From: Lachnospiraceae bacterium
Lineage (GTDB): Bacteria; Bacillota; Clostridia; Lachnospirales; Lachnospiraceae
Reading direction: 5' to 3'
DNA: 63,467 nucleotides
NCBI GenBank assembly: GCA_017551165.1
Contig: JAFZMO010000050.1
Location: forward strand, 1 to 63,467
Shown here: in pieces, positions 1-63,467 of the stretch
Numbering within the stretch: the stretch's first letter is position 1
Layout of the letters: each line of letters begins with the position of its first letter
Made by a program: the position numbers and the translations under genes
Notes under the pieces: generated by a model
What the model was told of the DNA's origin: nothing
Seen by the model: the letters and a program-made list of their open reading frames with translations, nothing else
Database searches by the model: none

Positions 1-198
1 AAGGTTTCGTAGGAACACACTTGCCAAAGTGCACCCACTGATCAAGAAAACAAGGCAACTTAGTAGGAACACCCTCGCAGGGTGTACCCACTAAACAAGA
101 ATCCAAGAAGGTTTCGTAGGAACACACTTGCCAAAGTGTACCCACTAATCAGGAAATCAAGGCAACTTAGTAGGAACACCCTCGCAGGGTGTACCCAC
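1..198. repeat. Two tandem 107-bp units, each with two small hairpins
   Basis: The block starting at position 1 recurs at 108 with few changes. Each unit holds two related subunits of the form GTAGGAACAC-hairpin-GTGTACCCAC. The hairpins are CACTT-GCCA-AAGTG (18-31), ACACCCT-CGC-AGGGTGT (69-85), ACACTT-GCCA-AAGTGT (124-139) and ACACCCT-CGC-AGGGTGT (176-192). The array runs off the left edge, so its full length is unknown. Function unknown; no protein-coding sense seen. Confidence 0.85.
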
Positions 199-236
199 CA
201 AGCATGAAATTCAGCGGGCACGGTGTGCAAAAGTCA

Positions 237-270
237 GCAAGGGTGGCACGCGATCGCGTGCCACCCTTGC
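237..270. promoter_or_regulatory. 34-bp perfect palindrome overlapping a -35 box, possible operator
   Basis: Positions 237-270 read the same on both strands, centred on CGATCG at 251-256, with half-site GCAAGGGTGGCACGCGA. Its right end covers the first four bases of the -35 hexamer at 267-272. A site placed there would suit a dimeric repressor. There is no T-run after it, so it is a poor terminator. The operator role is inference; the palindrome is directly visible. Confidence 0.6.
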
Positions 271-295
271 CACCTCCGCAGGAATATGGTACAAT
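267..295 (+). promoter_or_regulatory. Sigma-70 promoter of the glycosyltransferase gene
   Basis: TTGCCA (267-272), 17-bp spacer, TACAAT (290-295). About 105 bases lie between the -10 box and the start codon at 402. Confidence 0.65.
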
Positions 296-401
296 AACCG
301 AAGTTGATTCCGCAACGCGGAATGAAACCGGCCGGAAGTGGGGGAAAACGACGGGTCGGAAGTAACGGGAAACATTTTCCGGAAAGGACCAGAAAGATTT
401 C

Positions 402-1472
402 ATGGAGAAACCTTGTTTATCAATTGTGGTGCCGTGCTACAACGAAGAGTCTGTGCTCGGCGCATTTTACGAGGAGATCACAAAGACGGCGGAGAGCATT
501 GCGGACCGCGCGGTGTGTGAGTTCCTGTTTGTGGACGACGGATCGAAGGACAAGACGCTCGAGATCCTGAAGGAGCTGGCGGCGAAGGACGAGAGAGTCT
601 CGTACATCTCGTTCTCGAGAAACTTCGGCAAGGAGTCCGGCATCTACGCGGGACTGTCGAACGCGGTCGGCGACTATGTTGTGCTGATGGACGCGGATCT
701 GCAGCATCCGCCGTGCTACATCCCCGAGATGCTCGACACGATCCTCTCGGGCGAGTACGACAGCGTCGCGATGCGGCGTGTAGACCGCGAGGGCGAGGGC
801 AAGATCCGCTCGTGGTTCTCAAGCATGTTCTACAAATTCAATAAGAAGATCTCCGGCGTGGACATTGTGGAGGGCGCGACCGACTACCGCATGATGACCC
901 GCCAAATGGTGGACGCCGTCCTCGACATGCCCGAGTACAACCGTTTTACGAAGGGCATTTTCGCGTGGGTCGGCTTCCGCACCAAGTGGATCGGATACCA
1001 CAACGTGGAGCGTGTGGCGGGCGAGACGAAGTGGTCGTTCAGCAGCCTGCTGAGCTACTCCATCAACGGCATCGTTTCATTTTCCACGGTACCGCTGGCA
1101 ATATCGTCGTTCCTCGGCGTGTTCTTCTGCATTTTCTCGTTCGTCATGATGATCTGGCTGATCGTCAAGACGCTGATCTTCGGCAATGCCGTGAGCGGCT
1201 ACCCGACCATCGTGACGGTGATCCTGTTCATGAGCGGCCTGCAGCTTTTAATGTTCGGCGTGCTGGGGCAGTACATCTCGCGCAGCTACATGGAGGGCAA
1301 GCATCGCCCGATCTACATCGCGCGTGAGAAGAAGATCAAGAAGACGGCGGCCGGCAGTGCGGAAGGAACGCGCGGCGGCAAGCGGTTCGAGACGAAGGAA
1401 GAGGCAGCGACAGAGAAGGAGTTCGAAACGAAGGAAGAGGCAGCGACAGAGAAGGAGTTCGAAACGAAGTAA
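402..1472 (+). CDS. GtrB/DPM1-like family 2 glycosyltransferase, membrane-bound
   Basis: A 356-residue family GT2 enzyme that probably transfers a sugar from a nucleotide donor onto a polyprenyl phosphate at the inner face of the membrane. The GT-A fold starts at residue 7 (SIVVPCYNEE), with VDDGSKDKT at 44-52 and the metal-binding DAD at 97-99, followed by QHPP. Two hydrophobic segments (about 225-258 and 266-292) match the C-terminal membrane hairpins of GtrB and CsbB/YkcC-type enzymes. The tail from about 329 is an in-frame repeat (unit FETKEEAATEKE, 36 bp at DNA level, 2.4 copies) that is not part of the family. The start follows GAAAGGACC. The next gene is a lipid kinase 70 bases away, so both may act on membrane lipids. 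The sugar and final acceptor cannot be read from sequence. Confidence 0.85.
   Translation: MEKPCLSIVVPCYNEESVLGAFYEEITKTAESIADRAVCEFLFVDDGSKDKTLEILKELAAKDERVSYISFSRNFGKESGIYAGLSNAVGDYVVLMDADLQHPPCYIPEMLDTILSGEYDSVAMRRVDREGEGKIRSWFSSMFYKFNKKISGVDIVEGATDYRMMTRQMVDAVLDMPEYNRFTKGIFAWVGFRTKWIGYHNVERVAGETKWSFSSLLSYSINGIVSFSTVPLAISSFLGVFFCIFSFVMMIWLIVKTLIFGNAVSGYPTIVTVILFMSGLQLLMFGVLGQYISRSYMEGKHRPIYIAREKKIKKTAAGSAEGTRGGKRFETKEEAATEKEFETKEEAATEKEFETK
1385..1468 (+). repeat. In-frame 36-bp tandem repeat, 2.4 copies
   Basis: A 36-bp unit beginning TTCGAGACGAAGGAAGAGGC is repeated almost exactly at the 3' end of the glycosyltransferase gene. It encodes a charged, Glu/Lys-rich cytoplasmic tail. Near-identity of the copies suggests recent expansion. 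Confidence 0.85.
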
Positions 1473-1542
1473 AGAAACAGCAATGAGGCAGTTAGCGCGA
1501 CGGCAGATGCGGGAAGAGCGGATGCCGTGAGAAGAGGGGTTT

Positions 1543-2496
1543 ATGATTTATCTGATTGTCAATGACCATGCGAAGACCGGCGGCGGCAGCAAGGTCGAGA
1601 AGATCAAGGAGTTCCTGAAGAAACAGGCGGCGCAGAGGCGCTTGAAGGCGTCCGAGTTTTTCACGGTTCTTCCTACGGAAAATGCGGGTGACGCCACGAA
1701 GTATGTGCGCGCCCTCTGCCGCAAGAACGAGCCCGCCGATGTGTGGGTGTTCGGCGGCGACGGCACGATCAACGAGGCGGTCAACGGACTGGAGCTTCCG
1801 GCGCAGATCACGGTGTCGGTGCTGCCCGGCGGATCGGGCAACGACTATGTCAAAGGCCTCGGCCTGCCGAACGATCCGATCGCCTGCGCGAAGGAGCTGC
1901 TGGCGGCGACGGAGACGCGCGGCTATGATGTCGGTAGCGTTGCGACGTTTGAAAACCGGGGAACGGTGCGGTTTGCGGGAAGCTGCGGCATCGGCTACGA
2001 CGCCAAGGTGTGCTACGAGGTGGACAACTCCAAGCTGAAGCCGATCCTGAACAAGCTTCATCTCGGCAAGCTTGCGTATCTTCTGACCGCGTTCAAGCAG
2101 GTATTTGCCAACCCGCGGTTCCGTGCGACGGTGATCGCGGACGGGATGAGCCGCTCGTATGACGATGTCATTTTCCTTTGCTTCATGAACAGCCCGTACG
2201 AGGGCGGCGGCCTGAAGATGGCGCCCGATGCCAGCCCGTGTGACGGCAAGCTCAGCGTGGTTGTGGCGCACGGGATCCGTCCGCTGCGCGTGCTGACGAT
2301 GCTGCCGAAGCTTGTGCGCGGAACGCATGTGAAGCACCGCAACGTCGAGTGCCTGCAGTGCAGCGAGATCGAAGTCATCACGGACAGCCGCCAGTATCTT
2401 CACACGGACGGCGACGTGCAGGCGTTGACGCGCCACGTGCGCGTGCAGTGCCTCGAGGGGCAGATGCAGATGCCCGCGTGCGGCAAGGAGTATTGA
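1543..2496 (+). CDS. Diacylglycerol kinase-family lipid kinase (DagK/YegS/BmrU type)
   Basis: A 317-residue soluble kinase of the DAGK catalytic family, which phosphorylates diacylglycerol or a related lipid using ATP. The hallmark GGDGTINE is at residues 71-78 and PGGSGND at 95-101. The C-terminal beta-sandwich region carries PYEGGGLKMAPDASPCDG, which suits family members that need the lid and metal site. The length is typical (290-330). The start follows AGAAGAGGGG. It probably shares a transcript with the upstream glycosyltransferase and ends just before a strong terminator. In Firmicutes, DgkB-like enzymes recycle diacylglycerol from lipoteichoic acid synthesis; this role here is inference. 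The exact substrate cannot be told apart from YegS-like lipid kinases. Confidence 0.85.
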   Translation: MIYLIVNDHAKTGGGSKVEKIKEFLKKQAAQRRLKASEFFTVLPTENAGDATKYVRALCRKNEPADVWVFGGDGTINEAVNGLELPAQITVSVLPGGSGNDYVKGLGLPNDPIACAKELLAATETRGYDVGSVATFENRGTVRFAGSCGIGYDAKVCYEVDNSKLKPILNKLHLGKLAYLLTAFKQVFANPRFRATVIADGMSRSYDDVIFLCFMNSPYEGGGLKMAPDASPCDGKLSVVVAHGIRPLRVLTMLPKLVRGTHVKHRNVECLQCSEIEVITDSRQYLHTDGDVQALTRHVRVQCLEGQMQMPACGKEY

Positions 2497-2526
2497 AAAT
2501 CAGTTGAAATCAGTTGACGAAAAATA

Positions 2527-2559
2527 AGCCGATCGGGGAGTTTCCCCGGTCGGCTTTTT
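2527..2559 (+). terminator. Rho-independent terminator after the lipid kinase
   Basis: A 13-bp stem starting AGCCGATCGGGGA (one G-T wobble) with a 3-base loop, followed by TTTTTC. It is at the right distance (30 bases) from the stop codon. Confidence 0.85.
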
Positions 2560-2611
2560 CATGTCTGTATCGTGACGTATTCTGATTTTACAGTGCAACT
2601 TTCTTAGGAGC

Positions 2612-5062
2612 TCAGCTTTCTTCAACCGGCGCGTATTTCTCCCAAAATTCCCGCAGCTTCGGCTCGAGCGTGGCGCGGGTGACGGTGTGTACCGGCGTCC
2701 ACTCGCGAGGGAACAGGTCGCGGTAGGCAGCGGTCCCGAAGCGGTCGTCGAGCAGCAGGATGCAGCCGGCATCCTCGATGGTGCGGATCACGCGGCCGGC
2801 GGCCTGCAGCACCTTGTTCATGCCGGGGTAGAGGTAGGCATAGTCGAAGCCCTGGCCGGAGCGCTCCTCGTAGTACTCGCGGAAGAGCTCGCGCTCATCG
2901 CAGACCATCGGGAGGCCGGGGCCTACGATGATCGCTCCGATGAGCGAGTCATTGCGAAGATCGATGCCTTCGCTGAAGATGCCGCCCATCACGAACAGGC
3001 CGAGCAGGGAGCCCTCGTGTTCCGACTCAAACGCCGCGAGGTACTCCTCGCGTTTCTGCTCACTCATGTTGGCGGTCTGCAGGAGCAGCTCGCCGTCCCA
3101 GTCCGTGAGGTACTCGGCGACATCCTCGGCAAAGCGGTATGACGGGAAGAAGGCGATGTAGTTGCCCTTTCGCGCGGCTGCAAAGGTTCGTATGTACTCC
3201 GCGATCTTCGCGTACTCGGACGCGCCGCGGTTCTTGTATCTCGTGTTGACGTCGTGCGCGACCATGACGAGACGGCGCGCGGGGTCGAAGGGCGTCGGAG
3301 AGTAGACGGCGTAATCGTCCGGCTCACCGCCGAGCTGCTCCTTGTAATAGGCAATCGGCAGCAGTGTCGCCGAGAAGAACACGGAGCTGCGCGCCTTCTC
3401 CAGGCACCTCGCGAGAGGCGCGGACGCATCCATGCACTGCAGCCGTAGCAGAAAATGATCCCCGTCCACGAAGTTGGCGTAGTACTTGTAGTTGTCCTCC
3501 ATCTGCTCGTACATCGCCAGAAAATGCTGCACATTCAGAAACAGCGTGACCGCCTCGTCGGGCACGGGGTGATGCCGGTCCGCGAGCACGTCGGTGAGCG
3601 CGGAGAGCAGTCGCTCCGCGCGCGGGATCACGTCGTCGATCGAGGCGAGCTCGGTGAAGCCGTCGCACTCCCTGCGGTAGTCGAGAAGCACCTTGTTGAG
3701 CCGCTCGCACATGCTCGCAGCAACCTTGTGGAACGGCGTCAGCGCGCGCTTGGCGGCGAGCACGTCCTCCTTGATGAGGTCGGCGGAATACATTTCCCGC
3801 GAACGCTCCACGAGATTGTGGGCCTCGTCGATGAGGAAAATGTAGTCCTTCTGTATGCCCTCCGAAAAATATCTCCGCAGGTACGCGGTCGGGTCAAACA
3901 CGTAGTTGTAGTCGCAGATGACGGCGTCCGCGAAGAGCGAGAGGTCGAGGCTCAGCTCGTGCGGGCACACCTGAAAGCGCTCGGCGTACTCGAGGATCGT
4001 CTCGCGCCGGATGCTCCGCCCGATGTGTCGCGTCTGCGCGCCTTCAGAGGAACCTGCTTCGCCCGCGGGATCGGTTTGCACCGCCTCCGAGAGCAGCGCA
4101 AACAAAGCCTCGTTGATGCGGTCGAAATGGCCGCGCGCACGGGGACATGCCTCGGGATTGCAGGTCGGCGTCTCGAGGACGCAGAGCTTCTCCTTGGCGG
4201 TGAGTGTGATCGTGAAGAGGGTGGTGCCGGCGGAGATCAGCGTCTCGCAGCACTCCTCGGCGACGGTGCGCGCGATGGTCTTCGCGGTCAGGTAGAAGAT
4301 CTTCTCGCAGAGGCCGCGCCCCATGGCGAGCACTGCGGGAAACATCGTCGAGATCGTCTTGCCGACGCCGGTCGGCGCCTCGATGAACAGCTTGCGCCGG
4401 CGCAGGATCGTGCGGTACACATCCAGCACGAGGTCCTTCTGGCCGGGCCGATAATCAAACGGAAAATTCAAAGCAGCGATGGAGGCGTTTCGCTCCGCCT
4501 CGTGGTCGTGGGACCATTTGGCCCAGCGGCAGTAGTCGCGGCAGAGCGCGAGGAACCATTCGGTCAGCTCCTCCCGCTGCAGAGTCTCATAGAAATAGCG
4601 GATCGCGCCGGTGTCGATGTGCACGTAGGTCATGCGGATCGAGATGGACGGAAGATCGCCGGCGACGGCCTCCATGTACGCGTAGCAGCGAGCCTGCGAG
4701 AGATGCACCGGGACAGGACCATCGAGGTTGCCAATGTCGCGCAGCATGCACTTGATCTCGTCGATCGCGTGCCCGTACTCGGGATCGTCGTAAATGCCGT
4801 CGGCGCGGCCCTCGACGGTGATCGCCATCGTCATGCCCTCGTACGTCAGGACCTCCTCGTGTCGGAGCGTCACCTCGGCGCGGTAGCCCTTCGGCTGCGC
4901 CTTCTGCAGCTTCCGGTGCAGCTTTGCTCCCTCCGCCATCGCGTCTGCGTCGCGGCCCGACGAGCGGTTGTCGATGTCGCCGCTGCGGGTGAGGAACTCC
5001 ACGAGATCTCGGACGGAGATGGAGACGCGCACGGGTTCGGTTGTCAATTGCGGTTCATCCAT
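2612..5062 (-). CDS. PD-(D/E)XK nuclease fused to XPD/DinG-type iron-sulfur helicase
   Basis: An 816-residue superfamily 2 DNA helicase. Residues 1-200 look like a PD-(D/E)XK nuclease: a GAKLHRKLQ helix at 46-54, then GRADG (85-89) and IDEIK (100-104), with D88, E102 and K104 as likely active-site residues. The helicase has Walker A APTGVGKT (229-236), four cysteines C294, C301, C306 and C366 placed like the XPD/DinG 4Fe-4S site, and IDEAHN (411-416). Near the end, QAAGRVIRT is motif VI. I chose the ATG at 5062 because AGGAAAGGAG lies eight bases upstream; an upstream ATG at 5083 lacks such a site. Related helicases act in DNA repair and on structured DNA. The next helicase gene is 550 bases away, across a DUF1292 gene. 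Confidence 0.85.
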   Translation of the reverse strand: MDEPQLTTEPVRVSISVRDLVEFLTRSGDIDNRSSGRDADAMAEGAKLHRKLQKAQPKGYRAEVTLRHEEVLTYEGMTMAITVEGRADGIYDDPEYGHAIDEIKCMLRDIGNLDGPVPVHLSQARCYAYMEAVAGDLPSISIRMTYVHIDTGAIRYFYETLQREELTEWFLALCRDYCRWAKWSHDHEAERNASIAALNFPFDYRPGQKDLVLDVYRTILRRRKLFIEAPTGVGKTISTMFPAVLAMGRGLCEKIFYLTAKTIARTVAEECCETLISAGTTLFTITLTAKEKLCVLETPTCNPEACPRARGHFDRINEALFALLSEAVQTDPAGEAGSSEGAQTRHIGRSIRRETILEYAERFQVCPHELSLDLSLFADAVICDYNYVFDPTAYLRRYFSEGIQKDYIFLIDEAHNLVERSREMYSADLIKEDVLAAKRALTPFHKVAASMCERLNKVLLDYRRECDGFTELASIDDVIPRAERLLSALTDVLADRHHPVPDEAVTLFLNVQHFLAMYEQMEDNYKYYANFVDGDHFLLRLQCMDASAPLARCLEKARSSVFFSATLLPIAYYKEQLGGEPDDYAVYSPTPFDPARRLVMVAHDVNTRYKNRGASEYAKIAEYIRTFAAARKGNYIAFFPSYRFAEDVAEYLTDWDGELLLQTANMSEQKREEYLAAFESEHEGSLLGLFVMGGIFSEGIDLRNDSLIGAIIVGPGLPMVCDERELFREYYEERSGQGFDYAYLYPGMNKVLQAAGRVIRTIEDAGCILLLDDRFGTAAYRDLFPREWTPVHTVTRATLEPKLREFWEKYAPVEES

Positions 5063-5167
5063 GTTCGCGGCTCCTTTCCTCATTTTCCGACGGATATCCT
5101 CGATTCAGTATACCACATTCAAACGGAAAATGAGAAGATTTTTCATCGCGTTGATCCTTGTCGGGAC

Positions 5168-5197
5168 TTGCGCAAACCCCTTGTTTTCTGCTATAAT
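5168..5197 (+). promoter_or_regulatory. Promoter of the DUF1292 gene
   Basis: TTGCGC (5168-5173), 18-bp spacer, consensus TATAAT (5192-5197), about 50 bases upstream of the start codon. Confidence 0.65.
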
Positions 5198-5246
5198 CGA
5201 ACCATCAACTACGCCACGGGAAACGTGGCATTACGGAGGAACCATA

Positions 5247-5564
5247 ATGAGTGATTTTGATGACATTTTCGATAAGGACGAAGTTACGCTGTATCTCGAC
5301 GACGATACCGAGCTTCGCTGCGATGTGATCGGCATTTTTCCGGGTCCGGACGACCGCGAGTACATTGCGGTTACGCCTCAGGAGTGGGACGGGGACGGCG
5401 ATCCCGACGTGTATCTGTACCGCTTCTACGAGAATCCCGAGGATGAGAACGACATTCGCCTTGACGACATCGAGACCGATGAGGAGTTCGAGGCAGCTTC
5501 GAAGGCGTACGACGATTTCCTGGCAGACGAGTATCTGCTGGACGCGGACGATGAGGAAGAGTGA
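5247..5564 (+). CDS. Small acidic DUF1292 protein
   Basis: A 105-residue, strongly acidic protein. It opens with Asp-rich sequence and the pattern EVTLYLDDDTELRCDVIGIF, then REYIAV and a run DVYLYRFYE, which is the DUF1292 (YrzB-like) pattern. The family is common in Firmicutes and has no proven function. The ATG at 5247 has GGAGGA five bases upstream, and a promoter sits close by; longer in-frame starts would extend into the promoter. It is divergent from the iron-sulfur helicase and convergent with the UvrD-like helicase. The gene appears single. Confidence 0.8.
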   Translation: MSDFDDIFDKDEVTLYLDDDTELRCDVIGIFPGPDDREYIAVTPQEWDGDGDPDVYLYRFYENPEDENDIRLDDIETDEEFEAASKAYDDFLADEYLLDADDEEE

Positions 5565-5574
5565 TTGCGACGTT

Positions 5575-5594
5575 GATCGCCGGATGAGGCGATC
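5575..5594. terminator. Small hairpin between convergent genes
   Basis: GATCGCC, a 6-base loop, then GGCGATC. It has no clear T-run on either strand, so its terminator role is uncertain. Confidence 0.3.
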
Positions 5595-5605
5595 GGCGGA
5601 GTAAC

Positions 5606-7714
5606 TCAGTTGCTTCGTATCCGCAGCAGCATCTCCTGTGCGCACAGGCGGTAGGAGAGCGTCTTGGGCATCAGAAAGCGATCGAAGCGGATGCGCAGGC
5701 GATCCTCCGCGAGAGACAGGACCGTGCCTTCACCGAACTGTCGGTGCGAGACGCGAACACCGGGCGTGAGCGCGGTGACGGGGAGCAGGATCTCCCCGAG
5801 AAAGCCGGACGGCGGCAGCTCCCTGCCGAAGCGTTTGGCGACATACAACATGGTTAAGGTCTTGCGTGCGCGTGTCATCGCGACGTAGAGAAGACGGCGT
5901 TCCTCCTCGATGGATTCGGGGAGGAGCGCTTTTTTGTGCGGGATCAGCGTCTCGTTGCAGTCGAAGAGGAAGACGTGGTCGTACTCCAGGCCCTTCGACG
6001 CGTGAAATGTCATGAGCGTCACGGCGTCCTCCCCGCTGTCGTGCACGGGAGGCCGTCGCCGTCGCTCCTCGCGCTCCCGCTCGATCGCCGCCCACAGCTC
6101 ATCCACGGTGCGGTAGTCGCGCACCGTCTCCTGAAGCTCATCGAGAGCCTCGAGGACGTCCTCGCGGTGCTCGGCGGAAGACAGCAGATGTGCGTCCAGT
6201 CCGATGACCCGGCGCACGTAGTGGACGGCCGCAAACGGGTTCATCCGCGAGAGCATCTCGAGGTCGTACATCAGGTGGTCCACGTTGTTTGCGAGGTATG
6301 CCTTATTGTCGCGGCGGGCGAGCTCGCGGATCGCCGCAAGGTCGATGGTCTCACCCTGCAGATACCGGCGCTCCAGGTAGCGCTTCGGCTGGTTGGCGAT
6401 CGTGAGGATCACGGTGCGGGAGCGGTCGCCGTGCGCCGCCTTCAGGTAGGCGAGGACGATGCGCACCGCAGGCTGGTCGTAGAGACTCGGGAGGTCCCCG
6501 CGGATCCGATACGGAATGCAGGCGCGGGAGAGTGCGTCGCGCAGACTCCGCATCTGCAGGTTCGTGCGGAACAAAACGGCCACGTCGCGGTGCGAGGCGC
6601 CGGCGGCGGTGAGGGAAGCGAGCTCCGAGAGGAAGAAATCATTTTCCGAGGCGACTGTGTCGAGCAGCTGTATGCGGACCGGCGCACCGGAGGGGGTGGC
6701 GGCCGTATACGCCTTTTGGTACCGTACGCGGTTGTTGACGATCAGCGCGTCCGCGGCCGCGATGATCTCAGGGGTGCTTCGGTAGTTGACCGGCAGCGTG
6801 AGCACCTTCGCATTCGGCAGATCCTTCGGAAAATCGATCATGATCGTCGGGTCGGAGCCGCGGAAGCCGTAGATCGACTGGTCGTCGTCGCCGACCGCGA
6901 AGAGATTGGCCTCCGGTCCGACCAGCAGACGCACGATTTCGTACTGCAGTCGGTTCACGTCCTGAAACTCGTCGATCAGGAGATAACGGTAGCGCCTGCG
7001 CCAGAACGCGAGAGCCTCCCCGTCGGCCTCGAGAAACTCCTTCGTGAGCAGCAACATGTCCTCGAAATCGACCTTGCGGAGTCTGCGAAGCTCTGCGCGG
7101 TAGTCGGTGAACACCTTGCGGAAGGTGTCTGCGTCACACGTGGAAGGGGCATATTTTCCTAGTTCTACGCGCGTAGAATCGGCGAGCGAACACTTGACCT
7201 TGAGTAGCTCCGCGCAGATGTCGCGCACGAGGGCGGGGTCGTCGGCGTACTCGCGCCGCGTGTCGGTGAGAAGCCGCGAGACGATGTCCGTCGCCTCGGA
7301 CTCCTTCAGGATGTCGGTCGGCTTGTAGCCGCGCGCGTACTGCAGCATGTGGAAGAAGCATGCGTGAAATGTCCCGAACGTGACGCCCGAGTACGCGTTG
7401 TTGCACAGCCGCCGGAAGCGCGCCGACATCTCCTCCGCGGCGGCGCGGGAAAATGTGATCACGAGGATCGATTCCGGCGGAACGCCCGCCTCCTCGATCA
7501 GGTATTTTACGCGGTTTGTGATGACGAACGTCTTGCCGGAGCCGGGGCCGGCGAGCACGAGCATCGGGCCGTCCACGTGGCGGATCGCCTCCTGCTGGGC
7601 CGGGTTGCCGACGGCGGTGTCGGTAGTGCGGACGGGGTTGGTCGTGTTGTTTGTTCCGGTTGCATTGGCAGTGTTGCTTGTACTGTATGTGTTGTCGGTA
7701 TCCGGCGATCTCAT
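5606..7714 (-). CDS. UvrD/Rep/PcrA-family superfamily 1 DNA helicase
   Basis: A 702-residue ATP-dependent 3'-5' helicase. After a low-complexity Asn/Thr-rich start (about residues 1-35) come the Q-motif NPAQQEAI, Walker A AGPGSGKT, motif Ia TFSRAAAEEM, motif Ib TFHACFF, Walker B LLIDEFQDVN, DDDQSIYGFRG, VNYRS and VTLMTFHASKGLEYDHVF. Length and motif order fit UvrD/PcrA, slightly short. A C-terminal segment (VRVSHRQFGEGTVLSL) matches the Tudor-like tail of PcrA/UvrD. The start at 7714 follows GAGAGGTGTTTT; an upstream ATG at 7741 lacks a comparable site. It may be PcrA itself or a second UvrD-like helicase; the window alone cannot decide. A terminator-like hairpin lies upstream, between this gene and gltX. 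Confidence 0.88.
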   Translation of the reverse strand: MRSPDTDNTYSTSNTANATGTNNTTNPVRTTDTAVGNPAQQEAIRHVDGPMLVLAGPGSGKTFVITNRVKYLIEEAGVPPESILVITFSRAAAEEMSARFRRLCNNAYSGVTFGTFHACFFHMLQYARGYKPTDILKESEATDIVSRLLTDTRREYADDPALVRDICAELLKVKCSLADSTRVELGKYAPSTCDADTFRKVFTDYRAELRRLRKVDFEDMLLLTKEFLEADGEALAFWRRRYRYLLIDEFQDVNRLQYEIVRLLVGPEANLFAVGDDDQSIYGFRGSDPTIMIDFPKDLPNAKVLTLPVNYRSTPEIIAAADALIVNNRVRYQKAYTAATPSGAPVRIQLLDTVASENDFFLSELASLTAAGASHRDVAVLFRTNLQMRSLRDALSRACIPYRIRGDLPSLYDQPAVRIVLAYLKAAHGDRSRTVILTIANQPKRYLERRYLQGETIDLAAIRELARRDNKAYLANNVDHLMYDLEMLSRMNPFAAVHYVRRVIGLDAHLLSSAEHREDVLEALDELQETVRDYRTVDELWAAIEREREERRRRPPVHDSGEDAVTLMTFHASKGLEYDHVFLFDCNETLIPHKKALLPESIEEERRLLYVAMTRARKTLTMLYVAKRFGRELPPSGFLGEILLPVTALTPGVRVSHRQFGEGTVLSLAEDRLRIRFDRFLMPKTLSYRLCAQEMLLRIRSN

Positions 7715-7806
7715 AAAACACCTCTCTTTCTTGCATGACAAAAAGACCGATGGAAGACACGGTCGGGAGAAGGGAAGTGTTCGGTTGTAGTTTTAGGGGA
7801 AAATGA

Positions 7807-7849
7807 GATCGGAGAGGGCGGCGCCGCGGAACCGACGCCGCTTCCGATC
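7807..7849 (-). terminator. Probable terminator of gltX
   Basis: On the minus strand, GATCGGA pairs with TCCGATC around an inner GCGGCG/CGCCGC stem, followed by a T-rich stretch. It lies 15 bases past the gltX stop codon. Confidence 0.5.
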
Positions 7850-7863
7850 GTAGATTTCAGAAA

Positions 7864-9333
7864 TTACTGTGCAGATACTGCAGCCGCCAGCTTGTCGATG
7901 GCGATGCGGATGCGGCGAAGGCTCTCGTCCTTGCCGAGGATCTCCATGATCTCGTAAGCACCGCCGGGCGTCATCTGCTTGCCGGACACGGCCGTGCGCA
8001 GAGGCCAGAGGCAGACGCCGTTCTTGATCTCCTTCTCGGCAACGTAGTCCATGCAGAGCTTCTCGATGCCTGCGATGGAGTAGTCGTCAAGCGCCTCGAG
8101 ACGAGGCAGAAGATCCGTAAGAACCTGAAGCGAGATCTCGCTGTTGGTCTTCATCTTCTTGTGCGTGTACATCTCGATATCGTAGTCCGGCAGCTCCTCG
8201 AAGAAGTCGATCTTCTCGGCGATGTCGGGGAAGACTTCGATACGCGTCTTCACGAGGTCTGCTATTTTTCGAAGATCATAGTCCTTGTGAATGACCTCGC
8301 GGATGTAGGGCAGAGCGAGCTCGTAGTAGCGCTCGTTGTCCATCTTCTTGATGTACTCGCCGTTCATCCAGCGGAGCTTCGTCATGTCGAAGACCGCGGG
8401 CGACTTGCTGATGTGCGTGTAGTCGAACTGCTCGATCAGCTCCTGCAGCGAGAAGATCTCCTCGTTGCCGACCGGGCTCCAGCCGAGCAGTGCGATGAAG
8501 TTGACGATCGCCTCGGTCACGAAGCCCTGCTCGATCAGATCCTCGAACGAAGAGTGACCGCTGCGCTTCGAGAGCTTCTGATGCTCCTCGTTCGTGATGA
8601 GCGGAACGTGGATGTACACGGGCTCCTGCCAGCCGAACGCGTTGTACAGTCTGGTGTATTTCGGCGTCGACGAGAGATACTCGTTGCCGCGGATGACGTG
8701 CGTGATGCCCATCAGATGGTCGTCAACGACGTTCGCGAAATTGTACGTCGGATAGCCGTCGCTCTTGATGAGGATCATGTCGTCGAGGTCGTCGTTGCTC
8801 ACGGTGATCGATCCGTAGATCGCATCGGTAAATGTCGTCGTTCCCTCGGTCGGAATGTTCTGGCGGATGACGAACGGCTTGCCTGCTGCGAGGTTGGCCT
8901 CAACCTCCTCCTTCGACAGGGAGAGGCAGTGCTTGTCGTACTTTAAGATCTCCTTGCCCTCGCTGTCCAACGAGCCCTTCAGCGACTCCAGACGCTCCTT
9001 CGTGCAGAAGCAGTAGTAGGCCTCGCCCTTCTCGACGAGCTCCTTTGCGTACTTCATGTACATGCCGGTCTTCATGCGCTCGCTCTGTACGTACGGTCCG
9101 AAGCCCTTGTCCTTATCGGGTCCCTCGTCGTGTACGAGCCCCGTCTCCGCAAGCGTGCGATAGATGATCTCTGTCGCGCCTTCCACGAAACGTTCCTGAT
9201 CGGTGTCCTCTATTCTCAATATAAAATCGCCGCCCTCATGCTTGGCAACCAAAAACTCATACAGCGCGGTGCGCAGGTTGCCGACATGCATGCGTCCCGT
9301 CGGACTGGGCGCGAAACGTGTGCGTATCTTCAT
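7864..9333 (-). CDS. gltX: Glutamyl-tRNA synthetase
   Basis: A 489-residue class I aminoacyl-tRNA synthetase that charges tRNA-Glu in the cytoplasm. The HIGH-type motif is in [19 protein letters not shown] near the N-terminus, and the KMSKS-type loop is KLSKRSG near residue 240. The zinc-site region and C-terminal anticodon-binding helices are present, and the length is normal. In bacteria without glutaminyl-tRNA synthetase the enzyme also charges tRNA-Gln for later amidation; no gatCAB is in this window. The start follows GGGAGGTAAAAAGCC. It is divergent from the CBS-rpoD transcript. Confidence 0.95.
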
Positions 9334-9450
9334 GGCTTTTTACCTCCCTCGTATGGATTTGCACTTCATCTTATACTCCGCAAGGCTTTTTGTCAAGGTG
9401 ACAAGGCTGTTTGATATCGCGTTTTTCACGGTTTCGGGCACCAAAAACAG

Positions 9451-9480
9451 TTGACACGACCGAGCCTGAAATGCTATACT
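9451..9480 (+). promoter_or_regulatory. Promoter of the CBS-rpoD operon
   Basis: Consensus TTGACA (9451-9456), 18-bp spacer, TATACT (9475-9480). The transcript would have a very short leader before the CBS gene. Confidence 0.75.
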
Positions 9481-9519
9481 CACTCATAGTGTGCGCATGT
9501 GAAAGGGTGGTTGAACGAT

Positions 9520-9948
9520 TTGAACATTTTGTTTTTTCTGACGCCCAAGAGTGAGGTCGCGTACGTCACGAACGAGTATAGTCTTCGTCAGGTACTGGAG
9601 AAGATGGAATTCCATCGGTATTCGGCAATCCCGATGCTGGATCGCAACGGACGATACGTCGGAACTATCACCGAGGGTGACCTGCTGTGGGGCATCAAGA
9701 ACACGGCAGATATGAACATGCATGAGGCGGAGAAGATTCCGATCACGCGAATTCCGCGACGTCTTCACAACACAGCAGTCAATGTCAACGCCGAGGTGGA
9801 AAGCCTGCTCCGGGTTGCCATGACGCAGAACTTTGTGCCGGTCACGGACGACAATGATATTTTTATCGGCATTGTCAAGCGAAGCGACATCATGGAGTAT
9901 TGCTTCCGGACGATGCAGAAGATAGACGCTGAGAAAAACGGCAAATGA
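9520..9948 (+). CDS. CBS-domain protein upstream of rpoD
   Basis: A protein of about 142 residues made of two CBS motifs and little else. The first covers roughly residues 14-60 ([20 protein letters not shown] then [13 protein letters not shown]), the second roughly 88-130 ([22 protein letters not shown] then [12 protein letters not shown]). CBS pairs bind adenine nucleotides or related ligands and often act as energy sensors. I prefer the TTG at 9520 because AAAGGGTGG lies nine bases before it; a GTG at 9499 is possible but has no ribosome site. It shares a promoter with rpoD, which begins 26 bases after its stop (or overlaps it if the alternative rpoD start is used). Its ligand is unknown. 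Confidence 0.82.
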
Positions 9949-9974
9949 AGATTAACGCGAGGAATTGTGCGAGA

Positions 9975-11186
9975 ATGAGTGAACAGACAGCGACGTTTGA
10001 GAGCCGGCTGGAAGAGCTGGTTCAGTTTGGTTATGACCATGGCAACAGCATTGAAGCAGAATATGTGAACGAGGTCATGAAGGAGTTCTGCAAGACCGAT
10101 GACCAGTTCGAGAGAGTACATGACTACCTGGAGGGCCGCGGGATCAGCGTGTTGCTGAAGCTGGACGAGCCCGACAGCGATCAGGATATGCAGGAGGACC
10201 CGAACGACCAGGCGCTCCGCAAGCTGGAGGAAGGCCTTGAGGCGGGACTCGACCCGATGGATGATCTCGGAGCATTTGACGATGACATCCTTCTTGACAG
10301 CGACGAAGAAGTAATCCCGGCGGACAACGACGAGCTCAACAATATTGCGAACGCGATGTCCGATGACCCGGTGAAGCAATATTTGCGGGAGATCGGCAGC
10401 TTCGGGCTGCTGAGCGTGGACGAGGAGATCGAGCTTGCTACGAAGATCCTCGACGGCGACAAGGAGGCAAAGCGCAAGCTGACGGAGGCGAACCTTCGAC
10501 TTGTAGTCAGCATCGCGAAGCGCTATGTCGGACGCGGTCTCTCGTTCCTCGACCTGATCCAGGAGGGCAACCTCGGTCTGATCAAGGCCGTGGACAAGTT
10601 TGATTACACGAAGGGCTACAAGTTCTCCACTTACGCGACATGGTGGATCCGCCAGGCAATCACACGTTCCATCGCGGACCAGTCCCGCACGATCCGCATT
10701 CCGGTGCACATGTCCGAGGTGATCAACAAGACATACCGCGTGAGCCGCAATCTCCTTCAGGAGCTGGGCCGCGAACCTACGGAAAATGAGCTCGCCGAGG
10801 CGATGAACATGCCTGTCGAGAAGGTGCGCGAGGTTCTTAAGATCAGCGCTGACCCGATCTCGATGGACACGCCGATCGGTGAGGAGGACGACAGCCATCT
10901 CGGCGACTTCATCAAGGACGAGCAGACGCCCGGCCCCGAGGAAGCAACGTCTTACATGATGCTCCAGGAGCAGATCGAGAAGCTTCTGAACACCGCGCTC
11001 ACCGAGCGCGAGCGCCGCGTGCTGAAGCTGCGGTTCGGCCTTGTGGACGGACGCCAGCACACGCTCGAGGAGGTCGGCAAGGAGTTCAACGTCACGCGTG
11101 AGCGTATCCGCCAGATCGAAGCGAAGGCGCTTCGCAAGCTTCGCCACCCGAGCCGCGCCAAGCTGCTCAAGGGCTACGAAGTATAA
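9975..11186 (+). CDS. rpoD: Primary sigma factor SigA/RpoD
   Basis: The housekeeping sigma-70 factor, about 403 residues, which directs RNA polymerase to -35/-10 promoters. A short region 1.1-like part and an acidic linker are followed by region 1.2 ([12 protein letters not shown]), region 2 ([53 protein letters not shown]), region 3 and region 4 with the helix-turn-helix [32 protein letters not shown]. Length fits Firmicutes SigA. The start at 9975 matches relatives and has GAGGAA ten bases upstream; an in-frame ATG at 9945 would overlap the CBS stop codon. In many Firmicutes dnaG precedes this gene; here a CBS-domain gene does. A clear terminator follows. Confidence 0.95.
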
Positions 11187-11241
11187 GTTGCATAATAGTT
11201 GCATAATAGTTGGTCTGAGAGTTGTATGGACTGAGAAACAG

Positions 11242-11272
11242 ACGGGATGTTCTTCGGAGCATCCCGTTTTTT
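11242..11272 (+). terminator. rpoD terminator
   Basis: ACGGGATG, a 10-base loop, CATCCCGT, then TTTTTG, 56 bases after the rpoD stop. Confidence 0.88.
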
Positions 11273-11401
11273 GTGCGGAGGGAAGCTGGTTTGTGCGGAG
11301 GGAAGCTTGCTTTTTGCGTGAGAGGAAGCTGCTTGTTGTGTGGGAAACTTGCTTTTTTGCGTGAGAGGAAGGAAAAATGGCGAAGTGTTGGGGAATTATG
11401 C
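11273..11401. repeat. Short degenerate direct repeats after the rpoD terminator
   Basis: Motifs such as TGTGCGGAGGGAAGCT and AAACTTGCTTTTTTGCG recur several times. They resemble the loop sequence of the neighbouring palindromes and may be decayed copies. Nothing coding was seen. Confidence 0.5.
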
Positions 11402-11797
11402 GGCCTCAATCAAGAAAAACGGCCCGCAAGGCCGCGCTTGACCGGACAAATGACGCATCTGTGCCGGAGATGGCGGCCTAAGATGAGAAAAAACTTGCTT
11501 TAGGCCGCCGAAAATCTTGTTTGAGGCGGCCTAAATAAGAGAAATCGGTGCTTAGGGCCGAAGAAGCTATTGATGCAGGCGGCCTGAATTGGTTCATTTA
11601 GAATTTAGGCCGCGCATGGTTACGAGGGAGGCGGCCTAAACAAGATTAAATCAGAATTTAGGCCGCACATTTCAAAAGAGTGGGCGGCCTAAAAGTGAAG
11701 AGACAGGTATTTGGGCCGAATTATTCGGCCCGGAAGCTAAGAAATATTAGTTTAGGCCGCCAGCTAGTTTAGGCCGCCAGCCTCAGGCCGCACTAAG
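11402..11797. repeat. Array A of GCGGCCTAAA / TTTAGGCCGC inverted repeats
   Basis: This gene-free spacer is packed with inverted copies of GCGGCCTAAA and TTTAGGCCGC. Examples are GGCGGCCTAA (11472-11481) with TTAGGCCGCC (11500-11509), and GCGGCCTAAA (11631-11640) with TTTAGGCCGC (11657-11666). Loops often contain A(A)ACTTGCT. Some copies have GGGCCGA arms. A related array lies at 31001-31360. No open frame or known RNA family was recognised. Confidence 0.85.
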
Positions 11798-11801
11798 CCT
11801 G

Positions 11802-11872
11802 TAAACAAGCGAAAAAGCGAACCACGCCCTTAAACAAGCAAAAAAGCGAACCACGCCCTTAAACAAGCGAAA
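11802..11872. repeat. 29-bp tandem repeat, about 2.4 copies
   Basis: Units begin TAAACAAGCGAAAAAGCGAA at 11802, 11831 and 11860; the first two are full length and differ by one base. The third breaks off at the parC terminator. Confidence 0.8.
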
Positions 11873-11900
11873 AGACGGACCGGCATCGCCGGTCCGTCTT
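11872..11900 (-). terminator. Terminator of the parE-parC operon
   Basis: AAGACGGACCGGC pairs perfectly with GCCGGTCCGTCTT over a 3-base loop. On the minus strand it is followed by TTTTC, and it lies 70 bases beyond the parC stop. Confidence 0.8.
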
Positions 11901-11970
11901 GAATTCCCTATCGGTCTAGAATTCCCCTATCGAGAATTGATCATCACAGTTCCCAATTGTCTTACCCTGC

Positions 11971-14217
11971 TTACAGTGTCGCGTTCTGTCCCTTGACGCC
12001 GCGCGAGCGGTTGCGGATGCGCTTCGCGTTGTAGGTCTTGCCGTCGAAGACGAACTCCTCGGTGCCCATGTCGAACGAGGTGCCGTAGATGACGGAGTCC
12101 TTCTTCTCGAGAGCGATGGCGCGAACGCCCTTCGCAGTCTTGCCGAGCACGCTCACCTGCTCAAGCGGGAAGCCGAGAGAGAGCTTCTTCTCGGTGAGGA
12201 TGATGACCTTCTGCTTGCCGGAGCCGAACTCCGCGCTCGAGAGGGCGGTGATGCCCACGAGCAGGTCGTCATCCTCGAGCTTGGTCGAGGCGATGACGGC
12301 GCGGTTTGTGTAGAATTCGGAGCCGGAGACGCATTTGATCCAGCCGTGCTTCGTGAGGAAGAGAAGCATCGAGTTGTCGAGTTCCTCGGCGGGCACAAGA
12401 AGGAGAGGAGTCTCCTGGTCGATCTTGGTGAGCACCTGTAAGAGGGTGCCTTTTTCTTTGATACGGCAGCGCGGGATCTGCGATACCCGGAGCTGGTACA
12501 TGTTGCCCTCCGCGGTGAAGATGCACAGGCGGTCGTTCGAGGGGATGCGCACAGCGTGCGTGAATTCCTTGAGAGCCTCCTCGCCGGCCTTCTGGTAGGC
12601 GGTGACGTCGACGGCCTTCGTGTAGCCGAAGCGGTCCATGAGGATCATGAGATCCTCGATCTTCTCCTCAACCACGTACTCCTTGGCGATCGAGTTCGTG
12701 ATGGTCGTGCGGCGCTCGCGCATGAACTGCATGCGGAATGCGAGCAGCTGCTGTTCGATGACCTTGTAGAGCTCGGAGCGCTTGCTGAGGATCTTGGTGT
12801 AGAGCTTGATGCGCTTGTTGAGGTCGTCGTGCTCCTCGGTGAGCTTGAGGATCTCAAGACCGACGAGTTTTTGCATCTGCATCGCGAGGATCGCGTCGGC
12901 CTGTGCCTCCGTAAAATCAAACGCCACGGCGGCGCGCTTCGCCTCCTCGGTCTTGAAGCGGATGTCGGCGATGTTGCCGGTCGTGAGGCATTCCTTGACC
13001 TGCTTGACGGTCGAGGAGCCGCGGATGACTTCGATGATGTAGTCGATCACGTCGACCGCGCGCATGAGACCGGACACGATCTCGAGGCGCTTCGACGCCT
13101 TGTCGAGCAAATACTGGTATTCCTTGGTGTAGAGCTCCTCCTGGAAGTCGATGAACTCCTGCAGCAGCGCGCGCAGACCGAACTGGCGCGGCTGGTTGTC
13201 CTTGACCGCGAGGAAGTATGCGGAAAATGTGTCCTCCAGCGGAGTCTTCTTGTACAGACCGTTCAGCAGGTTCTCCACGTCGCGGTCCTTCTTGACCTCG
13301 ATGACGATGCGGATACCCTCCTTGGAGGACTCGTCGCGCACGTCGGAGATCTCGTCGAAGGTCTTGTTGCGCAGGGCGTCGGCCAGCGCCTCCACGAGCT
13401 TCTGCTTTGTTCCCGCGATGGTGTAGGGGATCTCGGTGATGACGATGTTGCGTTTGCCGTTGTCGCCGCCCTCAACCTGCGCCTTCGCGCGGATGCGGAT
13501 CTTGCCCTCGCCGGTCTCATAGAGGTTGAGCAGCTCGTCGCCGTTGACGATCGTGCCGCCGGTCGGAAAATCAGGTCCGGGCAGCAGCTGCATCAGCTCC
13601 TCGGTGCTCACGGTCGGGTCATGCATCACGGCGATCGCCGCGTCGATGACCTCGACGGGATTGTGCGGAGGAATGTTGGTCGCCATACCGACCGCGATAC
13701 CGGTCGTACCGTTGATGAGAAGGTTCGGGAGCATCGCCGGGAGAACCGTCGGCTCCTTCTCGCTCTCGTCGAAGTTCGGGATGAACTCGACCAGGCCCTT
13801 GTCGAGGTGCTCGAGCATCGTCATGGCACCCTCGGAGAGGCGGGCCTCGGTGTATCGCATGGCAGCGGCGCCGTCGCCGTCGATGGAGCCGAAGTTGCCG
13901 TGGCCGTCGACCAGCGGGATGGCGAGAGAGTAATCCTCGGTCATGTGAACGAGGGCGTCGTAGATGGATGTATCGCCGTGCGGATGGTATTTACCCATCG
14001 TATCGCCGACGATACGTGCGCTCTTGCGGTGCGGCTTGCGCGGGTCGAGGCCGAGCTCGTTCATCGCGTAAAGGATACGTCTCTGAACGGGCTTGAGGCC
14101 GTCGCGCACATCCGGCAGGGCGCGCGCGATGATGACACTCACCGCGTAGTCGCGGAAGGCGTTTCGCATCTCCTCGGCGAAATCAATCTGTATGGTATCG
14201 TTGCGTTCGTTGTCCAT
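11971..14217 (-). CDS. parC: Type IIA topoisomerase subunit A, topoisomerase IV ParC type
   Basis: A 748-residue DNA breakage-rejoining subunit that works with ParE to unlink DNA. The catalytic tyrosine is Y122 in AAMRYTEAR. The quinolone-determining region reads [11 protein letters not shown] at 78-88, with Thr83 where Escherichia coli GyrA has Ser83. The GyrA box (QRRGGKG) of gyrases is absent from the C-terminal beta-pinwheel, and the protein is shorter than typical GyrA (about 820). [13 protein letters not shown] fits Lachnospiraceae ParC. I therefore prefer topoisomerase IV over gyrase, though product names in databases often mix the two. It lies 63 bases downstream of parE on the same strand and ends before a strong terminator. 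Confidence 0.82.
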
Positions 14218-14280
14218 GGTCAGGCTCCGTTGGAAAATGTAGTGTTCGGTCGGGCGTTACGCTCCGTCAGCAAGGCAGGA

Positions 14281-16224
14281 TCACGCCTGCAGGTCGAGCG
14301 TCGCGTATTGCGCTTCCTTCATGATGAACTCGCGGCGGGGCGGCACGGCGCTGCCCATCAGCAGGTTCGTGGTCTCGTCGGCCTCGACGGAGTCACCGAT
14401 GGTGATCTGCGCGAGCACGCGTCGCTCGGGGTCGAGCGTCGTCTCCCAGAGCTGGTTCGCATCCATCTCGCCGAGACCCTTGTAGCGCTGCACGCCGAGG
14501 ATTTTCCCACTGTGCTCGAGCTCCTTGCGAAGCTTGTCAAGCTCGAAATCGTTCATCAGGTAAGCGCTGTGCTTGCCCTTCTTCTTGCCGGTCGTCTCGT
14601 ACTCCACCTTGTACAGCGGCGGAAGACCGCGGTACACCTTGCCCTCGAGGATCAGCTCCGGCATGAACCGGTAGAAGAAGGTGAGAAGCAGGGTGCTGAT
14701 ATGGCCGCCGTCGACATCGGCATCGGTCAGGATGATGATCTTGTCGTAGCGGAGCTTGTTGATATCAAATTCGTCGCCGATGCCGCAGCCGAACGCCGCG
14801 ATCATCGACTTAATCTCATTGTTCTGCAGGATCTTCTCGAGCGTCGCCTTCTCGACGTTGATGATCTTGCCTCGCAGCGGAAGGACCGCCTGCGTCTTGC
14901 GGTTGCGGGCCGTCTTCACGGTGCCGCCTGCGGAATCACCCTCGACGATGTAGACCTCGCACTCGGAGGGCTTCTTCGAGGAGCAGGCCGCAAGCTTGCT
15001 CTTGGTATCGACATCGTTCAGCTGCTTGAGGACAGCCGTGCGGGCCTTGTCGCTCGCCTGGCGCGCTTTGCAGGAGCGGGCGGTGTTGTCGAGAATCGTG
15101 CGGAGCACCTCGACGTTCTTGTCGAACCATCTCGTGACCTCTGCGGCAAACACTTCATCGACCGCGACCTTGGCGTCCGTGTTGCCGAGCTTGGTTTTCG
15201 TCTGACCTTCGAACTGCGGGTCGGGGTGCTTGATGGAGACGATCGCGACGAGGCCGTTGCGCACGTCCTTGCCGTCGAAGTTGTCGTCCTTGTCCTTGAG
15301 GATGCCGAGCTCTCTCGCGTAGGAGTTGAGCACGCGCGTGAGCGCCGTCTTGAAGCCGGTCACGAGCGTACCGCCGTCCACGAGATTGATTCGGTTACAA
15401 TATGCGTTGATCTGTTCGGAATATTCGTTGATGTACTGGAAGGCAATCTCCACCTCGATGTCGCCCTTCGAGCCGGTCACGTACACAGGCTCGGGGTGGA
15501 GCGGTGTCGCATCGCGGTTGATGTAGGAGATGAAGCTCTTGATACCATTTTCCTCATAATACGTGCGCGTCTCGCCGCCGTTCTTCTCATCGGTAAATGT
15601 GATGGTCAGGCCGCGGTTTAAGTACGCGATCTCCTTGAGGCGCTTGCAGATGGTCTCCGCCTTGAACTCGACGGTCTCGAAGATCGTCGGGTCGGGGTAA
15701 AATGTGACCTTCGTGCCGGTGTCGCTCTTCTTGCAGCTGCCAACGACCGGAAGGAGCCCGTCAACCAGCTTCGTCACCGGATGGCCGCCGTCGCGGTACT
15801 CATCGCGGTACACGTTGCCGCCGCGCTTAATCTCCACGATCATGTGTGAGGAGAGGGCGTTGACGACCGAGGCACCGACGCCGTGCAGACCGCCGGAAAC
15901 CTTGTAGACGGCGTTGCCGAATTTGCCGCCGGCGTGCAGGATCGTGTAGACGACGCGCGCGGTCGGGATCTTCTTCGTCGGGTGGATGTCCACCGGGACA
16001 CCGCGGCCGTGGTCGAGGATCGTGATGCCGCCGTCCTTCTGAAGCGTGATGTTGATCTCGTTGCAATAGCCCGCGAGGTGCTCGTCGATACCGTTGTCGA
16101 GAATCTCCCACACGAGGTGGTGGAGACCCTTCGCACCGGTCGAACCGATGTACATACCGGGTCGCTTGCGAACGGCCTCGAGCCCTTCGAGAACGACGAT
16201 CTGACTGCCAGTGTATTCTGCCAT
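14281..16224 (-). CDS. parE: Type IIA topoisomerase subunit B, topoisomerase IV ParE type
   Basis: A 647-residue ATPase subunit. The GHKL ATP site includes EILDNGIDEHLAGYC, DHGRGVPVD and GGLHGVGASVVNALS. The Toprim domain has EGDSAGG and DADVDGGHI. The C-terminus carries RYKGLGEMDANQLWETT and PRREFI. LAGYCNEI and the DTGT-FYPD region resemble ParE of Lachnospiraceae; I separate it from GyrB mainly because its partner gene lacks a GyrA box. The start follows AGGAAGG, and a good promoter lies about 70 bases upstream. Transcribed with parC. Confidence 0.85.
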   Translation of the reverse strand: MAEYTGSQIVVLEGLEAVRKRPGMYIGSTGAKGLHHLVWEILDNGIDEHLAGYCNEINITLQKDGGITILDHGRGVPVDIHPTKKIPTARVVYTILHAGGKFGNAVYKVSGGLHGVGASVVNALSSHMIVEIKRGGNVYRDEYRDGGHPVTKLVDGLLPVVGSCKKSDTGTKVTFYPDPTIFETVEFKAETICKRLKEIAYLNRGLTITFTDEKNGGETRTYYEENGIKSFISYINRDATPLHPEPVYVTGSKGDIEVEIAFQYINEYSEQINAYCNRINLVDGGTLVTGFKTALTRVLNSYARELGILKDKDDNFDGKDVRNGLVAIVSIKHPDPQFEGQTKTKLGNTDAKVAVDEVFAAEVTRWFDKNVEVLRTILDNTARSCKARQASDKARTAVLKQLNDVDTKSKLAACSSKKPSECEVYIVEGDSAGGTVKTARNRKTQAVLPLRGKIINVEKATLEKILQNNEIKSMIAAFGCGIGDEFDINKLRYDKIIILTDADVDGGHISTLLLTFFYRFMPELILEGKVYRGLPPLYKVEYETTGKKKGKHSAYLMNDFELDKLRKELEHSGKILGVQRYKGLGEMDANQLWETTLDPERRVLAQITIGDSVEADETTNLLMGSAVPPRREFIMKEAQYATLDLQA

Positions 16225-16294
16225 GGGATACCTTCCTCCGGCCGGTGCGGTTACAGACAGCGCCCGGCCCTTATTTTGTGCCTACATCTTTAAT

Positions 16295-16323
16295 AAAATA
16301 CCACATTTTGAGGTTTCTTGCAA
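16295..16323 (-). promoter_or_regulatory. Promoter of the parE-parC operon
   Basis: On the minus strand TTGCAA (16323-16318), 17-bp spacer, TATTTT (16300-16295). Confidence 0.55.
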
Positions 16324-16378
16324 GGAAAACAATTTCTTCTTTGCTACACAAACAGTCATATCTTTACTCGTTCTGTCA

Positions 16379-16407
16379 TTGATTGTGGCAGGCATTTATG
16401 GTAACAT
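16379..16407 (+). promoter_or_regulatory. Promoter of the surface-protein gene
   Basis: TTGATT (16379-16384), 17-bp spacer, TAACAT (16402-16407), about 66 bases before the start codon. Confidence 0.5.
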
Positions 16408-16473
16408 AGGTTTGAAGTGTACCTTGGGCAAATGCCCTTGCAATGTGTGATACTCACGATATGGAGGCTCAAT

Positions 16474-19400
16474 ATGGCTGGCAGAAAGTGTTTGGGTAAG
16501 GTTTTCTTTGCGGCTTTTCTGTGTCTGACGTTGGTTGTCGGCACATTGTCCGGCATGGGAACGAGAAAGGCGAAGGCGGCGGAAGCTGTTGAGGAGTACG
16601 GCATCTGGATCGGAGGGGTGCAGCTTACTTCCGACAACAGGGAGATTAATTCGGAAGATAACTACGAAATAGGAGGCCTTTCCGGTAGTTTTTCGGGCCG
16701 TGCTTCCTTGGAGGTGACAACAGACGGAGAAGGTACAGATGTTTATGTGCTTACTCTGGAAAATTTTAGTAACAATGGTGCGGTAGGTTGTTTTGATGAC
16801 CAGGATAGAACTCGAGTTACGAATGTTTCCAGTGGGTTTGAAGGTGCGGAAAGAATCCCCGGAGCGGGGATGATCTGTGATTGCCAGGGCAAATTGGAGA
16901 TTGTTTTGTGCGGTAACAGCACAATTACAGTGTATGAAGAAGACTTCGAATCGTTCTGTGGTCTCTTTTGTACGGAGAGTGTGCATGAGGTGACCATTCG
17001 CAACGCGGATGATGCGGAAGAGGGTACCCTGGAAGTATGCGGCAAAGGGCGTATTGACAAAACCCAAGGAATTGAAGATACAGAACAAAAAGGGTATGGC
17101 ATTTATGTTTTCGGTTCATTGTGCGTTGAGAGCGGTTCCGTGGAGGCAAGAGTAGGAAACAAGGATGATTACTATCAGTCTGAAAACATCGGCGTTTACT
17201 GTACCGGGATTACTGTTTCCGGTGGAAAATTGACAGGAATCGGAGGAAACGTCGGGAAGTATATAGCCAATGACAAAGACAGTTTCGGAATAGAATGTTG
17301 TGGTACGATTGAGGTCTCCGGAGGTGTTCTGGAAGGAATAGGAGGGAATATTGCAACGCTTGCGCAAGCAGCTTTACTTAGCGCGGGAGACAGTTACGGA
17401 ATCCATACGACAGGATTAATATTGATGACGGGAGGAAAAACGATAGGGCAAGGCGGAGATTCCGCTTATGCAAATAGCATTGGTGTAGCATGTGGAGAAT
17501 CATACGGAGACAGCACAGGAGTGGAAATCCGCATCGGCGGGACCGGAGAATTGGAAGGGTATGGCGGAAATGCAGGTTACGATAGTATAGGTGTGGGTTG
17601 TAATGGAACTGATAGGAAGGATGCCATTGTCGTTGAGGACGATGGGAAGGTGTTTGGCAAGGGCGGCGACGGTCAGTATTCTGATGGGGTACGTTGCAAG
17701 GGCAATATCACTGTTGATGCAAGTATCTCCGGAGGACTGAGCGGTGTATGTGGTGCAGCACGTGATGGGGTTGTGAGCCTTGCAGAAGGAGTTGGAGTCC
17801 GAAACAACGGCGTTCTTACGGTCAGTGGGGGAACACTGCAGGGACAGGGCGATAACAGCGCTCGTAGTAATAGTTGTTTTTGCGGCATCATGGCGAATGA
17901 AATGTATGTAGAGGGTGGACTTGTTATAGCCGGTTTCTACGAACAGCCCACCGACCCTATGGATTCTGGTTATGAGCCGTTAGGTGCTCATTTAGGGTTG
18001 GCAACGGTTGAAATGTTAAAGATTTACGCAGGTACTGTTGTGGTGGTCTCCCCTTATGGAATCGCGATTCCCACCTATTTTTCAAATTACATTCCGGGCA
18101 AAGGCTGGACGAACGCTGACGGAAGCGGTGAGCCGGAAATCATAGGCGTGAGTGAAGACGCCAGAGAACTCGATGAGAACTTTAGAAAGGTTGTTTTCCA
18201 CTCGCATTCTTATACGTGCGAAGCGAAGGACAACGCCATCACGTTCGGTTGTACGTCCCCGGAGTGCGACCTCGATCCGGTCAGCGCGACGCTGACGATT
18301 AAGGCGCCGGCCCGGACAAAGGCAGGTGATACGACAACAAGCAACGAGGCGACACTTGAGAATCTTGCGGAGTTCAAAGACTATTTGAAGAACAACGGTC
18401 TTATGTCGGAAGACGAGCTCAAAGCTCTGACGGCTGACGCCATTGAGTATTACGTTGTCGAGACATTTGACGGCGAAAAATATGAATCCCTGTTGGACGA
18501 GGCTCCGATCGATCCGGGGTGCTATAAGGCCAAGATCACGGTTCGGTATTCTGAGGATGATGAAGTGAAAGAGGCCACGGCAGAGGTTGCCTATGAGCTC
18601 ACGGGAGAAAAGTATCCGCTGTGGATCGGCTACAAGCAATTTACCGATGGAAATCCGGTGATCGATGCTGAGGATTATCCAGAGGACGAGTATGAGTTCC
18701 TGGGAACGGCTGAGTATGATCCTGAGAGCAACACGCTTACTCTGACCGATCTGAGCATCGCCGATATCGCCTATGGCGGATTGATCGGCGAGAATCTGTA
18801 TGTCACGGCTGCGATCTTCTATGAGGGCACCAAGCCACTGACGATCGTGTACAAGGGAGACAATGAGATCCGGATCAGCCGCGGGGAAATCGGCGCATAC
18901 GGTTTCTGCAATGCGAAGAAGGAGGCCGCGGTCACTTGGAAGGGTGATGCGGATGCAACGCTCACGGTGATCGCCGGGGATGAAGAGTCGGAGATCATCG
19001 ATGTGACAGAACTGGAAGAGATCGTTGTGGAGGATGGAGAAGGGTTTGCAAACATTTCCGACGAGGATGAGGCGGCGTTTGACGCCATCTACTCTTTGGG
19101 TGACATCGTGTTTACGAGCGGCACGGTCAGTGTGACCGGTATGACATACGGAATCCAGGCGGCCGACACGTACGTGCAGGGCGGCAACGTTACGATCATC
19201 GGCGGTAAGGCGGCAATCGAAGGTAAGTTGCAAAATGACATCGATGGTTCCGCATGGACCGACATAGAGGGCGCGAACGGCGTGACCTACATCGAGGCGA
19301 CGGAGAGTCCTGCAGTGCCGAAGAGCGCGGACGGAAGCATTTTCCGAAAGATGGTCTTCCCGACTACGCACGAGCACAGCTACGGGTTCACACTGGCGGA

Positions 19401-20643
19401 CGACGGCACGACCATCGTTGCGGGATGCACGGAGGACGGATGCTTGATTCCCGCGAAGAGCGCGACGCTCACGCTGGTGAAGCCGAAGAAGACTGCGGAA
19501 AATGATACCAACAGCCCGGCGGCAAGCATCGACAACCTCGAGGAGTTCAACGCTCTGACCGATCTGCAGCTGAGCGACAAGGATATCGAGTACTACAGCG
19601 GAACAACGAAGCTGGACGGAGCTCCGTCGGAGGCCGGAACATACACGGCGAAGCTGACGATCGGCACGGGAGAGAATGCGGTAACAGCTTCCATCGGGTA
19701 CACGATCAAGGCGGTCAAGACCGTGATCTGGCTGGACGGCGACGGAAGCGAACTCGATCGGAAGATGTACGTGGAGGACGAGAAGGAGCCGACCACGGAC
19801 AAGACGCCGACCAAGGCGGAGGATGAGGATTACACCTACACGTTCAACAATACCTGGACGGCGAAGGAGAGCGGCAAGACAATAACGTACACGCCGAATT
19901 TTGACGCCAAGACGATCGAATACACCTACATTTGGAAGGACCGCGACGGAACGGAACTCGGACGCAAGACGGTCAAGAAGGGCGAGGAGCCGACGACACC
20001 GGACAAGGATCCCGACATGAAGCAGCCCACGAAGAATTACAAGGAGGGCGGGGACACGTTTGAGTTTGTCGGATGGAAGAAGGTGTCCGAAGGTGATGAC
20101 GGCAAGAACTGGACGTTCGAGCCGGTGTATGAGAAGGTGACGTACACGACCGATCCGGAGAAACTGGAGACGGATGAGAACGGAGCTCCCGGTGCGATGA
20201 AGGTTCACCGGTCGCCGGATGACGATTCCTGCTACTATCATTTTGTCGGTCTGAAGAGCAAGAGCGGAGAGATGGATAAGAGTCTCTATGAAGCAGGCGA
20301 GGGTTGCACGGAGATCAAGCTGAAGAAAGAGGCGATCGCAAGCCTCGGCGTTGGTACACACCGGATCACGGTGGTCTTCGACGACGGAGAGGTTTCCTTC
20401 GAGCTCATTGTCAAGGAAGCCGCGAAGCAGGCTGAGGAACCCGAACCGACGAAGGAGCCCGAACCTACGAAGGAACCTGAGACAACGCCGGAGCCCGCAC
20501 CGGAACCGGCGAAGGAGGAGAAGGAGCCGTCGGCCAACACCGGCGACACCGGAAACCTGTGGATCTGGGCGATCCTGGCGATGATGTCCGCGGGTGCTGC
20601 AGGCGGTGTTTATGCAACCCGCAGAATGCGCGGTGCGAGATGA
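16474..20643 (+). CDS. Large repeat-rich surface protein with sortase-like C-terminal anchor
   Basis: A 1389-residue exported protein of unknown function. A signal peptide spans about residues 1-36 (hydrophobic VFFAAFLCLTLVVGTL, cleavage near AKA-A). Two related blocks follow, starting YGIWIGGVQLT (about 41) and YPLWIGYKQFT (about 713). The first contains many VSGG-type turns such as VSGGKLTGIGG and VSGGVLEGIGGN, which suggest a beta-helix. Each block ends in a Cys-pair module (HSYTCEAKDN...C about 576; HSYGFTLADDG...C about 968) and an Ig-like ATLTIK/ATLTLVK segment. Two copies of IWLDGDGSELDRK/IWKDRDGTELGRK follow near 1088 and 1153. The tail is EPTKEP-rich, then SANTGDTG, a membrane segment and RRMRGAR, an LPXTG-like signal of the NTGD type. 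The start follows GGAGG. Codons in the first third are clearly richer in A/T than in the rest. Confidence 0.8.
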   Translation: MAGRKCLGKVFFAAFLCLTLVVGTLSGMGTRKAKAAEAVEEYGIWIGGVQLTSDNREINSEDNYEIGGLSGSFSGRASLEVTTDGEGTDVYVLTLENFSNNGAVGCFDDQDRTRVTNVSSGFEGAERIPGAGMICDCQGKLEIVLCGNSTITVYEEDFESFCGLFCTESVHEVTIRNADDAEEGTLEVCGKGRIDKTQGIEDTEQKGYGIYVFGSLCVESGSVEARVGNKDDYYQSENIGVYCTGITVSGGKLTGIGGNVGKYIANDKDSFGIECCGTIEVSGGVLEGIGGNIATLAQAALLSAGDSYGIHTTGLILMTGGKTIGQGGDSAYANSIGVACGESYGDSTGVEIRIGGTGELEGYGGNAGYDSIGVGCNGTDRKDAIVVEDDGKVFGKGGDGQYSDGVRCKGNITVDASISGGLSGVCGAARDGVVSLAEGVGVRNNGVLTVSGGTLQGQGDNSARSNSCFCGIMANEMYVEGGLVIAGFYEQPTDPMDSGYEPLGAHLGLATVEMLKIYAGTVVVVSPYGIAIPTYFSNYIPGKGWTNADGSGEPEIIGVSEDARELDENFRKVVFHSHSYTCEAKDNAITFGCTSPECDLDPVSATLTIKAPARTKAGDTTTSNEATLENLAEFKDYLKNNGLMSEDELKALTADAIEYYVVETFDGEKYESLLDEAPIDPGCYKAKITVRYSEDDEVKEATAEVAYELTGEKYPLWIGYKQFTDGNPVIDAEDYPEDEYEFLGTAEYDPESNTLTLTDLSIADIAYGGLIGENLYVTAAIFYEGTKPLTIVYKGDNEIRISRGEIGAYGFCNAKKEAAVTWKGDADATLTVIAGDEESEIIDVTELEEIVVEDGEGFANISDEDEAAFDAIYSLGDIVFTSGTVSVTGMTYGIQAADTYVQGGNVTIIGGKAAIEGKLQNDIDGSAWTDIEGANGVTYIEATESPAVPKSADGSIFRKMVFPTTHEHSYGFTLADDGTTIVAGCTEDGCLIPAKSATLTLVKPKKTAENDTNSPAASIDNLEEFNALTDLQLSDKDIEYYSGTTKLDGAPSEAGTYTAKLTIGTGENAVTASIGYTIKAVKTVIWLDGDGSELDRKMYVEDEKEPTTDKTPTKAEDEDYTYTFNNTWTAKESGKTITYTPNFDAKTIEYTYIWKDRDGTELGRKTVKKGEEPTTPDKDPDMKQPTKNYKEGGDTFEFVGWKKVSEGDDGKNWTFEPVYEKVTYTTDPEKLETDENGAPGAMKVHRSPDDDSCYYHFVGLKSKSGEMDKSLYEAGEGCTEIKLKKEAIASLGVGTHRITVVFDDGEVSFELIVKEAAKQAEEPEPTKEPEPTKEPETTPEPAPEPAKEEKEPSANTGDTGNLWIWAILAMMSAGAAGGVYATRRMRGAR

Positions 20644-20693
20644 GATTGAGCCCGCAAAACACGGGGGAAAACGAACATTTTTCGAACGATCGG

Positions 20694-20719
20694 AAGAGGG
20701 CCCTGCGGGGCTCTTTTCC
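20694..20719 (+). terminator. Probable terminator of the surface-protein gene
   Basis: AAGAG and CCC pair with GGGG and CTCTT around a TGC loop, with a small bulge, and are followed by TTTCC. Confidence 0.5.
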
Positions 20720-20757
20720 TTTGTGGAAAATAATCCATTTATTTTTCAAATTATCCA

Positions 20758-20786
20758 TTGTCAATTGGTAGATATGGTGTTATAAT
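20758..20786 (+). promoter_or_regulatory. Promoter of lysA
   Basis: TTGTCA (20758-20763), 17-bp spacer, consensus TATAAT (20781-20786). The leader is about 45 bases; no lysine riboswitch fits in it. Confidence 0.78.
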
Positions 20787-20835
20787 GCAAAAAGTTTCGT
20801 GCCCTTAGCGAAATAATACGAAGAAAGGAGTGAAT

Positions 20836-22104
20836 ATGATGAGCAAGAAACCGTTTGTAACCGAACAGCAGATCCGCGAGATTACGAAGACGTATCCTAC
20901 GCCTTTCCATATCTATGACGAAGCTGCGATCCGTCGCAATGCCCGCGAGTTGCAGAAGGCGTTTGCGTGGAACAAGGGTTATAAGGAGTTTTTTGCGGTC
21001 AAGGCCACTCCCAATCCGTACATTTTGCAGATACTCAAGGAAGAAGGCTGCGGTGCAGACTGCTCTTCCTACACCGAATTGTGCCTTGCCGACGCGGCGG
21101 GCATGGGAGAAGGGGATATCATGTTCTCTTCCAATGAGACACCGTTCGGAGAGTATACAAAGGCGCGTGAGCTGGGCGCATATATCAACCTTGATGACAT
21201 TACGCATATTCCGTTCTTGCAGGAGGAGTGCGGCATTCCGGAGACCGTTTGCATGCGGTACAATCCGGGCGGAGTCTATGAACTCGGAAACGGGATCATG
21301 GACAATCCCGGCGATGCCAAGTACGGCTGCACGAAGCAGCAGTTGATCGAGGCCTTCCGCGAGCTGAAGAAGCTCGGCGTGAAGCACTTCGGTGTACACT
21401 CGTTCCTTGTGAGCAACACGACTGCGGAGAACTACTATCCGACGCTCGCACGGACTCTCTTTGAGTTGGCTGTAGAGCTGAAGAAGGAGACCGGTGCGCA
21501 TATTGCATTTGTCAACCTTTCCGGCGGAATCGGTATTCCGTACCGTCCGGAGCAGGAGGCAGTGGATATCGCAGCTGTGGGCCGCGGCGTGAAGGAAGTC
21601 TTTGAGGAAGTATTGGTGCCGGCCGGTATGGATGATGTTGCCATCTACACCGAGCTTGGTCGCTTTATGCTTGCGCCTTACGGGGGGCTCGTGGTCAAGG
21701 CGATCCATGAGAAGCACATTTACAAGGAGTATATCGGCGTAGACGCCTGCGCCGTCAACCTGATGCGGCCCGCAATGTACGGGGCGTATCATCACATCAC
21801 GGTTTTGGGGAAGGAGAATGAACCGTGTGATCACACCTACGATGTGGTCGGTTCTTTGTGTGAAAACAACGACAAGTTTGCCATCGATCGCAAACTGCCG
21901 AAAATCGATATCGGCGATTACCTGTTCATCCATGATACCGGTGCCCACGGCTTTGCCATGGGGTACAACTACAACGGCAAACTGAAATCGGCGGAGCTGC
22001 TGCTGCGACCTGACGGGTCGGTGCAGAGGATCCGAAGGGCGGAGACGCCGGCGGATTACTTCGCGACATTTGATTTCAGTGACATCATGAAAGGACATTA
22101 TTGA
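20836..22104 (+). CDS. lysA: Diaminopimelate decarboxylase
   Basis: A PLP-dependent enzyme of about 422 residues and fold type III that makes L-lysine from meso-diaminopimelate, the last step of the pathway. The PLP lysine is in FFAVKATPNPYIL near residue 56. NLSGGIGIPY is the glycine-rich phosphate loop, YTELGRFMLAPYG matches the EPGR region (here ELGR), and CENNDKF carries the C-E-N/S-D motif of the partner active site. AAAGGAG lies before both ATG 20836 (spacing 5) and ATG 20839 (spacing 8); either may be used. It stands alone with its own promoter. A related carboxynorspermidine decarboxylase is less likely, given the overall match to DAPDC. Confidence 0.88.
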   Translation: MMSKKPFVTEQQIREITKTYPTPFHIYDEAAIRRNARELQKAFAWNKGYKEFFAVKATPNPYILQILKEEGCGADCSSYTELCLADAAGMGEGDIMFSSNETPFGEYTKARELGAYINLDDITHIPFLQEECGIPETVCMRYNPGGVYELGNGIMDNPGDAKYGCTKQQLIEAFRELKKLGVKHFGVHSFLVSNTTAENYYPTLARTLFELAVELKKETGAHIAFVNLSGGIGIPYRPEQEAVDIAAVGRGVKEVFEEVLVPAGMDDVAIYTELGRFMLAPYGGLVVKAIHEKHIYKEYIGVDACAVNLMRPAMYGAYHHITVLGKENEPCDHTYDVVGSLCENNDKFAIDRKLPKIDIGDYLFIHDTGAHGFAMGYNYNGKLKSAELLLRPDGSVQRIRRAETPADYFATFDFSDIMKGHY

Positions 22105-22151
22105 TAGCCACGCGTACAGCGGGGGCTGTCAATGGGCAATGTGTTGATATC

Positions 22152-22202
22152 GGCACGGCGGTTTCGCCGTGCCGTTACGTGTCTTTAGGGGGACAAGACA
22201 CG
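22152..22202 (+). promoter_or_regulatory. Two adjacent hairpins before the ABC exporter operon
   Basis: GGCACGGCG-GTTT-CGCCGTGCC (22152-22173) is a perfect 9-bp stem, and CGTGTCTT...AAGACACG (22178-22202) follows four bases later. Neither has a clean T-run. The first may end lysA transcripts; the pair might instead be a leader structure for the exporter genes, whose start lies 57 bases on. Confidence 0.5.
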
Positions 22203-22258
22203 GTGAGGATCGCTGACGGAAGTGTTAGCTGCCCTTGCGGCAGAGAAATGAGGATACC

Positions 22259-24643
22259 ATGTTTAAGAAGAAACGGGAGATTTCGGCGGAGACGATAACA
22301 GCCGGAAAGCTTCCGAAGGAAATTGAAATTGACCTGCGCGACCGCGGGATCGCGGAGTCGGATGTGCTGGTGAGCGTCCGCACGGACATGAACCTGGAGT
22401 GTGAGTTCACGCCGGGCTGGATCGTGCTGACGAAGACGCGGCTCATCACGGCGACGGCGGATCCGCTCGCGGGGGAAGTACATTACTTTAAGGGAATGGA
22501 GACCCGCAAGACGCGCTCTGCCGATCGCGACCGCGTGTGGAGCTTCGCGGAGTTCGATATTTCCGACGTGAAGAACGCGTATATCGAGCGCTCGGTGAGC
22601 GGCGGCTTCCTGATCATCGTCCACAAGGACCCGAACGATGAGGAGGCGGAGGGTGCCGCGGATACCGTGGCGGCCGTTTCCAACCACTGCATGAGCAGCG
22701 CGACGAAGATCGAGCGAATCTGCGAGAAGCTTGCCGACGGCAAGGAGATCGACGAGGACATGCTCAAGGACGACGAGGATGAGGATTACTGCCCGAACTG
22801 CGGCACGATGTATCCGAATCCCGACCGCAAGGTTTGCCCGAAGTGCATGAACAAGAAGTCCATTTTCCGAAGGACCATCGCCTACCTGAAGCCGTACAAA
22901 TGGCGCATCCTGGTGATGTTCCTGTGCTACCTGGCAACCGCCTCGCTCAACATCGTATGGCCGTACTTAAACGGCGTCGTGCTGTATCGAAAGGTGCTCG
23001 GCAAGGACGAGAAATTCCTGTCCTTCCTGTCGATCGACGGCAACCGCTACGTGGTCATCCTGCTTCTTTTGGTAGTCACGATGGTGATGACGAAGATCAC
23101 GATGCAGCTGGTCGGCATTCTGCAGGGCGTTATGACCGCAAAGATCGTGCCGAGAGTCGTCAAGAACATGCGAAACGACGTGTTCGGCGCGATGGGCAAG
23201 CTCTCGATCAACTTTTTCACGAGCAAGCAGACCGGTTCTCTGATGACCCGTGTCATGTCGGACTCGGATGAGGTCTCGGGCTTTTTTATCGACGGTCTGC
23301 CGTACTTTTTGATCAACGTATTTTCCATCGTCGCGATGGCGGTGGTAATGTTCCGGCTGAGTGTTCCGCTCGCCATTGTCGCGCTCATGTTCATGCCGAT
23401 CACGTTCCTCGTGAGCTGGTTCATGCTGCCGCGGCTGTGGCATCGTTACGGGCGCAGACACCGCGCCACGAGATCGCTGAACTCGAAGATCCACGATAAC
23501 CTGAGCGGCGCGCGCGTCGTCAAGGCGTTCGGTCAGGAGAGCAGCGAGGTGAGCCGGTTTGACAAGGCCAACGAGAAGGTGCGAAGCGCCGATCTCGCGG
23601 TCATGAACTACGATAACAAATTTTCCGCATTGTACTCGGCGGCGGAAAATCTTGCGTCGCTGATGGTGTACATCGTCGGCGCGTACCTGATCCTGATCCA
23701 GAAGCGGTTTGACTTCGCGGTGCTGATCACGTTCGCCGGCTACGTCGGCCAGATGACCGGCCCGATGGACTTCATGTCCTTCTTCTTCCGCTGGTTCACG
23801 AACTGCATGAACAGCGCACAGCGTATGTTCGAGATCATCGACGCGGTTCCGGAGATCCAGGAGAAGGAGGATGCCGTCTCGCTCGACACGATCGAAGGAA
23901 CGATCGAGATGAAGGATGTCACCTTCGGCTACGAGAAGAACAAGCCGGTGCTCAAGAACATCAACCTGAAGGTCGAGGGCGGTCACATGCTCGGTATCGT
24001 CGGCCGTTCCGGCGCGGGCAAGACCACGATCGTCAACTTGATCTCGCGTCTGTATGACCCGCAGGAGGGCACGGTCACGCTCGACGGCGTGAACCTCAAG
24101 GACCTCTCCTTCAAGACGCTCCGCGGCAATGTCGCGATGGTGTCACAGGAGACCTACATGTTCATGGGCACGGTTGCGGAAAATATCGCCTACGCGAAGA
24201 AGGACGCCTCCCGCGCGGAGATCATCCGGGCGGCGGTTCTCGCCTCGGCACACGATTTTATCTGCCGTATGCCGGATGGCTACGACACGATCATCGGCTC
24301 CTCGGGACGCGAGCTCTCGGGCGGTGAGCGGCAGCGCATTTCCATCGCGCGCGCCATCCTTGCCAACCCGAAGATCCTCATCCTCGACGAGGCGACGGCA
24401 GCGGTCGACACCGAGACCGAGCAGGCGATCCAGCAGTCGATCAACATGCTCATCAAGGGACGTACGACGATCTCCATCGCGCACCGTCTCTCAACGCTTC
24501 GCGACGCCGATACGCTGATCGTCATCGACGAGGGCAAGATCGCGGAGCAGGGCACGCACGAGGAACTCCTCGCGAAGAAGGGCGTGTACTACAAGCTGAA
24601 GGAATTGCAGACCAAGGCGCTTGCGCTGAAGGGTATTGAGTAA
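22259..24643 (+). CDS. ABC exporter half-transporter with N-terminal PH-like region and zinc ribbon
   Basis: A 794-residue type I ABC exporter subunit. Residues 1-160 are not part of the standard exporter: a beta-rich, PH-like segment (VLVSVRTDMNLE, WIVLTKTRLITAT, GFLIIVH). An acidic stretch leads to a zinc ribbon, C178-x2-C181...C193-x2-C196 (CPNCG...CPKC). The membrane domain starts near 208 (YLKPYKWRILVMF) with about six helices to about 520. The NBD has Walker A GRSGAGKTT, Q-loop SQETYMF, signature LSGGERQRISIARAI, Walker B ILILDEATAAVD and switch AHRLST, all intact. It is 12 bases upstream of a DUF1854 gene and pairs with a similar exporter at 25255, probably as a heterodimer. Substrate unknown. 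Confidence 0.85.
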   Translation: MFKKKREISAETITAGKLPKEIEIDLRDRGIAESDVLVSVRTDMNLECEFTPGWIVLTKTRLITATADPLAGEVHYFKGMETRKTRSADRDRVWSFAEFDISDVKNAYIERSVSGGFLIIVHKDPNDEEAEGAADTVAAVSNHCMSSATKIERICEKLADGKEIDEDMLKDDEDEDYCPNCGTMYPNPDRKVCPKCMNKKSIFRRTIAYLKPYKWRILVMFLCYLATASLNIVWPYLNGVVLYRKVLGKDEKFLSFLSIDGNRYVVILLLLVVTMVMTKITMQLVGILQGVMTAKIVPRVVKNMRNDVFGAMGKLSINFFTSKQTGSLMTRVMSDSDEVSGFFIDGLPYFLINVFSIVAMAVVMFRLSVPLAIVALMFMPITFLVSWFMLPRLWHRYGRRHRATRSLNSKIHDNLSGARVVKAFGQESSEVSRFDKANEKVRSADLAVMNYDNKFSALYSAAENLASLMVYIVGAYLILIQKRFDFAVLITFAGYVGQMTGPMDFMSFFFRWFTNCMNSAQRMFEIIDAVPEIQEKEDAVSLDTIEGTIEMKDVTFGYEKNKPVLKNINLKVEGGHMLGIVGRSGAGKTTIVNLISRLYDPQEGTVTLDGVNLKDLSFKTLRGNVAMVSQETYMFMGTVAENIAYAKKDASRAEIIRAAVLASAHDFICRMPDGYDTIIGSSGRELSGGERQRISIARAILANPKILILDEATAAVDTETEQAIQQSINMLIKGRTTISIAHRLSTLRDADTLIVIDEGKIAEQGTHEELLAKKGVYYKLKELQTKALALKGIE

Positions 24644-24655
24644 AGGAGTAATCAT

Positions 24656-25243
24656 ATGGGTTTTAAGAATTTTGAAGGCGCCGATGAGGAATTCAACCTC
24701 GAGCAGATGGAGGCGGAGACTGAGGCCATGCTTCGTCTTCGCTACCTGAACGGGGACAACGCGGTGTTCGCACGCACGCCCGGCGGTTTCGTCTCGCTCG
24801 ACATTGCGAAGGGCGAGGACGACAAGCCGGAGCACTACGACCGCGTCCGCGTCGTGAGGAGCTTCCCCTTCACCGCGCCGAACACATATATTTCCATCCG
24901 CACGACGGAGGAGAAAAGCAAGGAGATCGGTATCATCAAGGACATCGCGAAGGATGTTACGAAGGATACGCGAAAAATGCTCGAGGAGCAGATGAGCCTT
25001 CGCTATTTTACGCCGGTGATCACGAAGATCAACGACATCAAGGAAGAGTACGGTCACGCGTATTGGGACGTGGAGACCACGGGAGGCCCGTGCAAATTCG
25101 TCATCTACATGAACTCGAGCTCCGTCGTGAGCCTGAGCGACGTGCGACTGATGATCACCGACCTGGACGGAAACCGTTTTGAGATCCCGGACTACACGAA
25201 GCTGTCGGCGGGAGAGTTGAAGAAATTGGATCTATTCCTGTAA
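24656..25243 (+). CDS. DUF1854-family protein between two ABC exporters
   Basis: A 195-residue soluble protein. It carries the pattern I know from DUF1854: VRVVRSFPFTAPNTYISI, then EEQMSLRYFTPVITKI, YWDVETTGGPCKFVIY and a final DIDG-like LMITDLDGNRFEIPDY. Its function is unproven. In some bacteria DUF1854 genes sit beside ABC exporters that are noted as linked to cyanophycin metabolism; this is recalled knowledge, and no cyanophycin gene is in the window. The start follows AAAGGAG, with 12 bases to each neighbouring exporter gene, so the three are almost certainly one operon and probably one complex. Confidence 0.82.
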   Translation: MGFKNFEGADEEFNLEQMEAETEAMLRLRYLNGDNAVFARTPGGFVSLDIAKGEDDKPEHYDRVRVVRSFPFTAPNTYISIRTTEEKSKEIGIIKDIAKDVTKDTRKMLEEQMSLRYFTPVITKINDIKEEYGHAYWDVETTGGPCKFVIYMNSSSVVSLSDVRLMITDLDGNRFEIPDYTKLSAGELKKLDLFL

Positions 25244-25254
25244 AGGGGGACTAT

Positions 25255-27555
25255 ATGAATTTAAAGTTTGATTTGCCGGCGATGCAGCGAAACGCATTTA
25301 CGCCGGCGGACGGAGAGGAGATTCGCTACTGCTCGCCCTACGACATCGGGACGGACGGTCAGATCAAGCACGACGGCTATATCGTCGTGACCAATCAACG
25401 ACTGCTCGTGATCTCGGGGTCGGAGGTTGTGACCGAGCTTGCACTCAAGGACATCACGTACCTCAAGTGCGATCCGCTCGTGAACAACGGAATCCTCATC
25501 GTGCGCACGGAGCAGGAGCCGGAGGAACGGATCCTTGCGCGGTTCACGATGAAGCACGTGTCGAGAGTGGCATTTATCGCCAAGGGAGCGCTGCTTTTGC
25601 GCGACGGTGTGCCGAAGCAGGTCATCAGCCGCGAGTACGACAAGACCTGCCCGGTGTGCGGACGCGCCCTGCGCGGCACGAAGGAGTGTCCGAAGTGCAG
25701 CCACAAGCCCTCTGTCCTGTGGAAGTTTTTCAAGCTCTGCGGAGCTTACAAGGGGTGGCTTGCGATCATCGCCCTGCTCATGCTCGGCGTGGCGGTCGTA
25801 CAGCTTATCATCCCGAAGATCCAGCAGGTGTTCATCGATGACTACCTGAAGGTCGGACGCGGCGGAATGAAGGAGATCCTCATCTACGCCGCCATCCTGA
25901 TCGGCATCACGATCATCACCATTTTGCTGCACGTGCTGCGCTACTGGATGTGTATCTCGATGGGAACGAAGATGAGTATGGATCTTCGTCAAATGCTCTA
26001 CAAGAAGGTGCAGATACTGTCGCTGTCGTTCATTCAGGACCGCCGTCCCGGCGAGCTGATGAACCGTATCGTGGACGATACGAGACAGGTGCGCCGGTTC
26101 ATGGAGGAAGCATTTGCCGGAATGTTCTCGTGCATCATCTCGATGATCTCGGTTGTCGTCGTCATGCTCACGATGGACTGGAAGCTCACGCTCATGTCGG
26201 TCGTGTTCGTGCCGATCGCTCTGGGACTGTCGATCTCGTTCCGCAAGAACATTCATCGCCGGTTCCACATGCAGTGGCACCGGTTTGACAAGACGAACAG
26301 CGGTCTGCAGGACATCCTCGCGGGCATGCGCGTCGTCAAATCCTTCGGTACCGAGGAGCAGGAGACCGAGCACTTCCGCAAGCTGACCGACGATTTTGCG
26401 AAGGTTCAGGAGCGAAATGAGGTGTTCTGGGCTTCGCTGTTCCCGATTATCTCGTTCGTCATGGGCATGGGCGTGTACGTCGTGACGTACTTCGGCGGCG
26501 TCGGCGTTTTGGAGGACCGCTTCACGGTCGGCCAGCTGCAGCAGTTCATCAACTACACGTGGATGCTGTACGGACCTCTGGGCTGGATGACCTTCCTGCC
26601 CCGAATGATCACGCAGCTGATGACCAGCCTCGAGCGTATCTACGACGTCATGGACGAGGAGCCGCTCATCAAGGACCACGAGCAGGCGGTCGACCTCGAC
26701 GTCAAGGGCGAGGTGGAGTTCAAGGATGTGACGTTCGGTTACCGCTCGTACGAGCCGGTTCTCGAGAAGATCTCGCTGAAGGTGAAGCCGGGGGAGATGA
26801 TCGGTCTGGTCGGCGCTTCCGGCACCGGCAAGTCGACGCTCATCAACCTGATCATGCGCCTCTACGAGGTGGACGACGGCCAGCTTCTGATCGACGGCGT
26901 GGACATCAACAATCTTCGCATCGAAAAATATCACTCGCAGATCGGCGTGGTGCTGCAGGAGAACTTCCTGTTCGCCGGCACCATTTTCAACAATCTGCGT
27001 TTCGCCAAACCGGACGCGACCGAGGAGGAGATCATCATGGCGGCCAAGATGGCCAATGCGCATGACTTCATCGTGAAGACGCCGGACGGCTACAACACCT
27101 ACGTCGGAGAGCACGGCTACAGCCTTTCGGGCGGCGAGCGCCAGCGTCTTGCGATCGCGCGCGCCATCCTCAACAAGCCGAAGCTTCTCATCCTCGACGA
27201 GGCGACCTCGGCGCTCGATACCGAGAGCGAGTACCTGATCCAGAAGGCTTTGGAGCGCCTGACGGCAGGGTGCACGACATTTGCCATCGCACACCGACTC
27301 TCGACCCTCAAGGATGCGGACCGGCTCGTCGTCATCGACGGCCACCACATCGCGGAGGTCGGCACGCACAACGAGCTGATGGAGAAGAAGGGCATCTACT
27401 ACGGCCTTGTCACCGCACAGCTCCAGATGCAGGCCCTCAAGGGCGAGGATGCGGCGACCGCCATAGAAAATGCGATCATCGCGGACGTGGAGGAAGCTGC
27501 TGCGGCAGACGGAGACAGCGCGATCGCGGCGGAAGTTGCGGGAGCGACGGTATAA
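25255..27555 (+). CDS. Second ABC exporter half-transporter with PH-like region and zinc ribbon
   Basis: A 766-residue exporter subunit with the same plan as the gene at 22259. Residues 20-125 form a PH-like region (IKHDGYIVVTNQRLLVISG, ILIVRTE). A zinc ribbon follows: C132-x2-C135...C145-x2-C148 (CPVCG...CPKC). The membrane domain runs about 160-455 and the NBD has GASGTGKST, LQENFLFAG, LSGGERQRLAIARAI, LLILDEATSALD and AHRLST. Both NBDs of the pair keep all catalytic motifs, unlike many heterodimeric exporters with one dead site. The last 30 residues are Ala/Asp-rich. The start follows AAAGGGGG. Probable partner of the upstream exporter; substrate unknown. Confidence 0.85.
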   Translation: MNLKFDLPAMQRNAFTPADGEEIRYCSPYDIGTDGQIKHDGYIVVTNQRLLVISGSEVVTELALKDITYLKCDPLVNNGILIVRTEQEPEERILARFTMKHVSRVAFIAKGALLLRDGVPKQVISREYDKTCPVCGRALRGTKECPKCSHKPSVLWKFFKLCGAYKGWLAIIALLMLGVAVVQLIIPKIQQVFIDDYLKVGRGGMKEILIYAAILIGITIITILLHVLRYWMCISMGTKMSMDLRQMLYKKVQILSLSFIQDRRPGELMNRIVDDTRQVRRFMEEAFAGMFSCIISMISVVVVMLTMDWKLTLMSVVFVPIALGLSISFRKNIHRRFHMQWHRFDKTNSGLQDILAGMRVVKSFGTEEQETEHFRKLTDDFAKVQERNEVFWASLFPIISFVMGMGVYVVTYFGGVGVLEDRFTVGQLQQFINYTWMLYGPLGWMTFLPRMITQLMTSLERIYDVMDEEPLIKDHEQAVDLDVKGEVEFKDVTFGYRSYEPVLEKISLKVKPGEMIGLVGASGTGKSTLINLIMRLYEVDDGQLLIDGVDINNLRIEKYHSQIGVVLQENFLFAGTIFNNLRFAKPDATEEEIIMAAKMANAHDFIVKTPDGYNTYVGEHGYSLSGGERQRLAIARAILNKPKLLILDEATSALDTESEYLIQKALERLTAGCTTFAIAHRLSTLKDADRLVVIDGHHIAEVGTHNELMEKKGIYYGLVTAQLQMQALKGEDAATAIENAIIADVEEAAAADGDSAIAAEVAGATV

Positions 27556-27634
27556 CTACAAAACTGACGGGCGGTCTGCGGCAAATCCGGAGGCCGCTTC
27601 AATGTGTTCGGGCAGCGGGAAAGGAGGAGGTCGC

Positions 27635-28852
27635 ATGAGCAGAAAACGAACGGAAGCGGAGCGGTACCGGGAGTCGGTCCCCGCGCTTTTGCAATGGTAC
27701 TCGTACAATGCGCGCATCCTTCCCTGGCGCGACGATCCGACGCCGTACCATGTATGGATCTCCGAGATCATGCTTCAGCAGACGCGTGTGGAGGCCGTGC
27801 GCGGGTACTACGATCGGTTCCTCGCGGAGTTTCCGACCGTTCGTGCGGTAGCGGAGGCGTCGGAAGACCGCCTGATTAAGCTGTGGGAGGGCCTGGGGTA
27901 CTATTCCCGGGTACGCAATATCGCCAAGGCTGCGAAGGTGTTGTGCGAGCGCTATGGCGGCAAGCTGCCGGGGGACTATGCATCGCTTCGCGAACTGCCG
28001 GGCATCGGCGACTACACCGCAGGCGCCATCGCATCGATCGCTTTCGGACAGTGTGTACCCGCCGTGGACGGCAACGTGCTGCGCGTGTTCGCGCGGCTGA
28101 CCGCCTACCGCGACGACATCCGCTCGGAGCGGTTTAAAAAGCATGTGCGTGAGATGCTCACGGAGGCGATGGAGGTCGGGATCGGTCGCGGAAGTACGGC
28201 CGCAGGACACTTCAACCGGGCCGCTGGCCACTTCAACCAGGCGGTCATGGACATCGGTGCAACGGTCTGCATTCCCAACGGAAAACCGCATTGCGATGTA
28301 TGTCCGCTGGCACATCTGTGCGGTGCGTATGCGGAGGATATGACGGACAAGATCCCCCGAAAGGCGGAGAAGAAGACAAGGCCGGTTCAAAAGAAAACCG
28401 TTCTTCTGATCACGGACGGCGAGCATATCCTGTTGCACCGAAGACCGGAGCAGGGCCTGCTGGCAGGCATGTGGGAGTTCCCCAACGTTGAAGGCCATTT
28501 GACTGCAGGGGGAGCGAAGAAGGCAGCGGTGGAGATGCTGAATGCAGCAGAGCATCTGTCGGAAAATGCGCCGACCGCTTCTGAGTCCGGTAACGCTTGC
28601 GAGTCCGGCGAGTTCAGACTGCAGGCGCATCGCCTCGATGACAGTCGCCATGCGTTCAGCCATGTGGAGTGGGAGATGAGAGGATACCGGATCTGTATCG
28701 TTTCGGACAGGTTGAAAAAAGATACTGCCTGCTTGGACTCGGTGAAAAGCACGAACGGCACCGATGACGAGTATGCTTGGGTAACCGCGGACGAGATTGA
28801 GAAGGAGTATGGACTTCCAACGGCATTCAGAGAGTTCAAACTACAATTGTAG
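27635..28852 (+). CDS. mutY: A/G-specific adenine glycosylase
   Basis: A 405-residue DNA repair enzyme that removes adenine mispaired with 8-oxoguanine. The helix-hairpin-helix is LPGIGDYTAGAIASIAFG, with catalytic Asp in AVDGNV. The 4Fe-4S ligands are in CIPNGKPHCDVCPLAHLC, with seven residues between the first two cysteines, as in some clostridial relatives. The C-terminal Nudix-like domain has GLLAGMWEFPNVEG. A 7-residue in-tandem duplication (AAGHFNR/AAGHFNQ) lies just before the cluster and is not typical. The start follows AAGGAGGAGG. It is 79 bases after the exporter operon and ends before a good terminator. Confidence 0.92.
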   Translation: MSRKRTEAERYRESVPALLQWYSYNARILPWRDDPTPYHVWISEIMLQQTRVEAVRGYYDRFLAEFPTVRAVAEASEDRLIKLWEGLGYYSRVRNIAKAAKVLCERYGGKLPGDYASLRELPGIGDYTAGAIASIAFGQCVPAVDGNVLRVFARLTAYRDDIRSERFKKHVREMLTEAMEVGIGRGSTAAGHFNRAAGHFNQAVMDIGATVCIPNGKPHCDVCPLAHLCGAYAEDMTDKIPRKAEKKTRPVQKKTVLLITDGEHILLHRRPEQGLLAGMWEFPNVEGHLTAGGAKKAAVEMLNAAEHLSENAPTASESGNACESGEFRLQAHRLDDSRHAFSHVEWEMRGYRICIVSDRLKKDTACLDSVKSTNGTDDEYAWVTADEIEKEYGLPTAFREFKLQL

Positions 28853-28900
28853 AATACAGTAAAAACAGAGAAATTTACCGCTTGCGAAACAAAGCGGCAG

Positions 28901-28943
28901 GAGCACCGATTAGTGATTTCAGACAAAAATCGGTGCTCATTTT
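28901..28943 (+). terminator. mutY terminator
   Basis: GAGCACCGATT pairs with AATCGGTGCTC over a 16-base loop, followed by ATTTTC. Confidence 0.75.
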
Positions 28944-28947
28944 CTAA

Positions 28948-28977
28948 TTGTAAATCAGCTTGAAAATCCGCTATAGT
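28948..28977 (+). promoter_or_regulatory. Promoter of the orphan nuclease-like gene
   Basis: TTGTAA (28948-28953), 18-bp spacer, TATAGT (28972-28977). A GTG at 28976 overlaps this -10 box, so translation must start further down. Confidence 0.6.
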
Positions 28978-29005
28978 GGACGAAAACCAAATGGGGGAGA
29001 AAACT

Positions 29006-29824
29006 ATGGACGGGTTTGAACTGGAACAAAACAGAGATGAACTGCGAGCGGTTCTGGTCGCCAGGTTGCAGCTGTTAGAGAATCTGGTGGAGGATTTCGG
29101 CGACCGGATGCGGGGCTTGCCGCAGGGACAGATCCGGATCAGTCATCACGGGCAACGAACGATGTACTATTACCGGGGACAACGATCCGAGCGGTGGAAA
29201 TACATGTCGGTACAGGAACGGTCGAAGGCAGAAGCTGTCATAAACCGCGACTACATGGAGCAAGTCGTTGCTTGGGCCTCCGGGGAAATCCGAAAGATCC
29301 GGCGGTTTCTTGCAGAAGGGTATCCCTCGAGCGCGAGGGAACCATTTTCCAAATTCTCTTTGTTCCGACAAGACCTCATCAGGCCGCTGTTTCCGTCGGA
29401 CGAGGAGGTTATTCGGGAATTCTATTCGCTCACGTACGATCCATTGGAAACGTTTTCGGAGAACAAGCGCTTCGAAACCGGCCGAGGAGAGTCGGTCCGC
29501 TCCAAGGCCGAGTGGATGATCGCGCAGAAAATGGCGGAATTTGATGTGCCGTACCAGTATGAGGCGCCCCTGAGATTGAAGGGCGTCGGCACTGTGCGGC
29601 CGGATTTCCGCTGCTTCAATGTGCGCAGACGCAAGGTCATATACTGGGAGCATCTGGGTCGGATGGGTGACCCCGAATATGCTTCGGAGGCTCTTCGGAA
29701 AATGCAGGCATACTCCGCGAGCGGGTTCCATATCGCCGACAACCTGATCGTAACTGAGGAGACTGTGGATTGCCCTCTCACTCCCGCCACCGTGGAATAC
29801 TGGATCCGCCGGATGCTGGCGTAG
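29006..29824 (+). CDS. Orphan PD-(D/E)XK nuclease-like protein
   Basis: A 272-residue protein not assigned to a named family. The N-terminal half is helical and charged, with KFSLFRQDLI and SLTYDPLETFSENKRFETGRGESVRSKAEWMIAQKM split across about 115-185. Then comes a likely PD-(D/E)XK core: VRPDF (D near 202), followed by VIYWEHLGRMGD (E near 219) and a helix with K near 235. This EHLG variant replaces the usual E-x-K. The start at 29006 has GGGGGAG six to seven bases upstream. It has its own promoter and no toxin, methylase or transposase neighbour. It may be a repair or defence nuclease, or a relict; confidence in the fold is moderate. Confidence 0.65.
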   Translation: MDGFELEQNRDELRAVLVARLQLLENLVEDFGDRMRGLPQGQIRISHHGQRTMYYYRGQRSERWKYMSVQERSKAEAVINRDYMEQVVAWASGEIRKIRRFLAEGYPSSAREPFSKFSLFRQDLIRPLFPSDEEVIREFYSLTYDPLETFSENKRFETGRGESVRSKAEWMIAQKMAEFDVPYQYEAPLRLKGVGTVRPDFRCFNVRRRKVIYWEHLGRMGDPEYASEALRKMQAYSASGFHIADNLIVTEETVDCPLTPATVEYWIRRMLA

Positions 29825-29888
29825 CGGGAAGCGAGGGCATATGCGGAAGTACGCGCATGCCGGGGGAAAGCGTGTGCATAAGCCGCAG

Positions 29889-29917
29889 TAGAATTTTCCT
29901 GAAAAAGATGTTATAAT
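29889..29917 (+). promoter_or_regulatory. Probable promoter of the patatin gene
   Basis: Consensus TATAAT (29912-29917) with a weak -35 (TAGAAT, 29889-29894) at 17-bp spacing. Confidence 0.45.
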
Positions 29918-29976
29918 CAGAGTGTAATCGTGCTGTGAGCTGCGGCTCACATGCATTGTGTATGGGAGGATGAAGA

Positions 29977-30924
29977 ATGGAACAGAGAGATTTCGGATTG
30001 GTTTTCGGCGGTGGAGGCGGCAAGGGCTCCTACCAGATCGGCGTGTGGAAGGCTCTTCGCTTTCTCAAGATGGACTCCTGGATCAAGTCAATTTCCAGCG
30101 ATTCCATCGGTACTTTGAACGCCGTAATGTTTTTGAACGGAGATTATCAGAAGGCGGAGGATGCGTGGTATAACATCCGTCCGATCCAGTTTTTGGATAT
30201 CACGCCGGAGGGCGTGTGCTCCCGCGACGGGTTGATCAAGATCCTGCGCGAGCTGGTTGACCTGCAGAAGGTATCGGACTCGCCGATCAAGACGTATACG
30301 ACACTTGCGAAGAAATCCCCGGCGACCGAGTCGTTGCAGATCATCGGCACCTGCTTCGGCAACCGGAACGATGACCTCGGGATCGAAGGAGAGTACGTAA
30401 CGCTCAACGGCAAGACGCCGGAGGAGTTGATGCAGCTGCTTCTTGCGGCGACGGCGATGCCGTTTGTGTATGATCCGGTCACGATCAACGGCGTTGAGTA
30501 TCGCGACGGCGGCATCTATGACAATCTTCCGCTCCGTCCGCTGATCGAGGATGATTGTAAGCACCTGATCCTGGTGCTCCTCAACCCGTCCTACGAGTAT
30601 GATCTGATGTGCGCATCCCGTGCGGATACGATCATTCAGATCACGCCGAGTCAGGAGATCGGCATGCTTCTTACCGGCACGCTGGATTTCGACGGTCGGA
30701 ATGCCGCATACCGCCTGAACCTCGGATTCTATGACACGTTGCGTGCGTTTGAGTATTATGAGCGCCGCATGCTCGGGTTCCCGGTTTCCGCGGCGGAGAA
30801 GGAGGCGCGTGCCCGCGAGGACAACGAGAAGGCGCTTTCCGCAGCCAACGCGCAGAACGCCATGGCGAGCGCGAACCGCAACTTCAGCAAGATCGATGAG
30901 ATGATGAAGAAGCTGGGGCTGTGA
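29977..30924 (+). CDS. Patatin-like phospholipase
   Basis: A 315-residue lipid acyl hydrolase of the patatin family, likely cytoplasmic or membrane-associated as no signal peptide is seen. The oxyanion loop is FGGGGGKGSYQIG at residues 10-22. The nucleophile elbow reads SSDSIGTLNA (Ser near 43); it lacks the first glycine of the usual G-x-S-x-G. The catalytic Asp is in RDGGIYDNLP near 175. GGAGGA lies six bases before the ATG. The last part (about 270-315) is a charged helix. A terminator-like repeat follows at 31001. Substrate unknown. Confidence 0.85.
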   Translation: MEQRDFGLVFGGGGGKGSYQIGVWKALRFLKMDSWIKSISSDSIGTLNAVMFLNGDYQKAEDAWYNIRPIQFLDITPEGVCSRDGLIKILRELVDLQKVSDSPIKTYTTLAKKSPATESLQIIGTCFGNRNDDLGIEGEYVTLNGKTPEELMQLLLAATAMPFVYDPVTINGVEYRDGGIYDNLPLRPLIEDDCKHLILVLLNPSYEYDLMCASRADTIIQITPSQEIGMLLTGTLDFDGRNAAYRLNLGFYDTLRAFEYYERRMLGFPVSAAEKEARAREDNEKALSAANAQNAMASANRNFSKIDEMMKKLGL

Positions 30925-31000
30925 GTCTGTGAGTCGGCGGAGAGTCTGTAATTGCGGGTGAATCATTGGAATGAGCAAGAGATGAGTTTGAAATAAGTAT

Positions 31001-31034
31001 GAGAGGCGGCCTAAAGAGCTGCCTCTCTCTTTTT
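31001..31034 (+). terminator. Terminator-like hairpin after the patatin gene
   Basis: GAGAGGC (31001-31007) pairs with GCCTCTC (31021-31027), followed by TCTTTTT. Its loop contains GGCCTAAAGAG, so it belongs to the palindrome array that follows. Confidence 0.6.
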
Positions 31035-31360
31035 GGACCGCACAGTGGTTGGATACGTGCAGCCTAAAGAGCTGTCACTTGCTTTTTAGGCTGCACGGCT
31101 TTTTGAAAAGTACAGCCCTGAGTGCTGTGTCATACTTGATTAGGCCGCTTCGGCAAGAGCCGCGCACGTCCTAAAACAAGAAATCTTGCTTTTTAGGCCG
31201 AATTATTTGGAGAGCGTTCGGCCTAAATCAACAAGACTTGCTTTCCAGGCCGCGTAATATGCAGATACGAACGGCCTAAACCGGAGAAACTTGCTTTTTA
31301 GGCCGCGGGGTATCGGGAACAGGGCGGCCTAAATCAAGTCTTCTTCCTCTGCGGGCCGCT
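31001..31360. repeat. Array B of CGGCCTAAA / TTTAGGCCG palindromes
   Basis: Five or six hairpins related to array A at 11402. One has arms GTGCAGCCTAAA (31057-31068) and TTTAGGCTGCAC (31085-31096), a perfect 12-bp stem. Another pairs CGGCCTAAA (31272-31280) with TTTAGGCCG (31297-31305). Loops share ACTTGCT followed by a T-run. A copy at 31222-31253 keeps CGGCCTAAA but has CCAGGCCG in the other arm. No reading frame was recognised in the array. Confidence 0.85.
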
Positions 31361-31383
31361 ATTTGACCGAGCAAGGGGGGATG

Positions 31384-31463
31384 GTGCCCCCGCATATCCC
31401 ACCGCGCCCCCGCATATCCCACTGCGCCCGCGCATACCCAGGGGCGCCCCCCTGCATACCCCA
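31384..31463. repeat. Four 20-bp C-rich tandem repeats (G-rich on the minus strand)
   Basis: Units start at 31384, 31404, 31424 and 31444 with the pattern GCGCCCCCGCATATCCCACC. The minus strand carries repeated runs of three to six Gs, so G-quadruplex folding is possible. The array ends 55 bases before the promoter of the next gene. Confidence 0.8.
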
Positions 31464-31517
31464 AAGGCCCCTCCCGAAAAGTAAGCAGAGATAGGCATAA
31501 AGTCAGCAACTCGTGAC

Positions 31518-31546
31518 TTGACGAACAACGGCAAATAAGGTAAACT
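31518..31546 (+). promoter_or_regulatory. Promoter of the YesL-like gene
   Basis: TTGACG (31518-31523), 17-bp spacer, TAAACT (31541-31546). Confidence 0.6.
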
Positions 31547-31634
31547 AAAACAGACTATGCGCTGTCGAAAGAGAGGCCGCGGGGGATGCGGTCGGAGGCA
31601 GTGCAAAAACCATGATTACGAGGGTGTCTGTTCT

Positions 31635-32300
31635 ATGGAATTTAATGACGTATTTAACTCAGAAAACCGGTTCTTCTCGATGATGAACAAGGTCTGGGAT
31701 ATGGTTGTTCTGAATCTTTTGTTTCTGGTGACCGTGATCATCGGCATCGGGCCGGCAGCGAGTGCGCTGTACTACGCGGTTGCCAAGAACATCCGCAGAA
31801 GCCGCGGCTATGCGACGAAGTCGTTCTTCCACGCGTTTAAGCTCAATTTCAAGCAGGGTGTGATCATCGGTATCCTGCAGCTCGTGGCGGCGTTCTCCCT
31901 GTATTACTGCTACTGGTTCGCCATGAGCATGAAGGAGGGCAATACGATCACGCAGGTCTACATGGCACTCTGGTTTGTATTCACACTGTTGTTCCTCTTC
32001 ATGTCCGTATATATTTACCCGGTTTTGTCCCGGTTCAGCATGTCGGTCCCGAGTCTTTTGAAAATGTCGTTCGTGCTCTCGCTTCGTCATCTTCCGAGCA
32101 CGCTCGTCATGGTAGCGATGATCGTTCTTGAGTTCCTTGCGGCATATCTGATCCCGCCGTTGCTCACGATCGTCGTGATCTGCGGTGCATCGCTGTATGT
32201 GCTGCTGAAGTCGCTCATGATGGAGCGCATTCTGAAGCGCTACATCAAGAAGCCGGAGGAGGGCGAAGAGGTACCTGCGGACGCATGGTATCTGGAGTAA
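31635..32300 (+). CDS. YesL-like DUF624 membrane protein
   Basis: A 221-residue integral membrane protein. It begins with FNSENRFFSMMNKVWDMVVLN, then five hydrophobic segments and the GPAASALYYAV motif of DUF624/YesL. In Firmicutes this family often sits beside sugar ABC transporter and polysaccharide genes; its own function is not known. The next gene is the glycogen branching enzyme 121 bases on, possibly in the same transcript. The ATG at 31635 has GAGGGTG about ten bases upstream. Upstream in-frame codons lie in the promoter leader and are unlikely to be used. Confidence 0.82.
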   Translation: MEFNDVFNSENRFFSMMNKVWDMVVLNLLFLVTVIIGIGPAASALYYAVAKNIRRSRGYATKSFFHAFKLNFKQGVIIGILQLVAAFSLYYCYWFAMSMKEGNTITQVYMALWFVFTLLFLFMSVYIYPVLSRFSMSVPSLLKMSFVLSLRHLPSTLVMVAMIVLEFLAAYLIPPLLTIVVICGASLYVLLKSLMMERILKRYIKKPEEGEEVPADAWYLE

Positions 32301-32421
32301 GAGCATTCCCCGCCCGCACTTGCATTTCCAAGTGACGGCGGTTGAAACACAGGTCAGGATGGTAGGTCGGAAATACGCAGGGCGCGGAGCGCTCTGACTA
32401 ACGATTACGGAGGCAATCGGT

Positions 32422-34662
32422 ATGGATGAAACCCTGTACAAACTGATGAACTGGCGGGATATTGAAGCGATCGTGTATTCCGAACACGACGACCCGCACA
32501 CGGTGCTCGGCGCTCACAAGGCCAAGGGCGGTATGGTCTACACGACGTTTGACCCGAACGCAGAGCGCGCGATCTTGCTTCTCGGAGAAGCCGGCAAGGC
32601 GGAGTCTTACGAGATGGAGAAGGTGGATGAGGGAGGTTTCTTCGCGTGCATCGCACCGGAGGGCAAATACCGCTTCCGCTATCTCTACGAGGGCGGTGAG
32701 CGCACATGCGAGGACGCATACCGGTTCTGGCCGCAGATCACGGAGGAGGATTGCCGCGAGTTCAATGCGGGCATCCACTACACCGTGTATGAGAAGCTCG
32801 GCGCGCATCCGATGACGCTCGACGGCGTCGACGGAACGTATTTCGCGGTTTGGGCTCCGAACGCGATGCGCATCAGCGTGGTCGGTGATTTCAACCATTG
32901 GGACGGCCGCCTGTATCCGATGAGAAGACTCGGAAGCAGCGGCATCTTCGAGCTGTTCATCCCCGGCGTCGGGGCGGGAGAGCTCTACAAGTATGAGCTT
33001 AAGGTCAAAGGCGGCCTCACCTACCTCAAGGCGGACCCGTACGCGAACGCAGCGGAGCTTCGTCCGGGCACGGCGTCCCGCGTTGCCGACCTTCGCAATT
33101 TCGAATGGTCCGACGACCGCTACATGGCGGATCGCAAGAATATTGATTTCAAGGCGTCTCCGATGTCGATCTACGAGGTTCACCTCGGATCGTGGAAGAA
33201 GCCAGCCGACGAGAACGGAAGCTTCTACAACTACCGCGAGCTCGCCGTGATGCTTGCTGAGTACGTGAAGGAGACCGGCTACACGCACATTGAGCTGATG
33301 CCTCTGATGGAGCATCCGCTCGACGCCTCCTGGGGCTATCAGGTGACGGGCTACTACGCGGTGACGTCGCGCTACGGCTCGCCCGAGGATTTCATGTACT
33401 TTGTCGATTACATGCACAAGCAGGGCATCGGAGTCATCCTCGACTGGGTGCCGGCTCATTTTCCGAGAGATACGTTCGGTCTGTCGAACTTCGACGGAAC
33501 GTGCCTGTATGAGCATCAGGATCCCCGCAAGGGCAGCCACCCGCACTGGGGCACGCTGATCTTCAACTACGGCCGTCCGGAGGTTTCGAACTTCCTGATC
33601 GCCAACGCGCTGTTCTGGCTCACGAAGTATCACGTGGACGGCATTCGCATGGATGCGGTTGCGTCGATGCTGTATCTCGATTACGGGAAAAATGACGGCG
33701 AGTGGGTTGCCAACATGTACGGCGGCAACGAGAATCTCGAGGCGATCGAGCTTCTCAAGCACCTCAACTCGATCGCAAAGAAGCGTGTTCCGGGTGCTCT
33801 GATGATCGCGGAGGAGTCGACGGCATGGCCGAAGATCACGGGCGATCTCAACGACGACGGCCTTGGTTTCGACTTCAAGTGGAATATGGGCTGGATGAAC
33901 GATTTTACGACGTACATGCGTCAGGATCCGCTGTTCCGCCGCGGATGCCACGGATCGCTCACATTCAGCATGATCTATGCATACAGTGAGAATTTCATCC
34001 TCGTTCTCTCGCACGACGAGGTGGTGCACGGCAAGGGCTCGATGCTTGGCAAGATGCCCGGCACCTACGAGGAGAAGTTCGCGAACCTCCGTGTGGCGTA
34101 CGGCTACATGACCTGCCATCCGGGCAAAAAGCTTCTGTTCATGGGCCAGGATATGGCACAGCTCGCGGAGTGGAATGAGGAGAAGAGCCTCGAGTGGAAC
34201 CTTCTGACCGATAAGGTCGAGGGGGACAAGGGCGGCACGCTCAACGCGAAGATGCACGCGATGGTCAAGGACCTCAACGCGATCTACACCTCGCACCCGG
34301 CGCTCTACAAGCTCGACCAGGATCCGGACGGATTCGAGTGGATGAGCTGCCTCGACGCGGACCACAGCATCGTGACGTTCGTCCGCAAGACCGAGGATCC
34401 CGCCGAGTCGCTGTTCGTGGTATGCAACTTCACACCCGTTGTGTACGAGAAGCAGGCGGTCGGTGTTCCGTTCCCCGGCAAATACAAGGAGATCTTCAAC
34501 TCGGATGCCGTGAACTACGGCGGCAGCGGCCACGTGAACGCTCGACTGAAGCAGTCGAAGGAGGAGCGTGTCGACGGTCGTGACAACTCGATCCAGATCA
34601 CGATCCCGCCGCTCGGCTGTGCGATCTTTACGTGCACGCCGATCCTGAAGGAGAAGAACTGA
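32422..34662 (+). CDS. glgB: 1,4-alpha-glucan branching enzyme
   Basis: A 746-residue GH13 enzyme that adds alpha-1,6 branches to glycogen. It has an N-terminal extension, a CBM48 domain with TYFAVWAPNAMRISVVGDFNHWDG (split near 134-158), and the (beta/alpha)8 core. Active-site regions are intact: DWVPAHFP (region I), DGIRMDAVAS with the nucleophile Asp (region II), MIAEESTAWP with the acid Glu (region III), and LSHDEVVHG (region IV). The C-terminal beta domain ends at CAIFTCTP. Length fits GlgB. GGAGG lies before the ATG. It is followed by mscS, 25 bases away. A catalytically altered relative lies at 39584. Confidence 0.95.
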   Translation: MDETLYKLMNWRDIEAIVYSEHDDPHTVLGAHKAKGGMVYTTFDPNAERAILLLGEAGKAESYEMEKVDEGGFFACIAPEGKYRFRYLYEGGERTCEDAYRFWPQITEEDCREFNAGIHYTVYEKLGAHPMTLDGVDGTYFAVWAPNAMRISVVGDFNHWDGRLYPMRRLGSSGIFELFIPGVGAGELYKYELKVKGGLTYLKADPYANAAELRPGTASRVADLRNFEWSDDRYMADRKNIDFKASPMSIYEVHLGSWKKPADENGSFYNYRELAVMLAEYVKETGYTHIELMPLMEHPLDASWGYQVTGYYAVTSRYGSPEDFMYFVDYMHKQGIGVILDWVPAHFPRDTFGLSNFDGTCLYEHQDPRKGSHPHWGTLIFNYGRPEVSNFLIANALFWLTKYHVDGIRMDAVASMLYLDYGKNDGEWVANMYGGNENLEAIELLKHLNSIAKKRVPGALMIAEESTAWPKITGDLNDDGLGFDFKWNMGWMNDFTTYMRQDPLFRRGCHGSLTFSMIYAYSENFILVLSHDEVVHGKGSMLGKMPGTYEEKFANLRVAYGYMTCHPGKKLLFMGQDMAQLAEWNEEKSLEWNLLTDKVEGDKGGTLNAKMHAMVKDLNAIYTSHPALYKLDQDPDGFEWMSCLDADHSIVTFVRKTEDPAESLFVVCNFTPVVYEKQAVGVPFPGKYKEIFNSDAVNYGGSGHVNARLKQSKEERVDGRDNSIQITIPPLGCAIFTCTPILKEKN

Positions 34663-34687
34663 GGCATCTGACTAAAGGGGGATGCGC

Positions 34688-35548
34688 ATGAAGGAGTTTA
34701 TACAATACCTGTACAAGGGTGATTTTCCGGCAGCGCTGGCGGTATTTTCCGCGGTAGCGATCCGGATCGTGTTCGCCGTTCTGCTGTGGTGGGTCGGCCG
34801 CAGGGTGATCCGCAAGCTGCTCTCGCTCATCGAGCGCGGGCTGACGGTTCGACAGCAGAAGGGCATGGACAGCGGGCTCGCAAAGTTCCTGCTCTCGCTG
34901 TGCCGAGTCGGCATGTACACGGTTCTGTTCGTGCTTTTGTTCGAGCTTCTCGGACTGCCGATCACATCGGTGGCGACGATCCTCGGCTCGGCCGGACTCG
35001 CGATCGGTCTCGCATTGCAGGGCAGCCTGTCTAATTTTGCGGGCGGCGTGCTGATCCTGCTCACCAAGCCGTTCCGCGTCGGTGATTACATCGTCGCATC
35101 GGGGCTTGAAGGCACCGTGAAGGACATCGGCATCTGTTACACGAGACTGCTGACGCCCGACAACCGCACGGTGATCATGCCCAACGGCAGCCTGGCCAAC
35201 TCCAACCTGGTGAACGTCTCGGCAGAGCCGGAGCGGAGAGTGGACCTCGCGGTGCCGATCTCGTATGACGATGATATCCGCAGCGTGCGCGCCATGCTGT
35301 TGGAGCTTGCGGAGGCGGACGAGCGCGTGCTTAAGAACAAGACCGCCGAGGTTTTGGTGAAGGAGTTCGGGGACAGCTCCGTGAACCTTGTGTTCCGCTG
35401 CTGGGTGAAGAAGGAAAATTATTGGCCGGTTTATTTTTCGATGATGGAAGAAATCCGCTACGCCATGAAGGAACGCGGATTTACGATACCGTTCCCGCAG
35501 CTGGATGTCACGCTTGCGGGCTCGGACGATAAGAAGACAGAGGTATAG
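34688..35548 (+). CDS. mscS: MscS-family mechanosensitive channel
   Basis: A 286-residue small-conductance mechanosensitive channel that opens under membrane tension to release solutes. It has three N-terminal membrane helices: about 16-36, 63-88, and the pore helix TM3 in [17 protein letters not shown], rich in Gly and Ala. The beta domain follows with PFRVGDYI and [15 protein letters not shown]. Length matches E. coli MscS. I prefer ATG 34688, six bases after GGGGG, over ATG 34682. Between glgB and glnN; the short spacings suggest one transcript. Confidence 0.9.
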
Positions 35549-35552
35549 GACA

Positions 35553-37661
35553 ATGATTGAAAAGCTGACCGACATTTTCGGTGTGGATTCGTTTAACGAA
35601 ACCGTCATGGAGGAACGGCTCCCCAAGGAGACGTTCGAGGCGTGGAAGAACGCGATGGAGCGCTCCGAGCCGCTGACAAGCGAGGTTGCGCAGGTGATCG
35701 CAGGGTGCATGAAGGACTGGGCGATCGAGCGCGGCGCTACGCACTACACGCACTGGTTCCAGCCGCTGACCGGCATCACTGCCGAGAAGCACGATTCGTT
35801 CATCACGCCGGCGCCGGGCGGCAAGGCGATCATGGAGTTCTCCGGCAAGGAGCTTATCAAGGGCGAGCCGGACGCGTCCTCGTTTCCGAGCGGCGGTCTG
35901 CGTGCAACGTTTGAGGCGCGCGGCTACACGGCGTGGGACTTCACCTCGCCCGCATTTCTGCGCGAGGATGCCTCGGGCGTAACGCTCTGCATCCCGACCG
36001 CGTTCTGCTCCTACACGGGCGATGCGCTCGACATGAAGACACCGCTTCTCCGCTCGATGGCAGCGATCAACAAGCAGGCGCTTCGCGTCCTGAAGCTGTT
36101 CGGCCACGACGATGTGAAGCGCGTGGAGTGCTCAGTCGGTGCGGAGCAGGAGTATTTCCTGATCGATCATAAGAACTACATGAAGCGCGAGGACCTGATC
36201 TTCACGGGGCGCACGCTGTTCGGCGCGAAGCCTCCGAAGGGACAGGAGATGGACGACCACTACTTCGGAAGCCTGAAGGAGCGTGTCGGCGCGTTCATGC
36301 AGGAGCTCAATCACGAGCTTTGGAAAATGGGCATCTACGCGAAGACGCAGCACAACGAGGCGGCGCCTGCACAGCACGAGCTTGCCCCCTTCTATACGAC
36401 TGTAAACATTTCAACAGACCACAACCAGCTGACCATGGAGTGCATGAAGAAGGTGGCCAAGCGACACGGTCTGGAGTGCCTGCTGCACGAAAAGCCGTTC
36501 GCGGGAGTCAACGGCTCCGGCAAGCACAACAACTGGTCGCTTGTGACCGACACGGGCAAGAACCTCTTGAACCCGGGCAAGACGCCGAACGAGAACATTC
36601 AGTTCCTGTTGTTCCTGACTGCCGTGATCGAGGCGGTTGACAACCATGCGGATCTGCTTCGTCTCTCGGCAGCCAACCCCGGCAACGACCATCGTCTGGG
36701 AGCCAACGAGGCGCCGCCGGCGATCGTTTCGGTATTCCTCGGCGAGCAGCTCGACGACGTCGTGACGCAACTCGTGGAGACCGGCGAGGCGAAGAGACTG
36801 AAGAGAGAGGGACGCCTGCACACGGGTGTTTCCACGCTGCCTTCGATCGGCCGCGATGCGACCGATCGCAACCGCACGTCGCCGTTTGCATTCACAGGCA
36901 ACAAGTTCGAGTTCCGTTCCGTCGGTTCCTCGATGTCCATCGCGGACGCGAACACGACACTCAACACGATCGTCGCAGAGACGCTCGAGAAGTTTGCGGA
37001 CATCCTCGAGAAGGCGGACGATGTCGAGCAGGCGGTTCACGACCTGATCAAGAAGTCGCTCGCAGAGCACGAGCGCATCATCTTCAACGGCAACGGCTAT
37101 TCGCAGGAATGGGTCGAGGAGGCCGAGAGAAGAGGCCTTCCGAACCTTCGCTCGATGGTGGATGCGATTCCGGCACTCGTGACCGACAAGGCGATCGAGA
37201 CCTTCGGCCATCAGGGAGTATTTACCGAGACTGAGCTTCGCAGCCGCGCCGAGATCGACTATGAGATCTACGCGAAAGCGATCAACATTGAGGCTCGCAC
37301 CATGATCTCCATGGCGGGCTGCAAATACATCCCCGCCGTGATCCGGTTCACGACCCGCCTTGCGGACTCCGTGAAGACGGTGACGGAAGCGGTTCCCGAG
37401 GCGGACACCAGCGTACAGATCGAGCTGCTGATGGAGACCTCGCGCCTGCTGCGCGACGCACAGGACGCTCTCTCGGAGCTTCGCAGACTCGACGAGGAGG
37501 CCGTATCCAAGGCAGAGGGACGCGAGATGGCAGAATTCTTCCACGACTATGTCGTGCCCGCGATGGCAGCTCTGCGCGCGCCGATCGACCGTCTCGAGAT
37601 GGTCATCGACCGCGATCTCTGGCCGGTTCCGACGTATGCAGAGATGCTCTTTGAAATATAG
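35553..37661 (+). CDS. glnN: Type III glutamine synthetase
   Basis: A 702-residue GSIII enzyme that makes glutamine from glutamate, ammonia and ATP. It has [25 protein letters not shown] and the GSIII signature [17 protein letters not shown], with [21 protein letters not shown] split near 435-460. The length (about 700-730) separates it from GSI (about 450). It begins four bases after mscS. The ribosome site is weak (AGGTATAGGA). A possible short peptide gene begins 12 bases after the stop, and hairpins follow, so control of downstream transcription is possible. Confidence 0.93.
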
Positions 37662-37673
37662 AAAGGTAACTGA

Positions 37674-37730
37674 ATGAACAAACCTTTTGGCGTGATCACG
37701 GGCAATCCGAAAGCTTGCTTTCGAGATTGA
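37674..37730 (+). CDS. Possible 18-residue leader peptide
   Basis: An ATG at 37674 has AAAGG seven bases upstream, just after the glnN stop. It encodes MNKPFGVITGNPKACFRD and stops at 37730. Two inverted repeats follow: GGGCGAGCGG (37747-37756) with CCGCCCGCCC (37768-37777), and a perfect ATAGAAATCGAC stem (37785-37811). The layout resembles an attenuation leader before the ABC-F gene, but it may be chance. Confidence 0.3.
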   Translation: MNKPFGVITGNPKACFRD

Positions 37731-37746
37731 CGGTGATCATGACAAA

Positions 37747-37867
37747 GGGCGAGCGGAAACGAAGTTGCCGCCCGCCCACACGAAATAGAAATCGACATCG
37801 TCGATTTCTATGAGTGAGGTTTGTGAATTCATGTGTTTGTGAATTCATGTGTTTGTGAATTCATGTT
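37747..37867 (+). promoter_or_regulatory. Leader region of the ABC-F gene: two hairpins and a 16-bp triple repeat
   Basis: Hairpins at 37747-37777 and 37785-37811 are followed by three direct copies of TTTGTGAATTCATGTG at 37820, 37836 and 37852 (last base differs in the third). Neither hairpin has a long T-run. No clear promoter was found between glnN and the ABC-F gene. Confidence 0.55.
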
Positions 37868-37901
37868 TTTAAGCAGAATACATTAGTTAGGAGACACACC
37901 A

Positions 37902-39536
37902 ATGATACAAGCCAGCAACATCACGCTGCGCATCGGCAAGAAGGCGCTGTTTGAGGATGTGAACATCAAATTTACCGAGGGAAACTGCTACGGCATCATC
38001 GGCGCGAACGGCGCCGGCAAGTCGACGTTCCTCAAGATCCTGAACGGACAGCTCGAGCCGACGAAGGGCGATGTCATCATCACCCAGGGCCAGCGTCTCT
38101 CGTTCCTGCAGCAGGACCACTTCAAGTACGATGCCTACAGCGTGCTTGACACCGTCATCATGGGCAACAAGCGCCTGTATGACATCATGCAGGAGAAGGA
38201 CGCGATCTACGCGAAGGAGGACTTCACGGAGGAGGACGGCATCAAGGCGAGTGAGTTGGAAAATGAGTTCGCCGAGATGAACGGCTGGGAGGCGGAGTCC
38301 GATGCGGCTACCCTTTTAAACGGCCTCGGCATCGAGACTGACATGCACTACATGCAGATGAGCGAGCTGAACGGCAGCGACAAGGTCAAGGTACTGCTTG
38401 CGCAGGCGCTGTTCGGCAACCCCGACATTTTGCTTCTCGACGAGCCTACCAACCACCTCGACCTCGCGGCGATCCAGTGGCTGGAGGAGTTCCTCATCAA
38501 TTTCGACAACACGGTCATCGTGGTTTCCCACGACCGTTATTTCCTGAACAAGGTGTGCACGCACATCGCGGATATCGACTACTCGAAGATCCAGCTGTAC
38601 GCAGGTAACTACGACTTCTGGTACGAGTCGAGCCAGTTGATGATCAAGCAGATGAAGGAAGCAAACCGCAAGAAGGAAGAGAAGATCAAGGAGTTGCAGG
38701 AGTTCATCCAGCGCTTCTCCGCGAACGCTTCCAAGTCCAAGCAGGCGACGTCCAGAAAGCGAGCTCTCGAGAAGATCGAGCTCGATGATATCCGTCCGTC
38801 GTCCCGTAAATATCCTTACATCGATTTCCGTCCGAACCGTGACATCGGCAACGAGGTTCTCACCGTGGATCACATCTCCAAGACGATCGACGGCGTGAAG
38901 GTCCTTGACGACATCTCGTTCGTGCTCGGACGCGAGGACAAGGTCGCGTTCGTCGGTGCGAACACGATGGCGAGCACGGTTCTGTTCAAGATCCTCGCAG
39001 GCGAGATGGAGCCCGACGAGGGAACTTTCAAGTGGGGCGTCACGACGACGCAGGCGTATTTTCCGAAGGACAATACCGAGCTGTTCAAGGGCAGCGAGTC
39101 GATCGTTGACTTCCTGATGCCGTTCTCGCCCGAGAAGGATGTGACGTATGTGCGCGGCTTCCTCGGCCGTATGCTCTTCGCGGGAGACGACGGCGTGAAG
39201 CCTGTCAACGTGCTCTCCGGTGGTGAGCGCGTGCGAGTTCTTCTTTCGAAAATGATGATCATGGGCGCGAACGTCCTGATCCTCGACGAGCCTACCAACC
39301 ACCTGGATATGGAGTCGATCACGGCTCTCAACAACGGGCTGATGAAGTTCACGGGCGTGGCGCTGTTCACGTCGCAGGACCACCAGTTCATCCAGACCGT
39401 CGGCAACCGCATCATGGAGATTTTGCCGGACGGCTCGCTGATCGATAAGGTGACGACGTACGACGAGTACCTCGAGAACGACGAGATGGCCGTGAAGCGC
39501 CAGAAGCTTGTCGTCAACGCGGAGGAGGACGACTGA
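37902..39536 (+). CDS. ABC-F ATPase, YkpA/YbiT type
   Basis: A 544-residue soluble protein with two ABC ATPase domains and no membrane segments. NBD1: GANGAGKST, the unusual signature LNGSDKVKVLLAQAL, and LLLDEPTNHLD. A charged linker (about 240-290) has KEANRKKEEKIKELQEF and RKRALEKIEL. NBD2: GANTMASTV replaces a normal Walker A (no GKS/T), while LSGGERVRVLLSKMM and LILDEPTNHLD are intact. The degenerate second P-loop is also seen in YkpA relatives as far as I recall. ABC-F proteins bind the ribosomal E site; YbiT/YkpA members are mostly housekeeping. TTAGGAGA precedes the ATG. Confidence 0.88.
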   Translation: MIQASNITLRIGKKALFEDVNIKFTEGNCYGIIGANGAGKSTFLKILNGQLEPTKGDVIITQGQRLSFLQQDHFKYDAYSVLDTVIMGNKRLYDIMQEKDAIYAKEDFTEEDGIKASELENEFAEMNGWEAESDAATLLNGLGIETDMHYMQMSELNGSDKVKVLLAQALFGNPDILLLDEPTNHLDLAAIQWLEEFLINFDNTVIVVSHDRYFLNKVCTHIADIDYSKIQLYAGNYDFWYESSQLMIKQMKEANRKKEEKIKELQEFIQRFSANASKSKQATSRKRALEKIELDDIRPSSRKYPYIDFRPNRDIGNEVLTVDHISKTIDGVKVLDDISFVLGREDKVAFVGANTMASTVLFKILAGEMEPDEGTFKWGVTTTQAYFPKDNTELFKGSESIVDFLMPFSPEKDVTYVRGFLGRMLFAGDDGVKPVNVLSGGERVRVLLSKMMIMGANVLILDEPTNHLDMESITALNNGLMKFTGVALFTSQDHQFIQTVGNRIMEILPDGSLIDKVTTYDEYLENDEMAVKRQKLVVNAEEDD

Positions 39537-39583
39537 GAAGGCGTCCCGCGGGTGTGAAGACTACGGAGAATGGGGTGATTCTC

Positions 39584-41587
39584 GTGAAATACAACAACGA
39601 TTCGATACCGGCAGCGGAGTACCGCAAGGGAACGCCGTCGCCTCTCGGGGCAACGGTTGCGGGGCAGTATGTCAATTTTGCGATCTCCGTACCCGGCGCG
39701 GAGGAGGTTTCCCTGCGCGTCTACCGGGGTGCAGCCGCCGAGCCGGAATATGTCGTGACGATGGATGCAGAGGACCGCACGGGATCCGTGTTCTGCGTCG
39801 GCGTTCGCCTCGCGGGGGAGACTCCGGAGGGCGTATGGCAGTACGACTATGAGGCGAAGGGGATGCGGTTTGTCGACCCGTATGCGCGCTTGATCGCAGG
39901 GCGGGAGCGCTTCGGCAAGCGCCTCAGCGCGAAGGAAGAGCGCATGGTGCGCGGCGTGGTACGGCCCGCCGGCAACGGTGCCTCGAACGGACACCCGGGG
40001 ATCCCTATGGGAGACATGATCCTCTACAAGCTTCATGTGAGAGGCTTTACCAAGGAATTGAAGAACGCAAACGCCGGCACGTATGCGGCTCTCGCCGGCA
40101 AGGCGGAGTACCTGCGCACGCTCGGCGTCAACGCGGTTTTGCTGATGCCGGTCACAGAGTTCAACGAGTGCTACCGGGAGGGAGATCCCGACTGGAACGC
40201 ACCTTCATTTGCCACATCGAAATACTACCGCGGCAGCGGTATGCGGCCCGGCATGGCAGATGCGGAAACGGAGGGGGCGGAACGCGAGCGCAAGGTCAAC
40301 TTCTGGGGCTATGCGAAGCACTACTGCCTCTTTGCTCCCAAGGCGTCGTATGCGTCGGATCCGTCGCGGGCGGACGCGGAGTTCCGCGCGATGGTGAAGA
40401 AGCTTCACGCGGCCGGGATCGAGGTTTTGCTGGAAATGATGATCCCCGCGGACACGAACCGCTGCATGGCGCTCGATGCGCTGCGCTTCTGGGTTCGCGA
40501 GTACGGGATTGACGGCTTCCGTCTTAGCGGTGACCTCGTCGACACGCGCATGCTGGCGACGGACCCGTATCTGGCGGACACGAAGCTTCTGTGCAGTGGC
40601 TGGGACGGCGGGATCTACGCATCCTCCGCAGTGCCCAAGACACCGATGCTCGCGGAGTACAACGACGGCTTCCTCGCGGATGCAAGGCGCTTCTTGAAGG
40701 GCGATGAGGGCATGGCGAGAGCATTTGCCGGAAGAGTGACCAGAAGCGGCGCGAACATCGGCACGATCAACTACATCACCGACCACAACGGTTTTACGCT
40801 GGCCGATCTGTACATGTACGACGTGAAGCACAACGAGGCGAACGGCGAGCACGGGCGCGACGGAAGCGACTACAACCACAGCTGGAACTGCGGTGCGGAA
40901 GGTCCGGACAAGCGGCGCAAGATCCGCGAGCTTCGTCTGCGCATGCGCAAGAACGCGGTGCTCGCGATGTTACTGTCGCAGGGCACGCCGATGATACTTG
41001 CGGGCGATGAGTTCGGCAACTCGCAGAGCGGCAACAACAACGCATACAATCAGGATAACACGATCGGCTGGGTCAACTGGTCGGGACAGAAGCGGCAGGC
41101 GGAGTTCACGGCGTTTGTGCGCGCGGCGATCGCGCTTCGCAAGGCACATCCGGTCCTCCACAATCCGATCCCGCTTCGCGGTATGGACTACCTCTCGAGC
41201 GGTGCACCGGACGTTTCCGTGCACGGGCGCGAGGCGTGGCGGCCGGACGACAGTCCGTACAACCGATGTGTCGGTATCCTGCTGAGCGGGGATTTTGCGA
41301 GCGTCGGCCACGACGGGCGCGATGACTCGTTCTATCTTGTCTTTAATATGTACTGGGAGGAGCAGACGTTTGCGATTCCCGTTTTGCCCGGACGCGGCGG
41401 ATTCCGGATCGCTCTCGCGAGCGACCCCTCGCTCAAGGCCGGGGAGGTCGTCGGCGATCTTCTGAAGGTGCCCGCGCGCACGATCGCGGTGCTGCAGAGC
41501 ATGCCGGCACCGGCTCCGAAGCCGGCGGTCCGTCGCACACGCAAGGCGACGGCCAAGGATACTACTGAGGGGGATTCGAATCCGTGA
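39584..41587 (+). CDS. GH13 debranching-enzyme-like protein with lost catalytic residues
   Basis: About 667 residues, related to isoamylase/GlgX-type glycogen debranching enzymes: CBM48-like PSPLGATVAGQYVNFAISV near the start, ILYKLHVRGFTKEL, and NHSWNCGAEG. All three catalytic positions differ. Region II reads DGFRLSGDL where DGFRFDLA is expected (nucleophile Asp to Ser). Region III reads LLCSGWDGG where IAEPWDxGG is expected (acid Glu to Ser). Region IV reads TDHNGFTL where AHDGFTL is expected (Asp to Asn). Region I DVVYNH is also lost. Yet the frame is intact and full length, so it may be a glucan-binding or regulatory pseudoenzyme. Starts at GTG 39584 (after GGGGTG) or GTG 39575 are both plausible. 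Its stop overlaps the next start (GTGA). Confidence 0.82.
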   Translation: MKYNNDSIPAAEYRKGTPSPLGATVAGQYVNFAISVPGAEEVSLRVYRGAAAEPEYVVTMDAEDRTGSVFCVGVRLAGETPEGVWQYDYEAKGMRFVDPYARLIAGRERFGKRLSAKEERMVRGVVRPAGNGASNGHPGIPMGDMILYKLHVRGFTKELKNANAGTYAALAGKAEYLRTLGVNAVLLMPVTEFNECYREGDPDWNAPSFATSKYYRGSGMRPGMADAETEGAERERKVNFWGYAKHYCLFAPKASYASDPSRADAEFRAMVKKLHAAGIEVLLEMMIPADTNRCMALDALRFWVREYGIDGFRLSGDLVDTRMLATDPYLADTKLLCSGWDGGIYASSAVPKTPMLAEYNDGFLADARRFLKGDEGMARAFAGRVTRSGANIGTINYITDHNGFTLADLYMYDVKHNEANGEHGRDGSDYNHSWNCGAEGPDKRRKIRELRLRMRKNAVLAMLLSQGTPMILAGDEFGNSQSGNNNAYNQDNTIGWVNWSGQKRQAEFTAFVRAAIALRKAHPVLHNPIPLRGMDYLSSGAPDVSVHGREAWRPDDSPYNRCVGILLSGDFASVGHDGRDDSFYLVFNMYWEEQTFAIPVLPGRGGFRIALASDPSLKAGEVVGDLLKVPARTIAVLQSMPAPAPKPAVRRTRKATAKDTTEGDSNP

Positions 41588-42462
41588 GTGCTCTTGTTCT
41601 GAAACTGATACTCGTCGTCACCATGACGCTCGATCATTTTGCGGTCGTATTCTTAGAGCGGGGGACGACGCTGTATAACCTGCTGCGCGTACTCGGACGC
41701 CCGGCGATGCCGATCGCATGTTTCCTGCTGGCGGAGGGCTTTGTGAAGACCGCAAGCCGCAAGAAATACATCCTGCGCATGTTTGTCACCGCGCTCATCG
41801 CGGAGCTGTTCTGGTTCTACCTGTGGACACAGCAGTATGGCGTGGCGATGGATTCGCTGCGCGAGGCGTACGCCAAGGCGGGCGGCACTCCGGTGTACGG
41901 AGAGGATGGCCTGAACATCTGGTTCAAGACGCTGTCGCAGGCGGAGCAGGCGGCGTACACGGGCTGGATCATCCCGATGTTGAACGTTCTGTTCACATTC
42001 ACGATCTGCCTGTTGATGCTTCTTGCCGTGAAGGCGATCCAGGACCGTTTCGGCGAGATGCTCCCCAAGCAGTTCCTGCACAATCTGGCACATGTCGGTC
42101 TGCTCGGCGGCGTGATCATGGTGACGCTTCTGGTGTGCATGCTGTTCCCGCTGGAGCTCGACTATGCGATCGAGGCACCGATGTTCGTGCTGCTGAGTTA
42201 TCTGTTCCGCAATGAGAAGAAGACAATGGGCATCATGCTCGTGGTCCTCTCGCTGTTCATGGTGACGCAGTCGATCCCGTACGCGTTCGCAACGCTGATG
42301 GGTGTGCTTTGCATTCTCGCGTACAACGGAGAGCTCGGCTACGACAAGGCGAGAAATCCGATCGTGCGCACGCTGTTCTATGCGTACTATCCGGTGCACC
42401 TGGGAATCCTCGTGGAGTCCCGGTATTTCCAGGATATTTACAGCAATTTCTTCGGCAAGTGA
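41584..42462 (+). CDS. TraX-family membrane protein
   Basis: A 292-residue integral membrane protein with about eight hydrophobic segments. The opening KLILVVTMTLDHFAVVF, then RVLGRPAMPIACFLLAEGF and TASRKKYILRMF, match the TraX family. TraX of F plasmid N-acetylates pilin; chromosomal Firmicutes members are probably acyltransferases of unknown target. The GTG start overlaps the upstream stop by the GTGA pattern, with AGGGGGA ahead, so it is translationally coupled to the GH13-like gene. No pilus genes are near. Confidence 0.85.
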   Translation: MSALVLKLILVVTMTLDHFAVVFLERGTTLYNLLRVLGRPAMPIACFLLAEGFVKTASRKKYILRMFVTALIAELFWFYLWTQQYGVAMDSLREAYAKAGGTPVYGEDGLNIWFKTLSQAEQAAYTGWIIPMLNVLFTFTICLLMLLAVKAIQDRFGEMLPKQFLHNLAHVGLLGGVIMVTLLVCMLFPLELDYAIEAPMFVLLSYLFRNEKKTMGIMLVVLSLFMVTQSIPYAFATLMGVLCILAYNGELGYDKARNPIVRTLFYAYYPVHLGILVESRYFQDIYSNFFGK

Positions 42463-42469
42463 TCAAGGG

Positions 42470-42510
42470 ATCATTTTTCGAAAAATGATAACACCGTCGC
42501 GCAAGCGACG
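42470..42510 (+). promoter_or_regulatory. 20-bp palindrome and GCAA-tetraloop hairpin before dus
   Basis: ATCATTTTTCGAAAAATGAT (42470-42489) is a perfect palindrome. CGTCGC-GCAA-GCGACG (42495-42510) follows and ends right at the ribosome site AAGGAG (42511-42516). The GNRA-loop hairpin could affect ribosome access. Confidence 0.6.
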
Positions 42511-42524
42511 AAGGAGTATTCAAA

Positions 42525-43454
42525 ATGGCGCAATTGTATCTGGCGCCGATGGAGGAGGTCACGGGCTACCTCTTTCGGCAGACATTACAATCGGCTTTCG
42601 GCGGGGTGGACACGTACTTCACCCCGTTTCTTTCGCCTGTGACCGGGTGCGCGTTCAAGACGCGGCAGGGGCGTGAGCTCGACCCGTCGCACAACGCGGG
42701 GATGAACACGGTGCCGCAGGTGCTCACGAACGACGCAGACGCGGCGGTCACAATGTTTCAGCTGCTCGCGGACCTCGGTTACCGCGAGGTTAACTTAAAC
42801 TTCGGCTGCCCTTCGGGAACTGTCGTGAAGAAGGGGCGCGGCAGCGGTTTTCTGCGCGACCCGGAGGGCATGGAGCGCTTCTTCGACCGCCTGTTCTCGC
42901 ACGAGTTGCCGATGCCGGTGTCGGTCAAGACGCGGCTCGGGTACGCTGACGCGCAGGCGGAGTGGCCGCGGATCCTCGAGATCTACAACCGGTATCCGAT
43001 CACTGAGCTGATCGTGCATGCGCGCGTTCGCGAGGACTGGTACGGCGGCAAGCCGGACATGGACGCTTTCGCGTACGCGTATGAGAATACGAAGCTTCCG
43101 CTGTGTTACAACGGCGATATTACAAGCGCCGAGGGCTGCGCGAAGATCCTCGAGCGTTTTCCGGATCTCAAGGCGGTGATGATCGGGCGAGGCGCCGTCG
43201 CGAACCCCGGTATTTTCCGAGAGATCGCCACGGGAGAGGTGATGACCGACGCGGAGCTGCGGGCCTTCCACGATGCTTTGTACCGCGCGTATGTCGGGCT
43301 CTGGGGCGTAAAGGATACGCTCTTCAAGATGAAGGAGGTCTGGGGGTATCTCGGGGACCGTTATCCCGACGCGGAGCGCGCGAAGAAGCACATCCGCAAA
43401 TGCCGCTCGGAGGCCGAGTACCTGGTCGCTGCGGCGGAACTGCTCGGGAAGTGA
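42525..43454 (+). CDS. tRNA-dihydrouridine synthase family protein
   Basis: A 309-residue flavin enzyme that reduces uridines in the tRNA D-loop. FMN-barrel motifs: YLAPMEEVTGYLFR at the N-terminus, NLNFGCPSGTVVKKGRGSGFL (split near 91-111, with the catalytic Cys in GCPSGTV), VSVKTRLGY, ITELIVHAR, YNGDI and VMIGRGAVANPGIF. Length fits the shorter Dus proteins. AAGGAG lies eight bases before the ATG. The CIRCE element of htpG lies 30 bases after its stop. Which uridine is modified cannot be told. Confidence 0.9.
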   Translation: MAQLYLAPMEEVTGYLFRQTLQSAFGGVDTYFTPFLSPVTGCAFKTRQGRELDPSHNAGMNTVPQVLTNDADAAVTMFQLLADLGYREVNLNFGCPSGTVVKKGRGSGFLRDPEGMERFFDRLFSHELPMPVSVKTRLGYADAQAEWPRILEIYNRYPITELIVHARVREDWYGGKPDMDAFAYAYENTKLPLCYNGDITSAEGCAKILERFPDLKAVMIGRGAVANPGIFREIATGEVMTDAELRAFHDALYRAYVGLWGVKDTLFKMKEVWGYLGDRYPDAERAKKHIRKCRSEAEYLVAAAELLGK

Positions 43455-43483
43455 TCACGGAAAAACGCACATAAAACGCACTG

Positions 43484-43510
43484 TTAGCACTCGGACAAAA
43501 CGAGTGCTAA
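43484..43510 (+). promoter_or_regulatory. CIRCE operator (HrcA site)
   Basis: TTAGCACTC, nine bases, GAGTGCTAA: an exact match to the CIRCE element bound by the heat-shock repressor HrcA. It ends seven bases before the -35 box of the htpG promoter. hrcA itself is not in the window. Confidence 0.95.
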
Positions 43511-43517
43511 TTTTGTG

Positions 43518-43546
43518 TTGACTTTTCCATTTGCGCGGAGTATACT
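43518..43546 (+). promoter_or_regulatory. htpG promoter
   Basis: TTGACT (43518-43523), 17-bp spacer, TATACT (43541-43546). The leader is about 95 bases. Confidence 0.82.
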
Positions 43547-43646
43547 TGGCTGTGCGGGGAAGAAAAGGGCTTGTCCCGAGGGCTTCCCGGCAGCGAAAGA
43601 TTCTTTCGGTTCGCGGCGGACGCGGACCGTTACGGAGGTGTTTTCT

Positions 43647-45731
43647 ATGGCTATGGAACAGGGCAATTTGTCCATCAATTCGGAAAATATATTTCCCATC
43701 ATCAAGAAGTGGCTCTACTCGGATCACGACATTTTCCTCAGAGAGCTCGTGTCGAACGGCAGCGACGCCATCACGAAGCTGAAGAAGCTGGCGCTGATCG
43801 GCGAGGCGGAGATCGCGGACGACAATGAGTGGAAGATCATCGTGCGCATCAACCCCGAGGAGAAGACGCTCACCATCATCGACAACGGTATCGGTATGAC
43901 CGCGGATGAGGTGAAGGAGTACATCAACCAGATCGCATTTTCCGGCGCGACCGACTTCCTTGCGAAGTACAAGGACAAGGCGAGCGAGGACCAGATCATC
44001 GGCCACTTCGGTCTCGGCTTCTACAGCGCGTTCATGGTCGCACACAAGGTAACGATCGATACGCTCTCGTACAAGGACGGCGCGCAGGCCGTGCACTGGG
44101 AGTCCGAGGAGGGCCTGAACTATGAGATGAGCGATTCCGACCGCACCGAGCGCGGCACGAAGATCACGCTGTACTTAAACGAGGACAGCTACGAGTTCTC
44201 GAACGAGTACCGCGTCAAGGAAGTGCTCGGCAAATACTGCTCGTTCATGCCGGTGCCGATCTTCTTCGAGGATGCGACGAAGCCCGCGCCCGCAGAGGAG
44301 CCGGAGGTGATCGACGCCGAGGTCGATGCGGACGGCAAGGCGACGGAGGTTGAAGGCGAGGAGGCCGACGCGAAGGCCGAGACCAAGAAGGAGAAGAAGG
44401 GTCCGAAGCCGATCAACGACACGTTCCCGCTGTTTTTGCATTCCCCTTCCGAGTGCAAGGAAGAGGAGTACAAGGAGTTCTACCGCACGACGTTCCACGA
44501 CTACAAGGAGCCGCTGTTCTGGATCCATCTGAACATGGACTACCCGTTCAACCTGAAGGGCATCCTTTATTTTCCGAAGATCAACACGGAGTACGACAGC
44601 CTCGACGGCACGATCAAGCTCTACAACAACCAGGTCTTCATCGCGGACAACATCAAGGAAGTCATCCCGGAGTTTCTGATGCTCCTCAAGGGCGTCATCG
44701 ACTGCCCGGACATCCCGCTCAACGTATCGCGAAGCGCGTTGCAGAACGACGGTTTCGTGAAGAAGATCAGCGACTACATCGCGAAGAAGGTCGCCGACAA
44801 GCTCTCCGGCATGTACAAGACCGACCGCGAGAATTACGAAAAATGCTGGGACGACATCTGCCCGTTCATCAAGTACGGTTGCCTTCGTGACGCGAAGTTC
44901 CGCGAGAAGATGAAGGACTTCCTCATCTACAAGGATATCGACGGAAAATACATCACGCTGCCTGAGTACGTGGAGGCCGCGAAGGCTTCGAAGGACGGGG
45001 CTGCGGATGCCGCTGAGGCGAAGGACGCTTCCGAGAATGCTGATGCGAAGGCAGATGCAACTGAGAAGACGGAAGCAGCCGATACCGCGGATGCCGAGAA
45101 GACCGACGATGCGGCGAAGGAGCCGGAGAAGACCGTTGTATATTATGTGACCGACGAGAAGCAGCAGAGCCAGTACATCAACATGTTCCGCGAGAACGGC
45201 GTCGATGCGATCATCATGACGCACCGGATCGACCAGCCGTTTATCCAGCAGCTGGAGCAGGAGAACGACACCGTGACGTTCCGCCGCATTGATGCGGACG
45301 TGACCGACACGCTGAAGGACGAGGCGGACGCAGAGGAACTCAAGAAGATGACCGAGAACCTCACGGCGACGTTCCGCAAGTCGCTCAACAACGGTGAGCT
45401 CGACATCGCGGTGGAGAAGCTGAAGAACACGCAGATCCCGGCGATGATCACGCTGTCCGAGGACAGCCGCCGCATGCAGGATATGATGGCGATGTACGGC
45501 ATGGCGCAGGCCGGACTTCCGGACGATTCGAAGCTCGTGCTCAACGCGGGCAACAAGCTCGTCAAGTTTGTCTGCGACAATCCGGATGATGCGAACACCG
45601 CACTTCTGTGCGCACAGATCTACGACCTGGCGCGCATTGCGCAGAAGCCGCTGGAGCCCGCCGACATGACTGCGTTCATGGAGCGCAGCACCAAGCTAAT
45701 GGGCATGCTCGCAGGCCTTAGGGATGAGTGA
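43647..45731 (+). CDS. htpG: Hsp90 chaperone HtpG with two charged insertions
   Basis: A 694-residue ATP-dependent chaperone. The N-terminal GHKL domain has LRELVSNGSDAI, IDNGIGM (D79 area) and GHFGLGFYSAFMV. An acidic/Lys linker of about 48 residues (209-256; PAPAEEPEVIDAEVD, then AKAETKKEKK) joins it to the middle domain. A second Ala/Asp/Lys-rich insert of about 50 residues (446-495) breaks the loop before VVYYVTDEKQQSQYI. Bacterial HtpG is normally about 620-630 residues and lacks both. The start at 43647 follows GGAGGTG; upstream codons overlap the promoter. The CIRCE site implies heat-shock control by HrcA. A strong terminator follows. Confidence 0.94.
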   Translation: MAMEQGNLSINSENIFPIIKKWLYSDHDIFLRELVSNGSDAITKLKKLALIGEAEIADDNEWKIIVRINPEEKTLTIIDNGIGMTADEVKEYINQIAFSGATDFLAKYKDKASEDQIIGHFGLGFYSAFMVAHKVTIDTLSYKDGAQAVHWESEEGLNYEMSDSDRTERGTKITLYLNEDSYEFSNEYRVKEVLGKYCSFMPVPIFFEDATKPAPAEEPEVIDAEVDADGKATEVEGEEADAKAETKKEKKGPKPINDTFPLFLHSPSECKEEEYKEFYRTTFHDYKEPLFWIHLNMDYPFNLKGILYFPKINTEYDSLDGTIKLYNNQVFIADNIKEVIPEFLMLLKGVIDCPDIPLNVSRSALQNDGFVKKISDYIAKKVADKLSGMYKTDRENYEKCWDDICPFIKYGCLRDAKFREKMKDFLIYKDIDGKYITLPEYVEAAKASKDGAADAAEAKDASENADAKADATEKTEAADTADAEKTDDAAKEPEKTVVYYVTDEKQQSQYINMFRENGVDAIIMTHRIDQPFIQQLEQENDTVTFRRIDADVTDTLKDEADAEELKKMTENLTATFRKSLNNGELDIAVEKLKNTQIPAMITLSEDSRRMQDMMAMYGMAQAGLPDDSKLVLNAGNKLVKFVCDNPDDANTALLCAQIYDLARIAQKPLEPADMTAFMERSTKLMGMLAGLRDE

Positions 45732-45754
45732 TCCCGAAATAAAGAAAAACAAAG

Positions 45755-45786
45755 CGAGCGCAACCGTGAGGCTGCGCTCGTTTTTT
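45755..45786 (+). terminator. htpG terminator
   Basis: CGAGCGCA pairs with TGCGCTCG over a 10-base loop, followed by six Ts. Confidence 0.9.
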
Positions 45787-45808
45787 GCTTACGATACGGT
45801 CAGCGCGA

Positions 45809-46345
45809 TCAGCGCTGTTCCGGATAGATGGAATTGTACTGCGGCAGCAGCTCCTGCTTCACCGGTTTCCTTGCCTTTACAGCCAGCAGAGTCAGGATGA
45901 CCAGAACGGCGTAGAGGATGACGCCGGCGATCAGTGCGTAGTAGAAAACCGTTACAGCACCCATTGCCGCGTACCTGTTAGCCTCGAAGTCTACGCCCCA
46001 CAGTCGTGCGTAGGTCATGAGCGTCATGTCCACGGTGAGCACGGCGAAGAAGATTCCGAGGATGATCGTGAATCCCAAATGCACCAGTGAAATGGTCCAA
46101 CTCTTCTTCCACAGAAGGCACAGAACCACTGAGCAGCAGGGGAAGCCGAACATGAGAACCGGCCGCACACTGTTCAGGATATACTGCCGTCCGTAGTTGT
46201 TTGCGGCAACGACCGAGTACACGGCGGCGATCGTACAGATGCCTATCACGATGAAGTAAATGATGCGAACAACCGAGAACATGTCCTCGTTGGTCATTTC
46301 GGTTACGAACATGGGCTGATATGCCTTGCTTTTTTCCTGCTTCAT
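45809..46345 (-). CDS. Four-helix membrane protein of unknown function
   Basis: A 178-residue protein I do not recognise. It has a polar N-terminus (about 1-22), then four hydrophobic segments: roughly 24-47 (VVRIIYFIVIGICTIAAVYSVV), 58-80 (with FPCCSVVLCLLW), 84-108 and 128-155. The C-terminal tail is basic then polar. GGGGGATA lies just before the ATG. Convergent with htpG across its terminator; it stands alone. No enzyme motif was seen. Confidence 0.7.
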   Translation of the reverse strand: MKQEKSKAYQPMFVTEMTNEDMFSVVRIIYFIVIGICTIAAVYSVVAANNYGRQYILNSVRPVLMFGFPCCSVVLCLLWKKSWTISLVHLGFTIILGIFFAVLTVDMTLMTYARLWGVDFEANRYAAMGAVTVFYYALIAGVILYAVLVILTLLAVKARKPVKQELLPQYNSIYPEQR

Positions 46346-46466
46346 AACCTGTATCCCCCATAAGAAAACAGTCGTCCGGGCCCATAATTATCAGGCCTTT
46401 CATATATTCTACCACGGGGAAAAACAGAAGTCAAAAAGATTGCGGGAGATTCGCTCATTTTGGGGG

Positions 46467-46495
46467 TTGACAATCCGGGATATTTGTTGCATAAT
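46467..46495 (+). promoter_or_regulatory. Promoter of the tRNA cluster
   Basis: Consensus TTGACA (46467-46472), 17-bp spacer, CATAAT (46490-46495), 21 bases before the first tRNA. Confidence 0.75.
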
Positions 46496-46516
46496 GTGTG
46501 AGCACGCGAAAAATTT

Positions 46517-46590
46517 CGAGGCGTGGCTCAGTTTGGTAGAGCGCTGCGTTCGGGACGCAGAGGTCGTGGGTTCGAATCCCGTCGCCTCGA
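46517..46590 (+). tRNA. tRNA-Pro (CGG)
   Basis: Acceptor CGAGGCG/CGCCTCG, discriminator A, anticodon stem CTGCG/CGCAG with loop TTCGGGA (anticodon CGG), T-loop TTCGAAT. CCA is not encoded. Confidence 0.92.
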
Positions 46591-46600
46591 TTTCGTGCAT

Positions 46601-46673
46601 GCTGGAATAGCTCAGCCGGTAGAGCACTTCACTCGTAATGAAGGGGTCGTCAGTTCGAATCTGATTTCCAGCT
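46601..46673 (+). tRNA. tRNA-Thr (CGT)
   Basis: Acceptor GCTGGAA/TTCCAGC, anticodon stem CTTCA/TGAAG with loop CTCGTAA (anticodon CGT), T-loop TTCGAAT. CCA is not encoded. Confidence 0.92.
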
Positions 46674-46726
46674 TTTTCGTTTTGTAACTTCGGACGGAAA
46701 CCGCTCGGAGCAACAAGGCGTGAATT

Positions 46727-46800
46727 CGAGGCGTGGCTCAGTTTGGTAGAGCACCGTGTTAGGGACGCGGGGGTCGCGTGTTCAAGTCACGTCGCCTCGA
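46727..46800 (+). tRNA. Divergent tRNA-Pro copy with anticodon AGG
   Basis: Acceptor, D-arm and ends are identical to the tRNA-Pro at 46517. The anticodon arm is changed to CCGTG/CGCGG (one G-T pair) with loop TTAGGGA, giving anticodon AGG. The T-arm loop is TTCAAGT rather than TTCGAAT, and its stem still pairs. It may be a working Pro isoacceptor or a decaying duplicate. Confidence 0.7.
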
Positions 46801-46802
46801 TT

Positions 46803-46836
46803 AACCCTATCTCCAGGCGGAGGTAGGGTTATTTTG
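46803..46836 (+). terminator. tRNA cluster terminator
   Basis: AACCCTATCTCC pairs with GGAGGTAGGGTT (one wobble) over AGGC, followed by ATTTTG. Confidence 0.82.
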
Positions 46837-46884
46837 TTTCTTTCAGTGTTTTGTTTTCGGATTGCGGAAGGATGGGAGGTTCGT

Positions 46885-48426
46885 ATGAAGCCGGCATTGA
46901 TCATGGCGATCGTATTTGCGATAGCTACGGTAGTTGTAGCCTTTGTGTTTGCGATGAAACTGCGCGTGGCACAGAGTCGGTTGAAGTCCGGCGAGAAGCA
47001 GCTGAACGAGTTGAAGAGCCGTCTGGCTCGCGCGGAGGCGTTCGGCCAGGAGAACTCCCAGGCGAAGACCGCAATGACCGATAACTACGAGACGATCCGC
47101 AAGAAGTATGAGCGTTTGCGCAGGCTGGCGTACTACGACGCCGGGACAGATCTTCCCAACCGCCTGAAGCTGACGGAATCGTTCGAGGCGGCCAAGAAGA
47201 AGTGTGCGGAGGGCGAGGAGATCGGACTTGCGATCTTTGCATTCCGCAGCGAGTCGGACGCCGGGTTGAGCTTCTTGGGGCGCAACAACACGGAGATGAA
47301 ACAGGAGATCCTGCAGCGCCTTCGCGGCGCGCTGAACAGTGAGGACGATGAGATCGCACTGCTCGGCGACGACGCATTTGCCGTGTTGACACAGAGGATC
47401 GTGCACCGCGTGGACTACGAGAGCAAGATCGACAAGCTCTTCAAGCTGCTCGCTCTTCCGATGATGAACAACGGCGTGGAGACGGAGCCGATCGTGTACG
47501 GCGCGGTGACCGTGGCGCCCGAGGACGGCAACACGATGCAGATTTTGGATATGAACCTGGGACTCGCCATGGCGGAGGCGGTCAAGCAGTCCGCCGAGCA
47601 GGGTGAGTGCCGGTATTGCTTCTATACGGAGGAGATCGCGAAGAACGCCATCGACCGGATGGGCATACAGGCGGCCGTCACGGACGCGGTGCGCGCCGGC
47701 GCGGTGGAGTATCCGCTGATCCCTCGGAAAATGTTGTCCGGCGGCGCGATCGAGCAGCTCGCCGTCTCCCCGATCCTGCGGACGCAGGAGGGTGTTGTCG
47801 GAGGCGACACGCTGTTTGGTTACATCGACCAAAGCGGTCAGGCGATGGTCGTGTACGAGGCGATGCTGGTGCGCGCGGGAGAGTTTTTGCACCGCTTTGC
47901 GGAGATGGGAATCACGGATGTGCGCATCGCGGTTCCGGTGTCGGAGCGCATGTTCAACAACCGTGAATTTATCAAGACTACATATGACGCACTGCAGAAC
48001 CAGGAGCCGGATATGCGTCGCGTGACGTTCGAGCTTCCGGAGCAGGTAGTGATGCGCAACCTTCGCAGATCGAAGGAGATCATGCGCAAGCTCGAGGCGT
48101 TCGGCGTGTGCTTCACGCTGGATACGGAGGGCCTTCCCATCGTGCCCGCGAAGGAGCTCGCGGAGATGCCGGTCGTCTACTGGAGAGCACAGAGCATTGC
48201 CGTGCCCGAGCCCGGCGACGAGGAGACCGCCAAGCTTCTCTCGGCGGTCGCACAGACGGCGCATCAGTTCGGCGCGAAGCTCATTTGCGCCGGCATGAAC
48301 ACAAGAGAGCAGGAGACGCTCGCGAAGGAGTGCGGGCTCGATATCGCGCAGGGCGCGCTGTACGGCGAGGCGATGGGCGCTGAGCTTGTCGGTCACCTGA
48401 TGACGGCGCTTCGCAACGAGTCGTAA
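46885..48426 (+). CDS. Membrane-anchored degenerate GGDEF-EAL protein
   Basis: A 513-residue protein. Residues 4-25 (LIMAIVFAIATVVVAFVFAM) form an N-terminal membrane anchor, followed by a coiled coil to about 85. A diguanylate-cyclase-like domain starts at YYDAGTDLPNRLKL; its active loop reads LLGDDAFAVL in place of GG(D/E)EF. An EAL-like domain follows from about 270 with no EAL tripeptide and poor metal motifs (e.g. DTEGLPIV). It is therefore probably inactive as cyclase and phosphodiesterase and may act as a c-di-GMP or protein sensor. The start follows GGGAGGT. No other c-di-GMP gene is in the window. Confidence 0.75.
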   Translation: MKPALIMAIVFAIATVVVAFVFAMKLRVAQSRLKSGEKQLNELKSRLARAEAFGQENSQAKTAMTDNYETIRKKYERLRRLAYYDAGTDLPNRLKLTESFEAAKKKCAEGEEIGLAIFAFRSESDAGLSFLGRNNTEMKQEILQRLRGALNSEDDEIALLGDDAFAVLTQRIVHRVDYESKIDKLFKLLALPMMNNGVETEPIVYGAVTVAPEDGNTMQILDMNLGLAMAEAVKQSAEQGECRYCFYTEEIAKNAIDRMGIQAAVTDAVRAGAVEYPLIPRKMLSGGAIEQLAVSPILRTQEGVVGGDTLFGYIDQSGQAMVVYEAMLVRAGEFLHRFAEMGITDVRIAVPVSERMFNNREFIKTTYDALQNQEPDMRRVTFELPEQVVMRNLRRSKEIMRKLEAFGVCFTLDTEGLPIVPAKELAEMPVVYWRAQSIAVPEPGDEETAKLLSAVAQTAHQFGAKLICAGMNTREQETLAKECGLDIAQGALYGEAMGAELVGHLMTALRNES

Positions 48427-48439
48427 AATGAACCCCGTG

Positions 48440-48464
48440 GTTTTTGTGGAAGTCCCACAAAAAC
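48440..48464. terminator. Hairpin after the GGDEF-EAL gene
   Basis: GTTTTTGTGG pairs perfectly with CCACAAAAAC over a 5-base loop, 14 bases past the stop. The T-runs lie within the stem, so termination strength is uncertain. Confidence 0.45.
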
Positions 48465-48557
48465 AAGCGCTTTTGCACTGACTGAGAGGACCGCGTTTTG
48501 TGCGCGGTGAACGAATCGGAGGGCGTAGGTTCTCCGTGCCGAAAGGGCTCTCATCCC

Positions 48558-48587
48558 TTGCGGAAACACATGTGAATATGATACAAT
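48558..48587 (+). promoter_or_regulatory. Promoter of the DUF5688 gene
   Basis: TTGCGG (48558-48563), 18-bp spacer, TACAAT (48582-48587). Confidence 0.5.
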
Positions 48588-48589
48588 CG

Positions 48590-48622
48590 GAGTTGTCGGG
48601 ATCCCGGCAACTCTTTTATTTT
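48590..48622 (+). terminator. Terminator-like hairpin at the promoter start site
   Basis: GAGTTGTCGGG and CCCGGCAACTC form a near-perfect stem around AT, followed by TTTTATTTT. It sits right after the -10 box. It may stop read-through from upstream or shape the new transcript's 5' end. Confidence 0.55.
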
Positions 48623-48718
48623 CCGATGGGGCGTTCGCCCCGAGATCACGCGCGTGAACAAAACAATCCATTAACAGTATTGGGAAAGGGCCCGACGAAC
48701 GCCGGGTGTGTGTTTGCT

Positions 48719-49666
48719 ATGAAGAATTTTCAGGAGTTTTGTGACTGCGTGAGGGAGTATGTGCAGGGTACGTTGGGGGAAGAGTACTCGGTCACGATGA
48801 AGTCGGTCCGCAAGAACAACAATATCGAGATGGAGGGAATGCTGATCCGCCATAAGGATTCGCCGGTCGCGCCGACGGTGTACCTCAATCCATACTATGA
48901 GCAGTACGCGGAGGGACGGACGATCGCCCACATCGCGGACGAGGTGGCGGAGGTCTACCGCAACAACAGCACGCCGTGGAAGGAGACGCCGGATTTCGAT
49001 TTTGCGTCGGTGAGAGAGAACATTCTGTTCCGCATGGTCAACCGGGGGATGAACCGCGAGGAGCTCGAGCATATGCCGCATGTGGAGATCGGGGATTTTG
49101 CCGTCGGCTTTCAGTGGATCGTGAACACCGACGACCAGAAGATCGGCAGCGTGCGCATCTCCGACGAGCAGGCGGAGGAGTGGGGCGTGACGACGGACGA
49201 GCTGACGGCGCTCGCGATCGAGAACGCGGCGCGGGTCACGCCGCCGGTTCTTCGGAACATTGAGGACGTGCTCTATGAGATGATCTCAAACAACGGGGGC
49301 GAGATCTGCGGACTGACGCTTGAGGAGCTGACGAGCGAGCGGGAGAGTGGCGAGTTCCCCATGTATGTGCTGACGAACAGCAAGCTCCACATGGGGGCTA
49401 CGGCGCTGCTGGCGCTGCCGTTTCTGTACCGGTTCCGCGAGCGGATCGGGGAGGATTTCTGGATCCTGCCGTCGAGCATCCACGAGGTTATTCTGATCCC
49501 GGTTTCGAAGGTGGACGACCGCAGCAAGCTCGCCGAGATGGTGCACACGATCAACGAGACGCAGGTGCCGCCGCAGGAGGTCCTCTCGGATGAGGTCTAC
49601 AGTTTCAAGGAGTTCGAGGAGCTGATGCCGGAGGGGTTCCGCGCGCAGCTGCAGGCTCGGGCATAA
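48719..49666 (+). CDS. DUF5688-family protein
   Basis: A 315-residue soluble protein matching my recollection of DUF5688, a family of Lachnospiraceae and related Clostridia without known function. Visible features are the opening MKNFQEFCDCVREYV, VTMKSVRKNNNIEMEGMLI, YLNPYYEQYAEGRTI and a C-terminal EVILIPVSK with DDRSKLAEMVHTINETQV. No signal peptide, membrane segment or nuclease motif. The start at 48719 matches relatives; the ribosome site is weak. Its leader (48590-48718) contains several GC-rich hairpins. Confidence 0.78.
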   Translation: MKNFQEFCDCVREYVQGTLGEEYSVTMKSVRKNNNIEMEGMLIRHKDSPVAPTVYLNPYYEQYAEGRTIAHIADEVAEVYRNNSTPWKETPDFDFASVRENILFRMVNRGMNREELEHMPHVEIGDFAVGFQWIVNTDDQKIGSVRISDEQAEEWGVTTDELTALAIENAARVTPPVLRNIEDVLYEMISNNGGEICGLTLEELTSERESGEFPMYVLTNSKLHMGATALLALPFLYRFRERIGEDFWILPSSIHEVILIPVSKVDDRSKLAEMVHTINETQVPPQEVLSDEVYSFKEFEELMPEGFRAQLQARA

Positions 49667-49670
49667 CAAA

Positions 49671-49696
49671 AAGGCCCGCGGGTTACCGCGGGCCTT
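49671..49696 (-). terminator. tRNA-Arg terminator
   Basis: AAGGCCCGCGG pairs with CCGCGGGCCTT over GTTA. On the minus strand it is followed by TTTTTG, so it suits the tRNA-Arg gene; it may also slow transcripts from the DUF5688 gene. Confidence 0.75.
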
Positions 49697-49701
49697 ACGT
49701 A

Positions 49702-49774
49702 TGCGCCTGAAGGGATTCGAACCCCCGACCATTGGCTTCGGAAGCCACTACTCTATCCACTGAGCTACAAGCGC
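49702..49774 (-). tRNA. tRNA-Arg (CCG)
   Basis: On the minus strand: acceptor GCGCTTG/CAGGCGC (one wobble), discriminator A, anticodon loop TTCCGAA (anticodon CCG), T-loop TTCGAAT. The top pair of the anticodon stem is a G-A mismatch. CCA is not encoded. Confidence 0.88.
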
Positions 49775-49786
49775 TGACACCGATGT

Positions 49787-49815
49787 ATCATAGCACAGTT
49801 TCCCGATAAAGTAAA
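49787..49815 (-). promoter_or_regulatory. tRNA-Arg promoter
   Basis: On the minus strand TTTACT (49815-49810), 17-bp spacer, TATGAT (49792-49787). Confidence 0.6.
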
Positions 49816-49846
49816 GTGGTCGTACGGAAAATCCCGTTCCCGTAGG

Positions 49847-50587
49847 TCAGTCGACGAGCTCGTATCGCTCGACCTCGGAGGCCTCGTCGATCTCGATCCC
49901 CTCGGAGTAGGAGATGTAGCCGATCTTGCAGCCGGGACCGATCTTGACGATGCGGCCCATGACCGAAGCAGCGGTCACATTTTCCAAATAGATCTCGTCA
50001 CCCTCGATGGTGTTGTTGACGCGGAACTTGTGGCCGCTTCCATCGCGCCCGAACAGGCGGGAGAAGAAACCTACCGGTCCGTCGGCATGACGCTCGACGG
50101 TAATCTTGCTGCCGCCGATGCTGTCCGCGGTACAGTCACCGTTCATGCGGACGAGGATATTCTCCGCATTGATCAGGCCGCCGCTCTTGACGGCGCCGTC
50201 AATCTTGATCTCCTCGGCGGTGACGTCGCGGTCGGAGGAGATCAAACCGCTTATGTGAAGCTCACGGCAGCGGAGCGATGCTACGTGGAAGGAACCTCCC
50301 GCATGGCAGTTGTCGATTATCACGACGTCGCCGCCAACGTGGCAGCTTCCCGCGACATGGGCGGAATTTGCCTCGAGGTTTCCGTCAACGTGGCCGCTGC
50401 CGGAGACATGGAATTCGTTGCGGCAGGTGAGGCTGCCGCATACGTGGCCGGAACCGGCGGCATGGAACGAATCGCAAACGGCGTCCCCGTTCACGCGTCC
50501 GCTGCCGCTGATACGGATATCGCCGTTGTAGTCGGCGCCCGGAAGGCTGCCCGAGCCGGCGATGTTGTAGTTTTGCTTATCACTCAT
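49847..50587 (-). CDS. Bactofilin-like polymer-forming protein (YhbE/YhbF type)
   Basis: A 246-residue protein built from short glycine-rich turns repeated about every 18-20 residues: ADYNGDIRISGSGRVNGD, FHAAGSGHVCGSL, FHVSGSGHVDGNL, AHVAGSCHVGGDV. This is the beta-solenoid pattern of bactofilins and YhbE/YhbF proteins, which form filaments or coats. A second solenoid half follows residue 110, interrupted by a basic loop (FFSRLFGRDGSG). No membrane segment. It overlaps the upstream regulator gene by eight bases, so both are co-translated. In Bacillus, yhbD-yhbE-yhbF have the same order. Confidence 0.82.
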   Translation of the reverse strand: MSDKQNYNIAGSGSLPGADYNGDIRISGSGRVNGDAVCDSFHAAGSGHVCGSLTCRNEFHVSGSGHVDGNLEANSAHVAGSCHVGGDVVIIDNCHAGGSFHVASLRCRELHISGLISSDRDVTAEEIKIDGAVKSGGLINAENILVRMNGDCTADSIGGSKITVERHADGPVGFFSRLFGRDGSGHKFRVNNTIEGDEIYLENVTAASVMGRIVKIGPGCKIGYISYSEGIEIDEASEVERYELVD

Positions 50588-50987
50588 GATGAATTCCTCC
50601 CTGAATCAGATCGATTATGTGTTGTGTGACATCGTTGATGATCCCGTCCGCGCCGGTCACGAGGACGCGGCGGATGTCGTTCTGACGGAAAATGTGGTTG
50701 CCGTAATTCGTTTCCACGGCGATCGCACCGATATTGCGTTTCTCCCCTGTCAGCCTTGCGGCGAGCTCGTCGAGAAGAACGTCGTCCTTCGTCGAGAGTA
50801 TCAGCTCCACGCGTTCACAGATCAGGTCCTCCGGAAAGAAGGTTTCCTGCCCGGTCACGGTCGTTTTGCGCAGGAACCACTCGTCGGGGATCAACCCCTT
50901 GCGCTTCCAGCGGTAAAGCGAACCGTAGGAGATGTTGTAGCGTGCGAGCAGAGCCTTCTTGGAGATCAGGGACTGCTCATTGTCCAT
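50580..50987 (-). CDS. MerR-like DUF4004/YhbD-type regulator
   Basis: A 135-residue protein with an N-terminal winged-helix of MerR type: LISKKALLARYNISYGSLYRWKRKGLIPDEWF, split at about residues 7-38, then FFPEDLICERVELIL. It matches DUF4004 (YhbD) of Firmicutes. The C-terminal part (about 80-135) lacks ligand-binding cysteines. CGGAGG lies before the ATG. The promoter carries a 13-base palindrome in its spacer and two more copies downstream, which is where MerR-type proteins bind, so autoregulation is likely but inferred. Confidence 0.82.
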   Translation of the reverse strand: MDNEQSLISKKALLARYNISYGSLYRWKRKGLIPDEWFLRKTTVTGQETFFPEDLICERVELILSTKDDVLLDELAARLTGEKRNIGAIAVETNYGNHIFRQNDIRRVLVTGADGIINDVTQHIIDLIQGGIHHE

Positions 50988-51058
50988 AAAATACCTCCGT
51001 TGTAATTCGGAACACGGAACTTACGTCGGGACCGTTGCTCTGCAGTAGCGACAGCACC

Positions 51059-51111
51059 GTAACACTGTTCCGTAACACTGTTACACTCGCATTATAGCGT
51101 AACACTGTTAC
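51059..51111 (-). promoter_or_regulatory. Three GTAACACTGTTAC operator-like sites
   Basis: GTAACA-C-TGTTAC at 51099-51111 lies inside the promoter spacer; an identical copy is at 51072-51084, and a third with GTAACACTGTTCC at 51059-51071 abuts it. Site centres are 27 and 13 bases apart. Confidence 0.8.
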
Positions 51112-51119
51112 ACTGTCAA
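51091..51119 (-). promoter_or_regulatory. Promoter of the YhbD-bactofilin operon
   Basis: On the minus strand consensus TTGACA (51119-51114), 17-bp spacer, consensus TATAAT (51096-51091). A-tracts lie just upstream of the -35 box (51121-51155), like an UP element. Confidence 0.88.
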
Positions 51120-51230
51120 GAGCCTTTTTGAAAATTTTTCCGAGTTTCTTTTTTCTGCCATAAAAATGCTATGCAGCACCGTATCTAGGGTATACAATGA
51201 TCTGTGTGGGCATTGGGGAAGGAAGAGAAT

Positions 51231-52502
51231 ATGAGAACATTTTTCGAAAGAAAGAAACAGAGATTTCGAAGGCTCGCGGCAGCGGTGCTGTGCATCGCAA
51301 TGGCGGTCTCGCTGGCAGGCTGCGGCTCGGCGATGAAGGCGGCGGTCGCACTGGCGGAGCCGGCGAAGGGCGACGAATCTTCCGTAGAGAAGCGAAATGT
51401 CGACGACACGATCACGGAAGCGTATCGAAACTTCTCGATGGAGATGTTCCGGCGCGAACACGCGAAGGCCGGCAGTTCGATGACCGTCTCGCCGTTCTCC
51501 CTGATCTTTGCGCTCGGCATGGCGGCCAACGGGGCGTCCGGCACAGCGCTCGCGGAGATGGAGAGTGTGTTCGGGATGCCGCGAGACACCTTGAACGGCT
51601 ATCTGGCCACGCTCGTCGGGCTGTGGACGAAGGATCAGGGCTTGCAGATCGCTGATTCGGTCTGGCTCAACAACAAGGTTGCAGACAAGACGAAGAAGGC
51701 GTTTTTGGACATTTGCTCGAAGACGTATCGGGCGTCCGTGTTCCGGGCACCGTTCGATGAGACGACGATCACCGACGTCAACCGCTGGGTCAGCGACAAC
51801 ACGGGCGGCATGATCCCCGAGATGCTTCGGGAGCTGAAGGGCGACACGGATCTGCTGCTGATCAACGCCGTTTTGTTTGACAGGGACTGGAGCGATGAGT
51901 TCCGCCCGGAGGAGACGGAGAAAAATGCTCCGTTCTACGACGGGAACGGGAACAAGATCCGCGAGGTCGACCTCATGCATGAGGTGCAGGAGAACAGCTG
52001 GTACTACCAAGATGACCTGTGCACGGTCGCGGGCAAGCTGTACAAGGGCGGAGACTTCCGCTTCGTGGCGTTCCAGCCTCGGGAGGGTGTGAGCCTTGCG
52101 GACATGGTCGCGGCGATGAACGCGGACTATCTGAAGACCGCGCTTGACTATGGGAACCGGCGCAATGCGGAGGTGACGCTCGAGCTTCCGAAGTTCACAA
52201 CGGATTACCGGTGTGATTTAAACGAAGTGTTGCAGGATATGGGGATCCGGGAAGCGTTCTACGGCGGCCTGACCGAGATCACGGAGAAAACGGAGTTACG
52301 GATCGACGACGTGATGCAGCAGGTGCGCGTCGAGATGGATGAGAAGGGGACCCGCGCTGCGGCCACAACGGTCGTCGCGGTCACGGAGGCTGCGCTGCCG
52401 ATGGAGACGGAGAAGATCACGGTCCGCCTCGACCGGCCGTTTGTGTACATGATCGTCGCGGGCGCCAACGACATTCCGATCTTCATCGGAACGTATGAGT
52501 GA
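51231..52502 (+). CDS. Serpin lipoprotein 1
   Basis: A 423-residue serine protease inhibitor of the serpin family. Residues 1-25 form a lipoprotein signal with lipobox SLAGC. The serpin fold begins near 60 (AYRNFSMEMFRREHA), with MTVSPFSLIFALGMAANGASG and DSVWLNN. The hinge of the reactive loop is EKGTRAAATTVVAVTEA, with the small residues needed for loop insertion, so it should be inhibitory. Counting from the hinge places P1-P1' near Ala-Ala, which suits elastase-like targets. The family ending DRPFVYMIV...IFIGTYE is intact. First of three tandem paralogues; divergent from the yhbD operon, across whose operators its promoter may lie (TATACAAT at 51191). Confidence 0.9.
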   Translation: MRTFFERKKQRFRRLAAAVLCIAMAVSLAGCGSAMKAAVALAEPAKGDESSVEKRNVDDTITEAYRNFSMEMFRREHAKAGSSMTVSPFSLIFALGMAANGASGTALAEMESVFGMPRDTLNGYLATLVGLWTKDQGLQIADSVWLNNKVADKTKKAFLDICSKTYRASVFRAPFDETTITDVNRWVSDNTGGMIPEMLRELKGDTDLLLINAVLFDRDWSDEFRPEETEKNAPFYDGNGNKIREVDLMHEVQENSWYYQDDLCTVAGKLYKGGDFRFVAFQPREGVSLADMVAAMNADYLKTALDYGNRRNAEVTLELPKFTTDYRCDLNEVLQDMGIREAFYGGLTEITEKTELRIDDVMQQVRVEMDEKGTRAAATTVVAVTEAALPMETEKITVRLDRPFVYMIVAGANDIPIFIGTYE

Positions 52503-52527
52503 CGGAATTTGAAAAGGGGATAATCGG

Positions 52528-54030
52528 ATGGGAGATGATACTATGAAGGAGTCAAAATGGAAAAAGTGGATCATCGGCACGGTGATCGCGCTGTTTGTGA
52601 TCGCGCTGATCCCGATCCGGCAGACCATCAAGGACGGCGGATCGGTGGGGTACTCTGCGCTTTTGTATGATTACATCGACTACCATGGAATGAATGGCGA
52701 AGGTGTGGAAAACGGAAGGTCGGTCGAGTATATCAAAGTCGGAAAAGAGCTGTACATCCTCGGGTATTTGGTGTACGAGAACACCCACATCGAGACGATC
52801 GACGGGCCGGACCTTTTGGAATCGGATGCGCAGACACCGGACGGTCAGCCGCAGACCCCCGATGACGACGGTCCGACGGAGAGCACGCTGTTGACGGGAA
52901 CTTCCGGCACGACGCCGCAGACGAGCGCGATGGATGAGAAGATGCGCGCGGCGTATGCGGACTTTGCGTACAAACTGTTCGCGATGTGTGCAAAGGAGGA
53001 TGACAACAGTTTGGTGTCACCATTTTCCGTATACACGGCGCTTGCGATGCTCGCCAACGGCGCGGAGGGCGAGACGGCGGAGCAGATCCGGGCGCTGCTC
53101 GGGTTGACCGAGAGCGAGCGCAACGCCTACATGGCGGCGTGGATCGCTGCGCTAACGGGGCAGAGCGATATCGCATTCACCTGCGCGGACTCGCTGTGGG
53201 TGCAGGATCGCTACCAGAAGAAGGTGAAGAAGACGTTCCTCGACGCCTGCAGTGACAGCTTTAAGGCAGAGGTGTTCGCGGCGGCGATGGACGACGGTAC
53301 GGTCAAGGACATCAACGCCTGGGTGGAGAAGCATACGAAGGGCATGATCAAGGAGATCTTTGAGCCCGGCGACATTGATTCCGACGTTCTGATGGTGCTC
53401 ATCAACGCCATCACGTTTGACGGCAAATGGGCGATCTCGTTCCCGACCGAAAGCGTCGAGCAGAACGCCTTGTTTAACGGCGAGGACGGAAAGCACAAGA
53501 TCGTCGAGATGATGCACGGCGATGCGGACTCCGTGTATTTGGAAAATGACTACGTCTACGGCTGTACCAAGGCATACACGGGCGGCAAATTCCGCTACGT
53601 GGCGCTCCTGCCGAAGGAGGGCATGAGTCTGGACGAGGCGATCGCATCCCTGAACGGAACGACGGTCGACGCACTGTTTGCCGGCGCGATCTACGGGGAT
53701 GAGGTCAGCATCGCGCTCCCGAAGTACGAATGTGCGTACAGTAAGGAGCTGAAGGATGCGCTTCGCGCGCTGGGAATGGAGGATGCGTTCACGGCGAGAG
53801 CCGATTTTTCGAACATGTTCCCGACGGAGCCGTCCTATGTGGACCGCGTGATCCACAAGACGTACATGAGCCTGGACAGCGCAGGCACCAAGGCAGCGGC
53901 GGTCACGGCCGTTACCAACAGGAAACTGTCCGCTGCGATCGGAAAACGGTCGATCCGGTTTGACCGGCCGTTCATCTACATGATCGTGGACGAGAACAAC
54001 CTTCCGTTGTTCATCGGAACCTACGAGTAA
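52528..54030 (+). CDS. Membrane-anchored serpin 2 with an extra N-terminal domain
   Basis: A 500-residue serpin with a different front end. Residues 12-30 (KKWIIGTVIALFVIALIPI) are a membrane anchor, followed by IKDGGSVGYSALLYDYIDYH and ELYILGYLVYENTHIE. This resembles a small KDGG-type membrane protein domain common in Firmicutes, with no known function. A Pro/Thr-rich linker (about 92-132) leads to the serpin domain (LVSPFSVYTALAMLANGAEG, ADSLWVQD, KWAISFP). The hinge is SAGTKAAAVTAVTNRK, with P1 near Lys-Leu and P1' Ser, so its target should differ from serpin 1. ATG 52528 (after AAGGGG) or 52543 may be used. Only 25 bases after serpin 1. Confidence 0.9.
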   Translation: MGDDTMKESKWKKWIIGTVIALFVIALIPIRQTIKDGGSVGYSALLYDYIDYHGMNGEGVENGRSVEYIKVGKELYILGYLVYENTHIETIDGPDLLESDAQTPDGQPQTPDDDGPTESTLLTGTSGTTPQTSAMDEKMRAAYADFAYKLFAMCAKEDDNSLVSPFSVYTALAMLANGAEGETAEQIRALLGLTESERNAYMAAWIAALTGQSDIAFTCADSLWVQDRYQKKVKKTFLDACSDSFKAEVFAAAMDDGTVKDINAWVEKHTKGMIKEIFEPGDIDSDVLMVLINAITFDGKWAISFPTESVEQNALFNGEDGKHKIVEMMHGDADSVYLENDYVYGCTKAYTGGKFRYVALLPKEGMSLDEAIASLNGTTVDALFAGAIYGDEVSIALPKYECAYSKELKDALRALGMEDAFTARADFSNMFPTEPSYVDRVIHKTYMSLDSAGTKAAAVTAVTNRKLSAAIGKRSIRFDRPFIYMIVDENNLPLFIGTYE

Positions 54031-54051
54031 GGGAGAAAGGAAGTAAAGACA

Positions 54052-55419
54052 ATGAGAAGAGCAACAATACGTAAAATGATCGCGCTTTTGTGCGCGTTGA
54101 TCCTGACCGTGAGCTGTATGGCCTGCGGCTCGAAGACGGAGAGCCGGGAGAACAAGTCGCAGCCCGGCAAGGAGACGGCGGACCCGACCAAGACGGCGGA
54201 TCCGACCAAAGCGGCGGACCCTACCAAGGCAGCGGACCCGACGGGCACGCCCGGCGGAAGCTCGACGGAACTGACCGCTTCGTCCGGTGCGCCGGCAGCG
54301 AAGAAGTCGATGGACGATGTGATGCGCGAGGCGTATGAGAAGTTCGCCTATGACCTGCTCAACAAAATGAAGCCCGGCGAAACACGCATGATCTCGCCGT
54401 TTTCCGTATACACGGCGCTCGCGATGCTGGCGAACGGCGCGGACGGGAACACCCTCACGCAGATCAACGACATGCTCGGGCTCACGAACGAAGAGCGCAA
54501 CGCCTACATGGCGGGGTGGATCGAGGAGCTGACCAGGGAAGTTGAGGACGGCGCCGCGTTCACGAACGCAGACTCCGTGTGGATCAAGGATGCGCTTGCG
54601 AACAACGTTCCTGCGGAGTTCCTTGCAACCTGCGCGAACTCCTACAAGGCAGCGGTGTTCAAGGCAGCGATGGACACGGGATCGATCGCCGACATCAACC
54701 GCTGGGTTGCCGTCAACACGAAGGACATGATCAAGAAGATCATCGACGATCTTCCGCAGAATTGCTCGATGGTATTGGTAAATGCGATCTCGCTGGAAGC
54801 CAAGTGGATGAATCCCTTTGAGACGGAGCAGATCCGCAAGGACTACGATTTTACGAGAGAGGACGGCACCGTCAAGAAGGTGGACATGATGATGGGCGAG
54901 GCCGACGGCAGATACCTCGAGAATGACCTCGCGACCGGCTTTGTGAAGAGCTACAAGGGCGGACAGTTCCAGTACATCGCACTTCTGCCGAAGGAGGGCG
55001 TGAGCGTGGAGCAGCTGGTGGCTTCCCTGAAGCCCGGCACCCTCGAGGAGCTGCGTGCGAACGCCAAGCACGGCGATGTGTACATCGGCATGCCGCGCTA
55101 CGAGGAGGAGTACAGCGTATCGCTTTCCGAGTCGCTGCAGGCGCTCGGCATGAAGGACGCGTTCGACCGCAACAACTCGAACTTCGACCGCATGATCACC
55201 GGCGTGGACGGCCCGACCTATATCACCGACGTGCTCCACAAGACGTACATCAGCGTGGACAACGAGGGCACGAGAGCGGCAGCCGTGACGGCGATCCTGG
55301 TTGCCACGGACGCCTGTGCGGAGCCTTCCCCTTCGTACCGCGTCGTGTTGGATCGTCCCTTCGTGTACATGATCACGGATTCCGAGGGACTTCCGATCTT
55401 CATCGGTACGTACGAGTAA
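54052..55419 (+). CDS. Serpin lipoprotein 3
   Basis: A 455-residue serpin. The N-terminus (RKMIALLCALILTVSCMACG) is a lipoprotein signal with Cys near 25. A linker with repeated ADPTK units (about 43-68) spaces the domain from the membrane. The serpin core has MISPFSVYTALAMLANGADG, ADSVWIKD and NAISLEAKWM. The hinge is NEGTRAAAVTAILVATDA, with P1 near Asp-Ala-Cys; that loop differs from both neighbours. Ending DRPFVYMIT...IFIGTYE. AAAGGAAG precedes the ATG. It lies 21 bases after serpin 2 and ends before a strong terminator, so the three form one operon. Confidence 0.92.
   Translation: MRRATIRKMIALLCALILTVSCMACGSKTESRENKSQPGKETADPTKTADPTKAADPTKAADPTGTPGGSSTELTASSGAPAAKKSMDDVMREAYEKFAYDLLNKMKPGETRMISPFSVYTALAMLANGADGNTLTQINDMLGLTNEERNAYMAGWIEELTREVEDGAAFTNADSVWIKDALANNVPAEFLATCANSYKAAVFKAAMDTGSIADINRWVAVNTKDMIKKIIDDLPQNCSMVLVNAISLEAKWMNPFETEQIRKDYDFTREDGTVKKVDMMMGEADGRYLENDLATGFVKSYKGGQFQYIALLPKEGVSVEQLVASLKPGTLEELRANAKHGDVYIGMPRYEEEYSVSLSESLQALGMKDAFDRNNSNFDRMITGVDGPTYITDVLHKTYISVDNEGTRAAAVTAILVATDACAEPSPSYRVVLDRPFVYMITDSEGLPIFIGTYE
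54176..54250 (+). repeat. In-frame ADPTK-coding repeat in serpin 3
   Basis: GCGGACCCGACCAAG-like 18-bp units recur about four times and encode the ADPTK(T/A) linker. Likely a length-variable spacer. Confidence 0.75.
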
Positions 55420-55458
55420 ATGACTGTAAGTATATGCGCAATATAGCTGACCGAACAG

Positions 55459-55503
55459 CGGTCGGGCAGACGGTGGAAACCGCCTGCCCGATCGTTGTTT
55501 TTC
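55459..55503 (+). terminator. Serpin operon terminator
   Basis: CGGTCGGGCAGACGGT pairs with CCGCCTGCCCGATCG (mismatches near the loop) over GGAAA, followed by TTGTTTTTCC. Confidence 0.88.
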
Positions 55504-55571
55504 CTTGCAAAATCCGACGTTTTGTATTAACATAATGCTGTGAAATTATGCACTGGGGAGTGTGGTCCGGA

Positions 55572-56420
55572 ATGGATGACAAAAGACGGACAATCGAAGT
55601 GTTTCGGCGGATCGGCCTGCTGTGTCTGGCGGTGTTGTTCCTGACGGCGTGCAGCCGCGGGAAGAACGGGACGCAGACGGCGGTGAGCGCGACGCCGAGC
55701 GCGAGTGTGACGACGGCGCTGCCGGGCGACGAGGACGATACCGAGCCTGCGCTGCGGCCGGAGGCGCAGTCCGTGTACCAGCTGCAGAAGCCGGCGCAGG
55801 GAGAGCTGTGCGCGGAGATCGTCGTGGAGGGCTACGGCTCCATCTTCGTGCGGCTTTTCACCGATGACGCCCGCAAGGCGGTAGAGAACTTTAAGACGCT
55901 CGCGGAGAACGGCTCCTACGACAACATCCGGATCAACCGCGTGGTTGCGGATTACTTCTTCGAGGCCGGCGACAAGGAAGGCTACGGCATGAGCGGCAAG
56001 AGCATCTACGGCGGAGGATTTGCCGACGAGATCTCGGAGCGATTGCAGCCGATCCGGGGAGCACTGTGCATGGCCAATCTCGGCGAGGAGTCGACGAACA
56101 CGAACCAGTTCTTCTTCGTACAGACGAAGGCACCGATCGTGCGGGCCCTGAAGGATCCGCTCGACAACCGCTACCACATGACCGTGGAGGAGTACCTCAA
56201 GGAGGCGTACAACACGGACATCACGGCGGAGCAGCTGGCGCTGTATGAGACCTACGGCGGAGCGCCGTGGCTGTACGGGCACAACACCGTGTTCGGGCAG
56301 ATCTACGAGGGCTACGAGGTGATGGACGCGATCATGGAGGTGAAGGTGACGTCGAAGCTTCGGCCGAACCCGGCCATCACGATCTCGGGCATCCGCGTGT
56401 TCCACTACGGCGAGAAATAA
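55572..56420 (+). CDS. Cyclophilin-type peptidyl-prolyl isomerase lipoprotein
   Basis: A 282-residue exported protein-folding enzyme. A lipoprotein signal (LLCLAVLFLTAC, Cys near 27) is followed by a Thr/Ser linker and a cyclophilin domain: VRLFTDDARKAVENFKTLAENGSYDNIRINRVV, split near 95-128, GGGFADEISERL, GALCMANLGEESTNTNQFFFV, and FGQIYEGYEVMD. The catalytic Arg of the FHR motif appears as NRV, so activity may be altered. ATG 55572 has GGGGAG eleven bases upstream; ATG 55548 is an alternative. It follows the serpin operon, and could help fold exported proteins. Confidence 0.88.
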   Translation: MDDKRRTIEVFRRIGLLCLAVLFLTACSRGKNGTQTAVSATPSASVTTALPGDEDDTEPALRPEAQSVYQLQKPAQGELCAEIVVEGYGSIFVRLFTDDARKAVENFKTLAENGSYDNIRINRVVADYFFEAGDKEGYGMSGKSIYGGGFADEISERLQPIRGALCMANLGEESTNTNQFFFVQTKAPIVRALKDPLDNRYHMTVEEYLKEAYNTDITAEQLALYETYGGAPWLYGHNTVFGQIYEGYEVMDAIMEVKVTSKLRPNPAITISGIRVFHYGEK

Positions 56421-56526
56421 CATTTTCCAAGAGTACCTTCACAGAACAAACATACACCTGTGATAGAATAAAGAATCCCGGCGAAGCCGGAGACGGCGCA
56501 CGGACGCTGAAAGAGAGGTAAGCGCA

Positions 56527-57201
56527 ATGGAAGAGATCACGGTATTGGTAGTCGACGACGAGGCGCGCATGCGCAAGCTGGTCTGCGACTTTTTGCAGAA
56601 GAAGGGATATCACTATGTCGAGGCGGAGGACGGCGAGGAGGCCGTCGAGCGCTTCTTTGAGAGAAAGGACATCGATCTGATCATCCTCGATGTCATGATG
56701 CCCAAGATGGACGGTTGGGCAGTGTGTAAGGAGATCCGGCAGTACTCGAAGGTGCCGATCATCATGCTCACGGCGCGCTCGGAGGAGCGCGATGAGCTGC
56801 TCGGGTTCAAGCTCGGCGTGGACGAGTACATCAGCAAGCCGTTCAGCCCGAAGATCCTGATGGCGCGCGTGGACGCGATCCTGCGTCGCACCGGCCAGGA
56901 GGACGAGACGCTCTCCGTCGGCGAGATCGTCATCGACAAGAAGGCGCATCTCGTGACGATCGACGGTGAGACAGTTGACCTGAGCGTCAAGGAGTTCGAG
57001 CTGCTGAGCTATTTCGTGGAGAACCGCGGCGTCGCGCTGTCCCGCGAGAAGATCCTCAACAACGTGTGGAATTACGACTATTACGGAGACGCCAGAACCA
57101 TCGACACGCACGTCAAGAAGCTGCGCAGCAAGATGGGGGCCAAGGGCGATTACATCAAGACCATCTGGGGCATGGGATACAAGTTCGAGCCCGAGGCTTG
57201 A
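56527..57201 (+). CDS. OmpR/PhoB-family response regulator
   Basis: A 224-residue two-component regulator. The receiver domain has acidic pocket VDDEAR, phospho-Asp in LIILDVMMP (near 55), Thr in MLTARS and Lys in ISKPFSP. The C-terminal winged helix (about 128-224) has VKEFELLSYFVENRGVALSR and DTHVKKLRSKMG. AGAGAGGTAA precedes the ATG. It is followed 17 bases on by its sensor kinase. Targets unknown. Confidence 0.94.
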   Translation: MEEITVLVVDDEARMRKLVCDFLQKKGYHYVEAEDGEEAVERFFERKDIDLIILDVMMPKMDGWAVCKEIRQYSKVPIIMLTARSEERDELLGFKLGVDEYISKPFSPKILMARVDAILRRTGQEDETLSVGEIVIDKKAHLVTIDGETVDLSVKEFELLSYFVENRGVALSREKILNNVWNYDYYGDARTIDTHVKKLRSKMGAKGDYIKTIWGMGYKFEPEA

Positions 57202-57218
57202 TCGCGGGGTAGGAGTGC

Positions 57219-58703
57219 ATGAAGGGTATTTCGTTTCGTTCGAAAATGATGATCGCGTTCGCGCTGCTGATCGCCGTCAGCCTCTTCGGCATGTGGCTGT
57301 TGTTCCGCGTGCTGATCGATGACCTGACGTTTGACCGGAAGATCCAGGAGATCGAGAAGTGCTACGAAGAGCTCAACGACATCATGAAGGACAAGGATAA
57401 GGTCGAGCGCGAGGAGAAGAACCAGATTACGGTCCGGATCGGACAGCAGTACAAGATCTTCATCTATGACGGCCTGACTAAGACGAACTACAACACGAGT
57501 ACGGACTCCTGGTATCTGGAACCGATGCTCCGGTACACGGGCTACAGCAAGAAAAACGAGGTGAAGGAGCTTCGAAAGAAGGCAAACTACACCGTTTATC
57601 AGAATATTGACGGCTCGACAAACCTGTCGAGCATCGACCTGTACGGATCGCTGAACAACGGCTTCACCGTCATGATCCGTGCGAGCTACATGCAGCTGGA
57701 GAGCGACAACCGCTACATCACGAACCGTCTGCTTGTCGTGGGCGGCATCGTGCTTCTGGTGGCGATGACCCTCTCGGTGATCATCAGCCGAACGGTTACC
57801 AAGCCGATCCGGCAGATGTCCGGCGTCGCGGAGCGCATGGCGGGACTCGATTTCGAGGCGCGCTGTGAGGAGAACCGCAACGATGAGATCGGCGTGCTGG
57901 CAGGCTCCCTGAACCGGCTGTCCGAGCGACTGCAGTCGACCATCGGTGAGCTGAAGAACGCCAACAGCGAGCTGCAGCGAGACCTCGAATACCGTGAACA
58001 GCTCGACGAGATGCGGTCGGATTTTATCGCGAACGTGTCGCATGAGCTGAAGACGCCGATCGCCCTGATCCAGGGCTACTCGGAGGGCCTTGCGGAAAAT
58101 ATCAACGACGACGTGGAGAGCCGCGAATACTACTGCAGCGTCATCTCGGACGAGGCGGACAAGATGAACCGCATGGTACAGAAGCTGCTGACACTGAACC
58201 AGCTGGAGTTCGGCGGCAACCAGGTGGAGTACTCCCGGTTTGACATCGTTGAACTGATCACGAACGTGCTCCACTCGACCGAGCTGCTGCGCACGCAGAA
58301 GGAGATCACCCTGCACTGGCATGAGACGGAGCCGGTGTTCGTGTGGGCGGATGAGTACATGATCAGCGAGGTCGTGACCAACTACGTGAACAACGCGATG
58401 AACCACGCGACGAAGACGAAGGAGATCGCGGTGTCGCTGGAGAAGACGGAGGATTCGATCCGCGTCAGTGTCTACAACACGGGCGAGCCGATCCCCGAGA
58501 GCGAGATCGACAAGATCTGGACGAAGTTCTACAAGGTGGACAAGGCGCGCAGCCGCGCTTACGGCGGCAGTGGCATCGGACTTTCCATCGTGAAGGCCGT
58601 CATGGATCGACACCACCGCAAATACGGCGTGGTAAACCATGAAAACGGCGTGGAGTTCTGGTTCGAGCTGGAACCCGCGGAAACGGAGAATACAGAAGTA
58701 TGA
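57219..58703 (+). CDS. Sensor histidine kinase
   Basis: A 494-residue membrane kinase, partner of the upstream regulator. Two membrane helices (about 11-31 and 168-187) frame an extracytoplasmic sensor of about 135 residues. A HAMP domain (TVTKPIRQMSGVAERMAGLDF), a coiled coil, then DHp with NVSHELKTPIALIQGYSEG and the ATPase domain: N box NYVNNAMNH, G1 VYNTGEPIP, F box KFYKVDKARS, G2 GGSGIGLSIV. Its arrangement resembles VanS/PhoR-type kinases, but the signal is unknown. It overlaps hisH by four bases (ATGA), which couples the two. Confidence 0.93.
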   Translation: MKGISFRSKMMIAFALLIAVSLFGMWLLFRVLIDDLTFDRKIQEIEKCYEELNDIMKDKDKVEREEKNQITVRIGQQYKIFIYDGLTKTNYNTSTDSWYLEPMLRYTGYSKKNEVKELRKKANYTVYQNIDGSTNLSSIDLYGSLNNGFTVMIRASYMQLESDNRYITNRLLVVGGIVLLVAMTLSVIISRTVTKPIRQMSGVAERMAGLDFEARCEENRNDEIGVLAGSLNRLSERLQSTIGELKNANSELQRDLEYREQLDEMRSDFIANVSHELKTPIALIQGYSEGLAENINDDVESREYYCSVISDEADKMNRMVQKLLTLNQLEFGGNQVEYSRFDIVELITNVLHSTELLRTQKEITLHWHETEPVFVWADEYMISEVVTNYVNNAMNHATKTKEIAVSLEKTEDSIRVSVYNTGEPIPESEIDKIWTKFYKVDKARSRAYGGSGIGLSIVKAVMDRHHRKYGVVNHENGVEFWFELEPAETENTEV

Positions 58704-59302
58704 TAGCGATCATTGACTACGATGCAGGCAACATCAAGAGCGTGCAGAACGCACTTCTTTCGCTTGGCATCGACAACACGGTGACATCGGATCCCGAGGT
58801 GATCCGCAAGGCGGACCGCGTGATCCTGCCCGGCGTCGGTGCGTTCGGCGATGCGATGCGAAAACTGGAGGAGAGAAACCTCGTCGAGGTGATCCGCGAG
58901 GTCGCGCAGGAGAAGCCCTTCCTAGGCATCTGCCTCGGACTTCAGCTGATGTTTGACTCGAGCGAGGAAGCGCCGGGAGTCAAGGGACTCTCGCTTCTCC
59001 CGGGCAGGATCGTCCGCATCCCCGAGGGCGGCGGACGGAAGATCCCGCACATCGGCTGGAACGACCTTCGCCTGCCGAAGCCGTCGAAGTTGTTTTACGG
59101 CATCCCCGAGGAGAGCTACGTGTACTTCGTGCACTCGTACTACCTCGAGGCGGAGAACGCAGCGGACGTTGCGGCGACGACCGAGTACGGCGTGACGATC
59201 CACGCGGCGGTCGAGCACGACAACATCTGCGCATGCCAGTTCCACCCGGAGAAGAGCGGTGATATCGGCATGCAGATCTTAACGAATTTTGCGACGATGT
59301 AG
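58700..59302 (+). CDS. hisH: Imidazole glycerol phosphate synthase glutaminase subunit
   Basis: A 200-residue class I glutamine amidotransferase that feeds ammonia to HisF in histidine synthesis. The nucleophile Cys is in LGICLGLQ (near 76) with His and Glu in CQFHPEKSG (near 182-186). [14 protein letters not shown] opens the protein, as in the family. The start overlaps the kinase stop. HisF follows 10 bases on. No other his genes are in the window. Confidence 0.94.
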
Positions 59303-59312
59303 GAGCGAAGCG

Positions 59313-60086
59313 ATGTTTACGAAGAGAATCATTCCCTGCCTGGACGTTCACAACGGACGCGTGGTCAAGGGTATCAATTTTGTCAATCTGCGCGACGCGG
59401 GTGACCCCGTGGAGGTCGGCAAGGCGTACGGCCGGGCCGGCGCGGACGAGCTGGTGTTCCTGGACATCACGGCGTCGTCGGACGCGCGTACCATCAAGAA
59501 GGAGATGGTTCGCCGCGTGGCGGAGCAGGTGTTCATCCCGTTCACCGTCGGCGGCGGCATCCGCTCGGTGGATGACTTCCGCATGATCCTGCGGGAGGGC
59601 GCGGACAAGGTAGCGGTCAACTCGGCGGCCATCATGAACCCGACGCTGATCAGCGAGGCGGCGGAGAAGTTCGGCAGTCAGTGCGTGGTCGTGGCGATCG
59701 ACGCAAAGCGCATGCCCGACGGCACGTGGCATATATTCAAAAACGGCGGCCGCGTGGACATGGGCATCGACGCGATCGAGTGGGCCGGACGCGCGCAGGA
59801 GCTCGGAGCGGGAGAGATCCTTCTCACGAGCATGGACTGCGACGGAACGAAGGACGGCTATGACTTGGCGCTGACGCGCGCCGTGGCGGACCGCGTGACG
59901 ATCCCGGTGATCGCCTCGGGCGGTGCCGGCAACTGTGAGCATTTCTACGAGGCGCTGACCGAGGGAGGCGCGGACGCGGCTCTTGCGGCGACGCTGTTCC
60001 ACTATAAGGAGCTGGAGATCAGCGAGGTGAAGCGCTACTTGAAGGAGCGCGGAGTGAGCGTTCGGGAGGTAACCGGATGGCAGTGA
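59313..60086 (+). CDS. hisF: Imidazole glycerol phosphate synthase cyclase subunit
   Basis: A 257-residue (beta/alpha)8 barrel that forms imidazole glycerol phosphate and AICAR. The catalytic Asp11 lies in [16 protein letters not shown] and the second in [14 protein letters not shown]. Phosphate-binding loops [10 protein letters not shown] and VIASGGAGN are intact. AGGAG precedes the ATG. It overlaps ung by 10 bases. Confidence 0.95.
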
Positions 60087-60751
60087 TCGCGGAGGACTGG
60101 ACGGACTTAGTGAAAACCGAATTCGCCAAGCCGTACTACCGCACGCTGAGTGATTTCGTGCGCGAGGAGTACGCGCGCGGCACGGTGTACCCGCCGAAGG
60201 AGCAGATCTTCGAGGCGTTCCGCTACACGAAGCGCGAGGACGTGAAGGTGGTCATCCTGGGGCAGGATCCCTACCACGAGGTGAACCAGGCGCACGGCCT
60301 GTGCTTCTCGGTGTGCCCGGGGACGGAGATCCCGCCTTCGCTCGTGAACATTTACGAGGAACTGCACAACGATCTGGGCTGCTACGTCCCGAACAACGGC
60401 TATCTCGTCAAATGGGCAAAACAGGGCGTGCTGCTTCTCAACACGGTCCTGACGGTGCGCGCGCACCAGGCAAACTCCCACCAGAATCGCGGCTGGGAGA
60501 AGTTCACGGACGCGGTGATCGAGGAGGTCAACCGCGAGGATCGGCCGGTCGTGTTCATGCTTTGGGGAAGACCGGCGCAGAGCAAGCTGCCGATGCTCAC
60601 GAACAAGAATCATCTGATCCTGACGGCACCGCATCCGAGTCCGCTGTCGGCGTACCGCGGGTTCTTCGGATGTAAGCATTTCAGCAAGGCGAACGAGTTC
60701 CTTGCGGCACACGGGGTGAAGCCGATCGACTGGCAGATCGAGAATTTATAG
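60077..60751 (+). CDS. ung: Uracil-DNA glycosylase family 1
   Basis: A 224-residue repair enzyme that removes uracil from DNA. The water-activating loop is GQDPYHE (D near 63), and the DNA-intercalation loop is [10 protein letters not shown] (catalytic His). [16 protein letters not shown] is the family's core. Length is standard. Its start lies inside the end of hisF, so it is co-transcribed with the histidine genes and probably with the two-component system. Confidence 0.95.
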
Positions 60752-60817
60752 ATAGAGGAAAATGAGGAAAATGTCGTCGTGCTGATCGGAAACAGCGTGA
60801 CGCGGAGGAGGTAGTGT

Positions 60818-61684
60818 ATGGCAGCAAACCAGGGACATCAGTCCGACATCTCGTACGAGGATTTCCATCCGTCGGTGCTGTACTGCAGCCGGGTGCGTGA
60901 CGCGCGGCTCACGTACTATCACTCACACTCGGTGCTGGAGATCGCGTACATTCTCTCCGGCAAGGGACAGTACCTGATCGACGGCGTGACCTACGACGTC
61001 AAGCAGGGCGACCTTCTGGTGTGCAACCCGGGCGTGATGCATCAGAGTATCATCACGAACCCGGCGGACCCGACGCTCGAGTTCGTCGCGGGTATCTCGG
61101 ACCTGCATTTTCTGAATATGGAGCCGAACACGCTCAAGCTGCCCGACGGGTGCCCGGTGCTCTCGCTGAGCAACGAGGTCAAGCGTGAGATCAGCCGCTG
61201 CTGCTATGAGATCATCGATGAGAACATGGCGCCGCAGTCCGGCCGGTACTACCTTGTGCAGGCGCAGATGATGAAGATCCTCATCCTTCTGTACCGCTCG
61301 GTTGTGGAGAAGCCGAAGGAGGAGGTTGTCGGCGTGCCGTTCGAGAGCTACTCGAAGAGCTACGTTGTGCAGAAGATCATCCAGTACTTAAAGGCGAATT
61401 ACTCGCAGCACATCTCGCTCGACGGGATCGCGCAGAACATGTACTTAAGCCCTGTGTACATCTCGAAGATCTTCAAGGAGAAGACCGGCGATTCGCCGAT
61501 CAACTACCTGATCCAGATCCGTCTCGGGAAGGCGAAGGAGATGCTCGAGGAGAACCGGGGAAGCATCCGCACGATCGCCGCGCAGGTCGGCTACGACGAT
61601 GTGTACCATTTCAGCAAGCTGTTTAAGAAATATTACGGCGTGTCACCGCTGTACTACCGCAAGGCGGCGATCGACACGGAGTAA
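60818..61684 (+). CDS. AraC-family transcriptional regulator with cupin domain
   Basis: A 288-residue regulator. The N-terminal cupin (about 20-110) has HSHSVLEIAYILSGKGQYLIDG and GDLLVCNPGVMHQS, a sugar- or metabolite-sensing pattern. The C-terminal HTH pair (about 185-285) has ISLDGIAQNMYLSPVYISKIFKEKTG and IRTIAAQVGYDDVYHFSKLFKKYYGVSP. GGAGGAGG precedes the ATG. It lies 66 bases after ung and before a sirtuin. Sugar-utilisation genes are not adjacent, so its targets are unknown. Confidence 0.92.
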   Translation: MAANQGHQSDISYEDFHPSVLYCSRVRDARLTYYHSHSVLEIAYILSGKGQYLIDGVTYDVKQGDLLVCNPGVMHQSIITNPADPTLEFVAGISDLHFLNMEPNTLKLPDGCPVLSLSNEVKREISRCCYEIIDENMAPQSGRYYLVQAQMMKILILLYRSVVEKPKEEVVGVPFESYSKSYVVQKIIQYLKANYSQHISLDGIAQNMYLSPVYISKIFKEKTGDSPINYLIQIRLGKAKEMLEENRGSIRTIAAQVGYDDVYHFSKLFKKYYGVSPLYYRKAAIDTE

Positions 61685-61726
61685 CGGGGTTGCCTGACGG
61701 GCTTCGATGCCCGGAAAGGAGAGGGT

Positions 61727-62487
61727 ATGAACGAGCTTAGGCAGAGATTGACGGAAGTGTTGCGCAACAGCAACAACATCGTATTTTTCGGAGGAGCGGG
61801 CGTCTCGACGGCGAGCAACATCCCCGACTTCCGAAGCGCGAACGGACTGTTCCACCAGAAACTGCACCGGACGCTGTCGCCGGAGGAAATGGTGTCGCGA
61901 ACATTTTACGAGAGATACCCGGAGGATTTCTACGACTTCTACCGGAATCATCTGGTCTATCCGGAGGCGGAGCCGAACGACTGCCACAAGGCGCTCGCGA
62001 AGCTCGAGCAGATGGGCAAGCTCTCGGCGGTCGTGACGCAGAACATCGACGGCCTGCACCAGAAGGCGGGCTCGAAGGTCGTGTACGAGCTGCACGGCTC
62101 GGTGCTCCGAAACTACTGTGAGCGCTGCCACAAGTTCTACGGTGTCGAGGCGATCCTCGAGACGTCGGGCGTGCCGCGCTGCGAGTGCGGCGGCATCATC
62201 AAGCCGGACGTGGTGCTCTACGAGGAGAGTCTGGATGACAACGTCATCAACAAGGCGGTGACCGCGATCGCGAAGGCGGATACGCTGATCGTCGGCGGCA
62301 CATCGCTGATCGTATACCCGGCGGCGGGACTGATCCAGTACTACCGCGGGAACAACCTCGTGCTGATCAACAAGAGCACGACGCAGGCGGATTCCTACGC
62401 ATCGCTCGTGCTGCACGAGGACATCGCGTCCGTCATGAAGGAAGTCACGGACGCGCTCGAATACTGTAATCAGGAAAGGGAGAAATT

Positions 62488-62491
<4 letters not shown>
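61727..62491 (+). CDS. cobB: Sir2-family NAD-dependent protein deacylase
   Basis: A 254-residue sirtuin that removes acyl groups from lysine using NAD. NAD-binding [15 protein letters not shown] (near 23-37), [13 protein letters not shown], the catalytic His in ELHGSV, the zinc Cys pairs in CERCHKF and RCECGG, and [11 protein letters not shown] are intact. AGGAGAGG precedes the ATG. Its stop overlaps the GTG start of ftsH. Confidence 0.93.

Positions 62492-63467
<976 letters not shown>

Follow-up and report, generated by a model that had tools for sequence, protein, structure and literature searches.

Three serpin genes lie side by side in a Lachnospiraceae bacterium, on a stretch of DNA of 63,467 nucleotides that was analyzed as a whole and is called the window below. 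The locus raises the question of what a bacterium would do with three serpins at once: whether the three copies differ in what they could trap, whether those differences last, and what might switch the genes on. The original prediction, made from this DNA alone, read the locus as an operon of three outward-facing serpins with different reactive loops. Here, we follow that prediction through the 22 genomes of the genus and a sample of the family. The features on which the analysis turns are collected in Table 1.

Table 1. Features of the serpin locus, its surroundings and the sigma factor genes elsewhere in the genome
Feature	Position	Strand	Remarks
Bactofilin and DUF4004 genes, divergent, conserved upstream boundary	49847..50987	-	Pfam, synteny
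ECF-type promoter CCATAA-N16-CGTATCT of the serpin operon	51158..51186	+	44 bp before W1
Serpin 1 (W1), position-1 lineage	51231..52502	+	Pfam PF00079 239 bits, 1.5e-70; lipobox; tree
W1 reactive loop, P15-P3'	52347..52400	+	nominal P1-P1' Ala-Ala
Serpin 2 (W2), position-2 lineage	52528 (or 52543)..54030	+	Pfam PF00079 277 bits, 3.4e-82
W2 reactive loop, P15-P3'	53884..53937	+	nominal P1-P1' Leu-Ser, basic P3
Serpin 3 (W3), position-3 lineage	54052..55419	+	Pfam PF00079 257 bits, 4.1e-76
W3 reactive loop, P15-P3'	55267..55320	+	nominal P1-P1' Asp-Ala, Cys at P2'
Cyclophilin-type prolyl isomerase, lipoprotein-like N terminus, syntenic	55548..56420	+	Pfam PF00160 1.8e-27
Response regulator and sensor kinase, syntenic	56527..58703	+	Pfam, synteny
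ECF sigma gene, contig C45	L135:888-1490	-	PF04542 4.4e-16, PF04545 1.1e-10
C91 ECF sigma ORF	L002 498-1178		overlaps serpin ORF; Pfam-confirmed
C91 serpin ORF	L002 1162-2577		tail, helix, serpin; one hydrophobic segment, residues 26-55

The locus encodes three serpins with intact hinges and predicted surface anchors

Pfam and open reading frame coordinates agree on three adjacent serpin genes at 51231-55419, all on the same strand, with gaps of 25 (or 40) bp between W1 and W2 and 21 bp between W2 and W3. The serpin domain is full length in each protein (profile positions 2-366 of the 370 in Pfam PF00079 are covered, at 239-277 bits with a cutoff of 27 bits), and the shared C-terminal tail noted at the outset, ...FIGTYE, closes all three; a search of NCBIfam returned no relevant name for the serpins. 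W1 and W2 are 33% and 45% identical to W3, respectively. The inhibitory hinge (Gly at P15, Thr at P14 and small residues at P12 to P10) is intact in W1 (GTRAAA), W2 (GTKAAA) and W3 (GTRAAA), as the original prediction had it, and the three proteins would accordingly be classed by sequence as putative protease inhibitors. Besides W1 to W3, one more serpin match was found in the genome to which the window belongs (2.54 Mb in 160 contigs, 91% complete, 7.7% contamination), on contig C91, making four in all.

The same prediction held two of the proteins to be lipoproteins and one to be anchored by a helix. The lipobox of W1 is standard (LAGC, Cys31); that of W3 (CMAC, Cys25) departs from the usual form but is plausible, making W3 a probable lipoprotein. 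W2 lacks Cys among residues 1-45 and has one hydrophobic segment (residues 11-34), and its N terminus consists of this membrane helix and a module of about 100 amino acids. The anchors thus bear out the assignment of each protein and support outward-facing attachment of W1 to W3. The N-terminal module of W2 matched no Pfam family over its cutoff. The original prediction had missed that the W2 anchor is such a module; it was not found in the other position-2 copies and is present in other ORFs of the genus.

The locus is conserved in half of the genus and its lineages are old

Serpins are present in 21 of the 22 genomes of the genus, that of the window included, and 87 serpin frames were extracted (again with the window's own), of which 83 were aligned and 4 fragments were dropped. 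In a quick maximum-likelihood tree built without the loop, the serpins of positions 1 and 2 form one clade each, and those of position 3 are paraphyletic, with serpins of the type found on contig C91 nested inside. By this topology, the C91-type serpins appear to derive from the position-3 lineage. Recent local duplication of the serpins is ruled out, since the tree shows old lineages.

The locus itself occurs in 11 of the 22 genomes (counting the window genome and, by tree placement, G016), with three serpins in eight of them and two in three. When neighboring genes were searched by tblastn, the same neighborhood was recovered in 9 of 20 stretches, in the conserved order DUF5688, divergent bactofilin and DUF4004, serpins, cyclophilin, response regulator and kinase. 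Six of these nine are complete; G011 is without bactofilin and DUF4004, and G014 and G021 end before the upstream genes. Among the 11 stretches without these neighbors, the contig of G016 is too short, and the other 10 are from genomes outside the subclade, where the serpins lie elsewhere. No terminator-like site was listed on the plus strand between W3 and the cyclophilin gene, and this gene is possibly cotranscribed with the serpins.

That tandem sets are rare, as originally supposed, stood only in part. Of 299 sampled genomes of the family, 105 bear serpins, with one match in 69, two in 20 and three or more in 16, all counted by hand from a table in which a broken gene can count twice. Side-by-side serpin pairs occur in at least nine other genera of the family sample.

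Loop signatures stay with their position while the loops diverge

To compare the loops, P1 was assigned by the canonical count (P15 Gly plus 14). This nominal P1 is to be held loosely, because gut siropins are cut at P3-P2 and P6-P5 and not at the nominal P1 (PMC5127057, accessible text). The scissile regions of W1, W2 and W3 differ as first described, the third having its Cys at P2' (Table 1). Across the genus, strict P1 is A in five, S in three and T in one of the position-1 rows (n = 9); L in five and F, Y, M, E and T in one each of the position-2 rows (n = 10); and A in eight and D (the window), T and V in one each of the position-3 rows (n = 11). P1 class equals the majority class of the position in 26 of 30 rows, and 0 of 20000 shuffles did as well, although near relatives are not independent and inflate this agreement. 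The class is “small” at both position 1 and position 3, so P1 class by itself distinguishes only position 2. Positions 1 and 3 are set apart by flanking residues, not by P1 class: Lys stands at P3 or P2 in 8/9 position-1 rows (the exception is W1 of the window), and Asp lies within P3-P1 in 11/11 position-3 rows, at P1 in W3 and at P2 (4 rows) or P3 (6 rows) in the other 10. Position 2 has Lys or Arg at P3 in 10/10 rows. The idea of separate loop chemistries is borne out to the extent that P1 class and flanking signatures stay with their position across the genus.

Within the three lineages, hinge columns are 91-94% identical, versus 21-31% for P5-P5'. Ten-column core windows as variable as P5-P5' were found in position 1 (20/301) and position 3 (5/296) but not in position 2 (0/300); in the C91 type, 1/296 such windows was as low as P5-P5' or lower. 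Six orthologue pairs, taken from two pairs of genomes, gave pooled pN and pS values of 0.26 and 0.46 in the loop (ratio, 0.57), 0.12 and 0.40 in the core and 0.04 and 0.43 in the hinge (ratio, 0.10). The loops thus change about two times faster than the core in amino acids at similar pS, so that the refuting outcome named with the original prediction, loops evolving no faster than the core, is not what is seen. The pool gives no sign of positive selection on the loops, where pN is below pS.

A promoter element of fixed spacing marks the locus, a sigma factor operon and other genes of a small putative regulon

An ECF-type promoter element stands before W1 (Table 1), and its relaxed form CATAAN{15,20}CGTATCT has one match in the window, with 0.00 expected. 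Ten of the 11 genomes have the form CATAA-N16-CGTAWC in front of the locus, always with a spacer of 16 although 14 to 20 was allowed; in G015, only the -10 half of the serpin promoter is kept. Across the genus, the strict form CCATAA-N16-CGTAWCT gave 36 matches in 10 of 22 genomes, versus 5 for the reversed control, orthologous sites among these not being independent of one another. As spacer controls, 14-15 gave 3 matches (reversed, 6) and 17-18 gave 3 (reversed, 3). Two positions outside the pattern are also biased, one to A and one to A/T (34/36 each). Inspection covered 30 of the 36 sites: nine precede orthologues of one ECF sigma gene, nine a gene for a Cys-rich protein, six the serpin operon, three a family with an HTYYP motif, and three something else or nothing. 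Two of the remaining six sit at known serpin loci. The window genome has three matches, one each at the serpin operon, a sigma operon (C45) and an operon encoding the Cys-rich protein and a radical-SAM protein (C17). The Cys-rich protein received no relevant name in NCBIfam. Control by GTAACACTGTTAC repeats between the divergent genes was also considered and rejected, since neither the repeats nor DUF4004/bactofilin were found in G011, which has kept the serpin promoter.

The sigma gene on contig C45 encodes a protein of about 180 amino acids with Sigma70 region 2 and region 4 (Pfam). Of the 22 genomes, 11 have its orthologue (E ≤ 1e-30), and these are exactly the genomes with the serpin locus, a co-occurrence to which shared descent contributes, as these genomes look like one subclade. 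Nine of them have the strict motif ahead of the sigma gene; G008 and G014 lack it there. Together, these observations make the C45 protein the candidate sigma factor for the CCATAA/CGTATCT motif. The sigma gene is overlapped by the gene for a membrane partner, by 11 nt in eight of nine genomes and by 23 nt in one. In these nine genomes (four of the partners are incomplete), the partner has one hydrophobic segment, preceded by conserved sequence and followed by a highly divergent region. Such a layout is that expected of an anti-sigma factor, and the partner is a candidate for that role with the C45 protein, but in the window species, it has no Pfam or NCBIfam match.

A second set of serpins in the genus is coupled to ECF sigma genes

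The original prediction had missed the ECF-type promoter and its regulon, and also the fourth serpin of the genome, which is coupled to a sigma factor of its own. On contig C91, a serpin with a single helix is co-operonic with an ECF sigma gene, its N terminus being predicted to lie in the cytoplasm. Its nominal bait is Phe-Lys-Gly, trypsin-like, and P1 is Lys or Arg in 10 of 13 C91-type serpins, four of these 10 being near-identical copies. The first 86 amino acids match no Pfam family at E ≤ 10, and the whole protein matches no NCBIfam family at E ≤ 1. Because there is no match to a known anti-sigma domain, we do not file this serpin as an anti-sigma factor and propose only that it may work like one.

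The motif of the C91 sigma factor, TGAGAC-N16-CGTCTAA, has five matches in the 22 genomes, each at a C91-type sigma-serpin operon (reversed control, 2), and the one strict match in the window genome is at its own operon. Three more C91-type genes that have a sigma gene are without the strict motif (G006:C7, G011:C17 and G015:C24). A single sigma factor for all serpins is ruled out, since the C91 motif differs from that of the locus and even its looser form has 0 matches in the window.

Across the genus, an ECF sigma gene lies immediately upstream in 22 of 34 nontandem serpin loci; of the 12 loci without one, three were searched over ≤1.3 kb upstream. Pfam confirms all 10 tested sigma genes upstream of nontandem serpins, besides the C91 sigma gene. 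The genus has a second, distant clade of serpins coupled to sigma genes, and the presence of the layout in two separate clades, one of them nested in the position-3 lineage, suggests at least two origins. Outside the genus, among 20 high-scoring family serpins picked by hand from 19 genomes, one has the overlapping layout (L174), and two have a sigma gene about 0.75 kb further up (L181 and L184).

Discussion

We propose, at a probability of roughly 0.6, that the operon is an inducible, surface-tethered shield against serine proteases, controlled by an ECF sigma factor and composed of members with different loops. This reading builds on the genes, hinges, loop signatures and anchors, on the synteny, on the motif with its downstream genes, and on the co-occurrence of the sigma factor. 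Three anciently diverged inhibitory serpins would be anchored outside the membrane, each with its own, different bait loop, and as a set they could trap serine proteases of several specificities. The bait of position 1 would suit elastase-like proteases; that of position 2, chymotrypsin-like proteases or, at the conserved basic P3, trypsin-like ones; and that of position 3, elastase- or Asp-directed proteases. The dedicated C45 sigma factor would read the serpin promoter, the operon of the sigma factor and its partner, and the operon of the Cys-rich and radical-SAM proteins, and an envelope signal would presumably free it from the overlapping single-helix partner. Inferred here are the reading of the motif by this sigma factor, the anti-sigma role of its partner, inhibition by the serpins, the proteases that they would meet and the signal that would induce them.

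The different loops could instead reflect ordinary paralogue expansion, in which loops drift freely and the copies repeat a single broad inhibitor activity. The loop pN/pS of 0.57, below 1, could fit relaxed loops, as could some core stretches that are equally variable in lineages 1 and 3 (20/301 and 5/296 ten-column windows) and the majority P1 class that positions 1 and 3 share. However, free drift would hardly have kept the signatures of each position (basic P3 in 10/10, Asp within P3-P1 in 11/11 and Lys at P3 or P2 in 8/9) or hinges as strongly constrained as these (pN/pS, 0.10), and we consider this explanation improbable. A different target is envisaged if the serpins do housekeeping, guarding the cell's own secreted or surface proteins from subtilisin-like proteases of its own or of its neighbors rather than from host enzymes. 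Such protection has reportedly been suggested for the serpins of Clostridium thermocellum. A single S8 subtilase match, in a frame of 1238 amino acids, was found in the window genome, and PinA inhibits subtilisins according to the accessible text of two sources (PMC8201313, PMC12484212). Several conserved loop chemistries nevertheless exceed what one endogenous subtilase would call for, and ECF control suggests an external stress; neither point is decisive, and we regard housekeeping as unlikely, if not negligibly so.

It could also be that the adjoining two-component system regulates the serpins and that the ECF-like motif is secondary or incidental. The response regulator and kinase genes keep their place beside the serpin locus in all nine relatives whose flanks could be checked. 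Against this, identity between genomes is 83-93% for the response regulator, far above that of the serpins, and the kinase gene overlaps one that we read as hisH; the high identity and the overlap suggest another job for the two-component system. The promoter motif, moreover, is spacing specific and identifies a regulon that has a sigma factor of its own. A precedent exists in Bifidobacterium breve, where a serpin is protease inducible via a two-component system (PMC8012564, accessible text), but we give regulation by the adjoining pair little credence. The B. breve serpin resembles the shield proposed here in that its transcription, as described in that text, responds to proteases through a dedicated adjacent regulator; it differs in that the regulator is a two-component system and not an ECF sigma factor.

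The serpin fold and mechanism are already known; the novelty here lies in the locus of three serpins, together with its regulon, and in serpins coupled to sigma genes. Two serpins studied in the gut bacterium Eubacterium siraeum, siropins 1 and 2, act as inhibitors of human neutrophil elastase and proteinase 3 (PMC5127057, accessible text). Unlike the window serpins, they are not described there as sharing an operon or regulon (the words “operon” and “tandem” are absent from that text), and their measured cleavage is at P3-P2 and P6-P5, away from the nominal P1. The solved chains closest to W3 in sequence (E 3e-67 to 4e-67) are those of tengpin from Thermoanaerobacter tengcongensis (PDB 2vh4; also 2pee). 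Tengpin is an inhibitor of neutrophil elastase and a single hot-spring serpin, with no three-serpin set mentioned in the accessible text of PMC8201313.

For the sigma-coupled serpins, we raise the tentative idea, on which we would not take an even bet, that proteases are perceived by ECF-coupled membrane serpins acting as suicide receptors. Sensing would fall to the extracellular serpin: a protease would cut the bait loop and become trapped, the rearrangement of the serpin would expose the stalk to regulated proteolysis and free the sigma factor, and the freed sigma factor would make more of itself and more serpin. Next to the shield of three serpins under sigma control, the C91 unit might then detect and trap proteases on its own. 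Comparable membrane anti-sigma factors whose extracellular domain binds the cue are RsiV of the sigma-V system, which binds the host enzyme lysozyme (PMC4183432), and the CBM-sensing RsgI proteins (PMC12484212). In the accessible text of both sources, however, the sensor is a lysozyme-binding or carbohydrate-binding domain, and no serpin sensor is described. Among the best-ranked literature matches, in a search of openly available papers, none joined serpins to anti-sigma sensing, and in the accessible text of two papers that name both, PMC12484212 among them, serpins and anti-sigma factors are treated separately.

Taken together, the conserved loop signatures, the promoter, the candidate sigma factor and the small regulon make both the role of the three serpins and their inducer directly testable. 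If the receptor idea is true, the sigma-coupled serpins would parallel RsiV and similar receptors for host enzymes, the receptor in their case being an irreversible inhibitor, and would offer a ready-made design for a protease biosensor.

Domain architecture and regulatory context of the tandem serpins

The N-terminal helix module of W2, the second of the three tandem serpins, is a predicted domain swap in the window species, because it also occurs in other open reading frames of the genus (14 of the 61 searched genomes match, its own included), and was not found at the other tandem serpin loci, whose position-2 serpins (the counterparts of W2) read as lipoproteins in 7/9 copies. Upstream of the serpin operon, the divergent DUF4004/bactofilin genes have a perfect TTGACA-17-TATAAT promoter, and the surrounding GTAACACTGTTAC-type inverted repeats are possibly operators of this pair.

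Features of the serpin locus and associated loci
Feature	Location	Strand	Remark
Inverted repeats, GTAACACTGTTAC-type, several	window 50988-51150		around DUF4004/bactofilin promoter
W2 N-terminal helix module	window 52528-52900		recurs in other ORFs of genus
Sigma partner	L135:17-898	-	
Regulon partner operon, Cys-rich CKHKGECRGTCPKC protein + radical SAM protein	L133:208-1482	-	

The serpin-type promoter also precedes an HTYYP-motif family common to three genomes (L158, L151, L155), whose members have a hydrophobic N-terminus. In the regulon partner operon, the radical SAM protein is glycyl-radical-activase-like, with a match under the curated cut-off. A sigma-linked serpin gene of genome G018 (C7:26588-27519, L084) is split into two frames. 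Between species, the sigma partner, a proposed anti-sigma factor, is conserved in a stretch before its helix and strongly divergent in its outer part, a pattern resembling that of a receptor facing a changing ligand.
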